From contig CALKLO010000050.1 of NCBI GenBank assembly GCA_937991945.1, positions 1 to 64,000 on the forward strand: a DNA stretch of 64,000 nt, in the 5' to 3' direction. The notes under the pieces are model-generated. The model was not told the DNA's origin, ran no database searches, and worked only from the letters and a program-made list of their open reading frames with translations. Every line of letters begins with the position of its first letter. The stretch's first letter is position 1. A program made the position numbers and the translations under genes. The DNA comes from an uncultured Granulosicoccus sp. Lineage in GTDB: Bacteria > Pseudomonadota > Gammaproteobacteria > Granulosicoccales > Granulosicoccaceae. Shown piece by piece: positions 1-64,000 of this stretch.

Positions 1-266
1 ACAAAGGGCTTTACGATGCCGGCTGGATTTCCAGACGCTTCTGTTGCAACCGCTGATTTTTGTTCGAACAGTAATACAGCTATGCCTTGCTCTGCCAGTA
101 TTCGTGCAAGCCAGCAACCGGCCAAACCTGCCCCTATGATCGCTAGCGGTACTACCTTTGGTTTACTCGTTAATAGTGTATTGCAATCGCTATCTGATAA
201 GGCGGATGGCACAGATGCATTGAGTGTGTGAGCAGGGGTAGGGAATTGATCCCACGGCTTTTGCAT
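1..266 (-). CDS. FAD-dependent oxidoreductase resembling the MnmC C-terminal (cmnm5s2U) domain, truncated by the window edge
   Basis: Reverse-strand reading from ATG at 266 gives MQKPWDQFPTPAHTLNASVPSALSDSDCNTLLTSKPKVVPLAIIGAGLAGCWLARILAEQGIAVLLFEQKSAVATEASGNPAGIVKPFV; Rossmann GAGLAG and ASGNPAG motif as in MnmC FAD domains; open to window start. Confidence 0.6.
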   Translation of the reverse strand, partial: MQKPWDQFPTPAHTLNASVPSALSDSDCNTLLTSKPKVVPLAIIGAGLAGCWLARILAEQGIAVLLFEQKSAVATEASGNPAGIVKPF

Positions 267-305
267 TAGCCATACCCCTTATCGAAAACGCTCACAAACG
301 CTGTA

Positions 306-1514
306 TTAAACAGCGTAATGAGACTCCACGTATTTGTGCACGATGCTCTGAAACTCTTCAGCGATATGATCGCCTTTAAGCGTCATGGCTTTTTCACCAT
401 CAATATAAACGGGTGCAATAGGACGTTCGCCAGTGCCCGGCAAGCTAATGCCAATGTTTGCGTGCTTACTTTCGCCTGGACCGTTAACAACGCAACCCAT
501 GACCGCTACTGACATATCTTCAACACCCGGGTGCTTCTCTTTCCAAGCAGGCATGCTGTCGCGAAGATACGTTTGTATGCGGCTTGCAAGCTCCTGGAAA
601 TAGGTGCTGCTAGTGCGTCCACAACCAGGGCAGGCGGTGACCATAGGCGTGAAAGAACGTAGCCCCATGGTTTGTAGAATTTCTTGAGCGACGATGACCT
701 CATTGGTGCGGTCCCCACCAGGTTCTGGGGTAAGGGAGATACGAATGGTATCGCCAATGCCTTGTTGCATGAGGATGGCCAACGCCGCTGTCGAGGCCAC
801 AATGCCCTTTGAGCCCATGCCCGCTTCGGTTAAACCTAGGTGCAATGCAAAATCTGTTTGGGCGGCGAGTGATTGGTAGACCTCGATGAGATCTTGCACA
901 CGGCTCATTTTGCAAGACAGAATGATTTTGTCTTTACCCAAGCCAAGCTCCACAGCGCGGGCAGCACTATCCAAAGCCGATTTAATGACCGCTTCTCGAT
1001 TGATTTGCTCGAGAGGTTTGGGATTTGCTCTTGTTGCGTTCTCGTCGAGCAATTTGGCCAATAATTCTTGGTCCAAACTTCCCCAGTTCGCGCCGATTCT
1101 GACGGGCTTTTCATTTTTGGCGGCTATTTCGATCATTTGGGCAAATTGCTCATCGCGCTTTGCTCCACGTCCCACGTTGCCCGGGTTAATTCGGTATTTA
1201 GCTAGAGCGCTGGCACAATCGGGGACCGCTGAGAGTAACTTATGGCCATTGAAGTGGAAATCTCCCACCAGAGGCACATCGACACCCATACTGAGCAGAC
1301 GATCGCGAATTTCCGGTACCGCATTGGCTGCGGCTTCGGTGTTTACGGTAATTCGCACCAATTCGGAGCCGGCTCTAGCCAAATCAGCAACCTGAGCAGC
1401 CGTTCGTATGGCATCCTCCGTGTCTGTGTTGGTCATAGATTGCACCACGATGGGTGACGCGCCACCTACGGTGAGCGAACCGATTTGTACTGATCTTGTT
1501 GTTTTACGAGGCAT
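306..1514 (-). CDS. ispG: 4-hydroxy-3-methylbut-2-enyl diphosphate synthase (IspG/GcpE)
   Basis: 402-aa [40 protein letters not shown] and GCVVNGPGE motifs. Confidence 0.97.
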
Positions 1515-1635
1515 TGTGGTTATTAAATGCTTGATCGGAGACTAGAAGAACCCTAGTTTATCCTTGTCGGCCGATCAGTGAAGAATAATAGTAAGCGCTT
1601 GTCATTAACGAGATCTGAGTATCGGACCAGTATCA

Positions 1636-2715
1636 GTGTCAAAAGAGACTAATTCCATGACAGCTAATCCGGTGTACGAGTTCACCGAACGCGAGCAGCA
1701 TATCTTGAAACTGCTCGTAGATCATTACATTGAAGATGGCGTTCCGGTAGGGTCACGGACGCTGTCACGCTTGCCTGGTATCGATATCAGTGCGGCTTCC
1801 GTGCGTAATGTGATGGGCGACTTGGAGCATATGGGGCTGCTTAAATCTCCTCATACGTCAGCCGGGCGCGTGCCCACATCGGCAGCTTTCCGCGTTTTTG
1901 TAGACAACTTGCTTGAGTTTCGCCCGCCCACGGAACATACCGTGGATAACATTCGTACGCTTTTAGACCCTTCACTCAGCGATCAGGCTTTGGTTAAGGT
2001 CGCCTCGAATTATTTGTCAGGATTTACCAAAATGGCAGGCATGGTAACCGTGCCGCGTCGCGAGGAAAAACCCTTGCAGCAAGTAGAGTTTCTGCCGCTT
2101 TCCGACAAGCGTGTGCTGGTTATCCTCATAATCAGCGACAGTGAGGTGCAAAATCGCATCATTCATGTAGAACGGGATTACACAAAAGATGAGCTGTCCG
2201 AGTTCGCAAGGGAGCTCAACGCTGAGTACCTTGGCCGTCCACTGATAGAGGTTAGAGACCGCCTGCGCAGGGATCTGGAACGAACTCGCGAGGATATGGA
2301 TAATTCCATGCAGCGCATGATCGACGTTGCTGGTCAGGTTTTTGGGCCCGATGAGTCCGAGGAGGCTGCCGACAGTATGTTGCTGGCGGGTGAGACGAAT
2401 TTAATGGACCACGCCGATTTAGGTGATGTCAGCAAGCTGCGCGATTTATTCGATGCATTCGCGCAAAAGAGAGATATATTTCATCTTTTAGAGCGTTCAG
2501 TATCAGCTGAAGGCGTGCAAATTTTTATCGGCCGAGAATCTGGCTACGATGCGCTAGGCGAATGCAGTGTGGTTGCAGCGCCATACGAAATTAATGGAAA
2601 GCTATTAGGCGTGCTGGGAGTTGTGGGCCCCAAGCGTATGTCGTATGCCCAGGTTATCCCTGTTGTCGATGTGACATCAAAACTACTCAGTGCGGCCTTG
2701 AATCTTCGTAGTTAA
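1636..2715 (+). CDS. hrcA: heat-inducible transcription repressor HrcA
   Basis: 359-aa ORF; LTEREQHILKLLVDHYIEDGVPVGSRTLSR-type N-terminus, adjacent to grpE-dnaK; start could be ATG at 1657. Confidence 0.95.
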   Translation: MSKETNSMTANPVYEFTEREQHILKLLVDHYIEDGVPVGSRTLSRLPGIDISAASVRNVMGDLEHMGLLKSPHTSAGRVPTSAAFRVFVDNLLEFRPPTEHTVDNIRTLLDPSLSDQALVKVASNYLSGFTKMAGMVTVPRREEKPLQQVEFLPLSDKRVLVILIISDSEVQNRIIHVERDYTKDELSEFARELNAEYLGRPLIEVRDRLRRDLERTREDMDNSMQRMIDVAGQVFGPDESEEAADSMLLAGETNLMDHADLGDVSKLRDLFDAFAQKRDIFHLLERSVSAEGVQIFIGRESGYDALGECSVVAAPYEINGKLLGVLGVVGPKRMSYAQVIPVVDVTSKLLSAALNLRS

Positions 2716-2837
2716 GTCCTATATTCGCGCGGCGGCACGTTTTTAGCAGCGCATTATGGCGTGGGTTAGTCTTTTCGAGTTACTCAGACTGACTCTCTGG
2801 CCAACACAATTCATTTTTCAAAGACGAGTTTTAACTG

Positions 2838-3560
2838 ATGATGCCAGACAACACTGAAGCGTCTGACAAGACGGCGGATGAGGCCGTTGATGTCGAACAG
2901 ACAAGTCACGACGCTACTGATAGCACCGAACAAGAGGCTGCCTCAAGCGAGCCGGTAGCAAAGACTGCTGCCGATGCCGATGAGCAACCTGAAGACCAAG
3001 TTGCAGCTGCAAGAGCCAAAGCCCAAGCCCAAGGGGACGACCCATTGGACTTTGGTGATAAGCGAATGGGCGAAACCGAAGAGGTGCCCGATGAGCTTCA
3101 GCAGTTGCGGACCCAGCTAGTGGAATCGGAAGCTAAGGCTGCTGAACATTGGGATCGTTTACTCAGATTGCAGGCTGAAATGGAAAATCAGCGTAAACGT
3201 GCACAAAACGATGTAACTAAAGCCCGTAAATTCGCTTTGGAAGGTATCGTGGGGGATCTTCTCCCGGTTAAGGACAGTCTTGAAATGGGATTGGCTGCAG
3301 CGCAGGCACCGGAGGCTGATGCAAAATCGATTATTGAAGGGGTTGATTTGACAGTGAAAATGCTGTCGCAAGTCTTTGAAAAAAATAATATTCTTGAAGT
3401 AAATCCTGTAGACGAGAAGTTTGATCCTGAGTTTCATCAGGCGATGTCCATGCAGGAAGTTGAAGGTATTGCTGCTAACACCGTAACCGGTGTGATGCAG
3501 AAGGGCTATACGCTTAACGAGCGCCTAGTCCGCCCAGCATTGGTCATGGTCGCTAAATAA
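2838..3560 (+). CDS. grpE: nucleotide exchange factor GrpE
   Basis: AEMENQRKRAQNDVTKARKFALE and C-terminal GYTLNERLVRPALVMVAK; between hrcA and dnaK. Confidence 0.96.
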   Translation: MMPDNTEASDKTADEAVDVEQTSHDATDSTEQEAASSEPVAKTAADADEQPEDQVAAARAKAQAQGDDPLDFGDKRMGETEEVPDELQQLRTQLVESEAKAAEHWDRLLRLQAEMENQRKRAQNDVTKARKFALEGIVGDLLPVKDSLEMGLAAAQAPEADAKSIIEGVDLTVKMLSQVFEKNNILEVNPVDEKFDPEFHQAMSMQEVEGIAANTVTGVMQKGYTLNERLVRPALVMVAK

Positions 3561-3563
3561 GGT

Positions 3564-3592
3564 CTTGAAACTTTAAGCCTCCACCACATCAT
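3564..3592 (+). promoter_or_regulatory. candidate sigma-32 (heat shock) promoter of dnaK
   Basis: CTTGAAA (3564-3570), 13 nt, CCACAT (3584-3589); resembles the CTTGAAA / CCCCAT-like sigma-32 consensus. Confidence 0.5.
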
Positions 3593-3667
3593 CTATGCAA
3601 CGAACAGAATGCCTCCTAAGGGGGTTCTGGAATTCAATCAATACAATTTAGTTAGGGATTTTCTATC

Positions 3668-5602
3668 ATGGGTACCATTATCGGAATCGACCTCGGCACG
3701 ACGAACTCGTGTGTCGCGGTTATGGAAGGGGGCAAACCCCGAGTTATCGAAAATGCAGAAGGCGAGCGTACTACGCCCTCTATCGTGGCATTTGCTGACG
3801 ACGGCGAAGTTATTGTTGGTCAGCCAGCAAAAAGACAGGCTGTTACCAATCCCCAAAATACTCTATACGCAGTTAAGCGTTTAATCGGTCGTCGCTTCGA
3901 AGAAGAGGCCGTACAGAAAGATATTGATCTCGTTCCTTATAAGATTATCCGTGCAGAAAACGGTGATGCTTGGGTAGAGGCCGCTGGCAAAGGTATGGCT
4001 CCCCCAGAAGTGGCAGCTCGTATTCTAATGAAGATGAAGCAAACTGCTGAGGAATACTTGGGTGACACCGTCACTGAAGCCGTTATCACAGTACCTGCAT
4101 ACTTCAACGATTCTCAGCGTCAAGCGACTAAAGATGCCGGTCGAATCGCCGGTTTAGAAGTAAAGCGTATTATCAACGAGCCTACAGCCGCGGCATTGGC
4201 TTACGGAATGGACAAGCAGCGCGGTAACAAGACCGTTGCAGTCTATGACTTAGGTGGTGGTACATTCGATATCTCTATCATCGAAATTGCTGAAGTTGAT
4301 GGCGAGCACCAATTTGAAGTTCTGTCTACTAACGGTGACACCTTCCTGGGTGGAGAAGATTTCGATAACCGTCTCATCGAATACCTCTCAGAAGAATTTA
4401 AGAAAGAGTCAGGTATAGATCTGCACACTGATCCATTAGCGCTACAGCGCTTGAAGGAAGCTGCAGAAAAAGCCAAAATTGAGCTTTCAAGCACACAGCA
4501 AACTGATGTGAACTTACCGTACATCACGGCTGATGCTTCAGGCCCTAAGCACCTGAACATTAAGGTTTCACGTGCCAAGCTTGAGTCATTGGTTGAAGAC
4601 TTAGTTCAGCGCACTGTCGAGCCTTGCAAAATCGCATTGAAAGATGCGGGTTTGAGTGCATCTGAAATTCAAGATGTCATCATGGTTGGTGGTCAAACTC
4701 GAATGCCTAAGGTCCAAGAAACGGTCAAAGGCTTTTTTGGTAAAGAGCCGCGTAAAGACGTTAACCCTGATGAAGCGGTTGCAGTAGGTGCGGCTATTCA
4801 AGGTGGTGTTCTCGGCGGACAGGTTAAAGATGTTTTGTTGCTTGATGTGACTCCTTTGTCGCTGGGTATCGAGACCTTGGGTGGTGTAATGACCAAGCTT
4901 ATCGACAAGAACACAACAGTACCGACCAAAGCACAACAAGTATTCTCAACGGCTGATGACAATCAGACTGCGGTAACCGTGCATGTACTTCAAGGTGAGC
5001 GCGAAATCGCTAACACCAATAAGTCATTGGGTCGTTTTGATTTAGCCGATATTCCACCAGCTCCGCGTGGTGTACCGCAAATCGAAGTTATCTTCGACAT
5101 CGATGCTAACGGCATCATGAATGTATCTGCGCAAGACAAGGCAACAGGCAAGCAGCAATCAGTTGTGATTAAAGCCTCTAGTGGCCTATCTGATGAAGAG
5201 ATTCAAAAGATGGTTGCTGATGCTGAAGAGCATGCTGCAGAAGATGCCAAGTTACGTGGACTGATTGATAAGCGGAACCAAGCTGAGCAGTTGATCCATG
5301 CGGCTGAGAAGTCTATGACTGATCTAGCTGATCAATTAGGTGAAGGTGAGAAAGCCGACATCGATTCAAAAATTGCTGAACTGCGTGATGTAATGCCAGG
5401 TGATGACGAATCAGCAATCGATGCTAAGACGACTGCATTGGGCGAAGTTGCCGGTAAGCTTGCAGAGCGTGCCTATGCTGCACAAAATGCCGCTGAAGGT
5501 GAAGAGTCTGGTGCAGATGCATCTGGTAGTGAGCCGGTTGATGATGCGGTTGACGCAGAGTTTGAAGAAGTTAAAGACGATAAGCAGGATAAAGCGTCTT
5601 AG
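3668..5602 (+). CDS. dnaK: molecular chaperone DnaK (Hsp70)
   Basis: [38 protein letters not shown]; full-length 644 aa. Confidence 0.99.
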
Positions 5603-5639
5603 TCCTACTTCTTAGGTAAACTAAGGAGAATAGGTAAAG

Positions 5640-5709
5640 GTCGGAAGCCTGACAGTTGTAACTCACGGAATACCGCGTTTACGATTGTCAGACTCTCCGG
5701 CTTTTTTTC
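5640..5709 (+). terminator. rho-independent terminator-like long hairpin between dnaK and dnaJ
   Basis: GTCGGA / TCCGGC, CTGACA / TGTCAG and GTTGTAA / TTTACGATT pairing blocks around a short loop, followed by TTTTTTT. Confidence 0.75.
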
Positions 5710-5778
5710 GTTTGTCAGTTATTGGTGGTTAGTTAAATAGACAGCCACTAGTGTGTGAGTTCATCAGGTCGATAGAGC

Positions 5779-6918
5779 ATGTCGCAACGAGATTATTACG
5801 AAGTATTGGGTGTGTCCAAGGACGTATCTGAGGCAGAATTAAAAAAGGCCTATCGACGCCTGGCGATGAAGCACCATCCTGATAGAAATCCGGATGATGA
5901 CGAGGCGATTGAAAAGTTTAAAGAAGCAAAAGAAGCGTTCGAAATCCTTAAAGATAAGGAAAAGAGAGCTGCTTATGATCAATTTGGTCATGCAGGCGTA
6001 AGCAATCAGCCTGGCGGTGGTGGATTCGGCGGCGGTGGCGCTGACATCAACGACATATTCGGCGATGTGTTTGGCGATATATTCGGCGGTGGTCGACGTG
6101 GTGGCGGTGGCCAGCGTGTTTATCGCGGCGATGATCTCCAGTACAACTTAGAAGTCAGTCTTGAAGAAGCTGTTGCAGGTACGTCGACTGAAATCAAAAT
6201 TCCCAATACCATCAGTTGCGAAGTCTGTGACGGTAGCGGTGCCAAGCGTGGCACGTCGCCTTCCACATGTGCAACGTGCCATGGGGTCGGACAGGTTCGA
6301 ATGCAGCAGGGTTTTTTCTCTGTGCAGCAGACGTGTCCTGCATGCCGAGGTAAGGGCAAAGTCATTACCGACCCATGTCCTAATTGTCGTGGTCAGGGCC
6401 GAACTCAAAAAGAGAAAACACTATCGGTCAAGATCCCTGCAGGTGTCGACACGGGTGACAAAATTCGTTTATCTGGTGAAGGCGAGGCGAGTGATAGTGG
6501 TGGGCCAGCAGGTGACTTGTATGTTGCCATTATGGTTAAGGCGCATCCGATATTTCAACGTGATGGTGCTGATCTACTGTGTACAGTGCCTATCAACTTC
6601 GCAACAGCCGCTGTTGGTGGAGAGCTAGAGGTGCCGACACTCGACGGTCGTGTCAAACTTAAAATACCAGCGGGTACGCAAACTGAAAAAACGTTCCGAC
6701 TTCGTGGCAAAGGTGTAAAGCCGGTTCGCGGTGGAGCTGTTGGTGATTTAATGGCTAAAGTTCGCATTGAAACACCTGTTAACCTGACAAGCGATCAGCG
6801 TGACATGCTCATGCAATTCCATGAAACCATCAGTGGTGACAACGCACAAAAGCACAGCCCTAAAGCGCATAGCTGGTTAGGTGGTGTTAAGCAGTTCTTT
6901 GACGATCTGAGAGGCTAG
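5779..6918 (+). CDS. dnaJ: chaperone DnaJ
   Basis: J-domain with HPD, G/F-rich region, four CxxCxGxG zinc motifs. Confidence 0.98.
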
Positions 6919-6938
6919 CGCCTCAAAAAAAACGCTGT

Positions 6939-6974
6939 AGCGAAATCAATCAGTCGTGTTGGATTGATTTCGCT
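6939..6974. terminator. inverted repeat between convergent dnaJ and EamA genes, terminator-like for the minus strand
   Basis: AGCGAAATCAATC (6939-6951) / GATTGATTTCGCT (6962-6974), 13-bp perfect arms; on the minus strand a run of 8 T follows after ~6 nt. Confidence 0.6.
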
Positions 6975-6998
6975 CTAGTGACTGTTCTGGTTACTGTA

Positions 6999-7078
6999 CT
7001 TGCACCCGCACTTACACCCGCACTTACACCCGCACTTACACGCGCACTTACACGCGCACTTACACGCGCACTTACACT
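6999..7078. repeat. 12-bp tandem repeat array, ~6.7 units (CTTACACCCGCA / CTTACACGCGCA)
   Basis: Units start at 6999, 7011, 7023, 7035, 7047, 7059 and partial at 7071; read directly. Confidence 0.95.
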
Positions 7079-7932
7079 AGTGCTTGAACACGCACTCGCT
7101 CGCGATGAACGATATACAGCCCGCTTGCCATGATGATGCTGGCTCCCCACATTGTCGAATAGCTGGGTAGCGTATTCCACAATAAGAAGTCAAAGCTTAT
7201 TCCCCAAATAATACCGGAGTATTCAAACGGTGCGACTAGGGATGCTTGAGAGCTAGCAAAGGCCATTGTGATGCAGTAGTGTCCGCTCACGGCTAATAAC
7301 GATAAAACAATTAACCACATGAGTGGCTCCCATTGAATCGTTTCCCAAAACCAGGGTAGAAGCAGTAGGCTTATTACGCCCACACAAAGGTTGTAGCTAA
7401 ACACCATGGAAGGCACGTTTTCAGTGCTTGATAAATAACGGCTGCTGACGAACAGCATGGAGTAGGTGGCGCTACCCAATAGCACCAACAAATAACCTTG
7501 CAGCTGGCCACCGCCCTCGGGCGTCGCAACAATCAAGACGCCTATAAATCCAATGCAAATGGATACCCACCTATGGACGCCAACTTTTTCTTTTAAAAAG
7601 ATGACAGACAAAATGGTGACTATAAAAATGGATGAAAAGAATAGAACAATGGCATCGGTCAACGGTATGTCTCTGATGCCCAGAAAAAAAGCCAGAGGTG
7701 AGATAAACCCAATAGCGCCTCGCCACAAATGCAGCTTTGTTCTATTGGGCTTAAGTGTGGCTAGATTCTTACGTAGGCTAAATACTAGTAGCAGTAATGG
7801 CAGAATGATGATGCTGCGAATGGCAAGGATTTGTATGACCGTAACATCGTGCGCGGTCAGTAACCATTTCGCGAGCGCATCCATGCAGCTGAGCAACAAA
7901 ATGGCAACCAGCATAAACAGGATGCCACGCAC
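7072..7932 (-). CDS. EamA/DMT-family transporter
   Basis: 286-aa polytopic membrane protein, MRGILFMLVAILLLSCMDALAKWLL, two EamA-like halves. Confidence 0.88.
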   Translation of the reverse strand: MRGILFMLVAILLLSCMDALAKWLLTAHDVTVIQILAIRSIIILPLLLLVFSLRKNLATLKPNRTKLHLWRGAIGFISPLAFFLGIRDIPLTDAIVLFFSSIFIVTILSVIFLKEKVGVHRWVSICIGFIGVLIVATPEGGGQLQGYLLVLLGSATYSMLFVSSRYLSSTENVPSMVFSYNLCVGVISLLLLPWFWETIQWEPLMWLIVLSLLAVSGHYCITMAFASSQASLVAPFEYSGIIWGISFDFLLWNTLPSYSTMWGASIIMASGLYIVHRERVRVQALV

Positions 7933-7979
7933 TAGGGTAGGTTTATCTCATTGATGAGATTCAAACGATGTCGTTGCTC

Positions 7980-9269
7980 TTAAGGAGTAATTTGATCAAT
8001 GGTCAGTTCTAGCGCATCAGTGTCGGAGACGTTAACACTGTCTGATTCAGAAAACCAATCGCCGCTTTGAGCAATAGGGTTGCCCGATTTTGATACTCGA
8101 GCACCAACGGTCACATCTGGAAACGAAGATAGCTTCATGGTGGGCATCATCGCCATTGAATCGTCCAACACCACGGTTGTAGGTAGCTCTTTCACCGTTA
8201 ATCGACTGACTGCTAACGGCATTGGCGGACCGCTAACGGCTGTGGCATAAATGAATACGGAGTCATCTGGATTTGCAGTTTCTAAGGCCTCGGGGCTAAG
8301 CGTTACCGACACTGATAATGAGGCGCCAGTTGCGTCACTTTGACTTGCTTCGGTAGGAGCCTCGGTGGTGTCTTTAGTTGCTTCTCTGACAGAACTTGCT
8401 GCCAACACTTGTATAGAACGGCTACGCATTTGATCAATAGTAGCGATAGCATCCATGTTGTCTTGTGCCAATCCCATTAGTAGGTTGAAGCCGAGTAGGG
8501 CCTCTTGATGGTCCCCGGCTTGTTGTTTGCCTATGGAGCGTAACCACAACGTATGCTCATGTTGCGGATTCATAATAATTGACCTTTCGAGCAGAACCAT
8601 AGCTTCACCGGTAAGGTCTCCACCGTTGGACATGGCCACTGATTCTGCAAGTTGAGTGAGGGTGTCTACATCGGTTTCGTCCAGAGCGTGTGCGCGCTCC
8701 AACGCTTCGCGTGCTTTGGGGTAGTTCTGGACCGATAAATAACTACGACCTAGCAGACGCCATCCCTGAACATCCTCAGGGTTGGTGGCCAACCGTTCTT
8801 CAAGCTGAGGCAGTAGCTCGGCTAATGGGCCAGAGACTTGGCCATTAACGTTAGCGGCGGTTTGTGCATTGTTACTTGCACCGTTGCCTTGGCTGAGGCT
8901 TGGGTTTTGAGTGATAGCGCCGGGGTTGCCCAACTTCAGATATAACGCACCCGAGGCCAAAGGGACGAACAGCACAACGAGGGCCGTGACCGCAATGTGG
9001 CCGTTGCCCCTTAGCTTGCGTTGCTTTTCCTCAGGAATTAAGTCGGCGGCAAGGTCGTAATCCAACTGCTCACGCTCGTAGTCGTAAGTGGCTTGATCTA
9101 TAGATCCATCAGCTAGCGCTGTTTTAAGAATTTCGCCACGCTCGCGCGCAAGCGTTATGTTGACGGCTTCTTGGTCGAAAGCGTCACCTCGCTTACGAAA
9201 AAGGCCGAGCAGAAGCCACACTAAACAAAGGGCAATGAGTATGGCAGCGCTGACGAAGAATATAATCAT
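7980..9269 (-). CDS. ccmI: c-type cytochrome biogenesis protein CcmI
   Basis: Two N-terminal TM segments, LARERGEIL..YDYEREQLDYDLAAD, TPR region, C-terminal Ig-like domain typical of CcmI. Confidence 0.85.
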   Translation of the reverse strand: MIIFFVSAAILIALCLVWLLLGLFRKRGDAFDQEAVNITLARERGEILKTALADGSIDQATYDYEREQLDYDLAADLIPEEKQRKLRGNGHIAVTALVVLFVPLASGALYLKLGNPGAITQNPSLSQGNGASNNAQTAANVNGQVSGPLAELLPQLEERLATNPEDVQGWRLLGRSYLSVQNYPKAREALERAHALDETDVDTLTQLAESVAMSNGGDLTGEAMVLLERSIIMNPQHEHTLWLRSIGKQQAGDHQEALLGFNLLMGLAQDNMDAIATIDQMRSRSIQVLAASSVREATKDTTEAPTEASQSDATGASLSVSVTLSPEALETANPDDSVFIYATAVSGPPMPLAVSRLTVKELPTTVVLDDSMAMMPTMKLSSFPDVTVGARVSKSGNPIAQSGDWFSESDSVNVSDTDALELTIDQITP

Positions 9270-9277
9270 AGTGGTGT

Positions 9278-9691
9278 TTACGACGCTCGGACCTCTTCTA
9301 GTTCAATAAGGGTGCCGTGAAAGTTACTGGGGTGCATAAAAATTACCGGGTTACCGTGTGCACCGATTTTTGGTTCGCCGTCGCCCAAAATACGTGCGCC
9401 TTTAGCAACCAGTTCGTCTCTTGCCACAATGATGTCATTCACTTCAAAGCAGATGTGATGCATACCGCCGCCTGTATGTTTTTCAAGGAAGCGACTAACG
9501 GGTGATCCGTCACCCAAAGGTTCGAGTAGCTCGATTCGCGTGTTAGGCAAATCAATAAACACGACGGTAACACCGTGCTCAGGCAGCGTTTGAGGTTCGG
9601 ACACGGTAGCACCGAGCATATGTTGCCAGTTGTCTACCGCAGCTTTTAAATCATCGACCACTAACGCTACGTGATTCAGGTTACCAATCAT
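9278..9691 (-). CDS. mce: methylmalonyl-CoA epimerase
   Basis: 137-aa VOC-fold protein; MIGNLNHVALVVDDL, GGGMHHICFEV, ELEEV C-terminus; next to pccA. Confidence 0.9.
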   Translation of the reverse strand: MIGNLNHVALVVDDLKAAVDNWQHMLGATVSEPQTLPEHGVTVVFIDLPNTRIELLEPLGDGSPVSRFLEKHTGGGMHHICFEVNDIIVARDELVAKGARILGDGEPKIGAHGNPVIFMHPSNFHGTLIELEEVRAS

Positions 9692-9700
9692 GATGTCGGG

Positions 9701-11716
9701 TTACTCGAATTCTATGATGACAGCATCAACTGCCAAGCTATCGCCAACACTTGCGACAATACTGCTCACAGTGCCATTAACAGTGGCTGTGAGTGTGTTT
9801 TCCATTTTCATGGCTTCGATAACCGCCAGATCCTGCCCAGCTATGACGGTGTCACCTTCGTTAACAAGAACCTTCATGAGTAATCCAGGCATGGGGGAGA
9901 GCAAAAATTTAGATAAATCTTGAGACTCTTTGATAGGCATGTGATGCATAAGAGAGGCAACGTGCGGGTCAACCACCAAGAAGTCTCTTACTGAGCCCCC
10001 TTGACTGAGTCGCCACCAATTGCCGTCGCGTTCAACACCAACGGTTAATTCAATACCATCCAGATTCCCTCGGAATAACCATTCGCCAGGTTCCCAATAG
10101 GACTCCATTCCAACGAGAATGTTCAGATCTATTTCGAGTTCATTGTCGCCTTCGAATACAAACAGAGTTTCTTCAGCGTCATCATCGTTCTCAGATTGTG
10201 CTTGGGCGTGCCCAACGGCTGCCATAACAGAAGATGTGGTCACCGCTGGCGCGTCGACAACGGCTCGATCGCGCAGACGACTTCGCCATTCGATCCAAGC
10301 AGCAACGAGAGGCAGAGCTTCAAAGGCATCGCTTTCGAATTCTGCACTGTTGAAACCATCTGGGAAATGATCTTCAATAAATCGCGTTGTTAAATCGCCA
10401 GCTTTAAGAGCTGGGTGAGCGAACAATGCTGACAAGAAAGGTAAATTACTTTGCACACCACGAATGCGATAAGCATCAATAGCTTTTTGCATGTGCTCGA
10501 TAGCCTGTTCACGCGTTGGTGCCCAAGTGACTAGCTTTGCAATCATCGGATCATAAAACATGGAGATTTCGCCACCAGCATCGATGCCAGTGTCTACTCG
10601 AGTGTAAGCGCCATTCTCACTAACGAGTGTCGTTGGAGGAGAGTAGTGGGTGACTCGTCCAGTGGATGGCAGAAACCCTCGATCAGCATCTTCGGCATAC
10701 ACGCGTGCTTCGAATGACCACCCGTTGATCGTAACGTCTTTTTGCTGCATTGGTAATACTTGGCCTTCAGCCACTCTGATCATCAACTCAACAAGATCGA
10801 CACCTGTAATGCATTCGGTAACCGGGTGCTCAACCTGTAGGCGGGTGTTCATTTCTAAAAAGAAAAAATTCTCAGCCGAATCGACAATAAACTCCACGGT
10901 GCCAGCAGATTTGTAATCAACTGCTGCGGCTAACGCAACCGCTTGCTCACCCATAGCCTTACGTGTGTCTTCGCTTATGAAAGAAGAAGGTGCTTCCTCA
11001 ATAACTTTTTGATGACGCCGTTGTATAGAGCACTCACGCTCACCCAGATAGACCGAGTTGCCGTGTGTGTCAGCGATCAACTGGATTTCTATGTGTCTAG
11101 GTTGTTCTATGAATTTTTCCACGAAAACACGGTCGTCACCGAATGCATTGCGCGCTTCGTTTTGCGCCGCGATGAAGCCGTCTTTTACATCTTCAAGTGT
11201 TGCGGCAACGCGCATACCTTTGCCACCCCCACCCGCAGACGCTTTCAGCATGACGGGGCAGCCGATGGTCTTGGCTACTTCATAAGCTTCATCGGCGTCT
11301 TTCATGGCATCGGGATGCCCTGGCACCGTGCTAACACCTGCGGATTTGGCTAGCTTTTTTGACTCAATCTTGTCACCCATCACTTCCATAGCACGGATGC
11401 CAGGGCCGATGAAGATGATGCCTGCATCATCTAGGGCTTGTGCAAACTTTGAGTTTTCAGATAGAAAACCAAAACCAGGATGAACGGCATCTGCGCCAGT
11501 CTGCTTTACAGCGCTAAGAATGTTATCGATACGTAGGTAGCTATCAGCAGAAGCATTGCCACCTATATGCACAGACTCATCTGCTTGGCGTACGTGCAAT
11601 GCTTGTGCATCGGCATCCGAGTAAACAGCAACGGTTGCAATGCCCAGACGTTTTGCTGTGCGAATAACACGGCAGGCTATTTCGCCACGATTGGCGATCA
11701 GTATTTTTTTAATCAC
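9701..11716 (-). CDS. pccA: acetyl/propionyl-CoA carboxylase alpha subunit (biotin carboxylase + BCCP)
   Basis: [24 protein letters not shown] and C-terminal EAMKMENTL biotinylation site; GTG at 11716 overlaps the pccB stop (GTGA); the supplied ORF extends to 11743. Confidence 0.93.
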
Positions 11717-13245
11717 AGTGGGATGTTGTCGTGTTTTTTCCAAGGATTTTCCAGCTGTTTGCTGCGCAACATATCGAGGTCTCTGCAGATATGTGCTCGC
11801 GTGCTCTGTGGTCTTATGACATCGTCAATAAAACCAAGGCGACTAGCAACAAATGGATTGGCGAATTTGTCACGGTACTCGTTGGTGCGTTTTTCGATAC
11901 GCTCTGGGTCGTCACGATCAGCGCGGAAAATAATCTCAACAGCGCCCTTGGGGCCCATGACTGCGATTTCAGCAGACGGATAGGCGTAGTTAACATCGCC
12001 GCGTAAATGTTTGGATGCCATAACATCGTAGGCACCACCGTATGCTTTGCGGGTAATGATGGTGATTTTCGGAACCGTAGCTTCACCATAAGCAAACAAC
12101 AGTTTTGCACCGTGCTTAATGATGCCGCCGTACTCTTGAGCGGTGCCAGGTAGGAAACCAGGTACGTCGACAAATGTCACAATAGGTATAGAAAAAGCAT
12201 CGCAAAAACGCACGAAACGAGCAGCTTTGCGGCTAGCGTTAATATCTAAACAGCCGGCCAATACCATGGGTTGATTTGCAACGAAGCCCACCGTATCTCC
12301 ATTCATGCGGCCAAAGCCGATGACGATGTTGGCTGCAAAGTCTTCTTGAATTTCAAAGAAATCTTCTTCATCACAAACGCGTTTGACCAACTCACGAACA
12401 TCGTAGGGTAGGTTGGGGTTGTCGGGGATTAAGGTGTTTAGTGCTGGTATTTCTCTGGCTGCACTATCACTGGTATCACGTTTAGGTGCTGTTTCACGAT
12501 TGTTTGATGGGAGGAAATGCATAAAGCGTCGGACTTGCATTAGTGTTTCAATATCGTTATCGAAAGCACCATCAGCTACGCTACTTTTACTCGTGTGAGT
12601 GCTCGCACCGCCGAGTTCCTCTTGAGTTACTTCTTCGTGTGTGACGGTCTTAACGACTTCAGGTCCGGTAACGAACATATAAGACGTATCGCGTACCATG
12701 AATATAAAATCAGTCATGGCGGGTGAGTACACTGCACCGCCTGCGCAAGGACCCATGACCAACGAGATCTGTGGAATCACACCGGATGCCAATATATTTT
12801 TTTGAAATACATCTGCGTAGCCACCTAAGGAGGCCACACCTTCTTGTATGCGAGCACCGCCGGAATCGTTTATGCCGATAACAGGGGCTTGCACTTTCAT
12901 GGCGTGATCCATGAGTTTGCAAATTTTACGGGCGTGGGCTGCTGACAAAGAGCCACCGAGCACTGTGAAGTCTTGGCTGAAAGCAAAGATCAATCGGCCA
13001 TCAATGCGACCATATCCGATGACAACGCCATCTCCTGGGACACGATTGTCTTGCATGCCAAAGTCGTGGCAATCATGTTCGACGAACATATCCCACTCGC
13101 GAAATGTATGTGGGTCAAACAACACAGCCAGTCGCTCTCTAGCGGTGAGTTTACCCTTGGCGTGCTGTGCATCAACGCGCCGTTGTCCGCCACCCGCTAA
13201 AGCGCCTTCGCGCATCTCAGCTAAGCGTGTATCCACTGAACTCAT
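11713..13245 (-). CDS. pccB: propionyl-CoA carboxylase beta subunit
   Basis: [44 protein letters not shown]; carboxyltransferase fold; start placed at 13245 (overlaps prpE stop, ATGA). Confidence 0.94.
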
Positions 13246-15170
13246 GATTGCTCCTTGGCAAAGCCTAGTTCTTGTAGGCTTTTGGTTATATCTTCCAATA
13301 CTGCCGGGTCTTCTATCGTAGCTGGCATGTTCCATTGCTTAGAGTCCGCAATAGAGCGCATCGTGCCACGCAGAATTTTTCCGGACCGAGTTTTGGGTAA
13401 TTTGTCGACTATAGCTACAGATTTGAATGCAGCAACAGGTCCAATATCGTCGCGAACTTTTTTAATCAGTTCGTTGCGAATTTGCTCGTGGCTGCCAGTC
13501 TCTCCTGAGTTGAGAATGACCAGCCCAACGGGAAGTTGACCTTTTAATTCGTCATTGACACCCATAACGGCACATTCGGCGACATCAGGGTGGTTGGCTA
13601 ACACTTCTTCCATGGCGCCTGTCGATAGCCTGTGACCTGCAACGTTTATGACATCGTCGGTTCTTGCCATGACGAACACGTAGCCGTTTTCATCGATGTA
13701 GCCTGCATCACCTGTTTCGTAAAAACCAGGGAAGCGTTCAAAGTAGGAAGATATGTAGCGATCTTCAGCTTGCCATAACGTTGTGAACGTACCGGGAGGA
13801 AGAGGTAGTTTTACAACGATTGATCCAATCTCACCGGTGGGGACAACTTGCCCTTCGTTGTCTAATACTTTTAAGTCGTATCCTGGGACTGCTACTGAAG
13901 GGGATCCAGAGACGACGGGCATGGGCTCGATGCCTTGGCAATTTGCGCAGATGGAATAGCCTGTTTCAGTTTGCCACCAATGGTCGATAACCGGCACCTG
14001 AAGTGTTTTTTGTGACCAATGTAGGGTGTCTGGATCGCATCGTTCGCCAGCGAGGTACAAGGTGCGAAACTGTGACAGGTCATAGTCCTTAACTAGCGCG
14101 CCAGTCGGGTCTACGCGCTTGATAGCCCTGAAAGCAGTAGGTGCCGTAAAAAGCACGTTAACTTTGTTTTGTTCTATTACTCGCCAAAATGCACCGGCAT
14201 CGGGTGTGCCTACAGGTTTTCCTTCGTACATTACTGTGGTGCAGCCTTGAAATAGTGGACCATAAATAATGTATGAATGACCAACAACCCAGCCAATATC
14301 AGACGCTGCCCAATACACATCTCCCGGTTGCACGTTGTATATCGATGACATGGTCCATTTGAGAGAGACCACAGACCCGCCGATATCCTTAACAACGCCT
14401 TTAGGAGCGCCTGTTGTGCCAGAGGTATAAAGAATATAGAGGGGGTCGGTGCTTTTTAGCGATACACAGTCGGTGGGTGTTGCTGCTACGATGGTTTCTT
14501 GCCAATCCTTGTCGCGACCCTGTTCTAACGCCCATGTTGCCTGTGGGCGTTGGTAGACAATACACGCGTTGACACTCGGGGCTGCGATGCTCATTGCCTC
14601 TTCAACCAAGGGTTGATAAGAGATAATACGACCGGGCTCGATACCGCAAGAGGCGGTAACAATCACTTTAGGGTTGCAGTCATTGATTCGTACGGCCAGT
14701 TCTTTTGCAGCAAAGCCGCCAAATACAACCGTGTGCACTGCACCAATCCGAGCGCAAGCTAGAACCGCAACCAATGCCTCAGGAATCATGGGCATGTAAA
14801 TCATGACTCGATCACCAGCGGTGATACCTTCCGATTTTAATGCTCCAGCGAAATGTGAGATTTGATCCAGTAGTTCGGCGTAGGTGTAGCTGGTATGCGA
14901 GTCAGTAATGGGGCTGTCGTGAATGACTGCAGTTTGCTCGCCACGGCCATTGGCTACATGGACATCAATAGCGTTGTAGCAAGCGTTGATCTCGCCATCA
15001 GCGAACCATTGATTGAACGGAGATTTAGATGTGTCCACACCTTTTGTCGGTGTCTTGAACCAATGAACATCTTGAGCCCGTTCTAGCCAATACGCTGATG
15101 GCTCGGCCAGAGAGCGTTGATGTTGATCCTGATAGTTGCCCATCGTGTTTGTGAGTCCCATTGCCAGCAT
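13242..15170 (-). CDS. prpE: propionate-CoA ligase / acyl-CoA synthetase PrpE
   Basis: [25 protein letters not shown] and [13 protein letters not shown] motifs; [20 protein letters not shown] typical of PrpE. Confidence 0.9.
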
Positions 15171-15305
15171 AAGGGTGGCGCAAGCGCCGTGTTGGATTTA
15201 GTATAATGGCTGGTATGGGAAAAGACTTAGTCTTGTTTCGTTGGAGTTGCTCGGCAACATAGGCGAGCGATACATTTAAGCTCTAGCTCGGTCAAAATGT
15301 CCCGT

Positions 15306-16136
15306 TTATTGACTCTTTCTCGATTGTTTGCGATGACGTCGACTGCGCAAAAGAGGCAAGCCTATGGCCAACAAAGCCCATGCATTGAGCGCACCTGAGT
15401 ATTCCGCCACTCTGATGTCCGTGTTGTTAGAGACAATTGAGACGCCTGAGTGGGGTGGGGCGTATGCGAGCGGTTGGTTATCAAGGTCTTCCGCTTCCAA
15501 GGGCAAACCGGCAAGGTTTGAGAAACTGTACGCGTCGACACGATCCACCACTTCGTGGTTGTTAGCATCCAATAGATCAATAAATAAGTCGTAGTCGCCA
15601 ATGGGATAATTTTGAACCAGTTCTATGTCTATCCGGTATTCGTCAGTTAATGAATTCCCATAGACGCTGAATGTGCCAGTGGTGTGAAGCCTTTCTCGTT
15701 CGCCTGCGGGAAGCTGGATGTCAATTGCTGCATACACATCGGCTTGGGAATAACTTGTATCTGCATCAATTGTTAGGCTGAAACCTGAGAAGTATCCGTC
15801 TCGGTCGGAGTCGGTATACAGCAATGTCCCGATATTACTGATCCATATATCGCCACCGAACCAAAGGATATGGCGAGGCTCCAGCGCCAGGAGTGCGTCG
15901 TTCTCGGTTGACTCCTTGAAGGTGGGCGAAGCTGATAGTTGCGCCCCGATCCAAGCATCTGCTCCGACGGTGTCGATTGAGTGCGTATAGCCCTCGTGTG
16001 CTACCACATCGTTCTGGTTGGCGCTGAGTGCCGTGCTTGCTGCCAATAAACAGACGCCGGATGTCAGGCTTGCTAACGTTTTAACCAACAAAGTGTGTAG
16101 AGGCGTGTTGTGTAAATTAATAGTGGGTGTGGGCAT
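15306..16136 (-). CDS. exported protein with choice-of-anchor H-like region and C-terminal sorting-type tail
   Basis: Signal peptide-like VKTLASLTSGVCLLAASTALSA; DSDRDGYFSGFSLTIDADTSYSQADVYAAIDIQLPAGERERLHTTGTFSVYG...YDLFIDLLDAN; C-terminus WALLAIGLPLLRSRRHRKQSRKSQ. Start placed at an internal Met (ORF track starts at 16220). Confidence 0.7.
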   Translation of the reverse strand: MPTPTINLHNTPLHTLLVKTLASLTSGVCLLAASTALSANQNDVVAHEGYTHSIDTVGADAWIGAQLSASPTFKESTENDALLALEPRHILWFGGDIWISNIGTLLYTDSDRDGYFSGFSLTIDADTSYSQADVYAAIDIQLPAGERERLHTTGTFSVYGNSLTDEYRIDIELVQNYPIGDYDLFIDLLDANNHEVVDRVDAYSFSNLAGLPLEAEDLDNQPLAYAPPHSGVSIVSNNTDIRVAEYSGALNAWALLAIGLPLLRSRRHRKQSRKSQ

Positions 16137-16264
16137 GCGATGTCTACCTGCGTGGATGATGAGATACACCGTACGCATCGACGACTTAACCGATCCTGAA
16201 TCTAACGTCGCGATTCCCAAGCTGTCTTTTCATCTTTAAATATTGAGTCTTTGTTCACATTGCG

Positions 16265-16293
16265 TTGACATACCGAATGCATACGGTGACAAT
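16265..16293 (+). promoter_or_regulatory. candidate sigma-70 promoter upstream of hfq
   Basis: TTGACA (16265-16270), 17 nt, GACAAT (16288-16293). Confidence 0.45.
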
Positions 16294-16377
16294 AAATAAC
16301 CTGTTCGAAGACGTCTGGCACATCAGTGCATATAAAAGAGCAGGCCCGACGATCAAGCACATTCAGTCAGGACATAA

Positions 16378-16623
<246 letters not shown>

Positions 16624-16718
16624 CTCGTCTGTTTGTCCGTTAGGCCTAGTATTCACCGTTTCGGTGAAAAATTGCCAGAAATCTGCCTAATCACGGGCTT
16701 ATAGGAGTTTTTTCCGGA

Positions 16719-18080
16719 TTGTTTGACCGTCCCGATAGTGGAGACAAAGCGCTCCTAGTACACATAGATATAGGGCAGCATCGAGCGGCTATGCTGCGTA
16801 AAGCCGGCGCTACCAATGTCCACATCACAGATCTTGAGGACGAGCGATCCGAATTTGTAGACCTAGCTACATCTGCAGGTCTAGAAGTCTTGGGTACCAT
16901 CACGGGTAGCCGATCCAAGCCGTCAGCCAGGCACTTTATTGGCAAAGGCAAGATAGAAGAGATCAGGCTGGCCCTGGCCGAGCATGAGGCTGATGTTGTC
17001 CTTTTTGGTCAAAAACTTTCTCCTAGCCAAGAGAGAAACTTAGAGGCAGAACTGAAAGTTCGCGTACTAGACCGTAACAGTCTCATTCTAGATATTTTCG
17101 CCCAAAGAGCGCGAACCTTCGAGGGAAAGCTGCAGGTAGAGCTTGCACAGTTAGTGCATTTGTCCACACGCTTAGTTCGGGGTTGGACCCATCTCGAGAG
17201 GCAAAAGGGTGGAATTGGGCTGCGTGGGCCTGGAGAGACTCAGCTTGAAACAGATAGACGCTTATTGAATGAGCGAGTCCGCGTGCTCAAGAAACGATTG
17301 ACTAAAGTGCGTCAGCAGCGCGAGCAGGGGCGCAGTAAGCGTGGAAAATCAGGGATCGCGACAGTGGCTTTGGTGGGTTACACCAATGCTGGAAAATCTA
17401 CGTTATTTAACCGACTGACCGATGAAACGGTCTATGCTGCAGATCAGTTGTTTGCAACACTTGACCCGACACTTCGTAGGCTAGACTTAGCAGGCGGTGT
17501 CAGTGCGGTCTTGGCGGATACCGTCGGATTTATCAGGGATTTACCCCACGAGTTGGTGGACGCCTTCAGATCTACTTTGACGGAGACCCTTGAAGCTGAT
17601 CTTTTACTGCATATAGTAGATGACAGTGATCCCGAGCGCGAGCAACGCCGCGACGATGTCGACAAGGTATTGGTAGGGATCGGAGCTGAACGAGTTCCAC
17701 AGTTAATGGTCTTTAATAAGATCGACTTGTCCGGTCATTCCGTACGAGTGGAGCAGGCAGAGAATGAAGATGTGCAAGCGGTGTGGCTGTCTGCCGCATC
17801 CGGCATGGGTATTGAAGAGTTATTGAGTGCAATTGGTGACCGGCTATCGCGTAAGCGAAAGTCAGGGTGGCTGTCAGTTGGACCCTCGCAAGGCCGGTTA
17901 AGGGCGCAATTATTCGCAGCCTCAGCCGTATTGGAAGAAGTATCTCAGGAAGATGGAAGTGTTAAATTACTGCTAGATATCGATGCTAGCGAATTTGCTC
18001 GGCTATCAAGAGAACATGAGCTAACAGATAATTCAATCGTTCCAGATGAGTCGGCGCTTGCGGCGAGTGGTCTGGGTTAA
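16719..18080 (+). CDS. hflX: ribosome-dissociating GTPase HflX
   Basis: GGIGLRGPGETQLETDRR, GYTNAGKSTLFN; TTG start with upstream AGGAG. Confidence 0.97.
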   Translation: MFDRPDSGDKALLVHIDIGQHRAAMLRKAGATNVHITDLEDERSEFVDLATSAGLEVLGTITGSRSKPSARHFIGKGKIEEIRLALAEHEADVVLFGQKLSPSQERNLEAELKVRVLDRNSLILDIFAQRARTFEGKLQVELAQLVHLSTRLVRGWTHLERQKGGIGLRGPGETQLETDRRLLNERVRVLKKRLTKVRQQREQGRSKRGKSGIATVALVGYTNAGKSTLFNRLTDETVYAADQLFATLDPTLRRLDLAGGVSAVLADTVGFIRDLPHELVDAFRSTLTETLEADLLLHIVDDSDPEREQRRDDVDKVLVGIGAERVPQLMVFNKIDLSGHSVRVEQAENEDVQAVWLSAASGMGIEELLSAIGDRLSRKRKSGWLSVGPSQGRLRAQLFAASAVLEEVSQEDGSVKLLLDIDASEFARLSREHELTDNSIVPDESALAASGLG

Positions 18081-18110
18081 TGCAATCGCCGGCGATTCGG
18101 CTTTGGAGAA

Positions 18111-19331
18111 ATGAACCTTATGGCTTGGAATGAGCCAGGCGGAAACGACAACGATCCTTGGGGCAACCGTAAGAAAGACGCAGGCGGCCCTCCTGATCTC
18201 GATGAAGTTTTCAAAAACCTGAAAAATTGGTTTGAATCACTAAGTGGCAACAAGAATGGTGGGGGCGCGAACCGCAGTAGTGGTGGTGGCACCGGACTTC
18301 CTGGTGGCAATATTGGTGGTAAAGGTGTCGCGCTAGTCGGCGTTGTGTTGGGCGTCATTTGGCTTGCGTCTGGTATTTATGTTGTTCAACCTGCTCAGGC
18401 AGCTGTTGTGACGCAATTCGGTGCGTTCGTTAAAACAACCGTTCCTGGTCCTCATTGGCGTCTACCTTGGCCTTTCCAAGAAGTGGAAAAGGTGGATGTC
18501 GAGGAAATTCGCAGCGCGAAATTAGTTAACCAGTTAATCCTTACGCAAGATGAAAACATCGTCGATATCGATTTGGCGGTGCAGTACAACATCAAAAATG
18601 CTCAGGATTATTTGTTTAACGTTCGTGGGCCCGATCGCACACTCGAAGAAGTCGTAGAGAGTGCGGTGCGCGAAGTGGTGGGTTCAACAGATCTGGAGTC
18701 AGTATTGACGACAGGAAGAGACGTTGTTTGGAATACTACCCTTGGCAGTTTGCAAGAAGTATTGGATGACTATGAGTCTGGTATTTTTGTAACGGCGGTC
18801 AACTTGGAAAGGGCTCAACCGCCCGAGCAAGTTCAGGCTGCATTTTCCGATGCCATCAAAGCTCGAGAGGATAAAGAGCGTTTCATCAACGAAGCGGAAG
18901 CTTACGCAAACGAAGTGCTGCCAAGGGCTCGAGGTGACGCACAGCGTGCCTTGGAAGAATCTGAAGCGTACAAGACTCGCGTAGAGCAATCGGCAATTGG
19001 TGAATCAGAACGATTCCTATCGTTGCTTGGCGAATACAGCAAAGCACCTAAGGTGACTCGAGAGAGACTGTATTTGGAAGCCATGGAAAGTGTGTTAGGT
19101 AACACCAACAAGGTGTTGATCGACAACGACGGTGGCAACAGTCTGATGTATCTGCCTATTGATCAGTTAATGAATCAGAATCGTCCTCAGTCTAGTACGG
19201 GTTCTTTGAATGGAGATTCTCCATTAAACAGCCAGAACAACGATTCGCCTAGATTTTCAGACTTAGCGACCGAGATTAATCTGCCGGTACGCGAAAGCTT
19301 GCGAACGCGTGATAGGGGGAGTTTACGATGA
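18111..19331 (+). CDS. hflK: FtsH protease modulator HflK
   Basis: MAWNEPGGNDNDPWG N-terminus, SPFH/band 7 domain; overlaps hflC. Confidence 0.97.
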   Translation: MNLMAWNEPGGNDNDPWGNRKKDAGGPPDLDEVFKNLKNWFESLSGNKNGGGANRSSGGGTGLPGGNIGGKGVALVGVVLGVIWLASGIYVVQPAQAAVVTQFGAFVKTTVPGPHWRLPWPFQEVEKVDVEEIRSAKLVNQLILTQDENIVDIDLAVQYNIKNAQDYLFNVRGPDRTLEEVVESAVREVVGSTDLESVLTTGRDVVWNTTLGSLQEVLDDYESGIFVTAVNLERAQPPEQVQAAFSDAIKAREDKERFINEAEAYANEVLPRARGDAQRALEESEAYKTRVEQSAIGESERFLSLLGEYSKAPKVTRERLYLEAMESVLGNTNKVLIDNDGGNSLMYLPIDQLMNQNRPQSSTGSLNGDSPLNSQNNDSPRFSDLATEINLPVRESLRTRDRGSLR

Positions 19332-20212
19332 ACCGTTTAGCCAATCCATTGGTGTTGATTGGAGCAGCGCTATTGTTGCTGCTGTTTAGCTCCATGGTCT
19401 TCACAGTCAGTGAGCGTGAGCGAGCCATCAAGCTGTTTTTAGGTGAAATCACTGAAGCTGAATATGAGCCTGGACTGCATTTCAAATTGCCGCTGCTAGA
19501 AACGGTGTACAAATTTGATAACCGCATACTGACGCTTGATGTTCAGCCTGAGCGAGTGCTGACAAATGAGAAGAAAAACGTCATCGTCGACTCTTTCATT
19601 AAATGGAAAATTGCCGATACTGGAACGTTTTACACGCGTCTAGGGGGGAGTGAGTCACGTGCAAACAACCGTCTGACGCAGTTTGTCAGAGAAGGTGTTA
19701 AAGATGCATTTGGCCAGCGAACTATCAGAGAAGTGGTTTCCTCGGCTCGTTCAACGTTGCGAGAAGAAATTCAAGCGTCCGTTGATGAGCAGGCAGAAAA
19801 CCTAGGTATCGACATTATTGATGTTCGAATCAAGAAAGTTGAATTGCCGGACGATGTTCGTGAGTCTGTTTACCAAAGAATGGAGAAAGATCGAGCGAAG
19901 ATCGCTCGCGAGATTCGCTCTGAAGGTGAAGAAAGCGCGAAGAAGATTCGAGCCTCCGCTGACAGAATCCGTGAAGAGTTGTTGGCCAACGCTTATTCCA
20001 CAGCGGAAATAACGCGTGGTACAGGTGATGCGGAATCAGCCAGAATTTATGCTGAAGCGTATACGCAAGACCCTGACTTTTACAGTCTGTATCGCAGCTT
20101 GAGCGCCTACCGTTCGGCTTTCAGTGGCAGTGGAGATGTATTATTGTTAAAGCCGGATTCGCAGTTTTTCCAATACTTTAACGGTCCAGAAGGCGCAGGC
20201 GCAAAGCCTTAA
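19328..20212 (+). CDS. hflC: FtsH protease modulator HflC
   Basis: FTVSERERAIKLFLGEI..PGLHFKLPLLETVYKFDNRILTLD; follows hflK. Confidence 0.97.
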   Translation: MNRLANPLVLIGAALLLLLFSSMVFTVSERERAIKLFLGEITEAEYEPGLHFKLPLLETVYKFDNRILTLDVQPERVLTNEKKNVIVDSFIKWKIADTGTFYTRLGGSESRANNRLTQFVREGVKDAFGQRTIREVVSSARSTLREEIQASVDEQAENLGIDIIDVRIKKVELPDDVRESVYQRMEKDRAKIAREIRSEGEESAKKIRASADRIREELLANAYSTAEITRGTGDAESARIYAEAYTQDPDFYSLYRSLSAYRSAFSGSGDVLLLKPDSQFFQYFNGPEGAGAKP

Positions 20213-20325
20213 GCCTTTTTAAGTGCAGCCTGTGGGTCTCCCGATCCACAGGCGTATTCGGCCTATATTCATAAGCTTCTATTTCGTAAAGGCTGAAACA
20301 GAGCTGGCGTTTGGTGAGGGTGTCC

Positions 20326-20511
20326 ATGCTCGTAGAAATACTCACGGCAGTGTGTTTAGTGCTTGTGTTGGAAGGTATATTTCCCTTCCTTAATCCCGAA
20401 GGATACAAGCGAGCTCTTCGAGCAATGCTAGAAGTTGACAGTGAACGAATGCGAATTGTTGGCTTGTGCAGTATGATTGCAGGCGTCGTCCTCCTAACCC
20501 TTGTGCGTTAA
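20326..20511 (+). CDS. DUF2065 family small membrane protein
   Basis: MLVEILTAVCLVLVLEGIFPFLNPEGYKRALRAMLEV; conserved position after hflC. Confidence 0.85.
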   Translation: MLVEILTAVCLVLVLEGIFPFLNPEGYKRALRAMLEVDSERMRIVGLCSMIAGVVLLTLVR

Positions 20512-20522
20512 TTTTGAAAACA

Positions 20523-21731
20523 GTGAACGAGCACCGCACTGAGCGGTGGCTTTTGCCCGATGGTGTCAATGAATTGATGCCTGAGGATGCTTGGCGAGTT
20601 GAGAAACTTCGCCGTTTGATCATGGATAGCTGCTATTGCTGGGGTTATGAGCTGGTCATGCCGCCCCTTATCGAATATTTGGATAGTTTGCTGACAGGAA
20701 CTGGCGAGACGCTAGACTTGCAAACCTTCAAATTCATTGATCAACACAACGGGCGTATGTTGGGCATTCGAGCTGATATGACGCCTCAAGTGGCTAGAAT
20801 TGACGCTCATACGCTTTATCGCGAACAGCCTAACCGCCTTTTTTATACCGGCAGTGTTCTCAGGGCCAGAACTGACGGGGCTGGCAGTAGCCGCACTCCT
20901 GTGCAGTTTGGCGCGGAAATATTTGGACATTCCGGGCCAGAGAGCGACGTAGAAATCATTCAGCTGATGCTCAATAACGTTTTGTTGGCTGGTTTGGACG
21001 CTGGAGATCTACTGCTAGATGTTGGCCATGTGGGTGTTTACCGCGGCCTGATCTCAAACGCCAAACTCAATGCTTCCGATGAAGAGCAACTGTTTCAGGC
21101 TTTGTTGCGTGGTTCGTCCCCCGATGTCGATGCGTTGCTCAATGGCACGGATGCAGGTAGGGCGATAAAAGAACAAATCAGCGGTTTGTCACTGCTTAGC
21201 GGTGAGAGTGTAGAAGTGCTAAGTCGTGCCAGAGCATTGTTATCTGAAGCGGGTGATGCGGTGAGTGCTGCGCTGGACAACTTGCAAGCGGTTATTGATG
21301 CGGTACAGGTCACATTTCCACAACTACAGGTTCATGTGGATCTGGCTGAGCTTCGCGGCTATCGGTACCATACGGGCATGCTGTTCGCGCTCTATGATTC
21401 TTCGGGCGCGGAACTAACAAGAGGCGGTCGTTACGACGCTATTGGCGAGGCTTTTGGTCGCGCTAGGCCTGCAACAGGATTTAGCGGAGATTTGGTTCAG
21501 CTGGCTCACGCCAGTTCAAAATACAGCAAAGCTGATCCGCAAGCCGCTAGCGGTGTATGGGTCGACAGTGAGCAAACCCAAGCACTACAGCAAGAAATTA
21601 TATCGCTCAGGCAACAAGGCGTAAGAGTCGTTTGTAAGTTAAATGGCTCATCTATGCAGGCCGAGCAAAGTCTTTGCGATCGCCAATTGGTTATGCAAGA
21701 CGGCAAGTGGGTCATCGCACCCTTACTTTAA
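20523..21731 (+). CDS. hisZ: ATP phosphoribosyltransferase regulatory subunit HisZ
   Basis: RWLLPDGVNELMPEDAWRVEKLRR, HisRS-like; between DUF2065 and purA. Start uncertain (GTG 20523). Confidence 0.92.
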   Translation: MNEHRTERWLLPDGVNELMPEDAWRVEKLRRLIMDSCYCWGYELVMPPLIEYLDSLLTGTGETLDLQTFKFIDQHNGRMLGIRADMTPQVARIDAHTLYREQPNRLFYTGSVLRARTDGAGSSRTPVQFGAEIFGHSGPESDVEIIQLMLNNVLLAGLDAGDLLLDVGHVGVYRGLISNAKLNASDEEQLFQALLRGSSPDVDALLNGTDAGRAIKEQISGLSLLSGESVEVLSRARALLSEAGDAVSAALDNLQAVIDAVQVTFPQLQVHVDLAELRGYRYHTGMLFALYDSSGAELTRGGRYDAIGEAFGRARPATGFSGDLVQLAHASSKYSKADPQAASGVWVDSEQTQALQQEIISLRQQGVRVVCKLNGSSMQAEQSLCDRQLVMQDGKWVIAPLL

Positions 21732-21737
21732 TACTGA

Positions 21738-23054
<1,317 letters not shown>

Positions 23055-23182
23055 CCCTTGATTCACGGGCTTTTCGAGAAAATCACGCGTCGCCATAATG
23101 GCGATGCGTCTGCCACTAAGTGTTTTACGTATAAAGTATGAGATTAGCGCCTTGGCTGCTAATAGTCACGACAGTGAAGTCG

Positions 23183-23267
23183 TGGTGCCGAGAAGAGGAC
23201 TTGAACCTCCACATCCTAAGATACATGCACCTGAAGCATGCGCGTCTACCAATTCCGCCACCTCGGC
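23183..23267 (-). tRNA. tRNA-Leu (anticodon CAG), CCA encoded
   Basis: Reverse complement GCCGAGGTGGCGGAATTGGTAGACGCGCATGCTTCAGGTGCATGTATCTTAGGATGTGGAGGTTCAAGTCCTCTTCTCGGCACCA folds as a cloverleaf with long variable arm; loop TTCAGGT. Confidence 0.97.
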
Positions 23268-23422
23268 ATGAAGTGTCGCTCGAGGCTTTCTCGAGAAGCG
23301 CGAAATGTACCGAAGCCTGAACAAATAGTCAAACCTCAGTTGCAACAAATCTTTCAATATGGCCCTAGGCCGCATCGCTTTGGCGTACCCTTGCGCCATA
23401 GTCGACCTTACGAAACATCAGA

Positions 23423-26400
23423 ATGAGTCCAAAAAAGCGCGATAAGAAGTCCGTAGGGAATGATCCCCACCGCTCTCGCGAACAAGCAAAGTACGATCAG
23501 CCCATTGCTAGTCGAGAGCACATCACCAGTGTTTTGCTGGCTGAAAAAGGCCCAATGAACTACGACGGTCTCGCTGAAAAGCTGGGACTAAAGGGTGATG
23601 AGAACAATATGGAGGCATTGCGCCGACGTGTTGGGGCGATGTTGCGTGATGGCCAATTGATTCAGAACCGCAAACGCGGTCTCGTGCCTGTGGATACATC
23701 GACGCTAGTCGCTGGTCGTATCAGTGCGCACCCAGATGGCTTTGGCTTCGTTAATACAGACGACGACGAAAAAGACGTGTATCTGAGCGGCAAGGAAATG
23801 CGCCAGGTATTGCACGGTGACAGAGTGGTGGTGAGTATTACCGGAACAGATCATCGCGGAAGACGCGAAGGTCGCATCGCTGAGGTTGTCGAGCGCGCCA
23901 ACAAATCTGTCGTGGGACGTCTATCTGTTGATCGTGGCACTGTGGTTGTTCTGCCAGACAATAAGCGTATTCATCAAAATGTGTTGCTGGCTCAAGGAGA
24001 GCTTAGCGATGCGGCCGACGGCGATATGGTTGTCGTCGAGATCGTAGAGCAACCCACTCGTCGTCACCAGCCCGTAGGGCGTGTCGTTGAAGTGTTAGGG
24101 CAGCATTTACGTCCGGGCATGGAGATAGATGTTGCGCTGCATAGTCACGGTATACCCGTGGAATGGCCAGATGATGTCTTAGATCAGGCAGCTTCCTTTT
24201 CTACCATTGTCAGTGAGTCTTCTGCCGATGGGCGTATGGATGTTCGCTCATTGCCGCTGATAACTATTGATGGCGCCGACGCTAGGGACTTTGATGACGC
24301 TGTTTGGTGTGAGCGTTTAGATGATGGTTGGCGTTTGATCGTCGCCATCGCAGACGTCGCTCACTATGTGTCGTTGGGTTCAGCGCTGGATAATGAAGCG
24401 GTTTCAAGAGGAACCTCTGTGTACTTTCCAGGGCGTGTTGTGCCGATGCTTCCTGAGGTGTTGTCTAACGGGTTGTGTTCGCTAAACCCGCACGTAGATC
24501 GCTTATGCATGTTGTGCGAAATGACACTCGACGAGAACGGCGCAGTGCGTAAAACTCGTTTTCATAATGGCATTTTGAAATCTCATGCGCGATTGACTTA
24601 CGACCAAGTCAGCGAAATGCTGACAGACACTGGGTCTGTATTGCGAGAAGAGTACGCGCCTTTAGTCCCTATGATTGAAGAGCTACATAGCTTGTATAAA
24701 GTGCTAGCTAAAAAGCGTCGTAAACGTGGTGCGATTGAGTTTGATTCAAACGAAACTCATATCGTGTTTGACGACAACAAAAAAATTAAAGAAATTATTC
24801 CCATACAACGAAACGATGCTCACAAGCTAATCGAAGAATGCATGATTCTTGCGAATATCGAAGCTGCTGCATTTCTTGAAGAGCGAGAAGTGCCAGCCTT
24901 GTATCGCGTGCATGCAGGACCAAAAGCCGATCGCCTTGAAGACTTGCGTTCATTTCTAGCGCTACGATCGTTGACGCTAGGTGGGGGAGATGATCCATCC
25001 GCATTAGACTATGCGGCATTGGCCGAAGCCATTGTTGATCGTACTGATCGCAGCGTAATACAGACGGTTATGTTGCGATCTATGCAGCAGGCTGTATACC
25101 AGCCAAAGAACGAAGGTCACTTTGGTTTGGCATTGGATCAGTATGCGCACTTTACATCCCCGATTAGGCGCTACCCTGACTTACTGGTGCACAGAGCTAT
25201 TAAGTTTGTATTAGAGAAGCGAAAAGTTGCTGATTACATCTATTCCAAAGAAGCTATGTCGGGGCTAGGTGAAAGTTGCTCAATGAGTGAGCGGCGTGCC
25301 GAAGACGCTTCGCGTGATGTCGTTGCCTGGTTGAAGTGTGAGTATATGCAGGACCATGTCGGTAGCGAATTTAAAGGTGTTGTCACGGCTGTGACATCCT
25401 TTGGTCTATTTGTTGAACTGATCGGTATTCATGTTGAGGGCCTAGTGCACATTACAAACCTTGCTCATGATTACTACAAGTTTGAACAAGCTGCACATAC
25501 CTTAACGGGTGAAAGGACAGGTCAGCAGTACCAATTGGGCGATCCGATTGTTGTGGTTGTGGCTGCCGTCAATTTAGAAGACAGAAAAATTGACTTTAAT
25601 GAAGTCGTGCAGCACAAGGCGAACCAAAAACCTGCGAAAGCCCAATTTGACTCAAACAAAAAGGGCAAGAAGACTACGCACACAAAAGAGGTTCATAATC
25701 CTGTCAGTCAAGGTGATGGACAACCAGGTGCTAAGCCTCCAAAGACAGGCGCTGTAAGTGCTGAGAAGCGACGTCAGGATAAGCGTCGTTTGAAACAGCA
25801 AAGGCGTAACGAGAAGCGCAAAGCTGCGAAAGAGGCAAAGCGTTTAGAGGCGCTTCGAGTGACTGCAAGTACAACAGTTGCAGAGCCTGCTGATAAGCCG
25901 GCTAGAGATGTTGCTAAGCCAACGGCCAATAAGGTTGAGAAGACGAATCACGTTAAGACTAGTGACGGTGTAGCTAAGGCTCAGCCTCAGTCACAACCTG
26001 CATCTTCGAACCAGGCTGTGAATAAAAAGCCTGTCATTAATAAGCCTGAAGCGAAAAAAGTGACAGAGAAAGCAGCAGTCGAGAAGAAGCCGATTTCTAA
26101 GAAATCCGGCTCCAAGAAAGCGACGACTGAGATAGTTGCCAGTGCCGTCAGTCAGGTTCGTAAAGACACGAGCTCGCCTGTGCCTAAGGTTGCAGCCAAA
26201 AAAGCGGCTAAGAAAGTGGCTTCTAAGGTTGGTAAAAAAGCGGTCGAGAAAGTTGCTAAGAACGCCGTGAGTAAAGTCGTTAAGAAAGTGGCCAAAAAGG
26301 TATCAAAGGCACAAGCGGCAGAGGCTGCTAAGAAAGTGTCGAAGGCAGCTAAGAAGGTTGCTGCGAAAGCTAATGAAAAATTGGCGAAGAAGCCAGTTGC

Positions 26401-26959
26401 AAAGGTAGCTAAGAAAGTTGCCAAGAAGGCTGTAGCGAAAGTTACTAAAAAAATAGCTAAGAAAGCACTCGGTAAAGTTGTTAAGAAAGCAGCTAATAAG
26501 ATGTCGAAAGCTACAGCTAAGAAGGTGGCTAAAAACGTATCGAAGATTCCTGCTAAGAAAGTAGCGAAGGCTCCAGTCAAGAAAATAGCTAAGAAGGTAT
26601 CGAAGGCTTTAGCTAAGAAAGCAGCCAAGAACGTATCGAAAACTTCAGCTAAGAAAGTAGCCAAGAACGTTTCGAAGGCTCCGGCTAAGAACGTATCGAA
26701 AGCTTCAGCTAAGAAAGTAGCTAAGAAAGTATCGAAGGCTGCAGCAACAAATGTCGCCAAGAACGTCTCGAAAGCCGCTGGTAAGAAAATAGCTAAGAAG
26801 GTGTCGAAAACTTCAGCGAAGAAAGTAGCCAACAAAGTAGCGAAGGCTTCAGCAAAGAAAGTCGCAAAGAAAGTATCGAAATCTTCGGCTAAGAAGGTAG
26901 CCAAAAAAGTTGCTAAAAAAGCAAAATCAAACGTTCGTAAATCTAGCTCTTCGCGCTGA
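23423..26959 (+). CDS. rnr: ribonuclease R with very long Lys/Ala-rich histone H1-like C-terminal extension
   Basis: RNB motifs (ITIDGADARDFDDAVWCE, HFTSPIRRYPDLLVHRAI), S1 domain ending ~aa 730 (EDRKIDFNEVVQH), then ~450 aa of AKKVAKKVSKA repeats. Confidence 0.97.
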   Translation: MSPKKRDKKSVGNDPHRSREQAKYDQPIASREHITSVLLAEKGPMNYDGLAEKLGLKGDENNMEALRRRVGAMLRDGQLIQNRKRGLVPVDTSTLVAGRISAHPDGFGFVNTDDDEKDVYLSGKEMRQVLHGDRVVVSITGTDHRGRREGRIAEVVERANKSVVGRLSVDRGTVVVLPDNKRIHQNVLLAQGELSDAADGDMVVVEIVEQPTRRHQPVGRVVEVLGQHLRPGMEIDVALHSHGIPVEWPDDVLDQAASFSTIVSESSADGRMDVRSLPLITIDGADARDFDDAVWCERLDDGWRLIVAIADVAHYVSLGSALDNEAVSRGTSVYFPGRVVPMLPEVLSNGLCSLNPHVDRLCMLCEMTLDENGAVRKTRFHNGILKSHARLTYDQVSEMLTDTGSVLREEYAPLVPMIEELHSLYKVLAKKRRKRGAIEFDSNETHIVFDDNKKIKEIIPIQRNDAHKLIEECMILANIEAAAFLEEREVPALYRVHAGPKADRLEDLRSFLALRSLTLGGGDDPSALDYAALAEAIVDRTDRSVIQTVMLRSMQQAVYQPKNEGHFGLALDQYAHFTSPIRRYPDLLVHRAIKFVLEKRKVADYIYSKEAMSGLGESCSMSERRAEDASRDVVAWLKCEYMQDHVGSEFKGVVTAVTSFGLFVELIGIHVEGLVHITNLAHDYYKFEQAAHTLTGERTGQQYQLGDPIVVVVAAVNLEDRKIDFNEVVQHKANQKPAKAQFDSNKKGKKTTHTKEVHNPVSQGDGQPGAKPPKTGAVSAEKRRQDKRRLKQQRRNEKRKAAKEAKRLEALRVTASTTVAEPADKPARDVAKPTANKVEKTNHVKTSDGVAKAQPQSQPASSNQAVNKKPVINKPEAKKVTEKAAVEKKPISKKSGSKKATTEIVASAVSQVRKDTSSPVPKVAAKKAAKKVASKVGKKAVEKVAKNAVSKVVKKVAKKVSKAQAAEAAKKVSKAAKKVAAKANEKLAKKPVAKVAKKVAKKAVAKVTKKIAKKALGKVVKKAANKMSKATAKKVAKNVSKIPAKKVAKAPVKKIAKKVSKALAKKAAKNVSKTSAKKVAKNVSKAPAKNVSKASAKKVAKKVSKAAATNVAKNVSKAAGKKIAKKVSKTSAKKVANKVAKASAKKVAKKVSKSSAKKVAKKVAKKAKSNVRKSSSSR
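26155..26950 (+). repeat. degenerate coding repeat (~33-36 bp units encoding KKVAKKVSKASA-like peptide)
   Basis: Repeated gct aag aaa gta gcc aag aac gta tcg aaa gct tca-like units inside rnr. Confidence 0.85.
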
Positions 26960-26972
26960 TTGAGGACTCGAT

Positions 26973-27728
26973 ATGACTCATCAGTACGTAGGTGGCTTAC
27001 ACAGTGTTAAGGCTGCGTTAAAGTCTTCAGCCAGCGAGATAGATCATTTGCTGGTGCAAAAAGGGCGTCGTGATACTCGCCTGAAAGATCTGCGCGAATT
27101 AGCACGTAAGCACGCTATCGATACGCGTGAGGTGAATCGATCCGAGCTCAATGACTTGGTGAGTGATGTTCAGCACCAAGGTGTTGTCGCTGTGCTCAGA
27201 GGCACGTCAACCGGTGTGCGTGAGGATCTTGCGCAGTTCATCGAAGAGCTAAAGGCTCAAAAGCCTGATAAGGCTTTGTTAGTGTTGTTGCTCGATGAAG
27301 TGCAGGACCCGCATAATTTAGGCGCCTGTTTACGTAGCGCTGATGCAGCAGGTGTCGACGCTATCGTCGCGCCGGCAGACAATAGTGTCGGGCTGACGCC
27401 GGTTGTGCGTAAAGTGGCTTCAGGGGCGGCTGATTCAGTGCCTCTGTTTCAGGTGACGAATTTAAAGCGCGCCATGGCTGAATTGCAGGAAGCGGGCTTG
27501 TGGATCTTTGGGGCGGCTGGTGAAGCTGAACAAAGCCTCTATGAGTTAGATTTCAAAGGGTCAGTTGCCATCGTTATGGGCGCTGAAGGGCGAGGGCTGC
27601 GTCGATTGACACGAGAAAGTTGTGATCAGCTATTCAAAATACCAATGCAGGGTGATGTTTCAAGCTTAAACGTCTCTGTGGCGGCGGGAGTGAGTCTATT
27701 TGAGGTGGTTCGGCAGCGATTGTGCTAG
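26973..27728 (+). CDS. rlmB: 23S rRNA (guanosine(2251)-2'-O)-methyltransferase RlmB
   Basis: SpoU family: LLLDEVQDPHNLGACLRSADAAGVDAIV, MGAEGRGLRRL, SLNVSVAAGVSLFE; follows rnr. Confidence 0.95.
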   Translation: MTHQYVGGLHSVKAALKSSASEIDHLLVQKGRRDTRLKDLRELARKHAIDTREVNRSELNDLVSDVQHQGVVAVLRGTSTGVREDLAQFIEELKAQKPDKALLVLLLDEVQDPHNLGACLRSADAAGVDAIVAPADNSVGLTPVVRKVASGAADSVPLFQVTNLKRAMAELQEAGLWIFGAAGEAEQSLYELDFKGSVAIVMGAEGRGLRRLTRESCDQLFKIPMQGDVSSLNVSVAAGVSLFEVVRQRLC

Positions 27729-27737
27729 GAAGCTCAC

Positions 27738-27766
27738 TTGCCCGAAGCTCTTAAATCCCGTACAAT
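27738..27766 (+). promoter_or_regulatory. candidate sigma-70 promoter of rpsF operon
   Basis: TTGCCC, 17 nt, TACAAT (27761-27766). Confidence 0.5.
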
Positions 27767-27847
27767 TGGAGGGCTTTGTCATTCGGCAAGCATAACTTCC
27801 TCGTCCAGGTGTTCATATCACCGGGCGTTAACCCACAGGGAGCAGCA

Positions 27848-28273
27848 ATGCGTCACTATGAAATAGTGTTTCTGGTCCACCCTGACCAGAGCGAGCAGGT
27901 GCCCGCAATGATTGAACGCTATCGCGGAATCATTGAGAGCAATGACGGTGTTATACATCGTCAAGAAGATTGGGGGCGACGTCAGCTTGCCTACCCAATC
28001 AACAAAATCTACAAAGCCCACTACACCTTGCTCAACATTGAGTGTGGTCAGCAGGCTCTAGACGAACTTAGCAGTGCGTTCAAATTCAACGATGCAGTTA
28101 TTCGCCACATGGTCTTGTTGCTTGACGGCCCGGTAACAGAGCCTTCATTCCTGATCAAAAAGGATGAAACTCGTGGTGATGAAGAGCGACGTCCTCGCGT
28201 TTCTGACGACGAAGACCAACCAGCACCAGCAGCTACTACTGAAGTAGCTAGCGACGCTGACACCTCTAACTGA
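27848..28273 (+). CDS. rpsF: 30S ribosomal protein S6
   Basis: [25 protein letters not shown]; start placed at 27848 after AGGGAG. Confidence 0.98.
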
Positions 28274-28293
28274 TATCGCCTGGAGAACTAACC

Positions 28294-28518
28294 ATGTCAC
28301 GTTATTTTCGCCGTCGTAAATATTGCCGTTTCACTGCCGAAGGCATCACTGAAATCGATTACAAAGACCTAGAACTACTGAAGGGCTTTGTTACTGAGAC
28401 GGGTAAAATCGTCCCTAGTCGAATTACAGGTACTAAAGCACGGTATCAGCGCCAGCTGGCAACAGCTATCAAGCGTGCTCGATACGTTGCACTACTGCCT
28501 TACACCGACCAGCACTAA
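28294..28518 (+). CDS. rpsR: 30S ribosomal protein S18
   Basis: [64 protein letters not shown]. Confidence 0.99.
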
Positions 28519-28618
28519 TAAACAAACGTTCCATGCGGCAAGGTCACCTTTCGAGGCGAGCCGCATAGTTCGATAGGGTAGAAGCCATGTTGATCATTCG
28601 TTACACAAAGCGTTAAAC

Positions 28619-29569
28619 GTGATGATCAACTTGGCCAAAATTGCAGATCGCGGTCCGCTTGTAGCGGCAGGTCTTGCGGCAGTAATGCTCCTCGCAGCAC
28701 TCTGGATTCCTGTGTTACTTGCAGGTGGGATGACAGGCGGGGCCGTTATCATGGCCAGTTTTATGTCCATGTATTTTCTGGTGTGTAGTGCAGCCGTAGT
28801 GGCTTTTGTGGCATTACGACACGGGGAAATGTCCGCAATACGCGTGGTAGGCGGTTGTTTATTACTACTAATTGTTCTGTCGACAGTGCTTTATCAGTCA
28901 GCAGTTCATGTCCCTTTGATTGCAACGGTTTTTTGGTTGCCTGCCATATTGGCAGCATTCGTTTTAGCCAGAACAGTGAAGCTCGATTTCGCTGTACTAA
29001 CTATTGTCGGATGTGGGGTCATAGCTATTTTGGGTATAACACTGGTGTTGGGCGATACCACTGAATTCTGGCGTTCTCAGTTTGCGAACTCAGGAGCAGG
29101 GTTTACCGATCCAAACGCGACGGAACAAGCAGTTACGGAAGAGCAGCGTGAGTTATTCATTGAGGGCATTGCCCGGATGATGACTGGCGCGATGGGAGTA
29201 TCAGTCATGAGTGTCGCCTTAGGGGCCCTGTTTCTTGCCAGATCTTGGCAGGCTGGAATAGTCAATCCAGGTGGGTTTCAAAAGGAGTTTCATGCTCTCT
29301 CATTAGGTAAAAATGCAGCATTGGTGTGTGTTCTTGTGATTGTTTTGGCCGTGATGCAAAGCGGTCAACTTGCAGGAGCATTAGCAACCGTTGTTATTTT
29401 TGCTTTTTTTATACAAGGACTGGCAGTGTCTCACTCGCTGGTTAAACAACGCGGTATGCACCGCTTCTGGCTATACGGTATTTACGTATTGCTGGTAATA
29501 CCGCATACCATGCTTTTATTGGCAGCACTGGGGTTGGCGGACAACATGTTTCGTCTCCGGCGCGCCTAA
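28619..29569 (+). CDS. polytopic membrane protein, DUF2232-like, between rpsR and rplI
   Basis: ~8 hydrophobic segments; conserved rpsR-membrane protein-rplI placement. Confidence 0.7.
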   Translation: MMINLAKIADRGPLVAAGLAAVMLLAALWIPVLLAGGMTGGAVIMASFMSMYFLVCSAAVVAFVALRHGEMSAIRVVGGCLLLLIVLSTVLYQSAVHVPLIATVFWLPAILAAFVLARTVKLDFAVLTIVGCGVIAILGITLVLGDTTEFWRSQFANSGAGFTDPNATEQAVTEEQRELFIEGIARMMTGAMGVSVMSVALGALFLARSWQAGIVNPGGFQKEFHALSLGKNAALVCVLVIVLAVMQSGQLAGALATVVIFAFFIQGLAVSHSLVKQRGMHRFWLYGIYVLLVIPHTMLLLAALGLADNMFRLRRA

Positions 29570-29590
29570 GAATTTGATGGGAGAATTATT

Positions 29591-30043
29591 ATGCAAGTCA
29601 TATTGCTTGAAAAGATTGACAAAGTAGGACTGCTCGGCGACTTGGTTGATGTGAAAGCTGGTTTCGCACGCAATTTTTTATTGCCACAAGGCAAAGCACA
29701 GCAAGCAACACCTGAAAACGTTGAACGTTTTAAAGAGTTGCGTGCTGAGTTCGAAAAAAATCAGGCTGACGCTCTGGCAAGTGCCAATACGCGAAAAGAA
29801 GTGCTTAACGGTTTGACTGTTAGCATCACTTCTAGAGCTGGAACAGAAGGAAAACTGTTCGGTTCTATCGGTACTGAAGAAATTCGCGAAGCTTTCGAGA
29901 CAGCAGGTCAGCCTGTTGAAAAGAAAGAGATTCGTTTGCCAGAAGGTCCTTTGCGTATGGTTGGTGAACATCCAGTTACGTTGCATCTGCATGCAGATGT
30001 GAACGCTGAAGTCATCGTCAACGTTGTCGGCGAAGAAGTTTAA
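29591..30043 (+). CDS. rplI: 50S ribosomal protein L9
   Basis: MQVILLEKIDKVGLLGDLVDVKAGFARNFLLPQGKA. Confidence 0.99.
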   Translation: MQVILLEKIDKVGLLGDLVDVKAGFARNFLLPQGKAQQATPENVERFKELRAEFEKNQADALASANTRKEVLNGLTVSITSRAGTEGKLFGSIGTEEIREAFETAGQPVEKKEIRLPEGPLRMVGEHPVTLHLHADVNAEVIVNVVGEEV

Positions 30044-30157
30044 TTAGTCAGTTTGTGGGATGACTCGTCGCACTGACGGGTCATTCTAGTGAGTTTTTAA
30101 ACGCTCACACCTGTAGACTTAAACACCATTTATTGAAGTAGCCGGAGCCGATTCCCG

Positions 30158-31771
30158 ATGGTACATACGCCTGAAGATTTTGGCATTCCCTCGGCGATGG
30201 ACCACGATGAATACGGTGCGCCCATCGATGCCTCTCCTGAAGACTTCGGAGTGGATATGGGTAATTTCGGTGCGCCCACAGGCATGCCGCCTGGAGCTGG
30301 AGGCAATTTCGAACCGTCAGGGCAATACTCTGGTGGGGGTTCTAGTAAGGGGCAGGGACGTTACAGCGGTGGGAAAAAAACCACCCAACAGTTGATGCAG
30401 CAACTGTCTAAGCGTACTAATCATGCACCTCCACAATCGATAGAAGCTGAGCAATCGGTATTGGGTTGCCTCATGTTGGAAGCTAACGAGGCTTTTGACA
30501 AGGTGTCTGAAATAGTCACCGAGATTGATTTCTACCAGCACAACCACCAACTCATATACCGAGCGATATCTGCGCTAGCAACTGAGGGTGCGCATCCTGA
30601 TGTTGTCACAGTTACGGGTTGGCTGCAGACTCAAAGCATACTAGAGGACGCTGGCGGGCTTAATTATATCGGTGCACTGGTTGAGGTCACACCCAGTGCC
30701 GGTAACATTAAGGCTTATGCCGAAATTGTTCGTGAACGTTCGGTACTGCGCCAGCTCATAACGGTAGCTAATGAAATTGCAGACAGTGCCTTTGATGCTG
30801 AAGGGCGTACGTCAAAAGAGATACTCGATCAGGCGGAGACCAAAGTTTTTGCTATCGCTGATCAATCGGCGAAAAGTGCCGGTGGTTTCCACGACATCAA
30901 GAGTGTTTTAGCCGGGGCTGTTGAGCGAATTAATGCACTCTTTGAATCGGGTGACGCCATAACAGGTTTATCGACTGGGTTTACAGAGCTAGACGAAAAA
31001 ACCAGTGGGTTACAAAAATCAGATTTGATTATTGTGGCAGGTCGACCCTCTATGGGAAAAACAACCTTTGCCATGAACTTGGCAGAAAATGCAGCAATGG
31101 AAGCGGATGCACCGGTTGCTATATTTAGTATGGAAATGCCCGCGGACCAACTCGGCATGAGAATGATTGCCTCGCTAGGGCGCGTGGAGCTACAAAAGCT
31201 AAGAACAGGTAAATTAACAGAGCAAGATTGGCCCAGAATCACCTCAGCGATTACCCTATTAAATCAAAAGCGTAACGTGTTTATCGATGACACTCCTGGA
31301 CTTACACCAACTGATTTACGAGCGCGCTGCCGTCGCTTAGCGCGTGATCGAGGGCTAAGCCTTATAGTGATTGATTACTTGCAGTTAATGTCGGGTTCGA
31401 CTGCAGGTGAAAACCGGACAGCTGAGATTTCCGAGATTTCCAGATCCCTTAAAGGTTTGGCAAAAGAACTACAAGTTCCCGTTATCGCGTTATCACAGCT
31501 TAATCGTAGTCTTGAGCAACGACCTGATAAACGCCCCGTTATGTCCGATTTACGTGAATCAGGTGCCATCGAGCAGGATGCCGACGTCATCATGTTCATT
31601 TACCGGGATGAGGTATACAACCCGGACGACGAAGCGAATAAAGGTCGAGCTGAAATTCTTATTAGGAAGCAACGTAACGGACCGATTGGTGCCGTTAATC
31701 TCACATTTTTAGGTCAATACACCCGGTTCGAAAACTATTCGCCGGAAGTTATGACGGGTGAATTCTCCTAA
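30158..31771 (+). CDS. dnaB: replicative DNA helicase DnaB with N-terminal extension
   Basis: PPQSIEAEQSVLGCLMLE, GRPSMGKTTFAMNLAENA, MSDLRESGAIEQDADVIMFIYRDE; GGAG 10 nt before ATG 30158. Confidence 0.97.
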   Translation: MVHTPEDFGIPSAMDHDEYGAPIDASPEDFGVDMGNFGAPTGMPPGAGGNFEPSGQYSGGGSSKGQGRYSGGKKTTQQLMQQLSKRTNHAPPQSIEAEQSVLGCLMLEANEAFDKVSEIVTEIDFYQHNHQLIYRAISALATEGAHPDVVTVTGWLQTQSILEDAGGLNYIGALVEVTPSAGNIKAYAEIVRERSVLRQLITVANEIADSAFDAEGRTSKEILDQAETKVFAIADQSAKSAGGFHDIKSVLAGAVERINALFESGDAITGLSTGFTELDEKTSGLQKSDLIIVAGRPSMGKTTFAMNLAENAAMEADAPVAIFSMEMPADQLGMRMIASLGRVELQKLRTGKLTEQDWPRITSAITLLNQKRNVFIDDTPGLTPTDLRARCRRLARDRGLSLIVIDYLQLMSGSTAGENRTAEISEISRSLKGLAKELQVPVIALSQLNRSLEQRPDKRPVMSDLRESGAIEQDADVIMFIYRDEVYNPDDEANKGRAEILIRKQRNGPIGAVNLTFLGQYTRFENYSPEVMTGEFS

Positions 31772-31894
31772 CGAATTGCCTGTATCACGGTGTTTTCCAA
31801 AGACTGAAAAGCGTGGGTTGAACAGGGTTCTAGTAGATCTGGCCTGAAAGGGTAAAAGTCTGCGGTACCTAGATTGAATTAGAGTATTGACTAC

Positions 31895-33067
31895 ATGACA
31901 GACTATTACGGCATAGCGGATTTAAATCGTAGCGAAGCATTACAAGCGCGCCGATCCGTATCAATATCCATAGACTTAAGTGCACTTAGGTACAACGTGA
32001 GCGTCTCAAAGCGCTTAACCAATGGGGCAAAGCAGTTTGCCACCATCAAAGCAGATGCTTATGGGCATGGTGCTATCCCCGTTGCTCACGCCTTGTCCGC
32101 TAGTGGCATCAGACGAGGCCGAACGTCTAGTGAGCAACCTATCTCTGATGATTGCTTCGCTGATGGCTTTGCGGTGGTGACGTTAAATGAAGCCTTAGAG
32201 CTTCGCGACTCTGGTATCAGAGACCCCATTTTGATTTTACAAGGACCACAGTCTCCAGATGCCTGTGAAGAAATGGTGCAGCACGATCTATGGCCCGTCA
32301 TTCATGATCTTGCTCAATACGAATGGTTTCGCCGGGTCGACAACACGGATCAGCTTAATGCTTGGTTAAAAGTCGATACTGGTATGGGGCGGCTGGGTAT
32401 GAATACTCAACAAGCTAATGAAGTGCTGGCGTCCGATCATGGCATCAACTGGATGGGCGTCATGACGCATTTTGCCTGTGCCGATGAAACTGAAAATGAT
32501 TTTACGCAGCAACAATATGATCGATTCCAACAAGTCAATATCCGGGCTGGAATGTGTAAAAGTCTGGCAAACTCTGCGGCGGTTCTCAATTGGCCTCAGA
32601 CACATGAAGATTGGGTTCGTCCGGGCATCATGCTATACGGCTGCAACCCACTGGACCGTGCCTTATCGACGAGTGATACGTTGAAGTCCGCTATGACGGT
32701 AGAAGCGCCATTGGTTTCTGTGAAATCTTTGCCAGCCGGAGCCGGTGTAGGGTACGCCCAGAGCTGGCATTGCCCGGAGGACATGCCAGTCGGCTATGTT
32801 GCCTTAGGCTATCGAGATGGTGTACCAAGAGTGCTTGATGAAACTGCCGCTGTCAGTATCGACGGTAAGCGGTGCGCAATCGTAGGGCGAGTCTCTATGG
32901 ATTCTATGGCCATAGACTTGCGCGGCGTTACAGATGCGAAAGTAGGCTCAATAGTGCAATTTTGGGGAGAAGATGCGCCTATCGATTTGCTGGCGAAGGC
33001 TGCAGGGACAATAAGTTACGAGCTTTTAACATCTGTAACTGGGCAGCGGTATTACACTGATGGGTAA
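31895..33067 (+). CDS. alr: alanine racemase
   Basis: FATIKADAYGHGAIPVAHAL, KVDTGMGRLGM, GRVSMDSMAIDL. Confidence 0.96.
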   Translation: MTDYYGIADLNRSEALQARRSVSISIDLSALRYNVSVSKRLTNGAKQFATIKADAYGHGAIPVAHALSASGIRRGRTSSEQPISDDCFADGFAVVTLNEALELRDSGIRDPILILQGPQSPDACEEMVQHDLWPVIHDLAQYEWFRRVDNTDQLNAWLKVDTGMGRLGMNTQQANEVLASDHGINWMGVMTHFACADETENDFTQQQYDRFQQVNIRAGMCKSLANSAAVLNWPQTHEDWVRPGIMLYGCNPLDRALSTSDTLKSAMTVEAPLVSVKSLPAGAGVGYAQSWHCPEDMPVGYVALGYRDGVPRVLDETAAVSIDGKRCAIVGRVSMDSMAIDLRGVTDAKVGSIVQFWGEDAPIDLLAKAAGTISYELLTSVTGQRYYTDG

Positions 33068-33116
33068 CACGATGGTTACCCGTTTACGTTCTTTTGCTAA
33101 ACCTTGAGACGGTTAC

Positions 33117-33440
33117 CTATCGCTCCAGAAATTGGAGTTTGTCAGGTTTGTCTTCCCACTCTTTCGCATCAGCAGGTGGATCTTTTTGAACAGTAATAAC
33201 CGGCCAGATGGCTGATAATTCAGCATTTAGCGCCAAATAGGGCTCATCTTCTGGTTTCATGTCCTCTTCAGCCACAATTGCGTTGATAGGGCACTCAGGC
33301 TCGCAGAGGGAACAATCGATGCATTCTTCTGGGTCTATGACCAAGAAGTTAGCCCCCTCATGGAAACAATCGACAGGACACACTTCTACACAGTCTGTGT
33401 ATTTGCATTTTATACAGTTTTCGGTAACCACGAAGGTCAT
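33117..33440 (-). CDS. fdxA: 7Fe-8S-type ferredoxin FdxA
   Basis: [55 protein letters not shown]; start placed at 33440. Confidence 0.96.
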
Positions 33441-33487
33441 GGGCAGTTCTCTGTGTTGGCTTGACAGTTGCAAATATTATCTAAAGA

Positions 33488-33548
33488 AGTATCAGTTGCA
33501 TACCGCATATTATTACCGGATGAAATAATTCCGTAATGCACTGATACT
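33488..33548. repeat. imperfect palindrome in the fdxA/galU divergent region
   Basis: AGTATCAG (33488-33495) / CTGATACT (33541-33548) plus TGCAT/ATGCA and inner ATTATT/AATAAT pairing. Confidence 0.8.
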
Positions 33549-33626
33549 ACGATCGAGTCATTATAATAGCGTAGTGCCGGCAGGTGCTGCACATAAGTAT
33601 TAGTTAGTGGGATCTAAATAAACAAT

Positions 33627-34538
33627 ATGAAAGCTATCAAGAAGGCAGTTTTTCCAGTGGCAGGGATGGGAACCCGTTTTTTGCCCGCAACTAAAGCTAA
33701 CCCTAAAGAAATGTTGCCGGTGGTTGATAAACCACTAATTCAATACGCCGCAGAAGAAGCCGTAGCTGCTGGTATTGACACCCTAATTTTTGTTACAGGC
33801 CGTAACAAGCGTTCAATTGAAGATCACTTCGACACAGCTTACGAGCTTGAGCGTGAGCTTGAAGCTAAATCAAAGCATAAGATGTTAGAAGTGCTGCGAA
33901 GCATTCTGCCTAAACATGTGAACTGCGTATTTATTCGACAATCCCAAGCGCTAGGTTTAGGCCATGCAGTGTTGTGTGCGAAGCCTGTGGTTAACAACGA
34001 ACCTTTCGCGGTTATCTTGGCAGATGATCTAATCAACAGCTCTGGCAAGTCTTGTTTGTCGCAAATGGTTGAACACTTTAATTTTCAACACTGTTCGATT
34101 CTAGGAACCCAAAAAGTCCCTATGGAAGATGTCAGCTCCTACGGTATCGTTGACGGTACTGAGGTGAAGCCTGACCTTATGGAAGTGTCTGGCATCGTCG
34201 AAAAACCTCCGGTTGATAAGGCGCCCAGTAACGTGGCAGTTGTGGGTCGATACATTCTGACGCCTCGCATATTTGATCTGCTTGAAAAAACACAAAAAGG
34301 TGCTGGTAACGAAATTCAACTTACCGATGCCATTTCAGATCTTCTGAAAGAGCAACGCGTTTTATCGTATAACTTTGAAGGCAACCGTTTTGACTGTGGA
34401 AGCAAGATGGGATACCTGAAGGCACAAGTAGAGTTTGCTCTCGAGCACGAAGAAGTCGGCGAGGAATTCCGCGAATACCTTCGAGCGTTGAAAGATAAAG
34501 ATCTCGAAAAAGTCGTCAAGATCGCAAAATCCAAATAA
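33627..34538 (+). CDS. galU: UTP-glucose-1-phosphate uridylyltransferase
   Basis: [37 protein letters not shown]. Confidence 0.97.
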
Positions 34539-34579
34539 GGATGTTTAGAAAAAGCTAGCAGGTCCAAAAGCTATTTCTC

Positions 34580-34618
34580 AAGGTTCTGGTTTCGTAAAGC
34601 GAAATCAGAACCTTTTTT
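34580..34618 (+). terminator. rho-independent terminator after galU
   Basis: AAGGTTCTGGTTTCG taaag CGAAATCAGAACCTTTTTT. Confidence 0.9.
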
Positions 34619-34713
34619 CGTTTTACGGGGTAGGAATCAATCACAATCCAGTGGCTTTGTAGCTCGTTCAAGGTATCCTGCCAACTCCGAATTCCAACGT
34701 AGAACCTAGCAGC

Positions 34714-35886
34714 ATGCGCTCGCATTCAGCGGCAATCGCCATATTTCTTGTGTTTTTTTTCGAATCCTCTGTCCTAGGTCAGTGGATACCCAGAATCCCC
34801 GATATCAAGTTCGAGCTTGGCTTAACAGATGGCACTCTAGGATTGGCATTGTTAGCCTTGCCATTAGGTACCTTGTTGGGTTTTGCCGTTGTCGGCAAAA
34901 TTATTGAAAACCACGGGCTCCGTACTTGCTGTCGTTGGTTTTTACCGATTTGGGCGCTGTTATTTATCGGGCCTGCACTGGCACAAAATTTCTGGCAACT
35001 AGTGCTGGCGCTTTTTATCAGTGGGATCATCGTTGGAATGATCGAAACGGCCATGAACACCGAGGCCGCGAGAATCGAACGTAGTTCGGGTTCAAGACTG
35101 ATGTCTCGATGTCATGGGTTCTGGAGCTTAGGCACGATGTTTGGTGCTCTAGTGGGAGGAGCGTTGGCTCAGTGGGGCGTTTCAGTCATGCTGCATTTTT
35201 TATTAGCCATGCCCCTTATTGCTGTGTGTGGATATTTCGCAGCTACCGCGCTACCTATCGTAGAGGCCGAGCCCAGCTCTGCTGATCTCAACGCTTGCGC
35301 TGAGGATAGACAGGAATCATCTCAACTATTTAGGTGGCCATCTCGCTCGATCATTTTACTGTGCATCATGCCGGTAGGCATCATGATGGTTGAAGGTGCG
35401 TTTATTGATTGGTCAGCGGTTTTTATGCGTGACATTATGTCTGCCGAACCTTATTTAATCGCCATTACGTACGCGGCTTTTTCGTTAATTATGGCAATTG
35501 TTCGCTTATTTGGAGACGGTTTAGCCACTCGATTTGGTGAGCTAACCATTGTGCGAGTATCGGGAATAGCCTCAACGATAGGTATCGTTCTATTTGCATT
35601 AGCGCCCTCAATTCCGTGGGCCTTTGTTGCTGCAGCGCTGGCAGGAGCAGGGGTCGCTATTGTCTTTCCATTGGCCGTAAGTGCAGCGGCTAATCGACCT
35701 GGACGCTCATCAGCGGATAACGTTGCAGCACTTAATATGATTTCATTTAGCGCGTTTTTTGTGGCACCACCCATTATTGGGTTTGTGTCTGAGCTGTTTA
35801 GTTTACGTATCGCACTGCTCATGTTGGGACCTGTTGCGCTAATGACGTTTGTGTTGGCAAAGCAGGTTTGTGAGGTTAAAGAGTAA
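34714..35886 (+). CDS. MFS transporter
   Basis: 390-aa, ~12 TM segments; FFFESSVLGQWIPRIPDIKFELGLTDGTLGLALLALPLG. Confidence 0.85.
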   Translation: MRSHSAAIAIFLVFFFESSVLGQWIPRIPDIKFELGLTDGTLGLALLALPLGTLLGFAVVGKIIENHGLRTCCRWFLPIWALLFIGPALAQNFWQLVLALFISGIIVGMIETAMNTEAARIERSSGSRLMSRCHGFWSLGTMFGALVGGALAQWGVSVMLHFLLAMPLIAVCGYFAATALPIVEAEPSSADLNACAEDRQESSQLFRWPSRSIILLCIMPVGIMMVEGAFIDWSAVFMRDIMSAEPYLIAITYAAFSLIMAIVRLFGDGLATRFGELTIVRVSGIASTIGIVLFALAPSIPWAFVAAALAGAGVAIVFPLAVSAAANRPGRSSADNVAALNMISFSAFFVAPPIIGFVSELFSLRIALLMLGPVALMTFVLAKQVCEVKE

Positions 35887-35916
35887 GAGTAGGGCTATGC
35901 CTTTGCTCTTGGCTTG

Positions 35917-36570
35917 CTAAATTTCAATGAGATGATTGGGCAATTGGTCAGGGCGGCCATCATTGGCTGGAAAATGCTCCCACGTAATTTCTCGGCAGTG
36001 TTCTAGGGTGCTCTCAAAGCCAGTTGCGATATTTCCGTGTCGAATATGCTCGATAAATTCATTCACGGTATCGCTCCAAACTCGATTGTCTACAATTTCG
36101 GCAATGCCTGAATCGACAATAATTTCAACATAGTGCTCAGCTACTGAGACGAAAATCAGAATGCCAGTGCGTCCCTCAGTCTCATGAAGTTTTTGCAAGA
36201 AAAACTGTTCGCGTGCATGACGTGCTGCACGTTGGTGTTTAACACTATTGGGTACGAGCCAAAGACGCGCCTTGGGTAGTTGGAAAATAACGCCAAGTCC
36301 TAAAAACACCAACACTTGTGTGGGGTAAAGCCAATGCATCGATTGCTGAATGCTCTCTACAACTCCCCAGCCAGCAGAGGTGATTGCTACCCAACCGAAG
36401 TACAAGCCTGGAACACTTAGCGCTATGAGGGCCGCCCACAACGTAGGAATGTATCGATAACCGTCGCTGGATTGTGCAATGACGGTAACAATCTCGGCAG
36501 AGGTGCGCGATTCAGCGTGATTGATTTTAGCGGTGATCGATTCTTTTTCGGATTTGCTGAGAAATGTCAT
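35917..36570 (-). CDS. TPM-domain protein
   Basis: MTFLSKSEKESITAKINHAESRTSAEIVTVIAQSSDGYRYIPTLWA; start placed at 36570 (ORF track extends into upstream Gly-codon tract). Confidence 0.8.
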   Translation of the reverse strand: MTFLSKSEKESITAKINHAESRTSAEIVTVIAQSSDGYRYIPTLWAALIALSVPGLYFGWVAITSAGWGVVESIQQSMHWLYPTQVLVFLGLGVIFQLPKARLWLVPNSVKHQRAARHAREQFFLQKLHETEGRTGILIFVSVAEHYVEIIVDSGIAEIVDNRVWSDTVNEFIEHIRHGNIATGFESTLEHCREITWEHFPANDGRPDQLPNHLIEI

Positions 36571-36571
36571 A

Positions 36572-37486
36572 TCACCATCCTCCAGATGCGCCGCCGCCAC
36601 CGAAGCTGCCGCCGCCACCACTAAAACCGCCGCCACTACCACCAAAGCCGCCGCCTATAGTGGTTCCAGTTCTGTTTCGGGTTGAACTGCCACCAGACCC
36701 ACCGCCATTAGAGCTCTTAAAAAAGATGAGCAAAAATAGGCACACGGCAACACCAAGACCTGCGAATAAATTGCCTGAGCCCAGCGCGACAAACAAGCCT
36801 GCGAAACCTGCAGGGAATGCCCCTTTTGAGGCTTTTTTATAGCCTGTACGTTTGAGACCTTCGGTGAGTCCCACGATAATGATAAAAATAAGCGGAATAA
36901 AGAAACCGTATTTTTCTGAGAATGCGTCGGTTTTAACACTGCCGGCAGTGGTGCTGGGCGCTGTGTATTCCCCTGCAATTGCTTGCAGAATTGCTGTGAC
37001 TCCTTGTTTTATACCTTCGGGGTAATTGTTATCACGGAATGAAGGCAGGATTTCACGTTGAATAATTATGCTGGATAGTGAATCAGTAAGCGCACCCTCT
37101 AAGCCGTAGCCGACCTCAATGCGCACCTTGCGAGCGTTGGGTGCAACCAATAGGACAACACCGTTGCTTTTGTCTTCAGTGCCAATTCCCCAGAAGCGTG
37201 CAAGACGGTTGGTATAGTCCACGATATCGTTTCCGTTTAAGTCTGCAACGGTAATGAGTACCACCTGGTTGCTGGTGCTCTGCTCATGTGCACTAAGCGT
37301 TGCACTCAGCGCGGACTCATCAGCCTCACTAAGTAGTTCGGCTAAATCGACGACCCTGCCGGTGAGGGCAGGGAATTCGTCGTTCTGAGCATATGCAGTT
37401 GTTGCACTAATGCTGCTGAATAAGCCTATGAATGCCAGAGCAAGAAGAACAAATAGGCGATTCAAGGCTTTGCCGTTAACCATCAT
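36572..37486 (-). CDS. secreted TPM-domain (YgcG-like) protein with Gly-rich tail
   Basis: Signal peptide, PALTGRVVDLAELLSEADESALSATLSAHEQSTSNQVVLITV, C-terminal GGSGGGFSGGGGSFGGGGASGGW. Confidence 0.88.
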   Translation of the reverse strand: MMVNGKALNRLFVLLALAFIGLFSSISATTAYAQNDEFPALTGRVVDLAELLSEADESALSATLSAHEQSTSNQVVLITVADLNGNDIVDYTNRLARFWGIGTEDKSNGVVLLVAPNARKVRIEVGYGLEGALTDSLSSIIIQREILPSFRDNNYPEGIKQGVTAILQAIAGEYTAPSTTAGSVKTDAFSEKYGFFIPLIFIIIVGLTEGLKRTGYKKASKGAFPAGFAGLFVALGSGNLFAGLGVAVCLFLLIFFKSSNGGGSGGSSTRNRTGTTIGGGFGGSGGGFSGGGGSFGGGGASGGW

Positions 37487-37527
37487 GGTGGATATCTTAT
37501 GTTGTTGGCTTAGGCGTCAGTCAAACT

Positions 37528-38124
37528 CTAATTATTAAAATTGACAGTCGGATTAACGGCATCGGCATCACTGACGGTGAAGTTTTCCTTTTTGATCATG
37601 TCGGGGTACATAAAGCGAGCCCACCAGCGACCAGGGATGGTGCGTAGTTCAGTGTTGTAAGACTGAACCGCTGAGATATAGTCGCGTCGAGCCACACTGA
37701 TTCTATTTTCGGTACCTTCGAGTTGCTGTTGAAGTGCTAGAAAGTTTTGATTCGACTTCAAGTCAGGATAAGCCTCTACAACAACCATGAGTTTTTGTAA
37801 CGCTGAGCTCAACGCACCTTGGTTCTGTTGGAAAGCTTCGAATGCGGCAGGGTCAGTCAGCATTTCAGGGGAGATGTTCATTTGCGAGACTCGTGTGCGT
37901 GCCTCGGTGACTTCGAGTAATAGTTCTCGCTCTTGTGTGGCAAACCCTTCTACCGTTGCAATCAGGTTGGGTACTAGATCTGCGCGGCGTTTGTATTGGT
38001 TCTGTACCTCACTCCACTTGCCATTGACGGCTTCGTCATAAGTGGGAATATTGTTTATTCCGCAAGCGCTAAGTGCTAGAAGAGCGGTCAAAACGAAAAA
38101 TAGGCGCAATGATTTGCTGATCAC
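37528..38124 (-). CDS. lemA: LemA family lipoprotein
   Basis: LLALSAC lipobox, YDEAVNGKWSEVQNQYKRRADLVPNLIATVEGFA; likely GTG start near 38124. Confidence 0.88.
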   Translation of the reverse strand: MISKSLRLFFVLTALLALSACGINNIPTYDEAVNGKWSEVQNQYKRRADLVPNLIATVEGFATQERELLLEVTEARTRVSQMNISPEMLTDPAAFEAFQQNQGALSSALQKLMVVVEAYPDLKSNQNFLALQQQLEGTENRISVARRDYISAVQSYNTELRTIPGRWWARFMYPDMIKKENFTVSDADAVNPTVNFNN

Positions 38125-38220
38125 GAGACTTTCCTCAATGGTGATGTGTCTATATAGGTGTCGATAATAACAGATGCGATATTGCCCGCTCGAGTGCCAT
38201 GAGCGCGTAAACTTCGCCTC

Positions 38221-40143
38221 ATGCTTAGTTTTAATGAAATAGCCTGCCGGCGCGACGGCAAGCAGTTGTTCACAGATGTTAACTGTGTCGTTCACTCGGG
38301 TCAGAAAGTGGGTTTAACCGGTGCTAATGGCTCCGGAAAATCCAGTTTGTTTGCCATGATTCAAGGCGACCTAGAACCGGACACTGGCAACATATCGCTT
38401 CAGCAGCATGTCGGTATAACGCATGTTGCTCAAGAGGCAGAAGCGTCTGAGCGATCCGCTTTGGATTACGTCGTGGACGGTGATCAGCGACTTCGACAAG
38501 TGCAAGCTGATATCGACAAGTGCACCGAGTCTGATGGTGAGCGTTTAGCAACCTTGTTAGCTGATCTGGATCAAGCCGGGGGCTACACCGTGCAGTCGCG
38601 GGCAGGTGCTCTACTAAACGGATTGGGTTTTCGCTCGGAGCAACACTCTTGGCCAGTCTCTAAATTTTCTGGCGGCTGGCGAATGCGCTTGAATTTGGGG
38701 CAGGCGCTTATGAGTCCAAGTGAGCTGCTGTTATTGGATGAGCCGACCAACCACTTGGATCTAGATGCAGTGCTGTGGCTTGAATCTTGGCTTCGCCAGC
38801 GTGAAGGCACATTGATACTGATTTCCCATGATCGGGAATTTCTAGATACGGTGACCAATATGACTTTGCATATTGAATCTGAAACTGCTGATCTAGTCAC
38901 CGGCAACTACAGCGCTTTTGAGCGTTGGCGTGCCGCACGATTAGGCAACCAGCAAGCTGCGCATGAAAAAGCGCAGGCAAGACGAAAAGAGTTACAGAGT
39001 TTCGTTGATCGTTTTCGTGCAAAAGCCACTAAAGCACGGCAAGCTCAAAGCCGGTTAAAAATGCTCGAACGCATGGGTGAAACGCAGGCTGTAAGAATCG
39101 AAACACCGTTTAAGTTTGGTTTCAAAACACCTGAAGCTATGCCAAGTCCTCTCGTAGTTTTGCAAGCGTGTGATTTGGGTTATGGCGATACGACTGTCAT
39201 ACGTAAGGTTAAAATGTCAGTTCAAAGCGGTGACCGTATTGGTCTATTGGGTGTGAATGGTGCGGGTAAGTCCACTTTAGTTAAGGCTTTGGTCGGTGAC
39301 TTGGTTCCATTGTCGGGAACTCGAACACCGGCCCAGCGTTTGAAGATTGGCTATTTTGCGCAGCATCAAGTGGATCAACTGCGCAATGATCATTCACCTC
39401 TTCAAGCATTACTCAGTTATGACCCAAGCTTAAGTGAAGCTGAGGCCCGAACCTTTTTAGGTACGTTTGGTTTTCAGGGGGAGCAAGCACTGCAAGCTGC
39501 CGAAACCTTATCTGGCGGAGAAAGAGCACGCCTAGCACTGTCTTTAATTGTGCACTCTCGTCCCAACTTACTGTTACTTGATGAGCCGACTAACCATCTC
39601 GACATAACAATGCGTCAAGCCTTGGCAGATGCGCTGGTTTCGTTTGAGGGAGCCTTGTTAGTTATATCGCATGACAGAACGATGCTTCGAACGGTTGTGG
39701 ACACACTGTACTTAGTTGCCGATGGTGATTTACAACCCTTTGACGATGATCTGGATGGTTACGCGCGGTGGTTAGCATCGCGAAGGCAGCAGTCGTCAGA
39801 GCAGGCAAGCCATGACGGACAGTCTCTAGAGTCTGGTGATAGGGCGCAGAGTATTGACCGTCGCCAACAAAAGCGTGATGAGGCCACCCTGCGTGCCAAA
39901 CTTGCGCCATTGACAAAGGATGTAAGCCGTAAAGAGAAAGCTCTCGACAAAGCCACACAAGCACTTGCTGATGTACGCGAAAAATTGGGTGTTGATGGTA
40001 TCTATGAAGAGGGCCAAAAGGCGTACTTGGCAGAGTTATTGAGTCAAGAAACCAGCGCCCGAAAAAATCTTGAAACTATCGAGGAACAGTTACTAGAGAG
40101 TATGGAGGCGCTAGAACAAGCTACAGTTGATAGTAGCAACTAA
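38221..40143 (+). CDS. ABC-F family ATPase (YheS/Uup-like)
   Basis: Two ABC cassettes (GANGSGKSSLFAMIQG, GVNGAGKSTLVKALVG; LLLDEPTNHLDLD, LLLDEPTNHLDI) and C-terminal coiled coil. Confidence 0.93.
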   Translation: MLSFNEIACRRDGKQLFTDVNCVVHSGQKVGLTGANGSGKSSLFAMIQGDLEPDTGNISLQQHVGITHVAQEAEASERSALDYVVDGDQRLRQVQADIDKCTESDGERLATLLADLDQAGGYTVQSRAGALLNGLGFRSEQHSWPVSKFSGGWRMRLNLGQALMSPSELLLLDEPTNHLDLDAVLWLESWLRQREGTLILISHDREFLDTVTNMTLHIESETADLVTGNYSAFERWRAARLGNQQAAHEKAQARRKELQSFVDRFRAKATKARQAQSRLKMLERMGETQAVRIETPFKFGFKTPEAMPSPLVVLQACDLGYGDTTVIRKVKMSVQSGDRIGLLGVNGAGKSTLVKALVGDLVPLSGTRTPAQRLKIGYFAQHQVDQLRNDHSPLQALLSYDPSLSEAEARTFLGTFGFQGEQALQAAETLSGGERARLALSLIVHSRPNLLLLDEPTNHLDITMRQALADALVSFEGALLVISHDRTMLRTVVDTLYLVADGDLQPFDDDLDGYARWLASRRQQSSEQASHDGQSLESGDRAQSIDRRQQKRDEATLRAKLAPLTKDVSRKEKALDKATQALADVREKLGVDGIYEEGQKAYLAELLSQETSARKNLETIEEQLLESMEALEQATVDSSN

Positions 40144-40166
40144 CGATTTTTCTCGGAGTGAACATA

Positions 40167-40898
40167 ATGCGATTGAGCATGAAATTAAAAACCGGCTTTG
40201 CAGGTTTGATAATGGGTGCTGTATTGCCTACCACGGTATCAGCCGCGTCCTTTGATTCTCTAGAATCGCTGAGCCAAGCTAGATTTTTGTTAATGTCCGA
40301 AAATATTGCAGCAGCAATACATTACAAAGGAGTAGGGCCGGCGGAACCCCTAGGTATCATCGGTTTTGATTTAGGTATTGAGTTGTCATCGACTGAGATA
40401 GACGATGAGATTTTTGGCGAAGCGAGTTCTGGCGAAATTGATCAGTCTGAATTGATCATCCCAAGAGTCCACGTGAACAAGGGTCTACCGTTTGGTCTGG
40501 ACATTGGTGCAGCGTTTAGTGCAGTGCCCGGAACCGATATTAAGGCTCTTTCAGGTGAGCTTCGGTATGCCATCGTCTCTGGTGGTGTACTGACGCCTGC
40601 AGTGGGTGTACGTGCCAGCTACGCGGTACTAGAAGGGGTGGATCAATTTGATATGAATTCTTCAGCCCTCGAAATCACCGCCTCTAAAGGCTTTGCGATG
40701 TTAACGCCGTATATCGGTACGGGCATTGTTAAAACAACGGTTACCCCTAACGATATTGGTACTCTGACGGAAGAGAGTTTCGATCAGAAAAAAATGTTTG
40801 TTGGCGCAACGTTTAATCTAGGTTTCGCCTTGACGGTTGAAATCGATAAGACGGGTGACTACCGTACATATTCTGCAAAGATGGGTTTTAGATTCTAA
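40167..40898 (+). CDS. outer-membrane beta-barrel-like exported protein
   Basis: Signal peptide LIMGAVLPTTVSA; alternating hydrophobic strands, C-terminal aromatic GFRF; start placed at 40167 after GGAG. Confidence 0.55.
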   Translation: MRLSMKLKTGFAGLIMGAVLPTTVSAASFDSLESLSQARFLLMSENIAAAIHYKGVGPAEPLGIIGFDLGIELSSTEIDDEIFGEASSGEIDQSELIIPRVHVNKGLPFGLDIGAAFSAVPGTDIKALSGELRYAIVSGGVLTPAVGVRASYAVLEGVDQFDMNSSALEITASKGFAMLTPYIGTGIVKTTVTPNDIGTLTEESFDQKKMFVGATFNLGFALTVEIDKTGDYRTYSAKMGFRF

Positions 40899-41128
40899 TG
40901 AACGACAGTGACAAGCAGTCTCCGAGTGAGCAACGCAAGGGGACTGGTTTCTGGAACGTTGTACAAAGCGTTGGCGCTGCCATGATTGGCGTGCAATCTC
41001 GTAAAAATCGAGAGCGTGATTTTACCGAAGGTAAGCCGATCCATTTTATTGTCGGCGGCTTGATAGGCACTGCGGTTTTTATGTTGATTGTTTGGCTTAT
41101 CGTCCAATACTTATTGGCGACTAGCTAA
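40898..41128 (+). CDS. DUF2970-like small membrane protein
   Basis: FWNVVQSVGAAMIGVQSRKNRERDF..IHFIVGGLIGTAVFMLIVWLIVQYLL. Confidence 0.85.
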   Translation: MNDSDKQSPSEQRKGTGFWNVVQSVGAAMIGVQSRKNRERDFTEGKPIHFIVGGLIGTAVFMLIVWLIVQYLLATS

Positions 41129-41164
41129 ATTCAAGATGGGTGTTAACGGTTTTAGTGTACGAAC

Positions 41165-41196
41165 AATTGGTGAGCCGATAAGGCTCACCAATTTTA
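41165..41196. terminator. bidirectional terminator between DUF2970 gene and valS
   Basis: AATTGGTGAGCC gataa GGCTCACCAATT TTAT, 12-bp perfect stem with A/T flanks. Confidence 0.85.
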
Positions 41197-41206
41197 TAGC
41201 GCAACG

Positions 41207-44005
41207 TTACAAGGCTGCTATACGAACTCGCTGAGTTTCTAATTCCGTTAAAGAAGCTTGAGCATCATCAAGTTTTTGCTGCTCAATTTCAACGACTTTA
41301 GGCGGCGCCTTAGCCGTAAACCCCGGATTCCCTAGCTTGCCGCTCAAGCGAGCAACTTCCTTAGTCAAGCGTTCGGTTTCTCGTGTCAGCCTAGCGAGTT
41401 CTGCATCCTTATCGATAAGCCCAGCCATGGGTATCATGAGCTTTAGGTGATCGACCAGTGACACGGCCGATTCAGGTGCACCGTCTTCGGTTTGAAGCAC
41501 GGTTATATCATCGAGTCGCGCAACAAACACCAACAATGCCTTGTGTCTGTCTAGTCGTTCTATATCGCTGTCGTTCGCTTGTGACAACAACAACGGTAAG
41601 CGTTTACCGGGGTTGATGTTCATCTCAGATCGAATGCGGCGTACACCCATGATGATCTGTTTCACCCATTCAATTTCTGTTAACGCTTGCTCATCAATTT
41701 TAGCGGCTTCACTAATTGGATAAGGTTGCAGAGATATTGTTGGTCCAGACTTACCCGCTAATGGAGCAACCTGCTGCCACAACTCTTCGGTGATGAAAGG
41801 CATGAAAGGGTGAGCAAGGCGTAAGGTTGCCTCTAGGACTTTGACAAGCGTAATACGCGTGGCTTGTTTCTCAGTATCGGTGGTATCCCCAGTCAAAATG
41901 GGTTTGGCCATCTCTAAGTACCAGTCACAGTATTCATTCCAAATGAATTCATACAGCGCTGTGGATGCTAGATCGAAGCGATATTCATTAATGTGTTCTG
42001 CAACTGTGGCCTCGGTGTGCTGCAGTCGAGAAATAATCCAACGATCAATCGGATTCAGCGTTGCCGGCACATCGCTTGGATCAAGTCCTTCAGTGTTCAT
42101 TAGAACGTAGCGACTTGCATTGAAAAGCTTGTTGCAAAAATTTCGGTAGCCTTCAACACGCTTTAAATCAAAACGTACATCACGGCCATTAGAGGCCAAT
42201 GAGGCAAATGTGAAGCGTAGGGCATCGGTTCCAAAACTTGGAATTCCATCGGGGAATTCTTTGCGAGTTTGCTTTTCTATTTCAGGCGCTTTGTGATCTT
42301 GCATAAGGTTGCTGGTACGTTTTGTAACCAGCGATTCCAAATCAATACCATCGATGATATCCAGTGGGTCAAGTACGTTGCCTTTTGACTTAGACATCTT
42401 TTGACCTGAAGAATCACGCACTAAGCCGTGCATGTACACATCTTTGAACGGTACTTCACCGTCCATAAAGCGCGTACCAAACATGACCATTCGAGCCACC
42501 CAGAAAAAGATGATGTCGAACCCTGTGACCAGTACCGAGGTAGGATAGAAAGTGTCTAAATTGTCGGTTTTCTCTGGCCAGCCGAGTGTGCTAAATGGCC
42601 ATAAAGCTGATGAAAACCACGTGTCTAAAACGTCTTCATCCTGACGAAGTACAACGTCATCAGATAGATTATGTTGAGCACGCACTGCGGCTTCATCTTT
42701 GGCTACATAGATATTGCCGGCATCGTCGTACCAAGCCGGAATACGGTGTCCCCACCAAATTTGACGACTGATACACCAATCCTGGATGTTCTCTAGCCAT
42801 TGGTTGTAGGTTCTGGACCAATTGCCAGGGACAAAATTGATGCGTCCGCTAGAGACTGCATCGAGAGAGGGTTGGATAATGGCGGTATGTCCACCGGGTC
42901 TTCCATCGTCCTGAACCTTGCTGGTTAGATCTACGTACCACTGATTCGTCATGTACGGCTCTACCACCGCACCAGAGCGATCGCCTCTTGGAACCATCAG
43001 CTTGTGGTCTTTGACCTCGACTAATAGCCCAGCTGCGTCCATATCGGCAACAACGCGTTTGCGGGCCTCATAGCGGTCTAGGCCACGATAGGCTTCGGGA
43101 ACGGAATCGTTCAGCGCTGCATCATCGGTTAAGACGTTAATGACGGGCAGGCTATGCCGTTGTCCTAGTGCGTAATCGTTGAAATCATGTGCCGGTGTGA
43201 TTTTTACGCAACCAGAGCCGAACTCAGGGTCGACGTAATCGTCGGCGACTATCGGTATTTCACGGCCCACTAATGGCAGCGTGATTGTTTTACCCACCAA
43301 CGAGGCAAAGCGTTCGTCCTCAGGGTGAACAGCAACTGCCGTATCGCCCAACATCGTTTCAGGTCGAGTGGTTGCCACAACTAAGGATCCAGAGCCGTCT
43401 GTTAGCGGATACCTAAAATGCCAAAGGTGTCCGTTTTCTTCTTCGCTAAGCACTTCAATATCCGACAGAGCGGTGTGCAAAACAGGGTCCCAATTGACTA
43501 GGCGTTTGCCGCGATAAATCAGGCCATCAGCGTGAAGTTTGACGAATACCTCAGTAACCGCTTTGGACATGCCTTCGTCCATGGTGAATCGCTCTCGCGA
43601 CCAATCAGGAGATGCGCCCAAGCGTCGTAGCTGTTTGGTTATGGTGCCGCCTGATTCTTCCTTCCATTCCCAAACGCGCTTCAAGAATGCTTCTCGCCCT
43701 AAATCGTGACGAGTTTTGCCTTCTTTATTGAGCTTGCGCTCCACTAACATTTGAGTGGCAATGCCGGCATGGTCGCATCCGGGTTGCCATAAGGTTCTGT
43801 CACCGAGCATTCGGTGGTAGCGAATCAAGGCATCCATAATGGTGTCTTGAAAGGCGTGCCCCATGTGTAAAGTTCCCGTCACATTGGGTGGCGGGATCAT
43901 AATGCAATAAGGATCTCCATCGCCTTGTGGCTCGAAGTAACCGTTTTCTTCCCAAGTAGAGTACCAACGCTCTTCGATACTCTGCGGATTGTATGTTTTT
44001 TCCAT
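41207..44005 (-). CDS. valS: valyl-tRNA synthetase
   Basis: [35 protein letters not shown]. Confidence 0.99.
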
Positions 44006-44042
44006 GCGGGTAGTGTACTTCAGCGTGGCAAATCAGGGCACA

Positions 44043-44363
44043 TCACTCGGCGCTATTGAGTAGATTCCTTAGTTCTTTTCGTAACGCTACGATGTGTTTG
44101 TCGATTATCGTATCGATTTTGCTTTCCAGATCATCATTCGAATCATCATTAGGCAACTCAACAGGGTCTTGAGGCACGATTCGGTGTGCACCCAGCACAT
44201 CCATTCTTAGACGGGCGGGTAGTTCAAATTGTGGGATATCAGATGATGTCCCCCGAGAAAGATTCTCGTCTGAAAGTTTAAAACGCGTGGAGCGAATAAC
44301 CGATTCGTCGCCTGCTTTAACGACCTCATTCAGGACTGGCAATTCTTCGTCCGCCAATTCCAT
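44043..44363 (-). CDS. uncharacterised acidic protein between valS and holC
   Basis: 106-aa ORF MELADEELPVLNEVVKAGDESVI...; C-terminal helix IDKHIVALRKELRNLL; colinear with valS/holC. Confidence 0.65.
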   Translation of the reverse strand: MELADEELPVLNEVVKAGDESVIRSTRFKLSDENLSRGTSSDIPQFELPARLRMDVLGAHRIVPQDPVELPNDDSNDDLESKIDTIIDKHIVALRKELRNLLNSAE

Positions 44364-44405
44364 GATCTGTCTCCGGATAATAGTGATTATCCGTAAAGTA
44401 TAGGT

Positions 44406-44840
44406 CTACATTTTATGATGTTGTAGTGGATAGCCACGTTGTTGGTAATATCGATACCTTAAGCGGCCTGACGAGCGGATGCTTGGCTCATCATTGATGA
44501 TTTCTAGGGTACGTTCAAAACGACTGAAAAAGGGGGGCACGTTTGTCGCCAGATTGATGAGCAGGGTTCGATCGGCCCCTGGGCCATCGAGCGACAGGTG
44601 AACAGCCTCGTTGTCAGTACCGCTTGTGACAAAGCCCTTAGGCAGCAGTTTGTGGGGTACAAAGCTGACGGGACGAAAATTCCATAGCAACTCATCTAAT
44701 TCTTGGAGTTCTTCAGTTGAGTCGCTATGGATAAGCACTTTTTCAGCCCGACCAATCGCCTTCTCCGATAATTTACAAATAAGCGCTAGCCGCGCCTGAG
44801 CGTCAGCGCTCGATAGAACATAAAAATCAATACGAGTCAT
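44406..44840 (-). CDS. holC: DNA polymerase III chi subunit
   Basis: MTRIDFYVLSSADAQARLALICKLSEKAIGRAEKVLIHSDSTEELQELDELLWNFRPVSFVPH. Confidence 0.93.
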   Translation of the reverse strand: MTRIDFYVLSSADAQARLALICKLSEKAIGRAEKVLIHSDSTEELQELDELLWNFRPVSFVPHKLLPKGFVTSGTDNEAVHLSLDGPGADRTLLINLATNVPPFFSRFERTLEIINDEPSIRSSGRLRYRYYQQRGYPLQHHKM

Positions 44841-44893
44841 AAGGAGGTGTACTTAGCGATAGGGCGGGTATCAAGCATGACGAAATAGTGGTT

Positions 44894-46378
44894 TTACCGA
44901 TCCAGGATGAATTGTACCAATAGAGGAACTGGACGCCCGGTTGCGCCTTTGTCAGCTCCACTTTTCCAGGCTGTGCCGGCAACATCTAGATGGGCCCAGT
45001 TTAGCGAGGTGGTAAATCGCGATAGAAAACATGCAGCGGTAATTGCGCCAGCTTTTGCCCCGCCAATGTTTGCGACATCTGCAAAATTAGAATCAAGCTG
45101 AGTTTGATATTCATCCCATAGAGGGAGCTGCCAGCAATGATCTCCTGATGTGCTTGATGCCGCTAGAAGGGCATCAATGGTGTCTTGATCATTACCAATG
45201 ACAGCGCTGGCAACGTCGCCAAGAGCGACAACACACGCACCTGTTAATGTTGCTATATCGATAACCGCCGCAGGCTTAAACTGCTCGGCGTAAGTTAATG
45301 CATCACACAGAACCAATCGTCCTTCGGCATCCGTGTTGAGTATTTCGATGCTCTGCCCAGACATTGATGTCACAACGTCACCCGGTCTGGCTGCATTGCC
45401 GTCTGGCATATTTTCAGCGGCTGCAACGATGCCCATCACGTTGATGTCAGGTGCAAGTTCAATCATTGATTGCATAGCGCCGAAAACACTCGCAGCTCCA
45501 CACATGTCGAATTTCATTTCATCCATGGCTGATGAGGGTTTGATGGATATGCCTCCAGTGTCAAAGGTCACACCTTTTCCAACAAGGATAATGGGAGACC
45601 CCTTGCGCTTTTTACCTTGGTAATTCATTACAATTAACGTTGCAGGCTGCCGGCTACCGTGTGAGACCGCCAGCAGTGCGTGCATACCTAACGATTCCAT
45701 ATCGGCTTCATCTAGAATTGTTGTGCTCAATGAATCGCAACTGTCTGCCATAGCGATAGCTTTGTCAGCCAGGTAGGTCGGTGTGCAAATATTAGGCGCT
45801 AAATTCCCCAGATCTTTGGCAACACTCATGCCCTTTGCTATAGCGATGCCTTGATATGCACCTTTCGATGCCGCCTCGAGAGTCGCTTTGTCTGCAGTGC
45901 AATAAAATTGTTCTAAAGTGCTGGATGCTTTGGGAGCTTGGCGTGGGTGAAGGCCGAATACATAGGTGGCGTTCTCAAGCTCTCTAGCCAAATGCATGGC
46001 TTGTTCGCTGATTCCAAGAGCGGTTATCGGGCTACTTGTAAGGCAATCGGTCAGGCCGACTCTGGCTGGCGTATCTACAAGGGTGGCTGCAGCTGCTGCC
46101 GCAGCTTTTATCCAATGTGAGGTTCTAGCGATTGCTCGGTCGCCTAATCCGACAAGCAAAACGCGTTCAGCCTGAGTTCCGCTCAGGTTATGTAGCACGA
46201 GTGTTTGCCCGCAGGTGGCAGAGAAATCATCAGTGCTGAACAATTTTTTTATCGCATTGTTTGATTCAGCATCGATTTTGCGGGCTGCACCTTTGAGCTT
46301 GCCATCGCTAAAAAGGAAGATGATCTGACAGGCATTTTCAATCGTTTTGGGTAATCTTGCGGTGACATTGATTTCCAT
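44894..46378 (-). CDS. pepA: leucyl aminopeptidase PepA
   Basis: VGKGVTFDTGGISIKPS, NTDAEGRLVLCDALTYAE. Confidence 0.97.
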   Translation of the reverse strand: MEINVTARLPKTIENACQIIFLFSDGKLKGAARKIDAESNNAIKKLFSTDDFSATCGQTLVLHNLSGTQAERVLLVGLGDRAIARTSHWIKAAAAAAATLVDTPARVGLTDCLTSSPITALGISEQAMHLARELENATYVFGLHPRQAPKASSTLEQFYCTADKATLEAASKGAYQGIAIAKGMSVAKDLGNLAPNICTPTYLADKAIAMADSCDSLSTTILDEADMESLGMHALLAVSHGSRQPATLIVMNYQGKKRKGSPIILVGKGVTFDTGGISIKPSSAMDEMKFDMCGAASVFGAMQSMIELAPDINVMGIVAAAENMPDGNAARPGDVVTSMSGQSIEILNTDAEGRLVLCDALTYAEQFKPAAVIDIATLTGACVVALGDVASAVIGNDQDTIDALLAASSTSGDHCWQLPLWDEYQTQLDSNFADVANIGGAKAGAITAACFLSRFTTSLNWAHLDVAGTAWKSGADKGATGRPVPLLVQFILDR

Positions 46379-46519
46379 GCGCTATAAATCCCGTTAGGTT
46401 CTCTAAGTAAGTAATGAGTTTTCACTCGTTGGCACTCTAAAATTGATGCTCAACGGTCGGTTTACTCATTAGTGTACTGTTTAATGGAGAGTGCTAGATT
46501 TCCTTGTTAACTTCAACCC

Positions 46520-47650
46520 GTGATTCGCGTGCGCATACTTGATAGATACCTAATTAAAGAGATGTTGCTTACCTGCCTAGCGGTTTTGGTCGTGCTTCTC
46601 GTAATTATGATTGGAAATGTCCTTGGGCGTAGCCTATCCAGCGTCACAGATGGCGTCGTTCAGGCGGACATGCTGCTGATATTGGTGGGTGTGAAATCCA
46701 TAAACCTTCTGGTGACCCTGATTCCGTTAGGTCTGTATCTGGGCATCCTGTTGGCGCACGGAAGGTTCTATCGTGATAACGAAATGTCAGTGATGCAGGC
46801 CTGCGGGGTGGGGTGGGGTGATCTACTACGCCCGACGGCACTCATCGGTTTGATCGGTGTATTGATGATCTCTCTGCTTACTGTATTTGCATCACCTTGG
46901 GCGGCTCGATATGAGCAAACGCTTAAAGAAGAGATCCGAGACCAGTCCGCGCTTAGTCTGGTCACTCCGGGTAAATTTATAGAATCAAGTGATGGAAATA
47001 CGGTTTTCTTTGCGCACCGAAGTAATCCTGAGAGAACCCAATTCAATGATGTGTTCATGTACCGGCAGAAAGGTGAAAGCTTACCAGCGGTTGATTCGGC
47101 CAGAATAGCGACGTACCAGCTCGATCCAGAAACCGGTGACGAGTATTTAATTTTCACCGACGGTCAAACCATCGTTGGCACTCCTGGTGATGCGGAATAC
47201 ACCATCACGGAGTTTAAGCGGCAGGGTATTTTACGGCCTCGGCCAAGCACCGCTGAGCCAAGGCTCATATTAAAAGGCAAGCGATTGAGTGAACTATGGG
47301 GTTCACCTGATATTGAGGATCAGGCAGAGCTACAGTGGCGAGTGTCGATCCCTCTTGCCGCGTTATTGCTGGCGCTGTTGGCTGTGCCATTGAGCTACAC
47401 CTCTCCTCGAGAGGGTCGCTTCGGGAAAATTGCAATTGCGATATTGATTTATATCCCTTACGCGAACTTGCTAGTGCTTATGCGTAAATGGATAGCGGCC
47501 GAAACTATTCCTCCGTGGTTGGGCTTATGGCCTGTACATTTTGCTGTGTGTATCTTGATCGTTTATTTGTTAGCTCAGCGTGTCGGTTGGAAATGGTTGT
47601 TTAAAAGTAGTGTCAAGACGCCTGCTCAAGCAGCTATTGGAGGCGCGTGA
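46520..47650 (+). CDS. lptF: LPS export ABC transporter permease LptF
   Basis: LDRYLIKEMLLTCLAVLVVLLVIMIGNVLGR; overlaps lptG by ATGA. Confidence 0.94.
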   Translation: MIRVRILDRYLIKEMLLTCLAVLVVLLVIMIGNVLGRSLSSVTDGVVQADMLLILVGVKSINLLVTLIPLGLYLGILLAHGRFYRDNEMSVMQACGVGWGDLLRPTALIGLIGVLMISLLTVFASPWAARYEQTLKEEIRDQSALSLVTPGKFIESSDGNTVFFAHRSNPERTQFNDVFMYRQKGESLPAVDSARIATYQLDPETGDEYLIFTDGQTIVGTPGDAEYTITEFKRQGILRPRPSTAEPRLILKGKRLSELWGSPDIEDQAELQWRVSIPLAALLLALLAVPLSYTSPREGRFGKIAIAILIYIPYANLLVLMRKWIAAETIPPWLGLWPVHFAVCILIVYLLAQRVGWKWLFKSSVKTPAQAAIGGA

Positions 47651-48774
47651 TGTTCGGTACATTGGACAGATACATCGGTCGTTCTATTCTTGTGACTAGT
47701 CTATTGGTGCTGATGACTCTCGTCGCACTGGCCAGTATCTTTGGTTTTATTGGTGAGCTGGACGATGTAGGTAAAGGCAGCTATCGGGTCGTTGATGCTG
47801 CTCAATACGTCTTCTTGACCATTCCAGGAAAGGCTTACTTGCTGTTTGCGCCTGCCGTGTTGTTGGGTAGTCTCTTGGGACTGGGCGCACTCGCATCCAA
47901 TAGCGAATTGACTGTGATGCGTGCAGCGGGCATCTCGGGTGGCCGTATCATTCGAGCTGTAGTTGTTACAGGTGTTGGCTTGATGCTCATCATTGCGTTG
48001 ATCGGTGAGACCGTCATGCCCAAAGCTGAGCAAATAGCGGAGGAGCTCAGGCTAACCGCTTTAGAAAAACGACTTTCAGTGAAAGGTAACAAAGGTCTAT
48101 GGCTTAAATCAGCTGATAGGTTTGTCAACATTGGGACTGTCATGCCCGATTTCACGCTAATAGATGTGACAGTTCATGAGCTGAGTAGCAACACTTTGAC
48201 GATGGCGATGCGTGCAGCGCGTGCAAGGCAAGAGAATAATGATTGGTTGCTAGAGGACATAGAGATCACTCGTATCAACCAAGGCAGCATAAGCACTCAA
48301 CGTATAGAGAGTATTCTTTGGAAAGAATTTGTCCGTCGAAATACTGTCACTTCACAAGAAGTAGATTCTGATAGCGCTATTCCAGACTTGGTGAGTGCAG
48401 ATGTTTTAAAGAGCATCTCTATATCACCCGAAAGCTTATCGGCAATCAATCTCTATGACCAAATTCAATACTTGCAGAGCAATCAACTCGATAGCAGGCG
48501 AATTGAATTGGCATTTTGGGTAAAGATTGCAAGTCCATTATCAACACTGGTCATGCTGATGCTATCTCTGCCTTTTGTCTTCGCATCTCAACGCTCAGGA
48601 GGTGCAGGTCAAAAGATATTTGTTGGCATCATGTTGGGTATTGTTTACGTCTTGCTTAACAAAGTTTTAACGCAACTAGCGCTCGCTAGCGGACTCTCTC
48701 CAGCGTTTAGCGCATTGCTCCCGCTGGTTTGTTTTCTAGTTGTCGCTATCATCGGTATAAAGCGCACAACCTAG
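47647..48774 (+). CDS. lptG: LPS export ABC transporter permease LptG
   Basis: LDRYIGRSILVTSLLVLMTLVALASIFGFIGELDDVGKGSY. Confidence 0.95.
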   Translation: MMFGTLDRYIGRSILVTSLLVLMTLVALASIFGFIGELDDVGKGSYRVVDAAQYVFLTIPGKAYLLFAPAVLLGSLLGLGALASNSELTVMRAAGISGGRIIRAVVVTGVGLMLIIALIGETVMPKAEQIAEELRLTALEKRLSVKGNKGLWLKSADRFVNIGTVMPDFTLIDVTVHELSSNTLTMAMRAARARQENNDWLLEDIEITRINQGSISTQRIESILWKEFVRRNTVTSQEVDSDSAIPDLVSADVLKSISISPESLSAINLYDQIQYLQSNQLDSRRIELAFWVKIASPLSTLVMLMLSLPFVFASQRSGGAGQKIFVGIMLGIVYVLLNKVLTQLALASGLSPAFSALLPLVCFLVVAIIGIKRTT

Positions 48775-48825
48775 CGCCAAAGACGGTAGTTTTGAGTTCC
48801 ACATATGGCTTTTAAAGTTCAGTAA

Positions 48826-49236
48826 CTATATGTAATGCATGACAATTTTAGTTTTACTTAAGTTGTCATGTAACGCCATCTTAGTCGGTGAGAACAGTGC
48901 AAAAATAAGTGTGAATCCGAACAATAAAGTACCACTTACAAAACGAATTGCACTCTGCTTTAAGGTCACTTTTTCATCATGAAGACCTTCAACTCGTAGT
49001 CGCCATGCACGCATGCCTAAGGTCTGACCACCGTGTCTCCAAAAGCCATCAAAGAAGGCGAATGCAACGAGCATTAGCCCAAGATAAAACGCGGGATGTT
49101 GAATAGCTCGACCATCATTGAATGCAATCGCAAGAGCGGTGATGACAAAAAAAAGTGCGATGAGCAAGAGGCAGTCATAAAGAAACGCTGCAATTCGTCG
49201 TAATAATAAAGGTAGAGCTGAGGAAATGGTTTGCAT
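48826..49236 (-). CDS. RDD family membrane protein
   Basis: LLRRIAAFLYDCLLLIALFF..RHGGQTLGMRAWRLRVE. Confidence 0.88.
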   Translation of the reverse strand: MQTISSALPLLLRRIAAFLYDCLLLIALFFVITALAIAFNDGRAIQHPAFYLGLMLVAFAFFDGFWRHGGQTLGMRAWRLRVEGLHDEKVTLKQSAIRFVSGTLLFGFTLIFALFSPTKMALHDNLSKTKIVMHYI

Positions 49237-49394
49237 AAGGATGACTTATAAAGGTGTAATTACACTGTATACGAAGTGAAAATCAAAACAGGCACGGCAC
49301 GTGCGATACCTATATTTTTTAGTTTTACATACAAAACTCAAAGCATTAGCTATAGTTTTTGTAAATTTTTTTTTAATAGAATTGTAAGTTGCAG

Positions 49395-49423
49395 TTGAAA
49401 TGTTTATGCACTATGTGGACAAT
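49395..49423 (+). promoter_or_regulatory. candidate sigma-70 promoter for H1-like gene
   Basis: TTGAAA (49395-49400), 17 nt, GACAAT (49418-49423). Confidence 0.4.
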
Positions 49424-49596
49424 GCGCAAAGTGATGTTAACTTGTAACCACATTGCAACAAGTTTTTACGACTGACTTACGTTTATTTTGAGTCGGTTTT
49501 TGTCCGACATCGGTACTGTGAAGTGTACGTTTTATTCAAACAGAAACTGAAATAGTTCGATGTCGATTACGCTGTAACAGTCTGTTCGACTGTTTG

Positions 49597-49624
49597 GGAG
49601 TCTGGTGTCATGGCTCCTTTTTTT
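49597..49624 (+). terminator. terminator-like hairpin in leader of the H1-like gene
   Basis: GGAGTC tggtgtcat GGCTCC followed by TTTTTTT, 30 nt upstream of ATG 49655. Confidence 0.6.
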
Positions 49625-49654
49625 GTTTATCAACACAAAGTCTGGAGTTTAACC

Positions 49655-50134
49655 ATGGCTCGTATCAGTAAGCCGGCAGCAGCAAAACCTGCTAAAGCCG
49701 CAAAGAAGAAGGCTCGCGGTAAGAAGCGCGTAACGAAGAAAAAGGCAGCTGGAAAGAAGAAAGCGGCCAGTAAGAAAAAAGCAGCTGGCAAAAAGGCAGT
49801 TGTTAAGAAACGCGCTACTAAGAAGAAGGCAGCGGGTAAGAAGAAAGCTGCTTCTAAGAAGAAAGCGAGTGGCAAAAAGAAGGCAGCTGGCAAAAAGAAA
49901 GCTGCTGGTAAGAAAAAAGCTAGCGGCAAGAAGAAGGCTGCCAGCAAGAAGAAAGCGAGTGGCAAGAAGAAAGCCGCTGGTAAAAAGAAGGCTGCAGGCA
50001 AGAAAAAGGCAGCGGGTAAGAAGAAAGCTGCTGGTAAGAAAAAGGCAGCTGGTAAGAAGAAAGTTGCTGGCAAGAAGAAAGCTTCTGGTAAGAAGCGCGC
50101 TAGTAAGAAGAAAGCTCGCGCTAAAAAGGCTTAA
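49655..50134 (+). CDS. histone H1-like / AlgP-like Lys-Ala-rich DNA-binding protein
   Basis: MARISKPAAAKPAKAAKKKARGKKRV then (KKKAAG/S)n hexapeptide repeats; GGAG 7 nt upstream of ATG. Confidence 0.85.
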   Translation: MARISKPAAAKPAKAAKKKARGKKRVTKKKAAGKKKAASKKKAAGKKAVVKKRATKKKAAGKKKAASKKKASGKKKAAGKKKAAGKKKASGKKKAASKKKASGKKKAAGKKKAAGKKKAAGKKKAAGKKKAAGKKKVAGKKKASGKKRASKKKARAKKA

Positions 50135-50222
50135 TCAACTTCGGTTGATTAGACTTGACGCTCAGCCCTGTCGGTCGACACATCGTGTCTACCGGCAGGA
50201 TTGGTCATCAAGCGGAGTAGTG

Positions 50223-50250
50223 AAAAGGGTGGCTTTAGCCACCCTTTTTT
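50223..50250 (+). terminator. rho-independent terminator after H1-like gene
   Basis: AAAGGGTGGC ttta GCCACCCTTTTTT. Confidence 0.92.
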
Positions 50251-50285
50251 ATGTCAGTAACAAAAGATCGCGAAAACAAGCCTAG

Positions 50286-51539
50286 TCACAGTGATCCCTC
50301 GCCAAAATGTGCAAAGGGTATGACTTGAACAATATCGCCAACCTTTGCCCCCGAAGACTCTATTGGAAGCTCGATCAGGCAGTTTGCTGTGTTCAACGAG
50401 CTGAGGACGTGCGAATCTTGTAGTCCTGTCGTGCTCACTTGCCAGATCCCACTCTCATTCTGATCCAAGACCGCTCGTTGATACTCGACTCTACCGGGTA
50501 ACTTGGATAGCTTGCTCACCACGGGCACTTGCAGTTGTGGCCATCTGACAGCTGGCATTCCCAACAACGTTCTGATCGCAGGCTTGACGAACAGCAAAGC
50601 GGTGAGGGCTGCAGAAACAGGATTGCCAGGTAAACCGAAATAAGCTTGTTCAGGCCGACTGAATCCAAAGGTGAGTGGTCGACCTGGCTTCATTGCGATT
50701 TTCCATAAATCAACACGCCCGAACCGTTCTAGAACGGTTCGCACATGGTCAGCATCGCCGACGGAGACACCTCCACTAGAAACAATCAGATCAGCCTTGG
50801 CGGCTTTTTTGAGTAGTTCCTCAATGTCTGATTCGGTATCGCCACAAATACCTAAGTCGGTTATGCGAACGGCAGGGCTATCAAGCAGCGCGATAAGTAA
50901 AGGCCGGTTGGCATCGTATATCTGACCGTTAGAGAGTAAATCAGGAGCAGATACAAGTTCATCGCCGGTTGAAAAAACAGCGATGTTTATGTGTTCATGA
51001 ACCAATACATTGTGTATGCCATGAGCCGCTAACAAGGCTAACTGAGCTGCACCAAGTCGTGTTCCAGCATTGATCAGTGGTGTGCCTTCCTGACTGTCTG
51101 ATCCGGGCAGGCGGATGTTTAAGCCTACTGTGGGGGCTTTGTTTACAACAACGGTATTGCCAGTAAGATCAACATTCTCTTGTTGTACAACAGCATTTGC
51201 TTCATCAGGTACACGTGCACCGGTGGTAATGCGTTGACAAGTTCCAACCGCTATTGAATCGGGGCCAGGGTGACCGGCAAATGAATGTCCTATGAGTGTT
51301 AATTCGTTTCCAGCCTCAGCGACTCGAAGTGCATAGCCATCCATTGCTGATGCTCGAAAGGGGGGGACTGAAATAGGCGAGTGAACGCCTACCGCTAAGA
51401 TTCGGCCCTGAGCTTTCGTGCAATCAATAGACTCGTGTCGATCGAGTTTTGGCAGGCGACTCTCAATTCTTACGAGTGCTTCATCTATCGAAATAGCATT
51501 GATATCGGCATCGCAATCGGCGCGCGGTGGCAAGTTCAT
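50286..51539 (-). CDS. moeA: molybdopterin molybdenumtransferase MoeA
   Basis: PPFRASAMDGYALRV, SSGGVSVGDADHVRTVLE, GLPGNPVSAALTALLF. Confidence 0.95.
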   Translation of the reverse strand: MNLPPRADCDADINAISIDEALVRIESRLPKLDRHESIDCTKAQGRILAVGVHSPISVPPFRASAMDGYALRVAEAGNELTLIGHSFAGHPGPDSIAVGTCQRITTGARVPDEANAVVQQENVDLTGNTVVVNKAPTVGLNIRLPGSDSQEGTPLINAGTRLGAAQLALLAAHGIHNVLVHEHINIAVFSTGDELVSAPDLLSNGQIYDANRPLLIALLDSPAVRITDLGICGDTESDIEELLKKAAKADLIVSSGGVSVGDADHVRTVLERFGRVDLWKIAMKPGRPLTFGFSRPEQAYFGLPGNPVSAALTALLFVKPAIRTLLGMPAVRWPQLQVPVVSKLSKLPGRVEYQRAVLDQNESGIWQVSTTGLQDSHVLSSLNTANCLIELPIESSGAKVGDIVQVIPFAHFGEGSL

Positions 51540-51554
51540 GTGTATCCTTCGAGC

Positions 51555-52517
51555 ATGGGTAAACCGTATGCTAACGCCAAGTCGCCGACTTCGCGCGATA
51601 GATCGAGAAAAATTGCGTCAACGCTGACCAGCGATGATTTGCAGCTCCTGTCTAGATTCGCAGACAGTCAGTTGATTGAGAGGGGCTTGAGTACCCATAC
51701 TATCGATGCCTACAATCGAGATATTCGTGCGTTCGCAGCCACTTTGCGCAAGCAGCCACCTGAATTACTTCACATCGATCGCGCTGATGTCATGCATTGT
51801 TTAGCGCTGCGAGTACAAGATGGTAGTTCGGCAAGAAGCGCTGCAAGGTTGCTTTCTGCACTCAGACGCTTCTACGCCTGGTGTGTTCGTGAAGGGTTAA
51901 CGTCGGAGGATCCTACTGCTCTGATTCGATCTCCTAGCATAGGCAGGGCATTGCCCAAAGTGCTGACCGAAAGTGAAGTTCGCTCTTTACTAGATGCTCC
52001 CGATACGAATGACGACATCGGGCAGCGTGACAGAGCCATGTTAGAGCTGCTTTATGGTTGTGGTTTGCGGGTCTCAGAATTAGTCACTCTTAAAGTGGAC
52101 CAGGTTCGGGTGCAACAAGGCGTGATGCGCGTTTGGGGTAAAGGTAACAAGGAGCGCATGTTACCTCTAGGCGATGTGGCTGTTAAATGGCTCAAAATCT
52201 ATTTGAAGGATGCAAGGCCCTCTCTTATGAAGGGTAAGACGGACGCATTGTTTTTATCCAATAGAGGCGCTGCGATGACCCGGCAGGCTTTCTGGTACCG
52301 AATTCGAGCACATGGGCGTGCTGCAGACATTAGAATTGCATTGTCTCCTCACGTGCTAAGGCATGCGTTTGCGACACACCTTGTGAACAACAATGCCGAT
52401 TTGAGGGTGGTTCAACTCCTGCTAGGGCATAGTAGTCTTTCAACGACTCAAATTTACACGCACGTTGCTCGAGAGCGGCTCAAGGGGATGCATCACATGC
52501 ATCATCCTCGTGGGTAG
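51555..52517 (+). CDS. xerD: site-specific tyrosine recombinase XerD
   Basis: ERGLSTHTIDAYNRDIRAFAATL, LLYGCGLRVSELVTLK, HVLRHAFATHLVNNNADLRVVQLLLGHSSLSTTQIYTHVA; followed by dsbC; start uncertain. Confidence 0.93.
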   Translation: MGKPYANAKSPTSRDRSRKIASTLTSDDLQLLSRFADSQLIERGLSTHTIDAYNRDIRAFAATLRKQPPELLHIDRADVMHCLALRVQDGSSARSAARLLSALRRFYAWCVREGLTSEDPTALIRSPSIGRALPKVLTESEVRSLLDAPDTNDDIGQRDRAMLELLYGCGLRVSELVTLKVDQVRVQQGVMRVWGKGNKERMLPLGDVAVKWLKIYLKDARPSLMKGKTDALFLSNRGAAMTRQAFWYRIRAHGRAADIRIALSPHVLRHAFATHLVNNNADLRVVQLLLGHSSLSTTQIYTHVARERLKGMHHMHHPRG

Positions 52518-52608
52518 ACCGTTAAATCGAATAAATCTGTTGTTTGATTGAACTTTACGGCATCATTTAGCCTCAATAAGGCCAGTATTACGTGGACACA
52601 GCACAACT

Positions 52609-53355
52609 ATGATCAGTTTTTCAAGAATTACATCGGCATTGGCCTTTTTGGCGTTAACGGTATTCGGTAGCGCTATCGTCAAGGCTGCACCATCGCTTGA
52701 CGAAATCGGTGAGCGACTGACAACCAACTTACCGGGTATCGCTGTGAGCAGCCTGACCGAAACTCAGTTGCCTGGCCTGTTTGAATTGGTATCTGACGGT
52801 CGAATTTATTACATTGATGAAGCGGCTGAGTTTTTGATTGATGGAAGCCTCATCAGGCTAACGGATCGCCGAAATATCACCGATGAAAGGCTGGGCGGTA
52901 TCCATATGGGGCTCATCGACGATATCGATGAAAAAAACATGTTGATATACGAACCTGAAGCGCCGGCAACTCGTTCAATTACCGTGTTCACAGATATCAG
53001 TTGTGGTTATTGCCGTCGCTTACACGCAGAGATAGATACCCTGCTAGATGAAGGTGTTCGCGTACGTTATTTGTTATTCCCCAGGGCAGGGTTAGGCTCG
53101 CAAGGTCATAAAGACCTTGAAAGTGTTTGGTGTGCTGCTGATCCTTTAGAAGCCATGACAAACGCAAAATCAGGCGGCAAGGTTGTCCCTAAGTCGTGTG
53201 CTAATCCGATAGAAGAGCATGTTGCACTTGCTGAACGATTAGGACTGCGTGGAACACCACTCATTTACACTGACAGTGGTGAAAAAATACCAGGCTATCG
53301 TGAAGCTGCGGCACTTGCTTCAATGGTGAATGGTTCAGAGCCTCTGACTCGGTAA
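52609..53355 (+). CDS. dsbC: thiol:disulfide interchange protein DsbC
   Basis: Signal peptide; FTDISCGYCRRLHAEID; LGLRGTPLIYTDSG. Confidence 0.93.
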   Translation: MISFSRITSALAFLALTVFGSAIVKAAPSLDEIGERLTTNLPGIAVSSLTETQLPGLFELVSDGRIYYIDEAAEFLIDGSLIRLTDRRNITDERLGGIHMGLIDDIDEKNMLIYEPEAPATRSITVFTDISCGYCRRLHAEIDTLLDEGVRVRYLLFPRAGLGSQGHKDLESVWCAADPLEAMTNAKSGGKVVPKSCANPIEEHVALAERLGLRGTPLIYTDSGEKIPGYREAAALASMVNGSEPLTR

Positions 53356-53443
53356 TAGACACAACGGTAAGGTCTAGAGGGTGGTGAGGTAACGTAACAA
53401 TCAGTGAAGTGTCTGAATCTGGTATTCGTCTTAAGGGGAGATC

Positions 53444-54064
53444 ATGATTAGTCAGCATCTGTATTCAACTTTACGTACATTGCAAAGGAGTGTGTCGTTG
53501 AGCAATCCAAGTCGTGGGTACTCAACGTTACCTCTACTTTGTTTATTAGCAAGTTTATTCTCGCCACAGCTCTTTGCAGATCAAACAGCAGAAGAGCTTC
53601 CGGCGCTATTCACTCTGTTAGCAAGTGAAAAGGATCCCAACGCATCTAAGGCCATAGAAGGGCAAATTTGGCAGCTTTGGCTTGAAGCGCCTGATAAAAA
53701 TGCGGCCTCTCTCATCTCGCAAGTCAGTCAAGCAATGGCTGTTGGTCAGCTCGACATTGCATTGCGTTTGAGCAACCAGTTAGTGGACAGTTCACCTGAC
53801 TTTGCAGAAGGTTGGAACAAGAGAGCCACTGTGCACTACTTGATGGAAAACTTCGATAATTCGGTTGCTGACATTCGTGAAACGGTTCGTTTAGAACCCC
53901 GGCACTTTGGCGCAATTTCAGGGCTTGGTCTAATATTCATGCGTACGAAGAACATGCAAGCGGCTCTTGAAGCATTTGAACAGGTGCTCGCCATAAGCCC
54001 TGCATCAATCAACGCACAGCAGAGTGCTGAGCGTGCGCGTTCTGAACTAGGGCGTGAAATTTAA
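53444..54064 (+). CDS. exported TPR-repeat protein
   Basis: Signal-like segment; AEGWNKRATVHYLMENFDNSVADIRETVRLEPRHFGAISGLGLIFMRTKNMQAALEAFEQVLAISP. Confidence 0.8.
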   Translation: MISQHLYSTLRTLQRSVSLSNPSRGYSTLPLLCLLASLFSPQLFADQTAEELPALFTLLASEKDPNASKAIEGQIWQLWLEAPDKNAASLISQVSQAMAVGQLDIALRLSNQLVDSSPDFAEGWNKRATVHYLMENFDNSVADIRETVRLEPRHFGAISGLGLIFMRTKNMQAALEAFEQVLAISPASINAQQSAERARSELGREI

Positions 54065-54122
54065 CGAGTTCAGCGGTTCGCGTATTTTTGTTCTGTTGTA
54101 ACGGTTTATTGGTATCGATGTA

Positions 54123-55136
54123 ATGCGTTGTATTGGTTTAACGATAGTTGTACTCACACTGGCAGCTAGCGTTGTGACTCAGGCCGAAGCGGAGCAAGGT
54201 GATGAGTCTGCACTGCTCCAGATCAGAGGCCAGCATGTGATCAGCTCTCTGTTCGGGTTACCTGCCGTTGCAGCTCGCCCGGTGCAGACGCGGGAATTTC
54301 AACTCTCGCTAGAGCACTCCAATCAATTCATGGGAGGTACGACATCAAGCGGGGAGTCGTTGCTTCTCGATGGTGAGACAAGCGAACTCACCCTGCGGCA
54401 CCGGCAGCGTTTCGGGGCTTGTGTGCAGTTAGAGGCAGTCGTGCCTTTCATACAACACAGCGGCGGTTCGTTCGATACGGCTATTGACGAGTGGCACGCT
54501 ATTTTCGGTTTGCCAGATGCCAGTCGCGGTGATGCTGATTTTGATCAAATTAACTACAGCTATACCAACGCTAACGGGGAGCGGTTTGCAGTCGACTCAT
54601 CGCAAAGTGGTATTGGTGATATCCAAATATCATTACAGCGTTCACTGGGTTGTTATGCCACAGCTGATTCCACGGGCTCCGAGTCTATTGTGCGTGCCGG
54701 AGTTAAGCTGCCCACTGGATCCTCCAGTGAATTGCGAGGAAGTGGTGCCCTAGATGCTTTTGCAGACTTGCAGTCACCTGTGCTGACTAATAATGGACGT
54801 TGGCGTGCAGGAGCTGCTATTGGGGCGCTTTACGCGGGTAGTTCGGAGCTTATTCCTAATCAACGATCGGTAGTCGCTTACGGCTCTTTAGGAACCCAAT
54901 TCGTTGCAATGCCGCGTTTGCGTTTGTTAGCACAGCTAGACTGGCATACACCGTTCTACCATAGCGACTTAAGAGAGCTTGGTGGTATCGCTGTGAGCCT
55001 GACCGCTGGGCTTCGATACTTAGGGCCTCGTGATCAGAGCTTGGAATTTACCATTAGCGAAGACGCGGCCATCGATACCACTCCGGATATCGTGGCCAGG
55101 TTTTCTTGGACATATAGAGCTTCAGGCGGGCGTTAG
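54123..55136 (+). CDS. DUF3187-like exported protein
   Basis: Signal peptide LTLAASVVTQAEA; SSLFGLPAV, LRHRQRFGACVQLEAVVPFIQHSGGSFDTAIDEWHAIFGLPDASRGD. Confidence 0.75.
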   Translation: MRCIGLTIVVLTLAASVVTQAEAEQGDESALLQIRGQHVISSLFGLPAVAARPVQTREFQLSLEHSNQFMGGTTSSGESLLLDGETSELTLRHRQRFGACVQLEAVVPFIQHSGGSFDTAIDEWHAIFGLPDASRGDADFDQINYSYTNANGERFAVDSSQSGIGDIQISLQRSLGCYATADSTGSESIVRAGVKLPTGSSSELRGSGALDAFADLQSPVLTNNGRWRAGAAIGALYAGSSELIPNQRSVVAYGSLGTQFVAMPRLRLLAQLDWHTPFYHSDLRELGGIAVSLTAGLRYLGPRDQSLEFTISEDAAIDTTPDIVARFSWTYRASGGR

Positions 55137-55141
55137 CAAGG

Positions 55142-57565
55142 TTACTTGCCGCGGTTGAATAAAATCTCGTAGACGTCGTCATAGTGCCCTGCGTGGTGAA
55201 TTTTCAAGCCAGCAACAATATGCTTGGGTAGTTCAGAAACATCACGCTTGTTACCTTCAGGCAAAATAATCTCTTTAACACCGATTCGTCTGGCTGCGAT
55301 GAGTTTTTCGCGCACGCCGCCGACAGGTAAAACTTCGCCTGTCAGGGTTATTTCACCAGTCATCGCGAACGATTTTTTAATCGGCTTTTTCAATGCAAGT
55401 GAGAGCAGGGCACTGGTCATACTAATTCCTGCGCTGGGTCCATCTTTAGGTGTTGCACCTTCCGGTACGTGTAAGTGCAGGCTATGACTCATGAACCAAT
55501 CATCTTTCACACCGTAGCGATCACTATTTGTTGTTACAAAGCTATGAGCGATTTGTGCTGATTCGGTCATGACCTTGCCTAGTTGTCCCGTGAGTTTTAA
55601 CCCGCGATCTCGGGCATGTACCTGAGTGGCTTCAATAGGTAACGTTGCGCCACCCATGGCTGTCCAAGCAAGGCCGGTAACAACGCCAATACCGCCCAGT
55701 TGTTTCTCAACACGAAACGGTGGTTCGCCCACGAATTCGACCAAATTACGATTGCTAATGCTTACCGAGCGAGTTTTGCCCAATAGTTTTACGACAGATT
55801 TTCGAAGTATGCGATGCAGTAATTTTTCTAAGCTTCGTACACCAGCTTCTCGCGCGTAACCATCAATCAGTGCTTTGATGGCAGAGTCTGATATTTTTAC
55901 CTGACTCGGTTTTACGTTGTTGCGCTCAAGAAGTTTTGGCCATAAATGCTTCTTGGCGATGTCTAGCTTTTCGCTGGCAATGTAGCCGCCAAGACGGATA
56001 GCGTCCATGCGATCCAGCAGAGGACGCGGAATGGTATCGAGTTGGTTGGCGGTGCAAACAAATAGTACTTTGGACAGATCAACACGTAAATCCAGGTAGT
56101 GATCTAAAAATTCACCGTTTTGTTCAGGGTCGAGTACTTCGAGCATTGCAGACGCAGGATCGCCTTGATGGGAGCTGCCCATCTTGTCAATTTCATCGAG
56201 CATAATGACAGGGTTAGATACATCGACTTCTTTCAATGCTTGAACGAGTTTGCCGGGCATCGCGCCGATATAAGTACGTCGGTGACCTTTAATTTCGGCT
56301 TCATCACGCATACCGCCCACACTGAAGCGATAAAATTTTCTACCCAAGCATTCCGCAATAGATTTACCAATGGATGTCTTGCCGACTCCAGGTGGGCCCA
56401 CAAAAAGCAGAATCGAACCGCTTATTTCTCCGCGATAAGCGCCCATTGCAAGAAATTCAACAATGCGCTCTTTGATATCTTCTAGGCCGCTGTGGTCACG
56501 ATTGAGGACCGTGCGAGCGTTCCTTAAAGACAGCTTGTCTTTAGAGTATTTACCCCAAGGGACAGCACTCAACCAGTCGACATAGTTGCGCGTAACCCCG
56601 TACTCTGGAGAGCCAGTTTCAAGTACCGACATTTTGCCAAGCTCTTCATCAAAACGCTTCTGAACATGTTCAGGAGGAAGACGCTTTTCCATGCGAGTGC
56701 GAAATTCGTCGATGTCTGATGTGCGATCATCCTTGGCGATGCCTAATTCGCGCTGGATGACTTTAAGCTCTTCACGAAGGAAGAATTCACGCTGGTGCTT
56801 AGACATTTTTTGTTCTACTTCAGAGCGAATTTCTGCTTGAAGTCGCGCAACTTCTAATTCTTTATGCAGCAGTATAAGCACACGTTCCATGCGTTTTTGC
56901 AGAGAAACGGTATCCAATATTTGCTGTAGGTCAGGTCCCGGAGCTGTAGTAATAGCCGCTGCAAAGTCAGCTAATGGGGATGGATCATTCAAATTGAAGT
57001 GGTTTAAAAAATTCTTCAACTCTTCATTGTATAAAGGGTTTAACGGAATGAGTTCTTTTATCGACTGAATCAGAGCCATGGCGTACGCTTTTATTTCAGG
57101 CGTATTCTTAGAGCGTTCGGACGGGTAGGACACGTTTGCCGAGAATGGCGCTTTTTTGCTCAACCAATCGTCAATTCTAAATCGCTGCATGCCTTGCGCA
57201 ATGAACTGAATTTTGCCATTCCCTCTGACAACATTGTGCAGGCGAACCACGCACCCGGTATCAGCGAAATCGTTAGGCGTGGCACCGGCTTTTTGATCTT
57301 GATCACCGGCGTAGCATAAGCCGAGAAAGTGATGATCCATTTTCGCCAACCGTGAAAATGTTTCTTCCCACGGTTTTTCATCGATGACCAGCGGTTGTAC
57401 TTGTGCTGGAAAGAAAGGGCGTTCAAATATGGGCAACAGTAGCAACTTGCTCGGCAGACTCTGCTCGGGCAAGACCAAACCAGTGCTGGATGAAGTTTGC
57501 CCATCGGTTGAATCCGTATCATCAGAATCCAAAACTACGGGGTCTTCACGTTTCTTTGCGGCCAT
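55142..57565 (-). CDS. lon: ATP-dependent protease Lon family (S16)
   Basis: FVGPPGVGKTSIGKSIAECLGRKFYRFSVGG, KDGPSAGISMTSALLSLA. Confidence 0.95.
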   Translation of the reverse strand: MAAKKREDPVVLDSDDTDSTDGQTSSSTGLVLPEQSLPSKLLLLPIFERPFFPAQVQPLVIDEKPWEETFSRLAKMDHHFLGLCYAGDQDQKAGATPNDFADTGCVVRLHNVVRGNGKIQFIAQGMQRFRIDDWLSKKAPFSANVSYPSERSKNTPEIKAYAMALIQSIKELIPLNPLYNEELKNFLNHFNLNDPSPLADFAAAITTAPGPDLQQILDTVSLQKRMERVLILLHKELEVARLQAEIRSEVEQKMSKHQREFFLREELKVIQRELGIAKDDRTSDIDEFRTRMEKRLPPEHVQKRFDEELGKMSVLETGSPEYGVTRNYVDWLSAVPWGKYSKDKLSLRNARTVLNRDHSGLEDIKERIVEFLAMGAYRGEISGSILLFVGPPGVGKTSIGKSIAECLGRKFYRFSVGGMRDEAEIKGHRRTYIGAMPGKLVQALKEVDVSNPVIMLDEIDKMGSSHQGDPASAMLEVLDPEQNGEFLDHYLDLRVDLSKVLFVCTANQLDTIPRPLLDRMDAIRLGGYIASEKLDIAKKHLWPKLLERNNVKPSQVKISDSAIKALIDGYAREAGVRSLEKLLHRILRKSVVKLLGKTRSVSISNRNLVEFVGEPPFRVEKQLGGIGVVTGLAWTAMGGATLPIEATQVHARDRGLKLTGQLGKVMTESAQIAHSFVTTNSDRYGVKDDWFMSHSLHLHVPEGATPKDGPSAGISMTSALLSLALKKPIKKSFAMTGEITLTGEVLPVGGVREKLIAARRIGVKEIILPEGNKRDVSELPKHIVAGLKIHHAGHYDDVYEILFNRGK

Positions 57566-57703
57566 AAAATGTCTTATTTCTGAAGTTGTTCGATTCTTTC
57601 TCGTAAGAGGAGAGCTGCGAGCTAACTCAAAGCTATGGGTTAGCGTCGGCGGTAAATAACTCTACCACCCAAGACAGAATCGGATTTGGTACGAAATGGG
57701 AAC

Positions 57704-57729
57704 ATATGCCATGCTGAGACAATTTCAAG
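57704..57729 (-). promoter_or_regulatory. candidate sigma-32-like promoter of lon
   Basis: Minus-strand CTTGAAA (57723-57729), 11 nt, TGGCATAT (57704-57711). Confidence 0.35.
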
Positions 57730-57830
57730 TTGCACACTTAAAAAGGCTATCGGCCAACGCGGCTGGGGCTGATTGAGTAACCTAGTTACAGATTACGTAT
57801 TGGTACGTCAAACCGCCGAATTTAGCCTGT

Positions 57831-59837
57831 TTAGTCGTCTGAGAGCATGTCCATTAACCCTTTGAGGGCATCTTTACCGGTAGCTCTTTGTTGTTCAGCC
57901 GAGGTTGAATCGAGCTCGCCCAAGAAAACAATGTCATCACTGGGTATGTCGTCTAGAAATCGACTGGCCTCGCACGCTGAGGTTTCCCCGAATTGCTGAC
58001 GGGCGCGAGAGCGGGTAAATGTCAGGGTGTGTCTCGCTCGAGTCATACCTACATAAGCTAATCGACGCTCTTCTTCGATGCCGTCTTCTTCGACACTGTT
58101 CTTGTGAGGCAGTAAATTCTCTTCCATGCCCACCATGAATACATGTGGGAACTCCAGCCCTTTAGCCGAATGCAGGGTCATCATCTGGACTTGGTTATCT
58201 TCATTTTCGTCGGCTTGCCTGGATAACATATCGTGTAGGCAGAGCGAGCGAACGACTTCTGCTAAAGGTTGGTCCTTTTGATCGTCATCGGTTAGGAGGC
58301 GCGAAATCCAAGCCAATAACTCGTGCATGTTTTCTATTGCGCGTTTGGCTTTGGGTGGGGATTCGAATTGCTTTTCGATCCAATCCTCGTAATCAATGTC
58401 TTCAAAAACTCCTTTGACAACCGCAAGCGTGTCACCGCGTTCAGCATTGTCAGCTGTCAGCGTTAGCCAATTAGCAAATCGTTGCAGGCGATGAAGCGCA
58501 CGGCCACTGATGACCGATTCCAAGCCGACGTCATGACAGGCAGCGAACAGGCTAATACGACGATTACTCGCGTGACCACCGAGCTTGGCGAGAGTGGTGG
58601 GGCCTATTTCACGGCGAGGGGTATTGATACAGCGAAGAAACGCGGTGTCGTCATCAGGGTTAACCATCAACTTGAGGTATGCCAGCATGTCCTTAATTTC
58701 GATTTTGTCGAAAAACGAGCTGCCACCACTGATGGTGTAAGGGATTTTCTTCTCTCTCAGTGCTTGTTCAAATGCCCGTGATTGGAAATTACTGCGATAC
58801 AGAATGGCAAAGTCACTCCACGGCGTATTTTTTTGAAAATGCCGGGTCATGATCTCAGCCGACACCCATTCAGCTTCATCCAGTGTGTGCTTACACACTG
58901 AGACTCGCAGCATGTCACCGATGCCCAGATCGCTCCACAGCTTTTTTTCAAACTCGTGAGGGTTGTGGCTGATGACCGCATTAGCACAACGCAAGATACG
59001 TTGACTGGAGCGGTAGTTTTGCTCCAGTTTTATGACGCGCAAATTAGGATAGTCGACCTTCAGAGCCATTAGGTTCTCAGGACGTGCGCCACGCCAAGAG
59101 TAGATAGATTGATCGTCATCGCCCACAGCGGTAAACGCTCCGAACTTATCGACAAGCAGCCTAACCAGTTCGTACTGAGCCGCATTGGTATCCTGATACT
59201 CATCGACCAGTAAGTGACGTACTTTCCCACGCCATTTGTCACGGATATCGGTGTGATCGCGGAGTAACTTCACTGGCAAGCTAATCAGATCATCAAAATC
59301 GACTGAATTACACGCCCGTAGCAGCTCGGTGTACCGGGCGTACAGCAAAGCTGACACTCTGTCAGCATCATCAGCCGCTGTGGAGAGAGCTTGTGGTGGT
59401 TCGATAAAATCGTTTTTCCATTGGGAAATCCGATTTTGTAGGACACGCTCTTCAATGCTGCTGTTGCCCTCTCGAATGAGTTCTCGTAAGGCCGACAGGG
59501 AATCGCCTTGATCTAGAATTGTGAAACCCTTGCGAAGACCGATGGCTTCGCCGTCTTTATGCAACATATCCATGCCGAGGCGATGGAACGTGGCAATGGT
59601 CAAACCGCGCATCTGTTTGTTGTTCAGCTGCTTCTTAAGACGCTCACGCATCTCGTTGGAGGCTTTGTTGGTGAACGTTACGGCAATGATCGAGCTAGGC
59701 GCATATTGCTGTTTCTCGATCAACCACGCAATTTTCTTCGTGATGACGCCAGTCTTGCCACTGCCGGCACCTGCAAGCACGAGCAGGGGGGATTCAAAGT
59801 GCTTGACGGCGGCGAGTTGTTGAGGGTTCAGACCCAT
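57831..59837 (-). CDS. rep: ATP-dependent DNA helicase Rep
   Basis: LNPQQLAAVKHFESPLLVLAGAGSGKTGVITKKIAWLI; UvrD-family motifs. Confidence 0.94.
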   Translation of the reverse strand: MGLNPQQLAAVKHFESPLLVLAGAGSGKTGVITKKIAWLIEKQQYAPSSIIAVTFTNKASNEMRERLKKQLNNKQMRGLTIATFHRLGMDMLHKDGEAIGLRKGFTILDQGDSLSALRELIREGNSSIEERVLQNRISQWKNDFIEPPQALSTAADDADRVSALLYARYTELLRACNSVDFDDLISLPVKLLRDHTDIRDKWRGKVRHLLVDEYQDTNAAQYELVRLLVDKFGAFTAVGDDDQSIYSWRGARPENLMALKVDYPNLRVIKLEQNYRSSQRILRCANAVISHNPHEFEKKLWSDLGIGDMLRVSVCKHTLDEAEWVSAEIMTRHFQKNTPWSDFAILYRSNFQSRAFEQALREKKIPYTISGGSSFFDKIEIKDMLAYLKLMVNPDDDTAFLRCINTPRREIGPTTLAKLGGHASNRRISLFAACHDVGLESVISGRALHRLQRFANWLTLTADNAERGDTLAVVKGVFEDIDYEDWIEKQFESPPKAKRAIENMHELLAWISRLLTDDDQKDQPLAEVVRSLCLHDMLSRQADENEDNQVQMMTLHSAKGLEFPHVFMVGMEENLLPHKNSVEEDGIEEERRLAYVGMTRARHTLTFTRSRARQQFGETSACEASRFLDDIPSDDIVFLGELDSTSAEQQRATGKDALKGLMDMLSDD

Positions 59838-59995
59838 GTGGTGTTTGTGGTCATGCTATGGGCGGGAGGCAAGTCTACTGATTTCTACGAGGAATGTTCA
59901 GTCTTGACAAGCAATCATTTATTTTGTCGAATTCGCGCCGAGCGGCGAGGGCACGTATACTAGCCCCTGAATATTTTGCTTTTGTTGGAGACGTT

Positions 59996-60817
59996 TTGAA
60001 TCCTGATCTGCTAGTGGCGCGAACAGCCGCTGAAGAGGCCGCCAGTGCCGCCGAGTCCCTCATTAAGGATTTCCAGCAACAGGGAAATTGGAGCGTGACG
60101 TTGAAGCAGGACGCATCGCCTGTGACCGAGGTGGATGTTGCAGCCGAACGTTGCATAAAGGAAATACTGACAAAAGCGTTGCCGCAGGCGGCGTTTTTCG
60201 GCGAAGAGACTGGCAAGGCTTCCGGTAGCGACTCATCGTCTGCCGCCTGTCGCTGGTTAGTTGATCCCATTGACGGTACCAAGAGCTTCATTCGAGGCAT
60301 GCGTTACTTTTCAACGCAAATTGCCCTAGAAGTCGATGACACCTTGACCATTGGTGTGTCCAACGCCCCAGGCTACGGTGAGAAGCTTGTGGCGGTCGCT
60401 GGAGAAGGTGTTTGGCTCAACGGCGTCGCAGTCACCTGCAGTGATGTTGAGAACGTCAAAGATGCGTTTCTATCATCGGGTAATTTAACGAGTTTGGCTT
60501 CGGATGCCGAAAGTTGGCAGCGTTACGGCGCCATCGTGAGTCAAGCGCGTCGGGTTAGAGGTTACGGTGATTTTTGCCACTACCATCAGCTGTGTTGTGG
60601 ACAAACGGATTTGATCATCGAATCTGACGTCAATATCTTGGATATTGCGGCGCTCAGTGTGGGTGTTCGAGCTGCGGGTGGAATCATTACCGATCTTGCC
60701 GGCAATGCCATTGATGAAAATACGACATCGGTACTGGCTGCTTGCACCGTGGCTTTGCATTCCCAAGCTCTGGCGCTGTTAGGGGTCTCAGCTTGCTCGG
60801 ATCAAGGCGCGTCCTGA
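59996..60817 (+). CDS. inositol monophosphatase-family phosphatase (HisN-like)
   Basis: FGEETG, LVDPIDGTKSFIRGMRYFSTQIAL; TTG start with GGAG 5 nt upstream. Confidence 0.85.
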   Translation: MNPDLLVARTAAEEAASAAESLIKDFQQQGNWSVTLKQDASPVTEVDVAAERCIKEILTKALPQAAFFGEETGKASGSDSSSAACRWLVDPIDGTKSFIRGMRYFSTQIALEVDDTLTIGVSNAPGYGEKLVAVAGEGVWLNGVAVTCSDVENVKDAFLSSGNLTSLASDAESWQRYGAIVSQARRVRGYGDFCHYHQLCCGQTDLIIESDVNILDIAALSVGVRAAGGIITDLAGNAIDENTTSVLAACTVALHSQALALLGVSACSDQGAS

Positions 60818-60818
60818 A

Positions 60819-62099
60819 TTGAAACTCCCTTACTACAACGCCAGCCGGCGCAGCATCACGTTTACGCTATTTCTGTGGCTGATTCTGCTTTTACTCGTGT
60901 TTACCGGTCTGGGCGTGTTTCGGTTGTATTTTGATTTCGACTGGGTCGGCGATGCCAGCGAGTCAGGGCAGTTTTTCTCACTCAAAATACGAGGTGGGCA
61001 GTCATTAAATCTGTTTGATTCTGATCCCTTTGGCAGAGTTTTTTGGTTCAGCCAGTTAGCGTTAGTGGTGCTGGCCATTGTCATGCCTATGTTTCGACTT
61101 GTCGGGGGCAGTGTGTTGGCTGTGCTCGCAGCAATTGGCATCACCATGCTGCATTACAAATTTGCCGATCCGGTTCCCAGTATTCCGCTCGAATTTGAAT
61201 TGCTCATCGTCGCTGTGTTATTCGCTGTGTACGTGTTGCTCAATTACATCGCAGAAGTTCGCGATCGCAAACGTGTTAATCAGTTACTCAGCCAATATAT
61301 TCCTGAAGAACTGGCTAATGAATATCGTCGTGATCCGCAAATATTAGAACTGCGCGGTGAAGAAAGAAATATCAGCGTGTTGTTTTGCGATATTGTCGGA
61401 TTCTCCGCCATCAGCGAGCAATTGGAACCTCAACAATTAGCGCAGTGGTTAAACCTGTTTTTTGCGCATGTGAGCCGCATAGTGGTGCGTTACCGCGGGT
61501 CAATAGACAAGTATATGGGTGATAGCGTGATGGCTGTGTGGGGTGCTCCTGCTCGCAGTGAGTCGCATGCCTATGATGCTTTGTGCGCAGCCCTGGATAT
61601 TCACGCTGAAATTGAAAGCTTGAACCGTAAATGTTTAGAGCAAAAACTACCCACGGTGAATATCGGCATTGGAATCAGTACCGGTCCAGCTATGGTAGGG
61701 CCGTTGGGGTCTGAGTACCGCATGGATTACACCGTTGTCGGTGACACGGTAAATGTGGCTCAACGTCTTGAAGAGCAAACTCGTAAATATCAGGTTGCGG
61801 TCATTGTTAGCGATAAAACCGCTGAGGCTTTGCCTGACATGATGTTTCGTGAGTTGGATACAGTGACGGTTAAAGGTCGTAAGCAAACTGTCACTATGTA
61901 TGAGCCTTTAGGGGCTGAAGAGCAAATGAACGACATCGTTCTGAATTGGCTAAAAATGCATAAAAAAGCGATGCAGGCCAGTAAGGTGGGTGAATGGGAT
62001 TTAGCGGCAGAGTTATTTTCTGAGCTACGCGATAATTGGGGCCCGGCGGGTATGTACGATTTGTACTTACGAGGCATTGAACAGGCTCGCAAACTTTAG
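60819..62099 (+). CDS. class III adenylate/guanylate cyclase with N-terminal TM segments
   Basis: ISVLFCDIVGFSAISEQLEPQQLAQWLNLFFAHVSRIVVRYRGSIDKYMGDSVMAVWGAPA; VGDTVNVAQRLEEQTR. Confidence 0.9.
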   Translation: MKLPYYNASRRSITFTLFLWLILLLLVFTGLGVFRLYFDFDWVGDASESGQFFSLKIRGGQSLNLFDSDPFGRVFWFSQLALVVLAIVMPMFRLVGGSVLAVLAAIGITMLHYKFADPVPSIPLEFELLIVAVLFAVYVLLNYIAEVRDRKRVNQLLSQYIPEELANEYRRDPQILELRGEERNISVLFCDIVGFSAISEQLEPQQLAQWLNLFFAHVSRIVVRYRGSIDKYMGDSVMAVWGAPARSESHAYDALCAALDIHAEIESLNRKCLEQKLPTVNIGIGISTGPAMVGPLGSEYRMDYTVVGDTVNVAQRLEEQTRKYQVAVIVSDKTAEALPDMMFRELDTVTVKGRKQTVTMYEPLGAEEQMNDIVLNWLKMHKKAMQASKVGEWDLAAELFSELRDNWGPAGMYDLYLRGIEQARKL

Positions 62100-62109
62100 G
62101 GTAGGGGCT

Positions 62110-62829
62110 TTAGTCGGATTCCGTTGTTTGCTCAGACACCCAATGTTGACCGTCAAAATGTTCTTGCGGCCGGTAGTCTGTTTTGTATTGCATTTTTTGA
62201 CACCCATCTACCCAATAGCCTAAGTATAAATAGTCAATATTCATCGATTGGCAGAGTTCAATTTGCTGCAAAATGCAGAAACGCCCAAGTCCGCGACTAG
62301 CATGCTCAGGGTCGAAAAACGTATAGACAGCTGACAGACCTTCAGGTGTCGCATCAGTGACAGCAATAGCGATCAGTTCACCGTTTAAGCGGGCTTCAAC
62401 AAATATAGCCTCGCCCCATGGGTTCAATAAAAACCGCTTAAAATCTTCAGGCTCAGGATTGTCCATCCCTCCGTCATGGTGCCGAGCAGAGAGGTAGCGT
62501 GAGTACAGTTGAAAGTATTCATCTGTGTATTCAGCGGATGTAAATTTAACGCTTAGATCGGCATTTTGCGCCAAGTTTCGTCTGTCAGTTCGACGGCTTT
62601 TAAATTCGTTGCAACGGATGCGAACAGGAACGCAGGCTGAGCAGTCCATGCAACCTGGCCGATAGACGTACTCGCCCGAGCGTCTAAAACCGCGCTTAAT
62701 TAGCTGGTTGTAAATTGCTTTTGGATTAGGGTGGTGCGGGTCTGCATAGATGTTGACAGCTTCCTTGTTTTCCAGATAGCTGCACGGTGTTACCGAACCT
62801 TGATACAGTTTTATTCGCTGTTGTGACAT
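62110..62829 (-). CDS. bpt: aspartate/glutamate leucyltransferase (Bpt, ATE family)
   Basis: PCSYLENKEAVNIYADPHHPNPKAIYNQLIKRGFRRSGEYVYRPGCMDCSACVPVRI. Confidence 0.93.
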   Translation of the reverse strand: MSQQRIKLYQGSVTPCSYLENKEAVNIYADPHHPNPKAIYNQLIKRGFRRSGEYVYRPGCMDCSACVPVRIRCNEFKSRRTDRRNLAQNADLSVKFTSAEYTDEYFQLYSRYLSARHHDGGMDNPEPEDFKRFLLNPWGEAIFVEARLNGELIAIAVTDATPEGLSAVYTFFDPEHASRGLGRFCILQQIELCQSMNIDYLYLGYWVDGCQKMQYKTDYRPQEHFDGQHWVSEQTTESD

Positions 62830-62867
62830 TTATAGAATGTTAACAGAGCTATTGGCAAAATCCTTAC

Positions 62868-64000
62868 TCAACAAATTCCAGCCTTGTCTTGCAAGTCTTT
62901 GCCATATTCAATCAGCGCTAAGCGAAGCTCGTTCTGATGGCTTTGCCATGCAGAATCATCGGCCATCAGAGCGTTGAATTCCTCAAAACATAGCCAAGGG
63001 GCGGTTGAATCGTTCAATCTTAATTGGCAGTGTTCTTGCCAATTTTTAGCATCATCTGTGTTCAGTTGATCAGGGTAGCTTCGCGCCATATATCGTCTGA
63101 CCAGTTCATCTAATCGCTTGTCATCGAAATGCCCACAATGCTTTGCGACAGTGGCAGAACCTGCGGGTTCGCTTTTGATCTGGCTTAAGCGCTGTTTATC
63201 CGCTTGGGAAAGAAAGTTGCCGGAATACAGTGTGCCGTCCACGTCTCTGTCTGCATCCTCTGGCCACTCACGCGTCATAGCGCTCACAATATTCGAGAGT
63301 ACCGATTCATCAAGCCATTCGTTAACTTCTGCGGCATGGCGTTTTATCGCCTGCACATCGACCTTAAGGCGTTCGATGTCCTGAGCTCTTAGTGTCGCTA
63401 GCGGTACTAAAACGGGGCATTTGTTTATCTGTATGGTGCGCAGACCCGGACGAGGAGCATCGCCTTCTTTACGTTCATCGTTAGTTGTAAATAGACGGCG
63501 TGCGATTTCATCAGAATCCAATCCGGCTAGGTAACGTGAGTCGACGCTTAGATCGAGCACTAGTGTGCTATTGGTGTTTTGAGGATGCCTAATCAAAGGC
63601 AATACGCCGCTGATGTGTTGCTGAGTCGCGGGGATCATGCCAGACACTTGTAAGCAAGCCTGTCTATCACGCGTATTGAGCATGTTGGAAACGTCTTGCT
63701 TGGAGCGGTTATTAAACGCATAGTCAAACAGACGAGGTTGTGACTGTTTGATTTTTTTAGCCATACCTAACGTGGCCCAGACATCTGACATTGCGTCGTG
63801 GGCATTTGCGTGTTCAATGTTGTTAGCAGCACTTAGGTGCTCGAGCCTATTGGTAGCGCTGCCATCGTCGTTAAAAGGCCATTGAATGCCATCGGGTCGT
63901 AGCGCACGAGTTAGGCGAACAATGTCGAGAAGGTCCCAGCGAGAGCAGCCATCCTTCCATTCTTGCTCGTATGAATCGAACAGATTTCGAAACAGGGTAT
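62868..64000 (-). CDS. sbcB: exodeoxyribonuclease I, truncated at window edge
   Basis: Reading continues upstream of the listed ORF: RNLFDSYEQEWKDGCSRWDLLDIVRLTRALRPDGIQWPFNDDGSATNRLEHLSAANNIEHANAHDAMSDVWATLGMAKKIKQSQPRLFDYAFNNR; open to 64000. Confidence 0.95.
   Translation of the reverse strand, partial: TLFRNLFDSYEQEWKDGCSRWDLLDIVRLTRALRPDGIQWPFNDDGSATNRLEHLSAANNIEHANAHDAMSDVWATLGMAKKIKQSQPRLFDYAFNNRSKQDVSNMLNTRDRQACLQVSGMIPATQQHISGVLPLIRHPQNTNSTLVLDLSVDSRYLAGLDSDEIARRLFTTNDERKEGDAPRPGLRTIQINKCPVLVPLATLRAQDIERLKVDVQAIKRHAAEVNEWLDESVLSNIVSAMTREWPEDADRDVDGTLYSGNFLSQADKQRLSQIKSEPAGSATVAKHCGHFDDKRLDELVRRYMARSYPDQLNTDDAKNWQEHCQLRLNDSTAPWLCFEEFNALMADDSAWQSHQNELRLALIEYGKDLQDKAGIC

Follow-up and report, generated by a model that had tools for sequence, protein, structure and literature searches.

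How do bacteria set the dose of their lysine-rich histone-like proteins? The literature that we found says little on this point, and one locus asks it in a concrete form: what does the RNA leader of a histone H1-like gene do for the gene behind it? The locus lies in a stretch of 64,000 nucleotides (the window) from a Granulosicoccus-like genome, whose relatives, retrieved by DNA and pattern searches, are named Granulosicoccus and Granulosicoccaceae. The gene and the hairpin at its 3' end are placed as follows:

49655-50134, + strand: lysine- and alanine-rich histone H1-like protein of 159 aa, identified from its translation
50227-50250, + strand: terminator-like hairpin 3' of the H1-like gene, GGGTGGCTTTAGCCACCC followed by T6, terminator score +38.0, used here as a control for the leader hairpin P2

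The name H1-like rests on composition (lysine/alanine repeats), because no family model matches: searches of Pfam, NCBIfam and PDB gave no match with a meaningful E-value. Complete orthologues are very variable in length, from about 110 to 200 aa, and differ in their type of repeat (KKKAAG, KKRAT, KKKRST); the N-terminal residues MARISKP…PAKA are conserved across the window protein and its orthologues. In the 12 loci listed gene by gene the order is lptG, RDD protein, H1-like gene, moeA, where the locus extends far enough; loci beyond these 12 were recognised by sequence likeness only.

Where would transcription of the leader begin? A first-pass annotation of the window had pointed to a promoter-like TTGAAA-17-GACAAT at 49395-49423. 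The letters are present, and although a single match of this kind is not above chance in the window (4 found against 4.9 expected), the site is, judged from relatives, a conserved element:

49394-49426, + strand: putative promoter block GTTGAA-N7-TG-ACTATGTGGACAATGCG, conserved in relatives, with -35 TTGAAA at 49395-49400, a spacer of 17, -10 GACAAT at 49418-49423 and a GC-rich stretch next

Of 48 family genomes, 25 have the block, each a single time, spread over three genera, and the reversed pattern used as a control gave no match. In all same-genus carriers except one, it lies about 230 nt (range 200-278 nt) before the ATG of the H1-like gene; the exception is G014, with a distance of 350 nt. 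Most simply, the conserved block would be the promoter of the H1-like gene, an activity that we infer. Three genomes, G007, G019 and G026 (L011, L076 and L009), showed no such block before the H1-like gene; G007 and G019 share a different leader, with a hairpin of its own (CTGGCCA…TGGCCAG) just before P2. Clades B and C and the sister genera carry a further stretch, TTGGCCTrTwwyTTGGATgt, between promoter and H1-like gene (L012 in G020, L015 in G009, L019 in G025, L051 in G028, L052 in G032, L053 in G027 and L054 in G035). It is absent from the window's clade; candidates for its role are a second promoter, a site for a protein and a GGAT site of CsrA type.

The leader had been described as structured, and this description holds. 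Its whole length (49424-49660) folds with a z of -2.8 against shuffles, and its last two hairpins, P1 and P2, jointly reach -17.8 kcal/mol against a shuffled mean of -9.6 (z -3.8), with 0 of 200 shuffles as good. The parts of the leader, from the promoter side to the gene, are:

49470-49498, + strand: hairpin P0 (ACTGACTTA…TGAGTCGGT), fold -9.9 kcal/mol, z -2.8
49505-49565, + strand: helix Pb (CCGACATCG…CGATGTCG), fold -21.1 kcal/mol, z -1.8
49576-49594, + strand: hairpin P1, AACAGTC (49576-49582), loop tgttc, GACTGTT (49588-49594), -7.1 kcal/mol
49597-49617, + strand: hairpin P2, with segment 1 GGAGTC (49597-49602), a loop and segment 2 GGCTCC (49612-49617), -8.1 kcal/mol alone
49618-49624, + strand: T-tract of seven T directly 3' of P2, terminator-like with P2, score +20.4

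The letters of P1, of P2 and of its T-run agree with the first-pass annotation, as does the ATG at 49655, 30 nt past the T-run. Upstream of P1, 100 nt of leader show 27% identity between species, which is the random level. At the P0 site of the nearest relative, G015, pairing is possible with changed letters, and in most of clade A a TYCGA…TCGA pairing resembling Pb can be traced, both judged by eye. The covariance of the two hairpins in orthologous loci, which the annotation had proposed as a check, is seen in P1, where two-sided compensatory changes separate clades A and B (for example A-T to G-C and T-A to C-G). These were counted, as core changes only, on arms from a hairpin search, since MAFFT misaligned the P1 arms; the search took a wrong hairpin in G013, and its loop anchoring mixes registers. 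Clade C has other hairpins in place of P1, without GACT. P2 is kept as a hairpin in 22 genomes, but its arms hardly vary.

Does the leader belong to a known class? An Rfam scan of the window matched only a tRNA elsewhere in it, and the best Rfam score of the leader itself was ALIL, at 11 bits against the 50 needed. With no score of the leader at a gathering threshold, its membership of an Rfam family was rejected. No short leader ORF was seen by eye to persist through the divergent leaders, and attenuation by a leader peptide or upstream ORF, of the yxjB or trp type, was rejected because no ORF is conserved.

Which structures, then, could exclude one another? It had been proposed that GACT in the 3' arm of P1 competes for AGTC in the 5' arm of P2. 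The letters are indeed complementary, but the pairing is worth only -2.2 kcal/mol against -7.1 for P1 and -8.1 for P2, and the hairpins of clade C lack GACT; this competition was rejected as energetically negligible. Mutually exclusive structures do exist in the predicted folds, but the partner of P2 is the ribosome-binding site downstream, not the 3' arm of P1.

P2 was considered as a terminator. Its score of +20.4 (d'Aubenton-Carafa-type) stands far from the best of the 47 other gene starts of the window, which alone form the background and reach at most -12.5, so that its earlier description as terminator-like is borne out; a generic terminator scan did not list it because its 6-bp stem carries a 9-nt loop. 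The T-tract is kept in all 22 genomes, with 5 to 9 T within the first 10 nt, and in many of them the score of P2 falls in the range of the gene's own 3' terminators. An upstream promoter, a G+C stem and a U-tract thus lie before the gene in the manner of an attenuator, with poor scores of about -14 to -26 in the large-genome clade, and transcripts ending at the U-tract of P2 are a possible, predicted product.

What does not follow from termination is the constancy of the stem. GGAGTC forms the 5' arm in 21 of the 22 genomes and GGCTCC the 3' arm in 18; mean identity is 98% in the 5' arm and 93% in the 3' arm, beside 46% in the loop and 67% in the T-rich tail, and these arms are as constant as the Shine-Dalgarno (SD) region (91%) and the start codons (96%). 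The stem of the H1-like gene's 3' terminator varies freely between the same genomes. Since the arms of P2 are near-fixed where the 3' terminator stems are free, the letters of P2 are held beyond what forming a hairpin requires.

What else might hold these letters? Both arms are complementary to the translation start of the gene:

49644-49649, + strand: SD region GGAGTT (segment 3), complementary to segment 2 of P2
49655-49662, + strand: start region ATGGCTCG (segment 4), complementary to segment 1 of P2

In the best predicted fold of the span from P2 to codon 9, on which the folds were compared, the four GGAG bases of the SD are all paired with the 3' arm of P2 in 20 of 22 genomes, and in full-leader ensembles the SD is paired with this arm in most. 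The SD-closed fold is predicted to be more stable than the P2 state by 0 to 9 kcal/mol; P2 is the favoured state in G020 and G022, and the two states are close to balance in G016 and G021. Pairing of segment 1 with segment 4 (ATGGCTC) has an energy of -6.0 kcal/mol and a chance probability of about 6-12%, and it is part of the closed fold of most genomes. A stable SD/anti-SD fold that excludes another fold is therefore predicted at this start.

How far could such complementarity arise by chance? When the stems are permuted with their pairs kept, about 1-3% of them do as well against the SD in most genomes, and 18-36% in clade C; since the genomes have these arms by common descent, the 1-3% figure counts as little more than a single test rather than 22. 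With a shuffled upstream sequence the SD is usually open, an effect that reaches significance in only part of the genomes, and in several the SD stays equally buried. Matching between loop and spacer gave p 0.03 at the level of clades and 0.20 at the level of genomes, with P2 arms that hardly vary; such covariation looked good by eye in G026, G007, G019 and G016, and failed at genome level.

The reading that we favour, at a probability of about 0.48, is that the gene has a cis-acting leader in which a terminator-like hairpin lends its 3' arm as an anti-SD, forming a switch at the ribosome-binding site. On this model the last hairpin of the leader probably controls the amount of H1-like protein. 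The 5' leader, of about 225 nt, would have two exclusive states at its 3' end. In the first, segments 1 and 2 would pair as P2 at once on transcription, and P2 with its U-tract could terminate part of the transcripts; in transcripts that are read through, P2 would keep segment 2 off the SD. In the second, formed in the read-through mRNA, segment 2 would pair with the SD and segment 1 with the start region, closing the ribosome-binding site. The pairing of SD and P2 excludes P2 but sits downstream of it, and would thus form after the terminator has been passed. For refolding of P2 into the closed state the computed barrier does not exceed 10-17 kcal/mol, which suggests that P2, forming first, could persist for a while. 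As P2 would be a terminator-like site and would also switch the ribosome-binding site between hidden and free, protein output would depend on the lifetime of P2 and on the speed of ribosome loading. The model supposes that termination and refolding occur in cells, and that a signal shifts the balance; this signal might be how fast the RNA is transcribed or translated, or a protein, for which the basic H1-like protein is a candidate.

Alternatively, P2 might be a plain intrinsic terminator in the leader, acting by attenuation with an antiterminator or by partial constitutive termination, and its complementarity to the SD would then be incidental. The kept T-tract, the scores shared with the 3' terminators and the outlying position among the gene starts of the window all agree with this. 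However, the stems of a plain terminator should drift with compensation, as those of P1 and of the 3' terminators do, and the arms of P2 do not; the scores in the large-genome clade are poor; and no conserved antiterminator for P2 was found, GACT/AGTC being too feeble for the part. We rank this explanation second and consider it unlikely.

A third explanation is that P2 is a sequence-specific site for a factor acting in trans, be it an RNA-binding protein, the H1-like protein or a small RNA, and that the letters of its arms are the recognition site. It would account for arms held beyond their pairing, and would fit the GGAT-containing stretch conserved in clades B and C and the sister genera, CsrA-like at best, as well as the repression of chlamydial hctA mRNA translation in trans by the sRNA IhtA (PMC3469542). 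Against this, a GGAG/CTCC stem beside an SD is explicable without any factor, and we regard such a site as doubtful. Somewhat more doubtful still is a separate reading, in which P2 imitates the translation start of its own gene much as a copy would (GGAGTC…CATGGCTCC beside GGAGTT…CCATGGCTCG) and works as a folding timer. A new mRNA would then be open to translation for as long as P2 lasts; once P2 is displaced, the mimic would close over the true start, and histone output would follow fresh transcription.

The first-pass annotation had also offered a small RNA that ends at P2; the H1-like gene would in that case be expressed by read-through only or separately. A conserved promoter about 190 nt before a terminator-like site is what such an RNA would show, but its supposed body stands at the random identity of 27%, and in G007, G019 and G026, which showed no promoter block, the H1-like gene still has its P2. 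With its sequence not conserved, the leader was rejected as a small RNA, and we hold this explanation to be very improbable. Least probable of all is that P2 holds a second translation start, a decoy or upstream ORF competing with the true one: clade A has an ATG inside P2 after GGGAG, in frame in the window with a 174-aa product, but clades B, C and D (G016) do not have this ATG, and frame and stop vary even inside clade A.

How widely is the element spread? A covariance model built from five sequences of the element matched P2 ahead of the H1-like gene in 22 genomes, all of one genus; its only further matches, in G020 (E 0.09) and G060 (E 0.05), do not rise above noise. Model R1 found nothing convincing outside the genus: its four weak matches in 274 class genomes are about what chance would give, and three of the four, on inspection, drew their score from the SD plus an ATGGC start. 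Two sister species (G003 and G017) have a different hairpin at the same distance, GGGAGA…TCTCCC, which lacks a T-tract and is not opened by the SD, and the sister genera lack P2. From these searches, the P2 element is confined to one genus, with some turnover. As a separate observation, a start at the ATG inside P2 (49610-50134 in the window) would give a longer H1-like protein of 174 aa; this holds for the present genome alone, and relatives have lost either the ATG or the frame.

The leader is an RNA element of familiar type that is not in Rfam, to which it would add. Compact and shared by 22 genomes within a genus, it lends itself as a simple case in which coupled control can be tested. Among the papers searched, none described the leader of a bacterial H1-like gene. 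In Chlamydia, the histone-like gene hctA is repressed by the sRNA IhtA (PMC3469542). Post-transcriptional control of a histone-like gene is predicted here as well; the control is exerted by an sRNA in trans in Chlamydia, whereas it would act in cis in the present case. The aapA3 mRNA of Helicobacter pylori, a toxin mRNA with an antisense RNA, forms metastable hairpins that sequester the SD (PMC6733600). Successive exclusive folds at the SD during transcription are the predicted likeness. By contrast, the short-lived hairpins of aapA3 hide the SD, while the first-formed hairpin here would occupy the anti-SD; toxin mRNA and antisense RNA are features of aapA3.

The closest worked-out parallel that we found, by analogy, is the leader of Bacillus subtilis yxjB (RlmAII), which has 177 nt and combines a terminator with an SD-sequestering hairpin; induction of yxjB follows when ribosomes stall on a leader peptide (PMC6851288). 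The leader described here has about 225 nt. In both leaders a terminator or terminator-like hairpin precedes the gene, and in both the read-through RNA is predicted to bury the SD and first codons. The two differ in that no conserved leader ORF was seen here, and in that here one arm of the terminator-like hairpin would itself serve as the anti-SD.
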